IMG/VR virus record: IMGVR_UViG_3300036885_000122
Location: 1-21,500 of that record
Reading direction: 5' to 3' (one strand)
Length of the DNA stretch: 21,500 nt
From: a virus
Shown piece by piece: positions 1 through 21,500 of the stretch. The translations under genes were made by a program, and so were the position numbers. The first letter of the stretch is position 1. Each line of letters opens with the position of its first letter. The notes under the pieces were generated by a model. It did no database searches, was not told the DNA's origin, and saw nothing but the letters and a program-made list of their open reading frames with translations.

Positions 1-14960
<14,960 letters not shown>

Positions 14961-14964
<4 letters not shown>

Positions 14965-15311
14965 GGATAATTAATCACTGTAAACGTTCCTGCCAAAACT
15001 CTACGAGTTGTGGTTGCCGGAGGTATTGACCCCGGCACAGGAACACTCCAATCAAGATACCAATGATGTGTTGTTGGAGTAACAGCGAGTTTGGACATTG
15101 CTGATGCATTTAATGAAATATTGATTTTTCCATTAGTCAAATCGATATTATCCACGGTCATTGATATAGGAGTATTTGATGCAGCGGTTATAACTTTTGC
15201 AGAGAAGGAATATCCAGTCAAGTCTATATCAAAGTCCAAGGAGAACGAAAAATCATCGCTATGTGTTGCGGTGATATCGAGTAATCCGGGTATTTGAGTA
15301 AAATCTGTCAT
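14961..15311 (-). CDS. BppU N-terminal-like phage tail/baseplate protein
   Basis: A 116-residue protein rich in predicted beta strands. Residues about 20-42 ([20 protein letters not shown]) and the end ([11 protein letters not shown]) fit the pattern of BppU N-terminal-type domains, an Ig-like fold found in phage baseplate and fibre-attachment proteins: an acidic stretch, D-L-T-G-Y-x-F, then a closing L-x-G strand. The start is supported by AAGGAGG five bases upstream of the ATG. Its TGA overlaps the ATG of the collagen-like gene, so the two are likely translationally coupled, and the protein may anchor or partner that fibre (inference). The family call is from pattern only; a generic small structural protein is the alternative. 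Confidence 0.65.
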
Positions 15312-15351
15312 GTTTTCCTCCTTTCCCGCCGTTTTGAGACGAAATTAAAAA

Positions 15352-15837
15352 TCAGCCCAACCCACCGGGGGTTGTTGTGTTCGTACTTATACTTGTAACC
15401 GGAGTTACAGTATTTGTGTTTGTGGTTGTAGTTGTAGTGCTACCGCCAGTATTATCAGAAGGACTGGTAGTTGTGGTTGTAGTGCTTGTTGAATCTTCCA
15501 AGCATGAAACCTCTGCTTCAATATATGCATCTAAAATATCTTGCTCTATTTGGATTTTTCTACCTGTCAATATCTTGGTAGCCATAGCCATTGCATACGG
15601 CTTTCTCCCCTCAGCGGGTATCTTATCGGCTTTGTAAAGTTGTTCTGCCGCAGAAACCGCCGTATCACAAACCATCTTTATCTGGTTGTGAGTGTCATTT
15701 TTTAATTGTAATGCTTTTATACTCATGTCAGCAGAAGCCAGTTGTATTCTCTTTGTAATAAGTACGCCAAGCGCAGCCGCTATCGGGATTAAAAGGGCAG
15801 ATGCGATGGATGCCAGAACAGGCCATAATGAATCCAT
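15352..15837 (-). CDS. LLH-family phage holin with a Thr/Ser-rich C-terminal tail
   Basis: A 161-residue protein. Residues about 4-28 form one hydrophobic membrane segment (WPVLASIASALLIPIAAALG), followed by a Lys/Arg-containing helix and a soluble helical region with an AVSAAEQLYKA..GRKPYAMA stretch. This layout fits LLH-type holins, which let the phage endolysin cross the host membrane. The start is supported by AAGGAGG five bases before the ATG. From about residue 115 the protein becomes almost pure Thr/Ser/Asn/Gly, including runs of Thr, which is not typical of the family. No endolysin is visible in the window. It lies 40 bp before the BppU-like gene, consistent with a lysis/tail module. 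Confidence 0.7.
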   Translation of the reverse strand: MDSLWPVLASIASALLIPIAAALGVLITKRIQLASADMSIKALQLKNDTHNQIKMVCDTAVSAAEQLYKADKIPAEGRKPYAMAMATKILTGRKIQIEQDILDAYIEAEVSCLEDSTSTTTTTTSPSDNTGGSTTTTTTNTNTVTPVTSISTNTTTPGGLG

Positions 15838-15860
15838 AATTGCCTCCTTCTTTAGACAAC

Positions 15861-15888
15861 AAAAAAGTCACTGCAAAGCAGTGACTTT
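15861..15888 (-). terminator. Rho-independent terminator after the methyltransferase
   Basis: An 11-bp perfect stem (15864-15874 with 15878-15888), a 3-base loop and a T run on the minus strand. Its 5' arm overlaps the methyltransferase stop codon. The holin ribosome-binding site begins only about 10 bases downstream. Confidence 0.85.
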
Positions 15889-16384
15889 AAAAGTTCCACC
15901 AGTTTGTTACATTTATGAAATTACTGAGCACCAGAGTTTCAATTTTATGACGCTTATATTGAGTATAAAATTTAAACTTATTGATGCAATATTGATAACC
16001 ATAAGCGTTTTTTAAATCTTCGCTGTCGTGAGCTATGATAAGCTTAGCGTTGTCAGCCAGTGCCCCTATTGCTATCCTTCTGCTGTAAGCAGGGTTAAGG
16101 TCAACAAAAGCAATGTCCCATTTTTTATCATATTCCGGTAGGTTTTCCCACGATTTAACCAAATGAAGACTGTGCCATGTGCTCCATAAATATAAAAAAC
16201 GATTAATCCATACTTCTTCGTTATCAATACTTACAAGTTTTCTTTTGATGCATAGTTCGTGCAATATTGGTGTAGAAAAATCACCACAACCAAGTTCCAG
16301 CACATCCCCTTGACTTTCCCCAAGTTCTGCAAAAGCCCTGCATATAGCGGGTAGGTGTGTGCCTATATCTGGAAAACACCACAT
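15887..16384 (-). CDS. Class I SAM-dependent methyltransferase-like protein
   Basis: A 165-residue protein with the landmarks of a Rossmann-fold methyltransferase: motif I VLELGCGDF at residues 28-36, an acidic end of strand 2 (VSIDNE, 51-56), WDIAFVDLNPA at 89-99 and LIIAHDSED at 115-123. Family knowledge says these bind S-adenosylmethionine; the substrate cannot be read here. The C-terminal half is short, with no DNA-methylase NPPY or target-recognition region, so a DNA methylase seems unlikely and a small-molecule, glycan or protein substrate is more plausible (inference). ATG follows GAGGT by five bases. The gene sits between two terminators, so it may be expressed somewhat independently. 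Confidence 0.75.
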   Translation of the reverse strand: MWCFPDIGTHLPAICRAFAELGESQGDVLELGCGDFSTPILHELCIKRKLVSIDNEEVWINRFLYLWSTWHSLHLVKSWENLPEYDKKWDIAFVDLNPAYSRRIAIGALADNAKLIIAHDSEDLKNAYGYQYCINKFKFYTQYKRHKIETLVLSNFINVTNWWNF

Positions 16385-16410
16385 GGGTTACCTCGCTTAC
16401 TTTATATAAT

Positions 16411-16436
16411 AAAAAACTACTGCCTTCGCAGTAGTT
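16411..16436 (-). terminator. Rho-independent terminator after the HNH gene
   Basis: A 9-bp perfect stem (16415-16423 with 16428-16436), a 4-base loop and TTTT on the minus strand, 18 bases after the HNH stop codon. It closes the accessory block. Confidence 0.85.
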
Positions 16437-16453
16437 CTAAAAATTTTATATTT

Positions 16454-17056
16454 TTATAATCTTCTGTATGCTCTTCCGTTCCCTTTATTTTTTGCTTTAA
16501 AGGTTGGGAGAAGAGCATCACAATTACAACAAACAAATCTAAAGTTTGATGGAAGATTATTATTATGATTTCCGTCAATATGGTCTACCACTAAAGGAAC
16601 AGATTGCCCCATCCATTCTTCAATATCACATATCGAACATTTTTTATCTTTTGTTATTTTTCTAAAATAGACTCTTGCTGGATAATCAGGCAAGAGACCA
16701 TTTTCGAAATCATCTTTTAATATTTCTATAGATTTTTTATGTTTATATTCCCCCATACAAAATCGAGAACAAAATTTATGCGAACCTTTTTTAATTAGAT
16801 TTCCACAATTTAAGCACGGTTTTGTTTTACTTATTCTTTTAGCGCCATTGTAAAGCGCAGAGCAGGTGTTGTTGCAAAAGTTATATCTAAGTCTTTTTAA
16901 ATAAGGGATAGACTTTCCACATTGTTTACATTTTTTTGGATTTTTTAGATATTCATTTCTTATTTTTTCTTGGTTTATTTTTCTAGTCTCATTCCCTTTT
17001 TTTGCAGCATCTAAAACTCTTTGCCAAGATTCTTCACTTTTAAAAAACTCATTCAT
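16454..17056 (-). CDS. HNH homing-type endonuclease with zinc-finger N-terminus
   Basis: A 200-residue protein. Two Cys4 zinc-binding units come first (C43/C46/C61/C65 and C81/C84/C96/C100). A third CxxC (C140/C143) opens the HNH core: VVDHIDGNHNNNLPSNFRF at residues 156-174, then CCNCD and a closing KAKN. H159 and N171 match the metal and scaffold positions; the residue after the last CxxC-type knuckle is Asp (D180), where many family members have His. Such proteins nick or cut DNA and act as free-standing homing endonucleases in phages. The start is supported by AGAGG seven bases upstream. Its leader carries the same pseudoknot RNA as the two GIY-YIG genes here, although the nuclease families are unrelated. 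Confidence 0.88.
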   Translation of the reverse strand: MNEFFKSEESWQRVLDAAKKGNETRKINQEKIRNEYLKNPKKCKQCGKSIPYLKRLRYNFCNNTCSALYNGAKRISKTKPCLNCGNLIKKGSHKFCSRFCMGEYKHKKSIEILKDDFENGLLPDYPARVYFRKITKDKKCSICDIEEWMGQSVPLVVDHIDGNHNNNLPSNFRFVCCNCDALLPTFKAKNKGNGRAYRRL

Positions 17057-17070
17057 TTTCTTGCCTCTTT

Positions 17071-17145
17071 AGCCTCATAAAATAAGAAGAGAGAAGGGAG
17101 GCTACCTTTTCGGCTGGCTCATGACTTCCAGCCTATCTCTCTTCT
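17071..17145 (-). ncRNA. Endonuclease-associated pseudoknot RNA, copy A (HNH leader)
   Basis: In minus-strand order: P1 5' arm (17145-17137), an ATA(G) joint, P2 hairpin (17133-17128 with 17117-17112) with loop AAGTCATGAG, a purine-rich joint, PK 5' arm AGCCTC (17103-17098), P1 3' arm (17093-17085), and PK 3' arm GAGGCT (17076-17071). The PK 3' arm lies two bases before the AGAGG ribosome-binding site. P1 and PK sequences differ from copies B and C, yet all still pair. Confidence 0.75.
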
Positions 17146-17150
17146 CTAGA

Positions 17151-17229
17151 GCCACACAGAGGAATCGAACCTCTCTTTTCAACTCCGTCTACGGATAGTT
17201 CATTACAGGTGAACTCCGGTTAGTGCGGC
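17151..17229 (-). tRNA. D-armless tRNA-Thr(UGU)-like element
   Basis: The ends form a 7-bp acceptor stem (17229-17223 with 17157-17151, one G-U pair). The T-arm (17174-17158) has a perfect 5-bp stem and the canonical loop TTCGATT. A 17-nt arm (17214-17198) has stem GTTCA/TGAAC and the 7-base loop CCTGTAA, which reads as anticodon UGU (Thr) at 17207-17205, but with C instead of U at position 33. Only eight bases link acceptor and anticodon arms, so there is no D-arm. A 23-nt variable region contains a small hairpin (CCG-TAGA-CGG). CCA is not encoded. An alternative D-stem (ACCGG/CCTGT, one mismatch) would destroy the anticodon arm. It may be a working atypical tRNA, a decayed tRNA, or a tRNA mimic. 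Confidence 0.55.
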
Positions 17230-17232
17230 ATT

Positions 17233-17257
17233 TTGGGGGAAGTAAATTTCCCCCTTT
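17233..17257. other. Strong GC hairpin between the 78-residue gene and the tRNA-like element
   Basis: GGGGGAA and TTCCCCC form a 7-bp stem with a short loop. No T run follows on the minus strand, so it does not look like a minus-strand terminator. It could be an RNA processing or stability element, or a weak terminator for plus-strand transcription. Confidence 0.4.
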
Positions 17258-17269
17258 ATTGCGAGTACC

Positions 17270-17506
17270 CTAGCCTCGACAGCTACAATCTTTTCTTTCA
17301 ATTTCGGTAAGGTCAAGCGGATAGCTGCATAGTATTTCACATACTACGTCTTGCCATGCATGCCTTACTTCTTCGGATAATTCGTCAAAGGGGATGGTTT
17401 CACCCATCCCACTTTTGCCAACCATTTCGTCTAAATATCTATGATAGGCTTCATAAGCCTTACGTGCTAAGATTTCTCTAGCCCATTTTTCCAATGAAAC
17501 CTCCAT
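17270..17506 (-). CDS. Hypothetical small phage protein, 78 residues (or 74 from an internal TTG)
   Basis: An acidic, helical protein; the stretch from about residue 8 to 60 (REILARKAYEAYHRYLDEM ... DELSEEVRHAWQDVV) resembles small phage proteins of unknown function with a 'W/F-x-x-L-x-x-x-x-R-x-A-W' core. It ends in a Cys-containing tail (KDCSCRG). The ATG at 17506 has no ribosome-binding site upstream; instead GGAGG lies inside codons 1-3, five bases before a TTG at codon 5. The true start may therefore be TTG at 17494. It follows the second GIY-YIG gene after a 150-base leader. No function can be assigned. Confidence 0.7.
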   Translation of the reverse strand: MEVSLEKWAREILARKAYEAYHRYLDEMVGKSGMGETIPFDELSEEVRHAWQDVVCEILCSYPLDLTEIERKDCSCRG

Positions 17507-17656
17507 TTCTGTTTTTCAAAACGGGCGGGAGAGGGGTCTACACCATTTCTACTTACAATAATCTGCCCCTGAATAAACTTGCGAATAAACAGAAACACCT
17601 ACCATAAATAGAACTCCACTTTATAAAGCTGGTGAGGCTTTGCCCGGTATACCCAA
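17507..17656 (-). promoter_or_regulatory. Structured leader of the 78-residue gene
   Basis: A perfect 9-bp long-range helix (TTTCTGTTT at 17595-17587 with AAACAGAAA at 17515-17507) closes directly against the upstream ATG. Inside it AGGGG (17570-17566) pairs with CCCCT (17536-17532). Further upstream is a CTTTATAAAG palindrome (17619-17628). No clear promoter was seen. The fold could control access to the start region, or be a leftover of an intron or cassette end; both are inference. Confidence 0.4.
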
Positions 17657-18385
17657 TTATTGCGGAAAATTTAAAGGACGCGGAAGATTATTTTTAATGA
17701 TATATTTATCATATAATTTAGCAGCGTCGATTTCTAGTTTTGCTTGTCCAATATGAATAGCCTTTCCGTTCTCGGTAATTTGTGCTACCCAATAAATCCA
17801 TTTATAATGGTCAAAACATTTTGAAACACCAAAATATGCAGATGTTGAATTAGGACGCTTTTTACCATAAATAATATTTTTTTTACCAAGATGACTTTCA
17901 CTTAATTTTTTTCGATGTTCATCTGAGCGTATCCGGTGATAATTCCAATTTTTTTCTTTTGAAACTCCTTCACTTATACTTTTCTTGTGTTTTTCTGGTA
18001 AATGTCTTCCCCATAAAGGACTATTTTCTCCTCGAAGATTTTTCTCGAAATGCGCTTTCGACATTTTTCGTTTTGCTTTCTTAGAGTGTTTATACCCGGT
18101 CATAGTCGCTTTACCGCCCCAAGAAATATTATAGCCATTTTCTGAAATATGCGAATAAAAAATTTTGATACAGGCTATTTCATAATATGCCAATATATTT
18201 TTATCTGGTTCACAATAAAGTAAGACATACTTTTTAAAATTTTCTTTTCCATATTTTTTAATAGCATTATCAAGGACAATACAATTAGTGTGCTTTGCAA
18301 ACATTCTTTTTTTAATATTGAGACCTTGCCCGATATATTTTTTGCCATTGACTAAATTTTCAATACAATAAATTCCACTAATCAT
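17657..18385 (-). CDS. GIY-YIG homing endonuclease with NUMOD3 and AP2-like DNA-binding domains (copy 1)
   Basis: A 242-residue protein. The GIY-YIG nuclease core spans residues about 1-90: GIY at 4-6, KKYIG at 15-19, the likely catalytic R27, E69 as the metal ligand and N86. Repeated NUMOD3-type segments follow (about 98-114, 119-141 and 152-168), then an AP2-like domain at about 182-239 (YFGV...WIYWVAQI...AAKLYDKYI...LNFP). Such enzymes make site-specific DNA breaks that spread their own gene. GTGGAG five to six bases before the ATG serves as ribosome-binding site. The first 20 residues and the leader nearly match copy 2, so the two are paralogues. It is inserted between the DUF2828 gene and the 78-residue gene. 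Confidence 0.92.
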   Translation of the reverse strand: MISGIYCIENLVNGKKYIGQGLNIKKRMFAKHTNCIVLDNAIKKYGKENFKKYVLLYCEPDKNILAYYEIACIKIFYSHISENGYNISWGGKATMTGYKHSKKAKRKMSKAHFEKNLRGENSPLWGRHLPEKHKKSISEGVSKEKNWNYHRIRSDEHRKKLSESHLGKKNIIYGKKRPNSTSAYFGVSKCFDHYKWIYWVAQITENGKAIHIGQAKLEIDAAKLYDKYIIKNNLPRPLNFPQ

Positions 18386-18396
18386 GTTATCTCCAC

Positions 18397-18470
18397 ACTC
18401 CTAAAAATAAATCCGGGGAAAACAGGAGTTTGTTTTGTCAGTCAGGTAGCGAGCCGAACCTATCCCCGGA
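18397..18470 (-). ncRNA. Endonuclease-associated pseudoknot RNA, copy B (GIY-YIG 1 leader)
   Basis: P1 pairs TCCGGGG (18470-18464) with CCCCGGA (18418-18412). An ATAG joint leads into a weaker P2 (about 18459-18454 with 18446-18441, one mismatch), then TGACAAAACAA. The PK 5' arm ACTCCT (18429-18424) pairs with AGGAGT (18402-18397) outside P1. Ribosome-binding site GTGGAG follows directly. The P2 loop lacks the AAGTCATGAG shared by copies A and C. It begins 12 bases after the DUF2828 stop codon. Confidence 0.7.
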
Positions 18471-18482
18471 ATCTATTACATA

Positions 18483-19994
18483 CTATTCTTTTATGACTGT
18501 AATGCAGTCGTAAATCGGGTCGTTTAATACATCAACCATAGAATCATAGGCGGTAAAACCAACGTTTTTAAGAATCGCTTTAAATATTGACGTTGACTGA
18601 CCGGAAGCCAACTGGACACCGTGCTCGTCCATTTCGGCATGGAAAACATTTTGGCGTGCATCTACTTGCCAGTAGACCATGTTAGGCAATTCGTAACCTT
18701 CCTGTGCATAATCCGCCTTCATCTGTGCATTGAAAGTCATACCGCGTGGATTTCTAGCGGAATCGATTTCCATATCAGAGATGATAATAATTGACTTCGG
18801 CATGTCCGTCTGTGGAACGTGGTACTTCACAGCAGTATCCAACACGAGGTCAAATACAGCCTGTAAATCCGTGTTCTCACAAATCGCAGGAATGCACTTT
18901 ACCTTATCCTTCAAAGTCTTACCGGTTAAGGTAATGAAGTTAGGCTTTCTAGAGAAGGTGATGAACTGTCCCTTGAACTGCCCCTTGTTGCGCTCGGCAA
19001 AGTAAACAGCCAAGCCAATAGAAGTAGCAATAGGGCGTCCCTGCATAGAGCCGGAAGTATCGGCAACAATAAGTACATTATCACCGTCTTCCACATAGTT
19101 GGGAAGTGCCTTCCACTGCTCTTCAAGAGCGGCATCCCATTCAGGCAAAGAGAAAGTTGAATTGCCATAGCGACCTAAACCATACTCATAACTCTCGCGC
19201 AAACCCATCTTTTCCATAATGTCGTATGGGTACAGAGTACCGGAGTGAATGACCGCTTCACCCTTTTGTACGTTCTCGATGAACTTCGTGAACCCATCAG
19301 GGTCATGGCGTCCAAATGCCTTGCGGTAGTTTGCCATAGCCTTGCTAGGTACTGCGGAATAGTTAATCTTATCCCACGCCTTTGCAGACATGAAAACTTC
19401 GGTCAACTTCAACCATCCACGAAGCATGGAAAGGGTCTTGCGATAATCACGCTCGCTGTAGCCAAGATGCTTTGCGGTCAACTTACCAAGTTTGCGAGAT
19501 TCTGCACTGCTGGTATTAATGGACTTTAACCACTTAGCCAAAAGGGAAATAGGCTGTCCATGCGTATAGGCAGAAACATCCTTTACCCACTGTTCGGAAA
19601 TCAAACTCCAAGCAGTGTCTTCGACTCCCGTTCCAATAAAGGAATAGATATCGTCCCAACGTCCGAACTCAGGAATATGGAGCATGTTCCGAACTGCGGT
19701 ATCATGCTGACTATTGGCAAGCCAAACCCACATGCGGCGTGAAACTTCACGTTCACCCAAACCACCACGCACATTGCGTGCGTAGAAAGAAAGCTTGGTG
19801 GCAAGCAAAGGATTTTCCTTGTATGCCAACTCGAACATGGAGTCCACATCATGTGGGCGGGTTCTTAAAGCTCCCACAGTTCCAAATAAATCAAGTAGAG
19901 CACTACCCGTTGAACCGAGAGCGTTTGCCCCGTTTTCGGTTAGGGTTTGGCTGGCATTGCGCATTAAGTAACTAGAAAAATTATTGTTGGTCAT
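18483..19994 (-). CDS. DUF2828-type protein with C-terminal vWA domain (Ro/TROVE-like layout)
   Basis: A 503-residue protein. The N-terminal ~295 residues are helical and contain NPLLATKLSFYARNVRGG at 61-78 followed by LGERE, a signature of DUF2828 proteins of phages and some eukaryotes. A von Willebrand A domain follows from about residue 305, with metal-site residues DTSGSM at 312-317, T375 in the ENTDLQ segment and D407 in IIISDMEID. A helical domain followed by a MIDAS-type vWA domain is also the layout of Ro60/Rsr RNA-binding proteins; the link to Ro is inference. Its start overlaps the end of GIY-YIG copy 2 by 14 bases, and AGAGG lies nine bases before the ATG inside that gene. The long structured RNA leader lies upstream in the same predicted transcript. 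Confidence 0.85.
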   Translation of the reverse strand: MTNNNFSSYLMRNASQTLTENGANALGSTGSALLDLFGTVGALRTRPHDVDSMFELAYKENPLLATKLSFYARNVRGGLGEREVSRRMWVWLANSQHDTAVRNMLHIPEFGRWDDIYSFIGTGVEDTAWSLISEQWVKDVSAYTHGQPISLLAKWLKSINTSSAESRKLGKLTAKHLGYSERDYRKTLSMLRGWLKLTEVFMSAKAWDKINYSAVPSKAMANYRKAFGRHDPDGFTKFIENVQKGEAVIHSGTLYPYDIMEKMGLRESYEYGLGRYGNSTFSLPEWDAALEEQWKALPNYVEDGDNVLIVADTSGSMQGRPIATSIGLAVYFAERNKGQFKGQFITFSRKPNFITLTGKTLKDKVKCIPAICENTDLQAVFDLVLDTAVKYHVPQTDMPKSIIIISDMEIDSARNPRGMTFNAQMKADYAQEGYELPNMVYWQVDARQNVFHAEMDEHGVQLASGQSTSIFKAILKNVGFTAYDSMVDVLNDPIYDCITVIKE

Positions 19995-20715
19995 AGCAGT
20001 TTTCCTCTGGAAAATTTAATAGACGATTAGTTTTGTTTTCTACAACATATTTATCGTATGCTTTTGCGGCTTCAACATCGGATTTAAACATTCCGATATG
20101 TTTTTTATCAACTCCGCATAACCAATACACATATATTTTATTTTTATAATGAACAATACGCTTATATACGCCGTGATAAACAGATGTTGCACTTTTTCCT
20201 TTTTTATCATAGCCGGGATGATTTTTACCTGACAATGTTGTTCTTTTTTGTAATTCTTTTTCTTTGGCTGGTATGATGCGCCCTTTTAAAGTATTGCTTA
20301 TTTTTTGTTTTTGCTCATCTGAGACGGTTTTACCATAATTCGGGTTATTTTTTCCTGACATCTTTTCACTCATTATCTTTTTAATACCATCGGAAGGAAT
20401 AAATCCAAATCTGCCATCTCCGCCTTTTGTCATATTGTATCCATATCCGTTATCAATAAAAGAATTATAATATTCTATAAAATATATTTCCATTAGTTTT
20501 AATATTTCTTCTTTTGGCGGATATTTTTCAACAATCCAAAACTTAAAATTTTCTTTTCCGTATTTATTCCAAGCATGTTGAAGATAAATATTATTGTGAT
20601 AGTTCTTTTTTAAAGAACGCTTGTGCTCTTTCCATCTGGCAGGAATATTAACCGCATAACCAATATATTTTTTACCATTCATTAAATTTTCAATACAATA
20701 AATTCCACTATTCAT
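19981..20715 (-). CDS. GIY-YIG homing endonuclease with NUMOD3 and AP2-like DNA-binding domains (copy 2)
   Basis: A 244-residue protein with GIY at residues 4-6, KKYIG at 15-19, likely catalytic R27, E76 as metal ligand and N94. A NUMOD3-type segment (GKNNPNYGKTVSDEQKQKIS, about 121-140) is followed by an AP2-like domain at about 178-236 (YHGVYKR...YWLCGV...AAKAYDKYV...LNFP). It shares its first ~20 residues, C-terminal pattern and leader with copy 1. GTGGAG five to six bases before the ATG is the ribosome-binding site. It is the first gene after the strong promoter and its end overlaps the DUF2828 start, so the insertion supplies the translation signal region of the next gene. Confidence 0.92.
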   Translation of the reverse strand: MNSGIYCIENLMNGKKYIGYAVNIPARWKEHKRSLKKNYHNNIYLQHAWNKYGKENFKFWIVEKYPPKEEILKLMEIYFIEYYNSFIDNGYGYNMTKGGDGRFGFIPSDGIKKIMSEKMSGKNNPNYGKTVSDEQKQKISNTLKGRIIPAKEKELQKRTTLSGKNHPGYDKKGKSATSVYHGVYKRIVHYKNKIYVYWLCGVDKKHIGMFKSDVEAAKAYDKYVVENKTNRLLNFPEENCYDQQ

Positions 20716-20726
20716 TATATCTCCAC

Positions 20727-20802
20727 ACTCCGTAAAATAGAAACGAGAAAACCGGAGTTGGTCTTGTCAAGCGGCTCATGACTTCCGCTCTATCTCGTTT
20801 CT
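20727..20802 (-). ncRNA. Endonuclease-associated pseudoknot RNA, copy C (GIY-YIG 2 leader)
   Basis: P1 pairs AGAAACGAG (20802-20794) with CTCGTTTCT (20747-20739). An ATAG joint leads to P2 AGCGG/CCGCT (20789-20785 with 20774-20770) with loop AAGTCATGAG, identical to copy A. TGACAAGACCA follows, then PK 5' arm ACTCCG (20758-20753), which pairs with CGGAGT (20732-20727) outside P1. The ribosome-binding site GTGGAG starts two bases later. Confidence 0.78.
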
Positions 20803-20821
20803 TTCTTACTAAATTTTTCAC

Positions 20822-21174
20822 GACGGTTTTCCATCTTTTTGTTTTACAAGAGAAGATAGAAACTCTTTTTTCTGAGAGTGGGCTTTCGCCCCTCGTTCAG
20901 AATCCATTGTAGGGCTTTCGCCAATTTTGGGTTGCTGTAACCGTCATTAGTAACTTTTATAATACATTTGTCACGGCACTTCTTTTATCATTTAGCAGAT
21001 GATTGGTTTAGGTTGCTGTTCGTGCCGTTCGCTTTATAATTTCGCACGACCCATTTAAGATTCTGTGATAGAGAATGTTTTTTTGGGTTGCTGTATAGGG
21101 TCGTCTTTCTATAAATAATTTCTCAAGACGCATTTAACCATTTTTTCAGAAGGTAGGTATGCTGTTAGCGCCTT
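20822..21174 (-). ncRNA. Four-unit tandem structured RNA leader with ACAGCAACCY boxes
   Basis: Each unit is closed by a 7-bp helix with its own sequence: U0 21174-21168 with 21131-21125 (one G-U), U1 21104-21098 with 21052-21046, U2 21028-21022 with 20979-20973, U3 20945-20939 with 20828-20822. Directly after each 5' arm stands ACAGCAACCY (box complements at 21085-21094, 21010-21019 and 20929-20938; a degenerate one at 21156-21165). Units contain small apical hairpins; U3 is longer, with two GGC-GAAA-GCC tetraloop hairpins. Neighbouring arms can also pair between units, so alternative folds exist. U0 starts about nine bases after the predicted transcription start. No credible protein gene was found in 20716-21273. 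Confidence 0.7.
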
Positions 21175-21189
21175 TCAAAATGTATTATT

Positions 21190-21218
21190 ATTATACCACA
21201 CTTTTCGTTTTTTGTCAA
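21190..21218 (-). promoter_or_regulatory. Consensus sigma-70/sigma-A promoter
   Basis: TTGACA (21218-21213) and TATAAT (21195-21190) are both perfect and 17 bases apart. Transcription would start near 21183 and read through the RNA leader into the GIY-YIG/DUF2828 block. It is the best promoter I saw in the window. Confidence 0.92.
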
Positions 21219-21233
21219 GGGTAAAAAGCATTT

Positions 21234-21244
21234 TGCCATTGGCA
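21234..21244. promoter_or_regulatory. TGCCA-N-TGGCA dyad upstream of the promoter
   Basis: A perfect 5+5 inverted repeat with a single central base lies 15 bases upstream of the -35 box. It could be a half-site pair for a regulator, or chance. Confidence 0.25.
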
Positions 21245-21273
21245 TAAAAGTAAGATTTTAAATTACAATATAT

Positions 21274-21432
21274 TTATAGCAGTCCAAGTAAATGTAGTAT
21301 TACCAAAATGATTATGATAACAATCAGAGTGTGAATCCAATTACCGGTTGCAGGAAAGTTGGGAAATATATTTCCACCAAACGCACCAAGCAACCAAAGA
21401 ATAAGTAAAATTATAATAATTGTCCACAACAT
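21274..21432 (-). CDS. lmo0937-family small membrane protein
   Basis: A 52-residue protein starting MLWTIIIILLILWLLGAFGG and continuing with a second hydrophobic segment (IHTLIVIIIILVILHLLGLL). The MLWTI...WLLG opening, a Gly turn, and IH before the second membrane helix fit the lmo0937 family of two-helix membrane proteins of unknown function. AGG lies seven bases before the ATG. It ends upstream of the promoter at 21218, so it belongs to the preceding transcript. It is too short for many gene callers. Confidence 0.75.
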   Translation of the reverse strand: MLWTIIIILLILWLLGAFGGNIFPNFPATGNWIHTLIVIIIILVILHLLGLL

Positions 21433-21444
21433 GATATTACCTGT

Positions 21445-21500
21445 TTACCAAGGGATAAAGGCAGCAACAACAAAAGCAAAACCTAAATTCATAAAATCAA
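21445..21500 (-). CDS. C-terminal end of an unrecognised hydrophobic protein (partial)
   Basis: An open frame enters from the window edge and ends at TAA (21447-21445), encoding DFMNLGFAFVVAAFIPW. Its hydrophobic end suggests a membrane helix. It ends 12 bases before the lmo0937-type gene, as in an operon. Alternatively, it is only a 15-residue ORF starting at the ATG at 21492. Confidence 0.4.
   Translation of the reverse strand, partial: DFMNLGFAFVVAAFIPW

Follow-up and report, generated by a model that had tools for sequence, protein, structure and literature searches.

Why should genes for unrelated nucleases in one phage genome be preceded by the same folded RNA, and what would such an RNA do for them? 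The question arises in the viral record IMGVR_UViG_3300036885_000122, of which we analyzed positions 1-21,500 (hereafter the window). Its minus strand carries three leader copies, A (17086-17144), B (18411-18471) and C (20740-20801). Copy A stands ahead of a 200-aa HNH/treble-clef-like protein (17056-16454), while copies B and C precede GIY-YIG + NUMOD3 homing endonucleases of 242 aa (18385-17657) and 244 aa (20715-19981), all three likewise on the minus strand. The end of the GIY-YIG ORF behind copy C overlaps the start of a DUF2828 gene.

The RNA is a three-way junction that runs from P1 through UA, P2, GAMAA, P3 and (C)U back to P1; the UA and GAMAA joints are conserved across the family, as are the types of L2 loop. 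A preliminary description of this locus had the main fold right, with one exception: what it took for a purine-rich joint holds one further hairpin, P3, with stems AAGG/CCTT in A, AACA/TGTT in B and GACC/GGTT in C, and the loop of P3 (L3) is the 5′ arm of the pseudoknot. P1 pairs 17136-17144 with 17086-17094 in copy A, 18463-18470 with 18412-18419 in B and 20793-20801 with 20740-20748 in C; P2 and L2 occupy 17112-17133 in A and 20769-20790 in C. We recovered the pseudoknot pairs quoted earlier (AGCCTC/GAGGCT in A, ACTCCT/AGGAGT in B, ACTCCG/CGGAGT in C), a P1 that differs in sequence from copy to copy, and the identical L2 loop AAGTCATGAG of copies A and C, which copy B lacks.

The same RNA does precede the HNH gene and both GIY-YIG genes, as had been claimed. 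A covariance model, R2, built from relatives with A and C in its training set and B left out, finds all three copies, scoring A at 64.5 bits (E = 1e-13), C at 59.7 bits (E = 1.5e-12; fold z = -2.8) and the most divergent, B, with its differing L2, at 23.6 bits (E = 0.001 when the window alone is searched). More than 100 further phage contigs carry the fold, with very strong covariation: over 72 sequences, 17 of the 18 nested pairs show double changes, and the covariation score reaches 0.725, against 0.195 for shuffled and 0.09-0.16 for slid alignments, so that the helices do covary as first proposed. Given the R2 E values for A and C and this recurrence, the shared fold is real and far beyond chance.

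A sizeable proportion of the initial matches lacked the fold and were removed by the covariance model screen. The genes downstream of the leader encode nucleases of the GIY-YIG, HNH, LAGLIDADG-like and treble-clef kinds, but integrases and DUF1376 replication proteins occur there as well. One RNA thus lies upstream of unrelated nuclease families, as described before, but its range goes beyond nucleases, the commonest family downstream being that of the DUF1376 replication genes. The phages that share it have apparently distant hosts. Among isolate phages that encode relatives of the endonucleases or of DUF1376 (L260-L271), none yielded the leader RNA, so it does not invariably accompany these proteins. 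BLAST searches with consensus leaders against isolate phages and plasmids turned up no convincing leader, a match in Alteromonas phage PB15 being dismissed as coding sequence, and the RNA was not found in the E. coli Rac region (ydaU, DUF1376) or CP4-57 region (intA-alpA). In Clostridia-type genomes, RF02996 matched 0 of 100 and model R1 matched 1 of 395, and the RF02996 controls were likewise without a match. A search with the copy B loop returned three matches, all unrelated, and those to a pattern for another P1 class were mostly due to chance.

The preliminary description recognized no known motif. However, relatives exceed the gathering threshold (35.8 bits) of the Rfam family int-alpA (RF02996), namely L083 (41.9 bits), L044 (39.0), L193 (37.7) and L165 (36.5), and the RNA is therefore not wholly new; other sampled relatives fall below the threshold at 26-35 bits, and RF02996 has no match in the window even at E <= 1, copies A, B and C included. 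The likeness extends to the same three-way junction and the layout P1-UA-P2-GAAAA-P3-CU-P1. Rfam lists int-alpA as an sRNA with a printed consensus structure that lacks the pseudoknot, and as described it has neither a second partner for L3, nor a P4 hairpin, nor an association with endonucleases, although our int-alpA-like copies also carry a two-partner L3 (see below). Its name implies that it lies between integrase and alpA genes; here, nucleases, DUF1376 and other genes lie downstream. In the literature searched, int-alpA is named once, with no function given. The Rfam search at the leaders returned nothing else of relevance, and an RsmZ-like match at 17383-17523 (22 bits, gathering threshold 44) was taken as chance.

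Comparison with a related phage (L272) bears on whether the RNA travels with the genes. This phage lacks all three RNA + nuclease units, and each of the three positions is an empty site; in this single comparison, in which the 3′ boundaries are blurred, the insertions are intergenic and the RNA forms the 5′ edge of each. This supports the earlier proposal that the RNA belongs to the inserted unit. At its other end, the leader adjoins the ribosome-binding site, as had been noted, with tight spacing to the start codon. In relatives, -10 hexamers peak at 6 nt before P1, such that the start of P1 appears to be the transcription start and the leader to lie at or near the mRNA 5′ end.

What the RNA may do is suggested by L3, whose complement occurs both in the pseudoknot arm and in the ribosome-binding/start region (z = 8 to 16 across three sets). 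We scored two non-overlapping sites in the tail of each leader, with the tails of other leaders swapped in as control. The best and second helices reached z = 16.1 and 14.1 in the main set (n = 52), 9.1 and 8.2 in an int-alpA-like set (n = 21), and 11.6 and 9.0 in a set picked regardless of L2 (n = 45); 0 of 10,000 permutations equaled the own-tail fit in each of the three. Both sites were present in 48 of the 52 leaders and shared L3 nucleotides in 48/48, making the two pairings mutually exclusive. The distal arm ends a median of 5 nt upstream of the start codon (n = 52 set), and it is retained in leaders without any Shine-Dalgarno-like sequence (L094, L411 and L426). These leaders and the swapped-tail controls rule out, at the family level, that the distal pairing is mere generic anti-Shine-Dalgarno complementarity.

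Within the window, L3 of copy A (17098-17104, TAGCCTC) can form 7 bp with the proximal arm GAGGCTA (17070-17076) and 5 bp (GCCTC/GAGGC) with the ribosome-binding site AGAGGC (17063-17068). L3 of copy B (18424-18430) faces the proximal arm AGGAGT (18397-18402) and the ribosome-binding site GTGGAG (18391-18396), and L3 of copy C (20753-20759) faces CGGAGT (20727-20732) and GTGGAG (20721-20726), with complementarity to the ribosome-binding site of only 4 bp in each. For single copies, these pairings are read from complementarity, the permutation tests applying to the family.

Two sites for one loop imply a translational switch, and we infer that the leader is probably a two-state, cis-acting one that is mobile as an RNA + ORF unit, inserted as one block between phage genes. 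L3 would pair with either of two near-duplicate downstream sites: when bound to the proximal arm just after P1 it would leave the ribosome-binding/start region exposed (presumably the ON state), and when bound to the start region it would hide it (presumably OFF), with some subgroups displaying the start region in a small P4 loop, a hairpin with little strength beyond the int-alpA set. In 52 of 73 leaders the proximal helix is the stronger, and the OFF state may therefore be seldom occupied. The junction and L2 would presumably bias the choice via a small ligand, a protein or L2-L2 dimerization. Among the roles first suggested for the RNA, gating of translation is the best supported.

Leaders of T4 homing endonucleases (the I-TevI, segB and mobE hairpins) can hide the ribosome-binding site (PMC2988022). 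They too are structured RNAs upstream of free-standing homing endonucleases, but each gene has its own simple hairpin, whereas here one conserved pseudoknotted junction spans unrelated genes and phages. Riboswitches of the preQ1-II and SAM-II type are compact pseudoknotted leaders in which pairing competes for the Shine-Dalgarno region. Our leaders have a comparable layout, in which the conserved joints would form an aptamer core and the competing L3 pairings an expression platform; they differ in that they do not match those Rfam families and that the loop would pick between two twin sequences.

Many L2 loops have self-complementary, covarying centers, which suggests kissing dimers. The feature is found in 10-nt L2 loops (TCATGA in A and C) and is absent from copy B and the int-alpA-type copies. 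The HIV-1 DIS kissing-loop dimer has a loop of 9-10 nt in which purines flank a central 6-nt palindrome, a make-up that L2 resembles; context and function differ, the L2 dimer is a prediction and not all leader copies are palindromic. We raise only tentatively the more specific idea that the L3 choice between twin sequences, combined with L2 homodimerization, would let the leader gauge transcript (infection) load, in a phage-specific device mobile with homing endonucleases of several superfamilies. The two-partner L3 and the self-complementary L2 appear undescribed before; both, like the third helix, had been overlooked in the preliminary description.

The proteins downstream are unrelated, which rules out autoregulation by the encoded protein and means that any signal read by the leader must be general. 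This also bears on a second reading, in which a phage or host protein binds the leader as an operator and represses or activates translation, the L3 pairing being a by-product. The conserved UA and GAMAA joints and the L2 types could be its contacts, but we think this rather doubtful, because the factor cannot be the gene product, the hosts are apparently distant and no candidate protein was found. A 5′-terminal stability element, whose pseudoknotted junction would shield the mRNA from 5′-dependent decay without switching translation, seems unlikely. It would fit a P1 that appears to begin at the transcription start, and a three-way junction with a loop-to-3′-tail pseudoknot is the general arrangement of exonuclease-resistant viral RNAs, which the leader seems to share; it leaves the second L3 complementarity, to the start region, and the tight start-codon spacing unexplained. 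Selection at the RNA level, evident in three covarying helices and two L3 pairings, together with the promoter at the P1 start and the occurrence upstream of DUF1376 genes, makes it very improbable that transcription is incidental and that the palindromic L2 and RNA mark a DNA site for the nuclease or a partner, even though three insertions of the unit are present and the L2 centers are DNA palindromes. Finally, it is hardly credible that the leader is what remains of a group I intron or a ribozyme in which the endonuclease once resided: homing endonucleases are often intron-borne and the strand order loosely recalls P3/P7, but nothing indicative of a ribozyme was seen, no group I intron or ribozyme family of Rfam matches in the window (E <= 1) or at sampled leaders, the insertions are intergenic and relatives precede replication genes.

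That a single RNA stands before nucleases of the GIY-YIG, HNH, LAGLIDADG-like and treble-clef types, and was co-inserted with them, suggests a regulatory element that free-standing homing endonuclease genes have in common. An orphan Rfam entry listed as an sRNA, int-alpA, would find its place in a wide family of cis-acting phage leaders whose switch design can be tested: point mutations in the L3 loop with its two partners and in the palindromic L2 have clearly predicted outcomes. Such leaders may give phages and selfish nucleases an RNA means of controlling when toxic or replication proteins are made.

Each of three nuclease ORFs in the window, a 21.5-kb virus record in which all genes discussed lie on the minus strand, is preceded by a 59-62 nt RNA, with 24-29 nt between RNA and start. 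Copy A (17086-17144) precedes an HNH/treble-clef-like protein (17056-16454), while copies B (18411-18471) and C (20740-20801) precede GIY-YIG/NUMOD3 proteins (18385-17657 and 20715-19981). On the leader strand, the order is helix P1, UA, helix P2 with loop L2, GA(A/C)AA, helix P3 with loop L3, and the P1 3' arm. Beyond the junction come a short linker rich in U, the proximal arm (6-7 nt, complementary to L3), and then the ribosome-binding site and start codon. The pseudoknot of the preliminary description stands insofar as an arm complementary to L3 is present, but P3 had been overlooked: P1, P2 and P3 all appear in the minimum-energy folds of copies A and C. Counting P3 makes the leader RNA a three-way junction, with the pseudoknot beginning in L3.

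The leader RNA belongs to a family. A 14-base L2 core occurs in more than 119 viral contigs, with the whole fold visible in dozens of those, in a first scan biased to one L2 loop. A stricter pattern with both joints also matched more than 119 viral contigs and, in bacterial and archaeal genomes totalling 257 billion bases, a single 3.7-kb contig; in 395 same-class genomes, the covariance model R1 matched that contig and no other. Most leader copies are from metagenomic contigs. In an alignment of 72 copies, 89% of cells are paired and double changes occur at 17 of 18 pairs; covariation scores 0.725 (0.195 shuffled, 0.09-0.16 with slid partners). Fitting the copies to the model's structure biases this alignment in favour of that structure, yet the gap to both controls is wide. 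A second model, R2, scores copy A at 64.5 bits, copy C at 59.7 and divergent copy B at 23.6 (E = 0.001 in a search of the window alone; E-values of both models are rough). Both training sets contain A and C, and neither contains B.

This junction is identical in layout to that of int-alpA (Rfam RF02996). In phages L083 and L044 a second copy passes the RF02996 gathering score, as do copies in L165 and L193; many further relatives fall just under it, and R2 also detects int-alpA-like copies. Copies A, B and C do not match RF02996 at all. This pattern argues for a broad family containing int-alpA, with the window RNAs inside it and outside int-alpA as defined by Rfam. An int-alpA-like pattern search returned 31 contigs, in which HNH-like and other ORFs lie downstream; phage G430 carries two leader copies with differing loop types.

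Read by eye, leader tails hold two sites complementary to L3: one is the proximal arm, the other a second copy in the ribosome-binding/start region (the distal site). In phage locus L010, L3 GACCTTTC lies opposite GAAAGGTC and GAAAGGTT; in L411, which has no SD-like sequence, L3 AGCAACGG lies opposite CCGTTGTT twice, the second copy ending 2 bases before ATG. Each L3 was scored on its own tail and, as a control that keeps general anti-SD character, on tails swapped in from other leaders. Across 52 non-redundant leaders, the own-tail score was 16.85 for the best helix (10.80 when swapped; z = 16.1) and 13.19 for a second helix that does not overlap it (8.56 when swapped; z = 14.1). Both helices occur in 48 of the 52, all 48 having L3 nucleotides common to both; the distal arm stops before the start codon, at a median distance of 5 nt. 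The int-alpA-like set (n = 21; z = 9.1 and 8.2 for best and second helix) and a third set picked without regard to L2 (n = 45; z = 11.6 and 9.0) behave alike, and in each of the three sets 0/10,000 permutations reached the observed helix value. The proximal helix is the stronger in 52/73 leaders. A small hairpin, P4, whose loop presents the distal site, occurs in nearly all of the int-alpA-like set but shows only modest enrichment overall (z = 4.2 relative to simple shuffles). Copy A has 5 bp of distal pairing, and copies B and C have only 4 bp each; from the window by itself this second L3 partner would have gone unnoticed.

A sigma70-like -10 hexamer lies 3-12 nt 5' of P1 in 55/87 cases among relatives, compared with about 7/87 for control windows, and its position peaks sharply at 6 nt upstream, so transcription probably starts at P1; copies A, B and C have no clear -10. 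Downstream of leaders, 38 of 94 distinct proteins match DUF1376; other matches, in counts that overlap as one protein can match several families, include HNH_3 (13), AP2 (6), GIY-YIG (5), HNH (4), treble-clef DUF4379 (4), and LAGLIDADG_3, T5orf172, phage integrase and HTH_36 (2 each). Since these products are unrelated, simple autoregulation by the encoded protein is ruled out. No leader RNA is present in the examined isolate phages that encode relatives of these downstream proteins.

The window's DUF2828/DUF7788 protein (18483-19994, minus strand), flanked on either side by an RNA+GIY-YIG unit, is 78% identical to a DUF2828 protein of L272, a locus from a 75-kb contig; in Mycobacterium phages, a stretch similar to the window protein carries the annotation Ro-like RNA binding protein. 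All three RNA+nuclease units are missing from L272, and R2 gave no match in L272 with filters off, nor any in the contig as a whole. At each of the three sites, homology ends 0-25 nt 5' of P1: for A where a tRNA-like sequence ends, for B near the DUF2828 gene end, and for C upstream of that gene. This comparison, with one related phage, places the leader RNA at the 5' edge of each insertion; the 3' boundaries are blunter. The tRNA-like sequence (~17148-17228, minus strand; 7-bp acceptor GCCGCAC/GTGTGGC, T-arm) directly precedes copy A and received no call from ARAGORN or Rfam; in L272, the equivalent position holds a diverged tRNA-Thr-like sequence. Several leader+nuclease units likewise lie close behind tRNA genes in L003, L093, L125 and L199, the last a viral-classed contig with three leader copies and a bacterial RNase P RNA (RF00010; 4936-5200, minus strand, 113.9 bits) amid eight tRNA matches. 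A very long stretch of the window (~1-14900) holds collagen-like repeats, where the many PVTPV-type ORFs listed on the plus strand appear to be shadows of a GPQG-type gene on the minus strand (compare the start of the L272 relative).

In scans with L2 left free, L2 loops are mostly 10 nt with differing central palindromes (TAGCTA, TCATGA, TAATTA, TGATCA, GATC). Adjacent positions 6/7 are complementary in 17/17 distinct loops (AT 9, GC 8; p = 1e-4) and positions 5/8 in 15/17, with three pair types (0/20,000 shuffles), both figures being optimistic as the loops are partly related. Because these positions cannot pair inside one hairpin loop, the palindromes may reflect either kissing of two RNAs or upkeep of a palindromic DNA site. 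L2 of int-alpA-type copies and of copy B lacks the palindrome, so dimerisation cannot be a requirement of the whole family.

We favour a translational switch as the reading of the leader, built on elements that the sequences show: the fold, its covariation, the two L3 complementarities and the inserted units. Among T4 homing endonucleases there is precedent for a concealed ribosome-binding site, although simple hairpins do the concealing there (PMC2988022). A ligand, a protein or dimerisation may be the trigger of the putative effect on translation. L3 paired with the proximal arm would keep the start region free, the presumed ON state, and L3 paired with the start region would hide it, the presumed OFF state.
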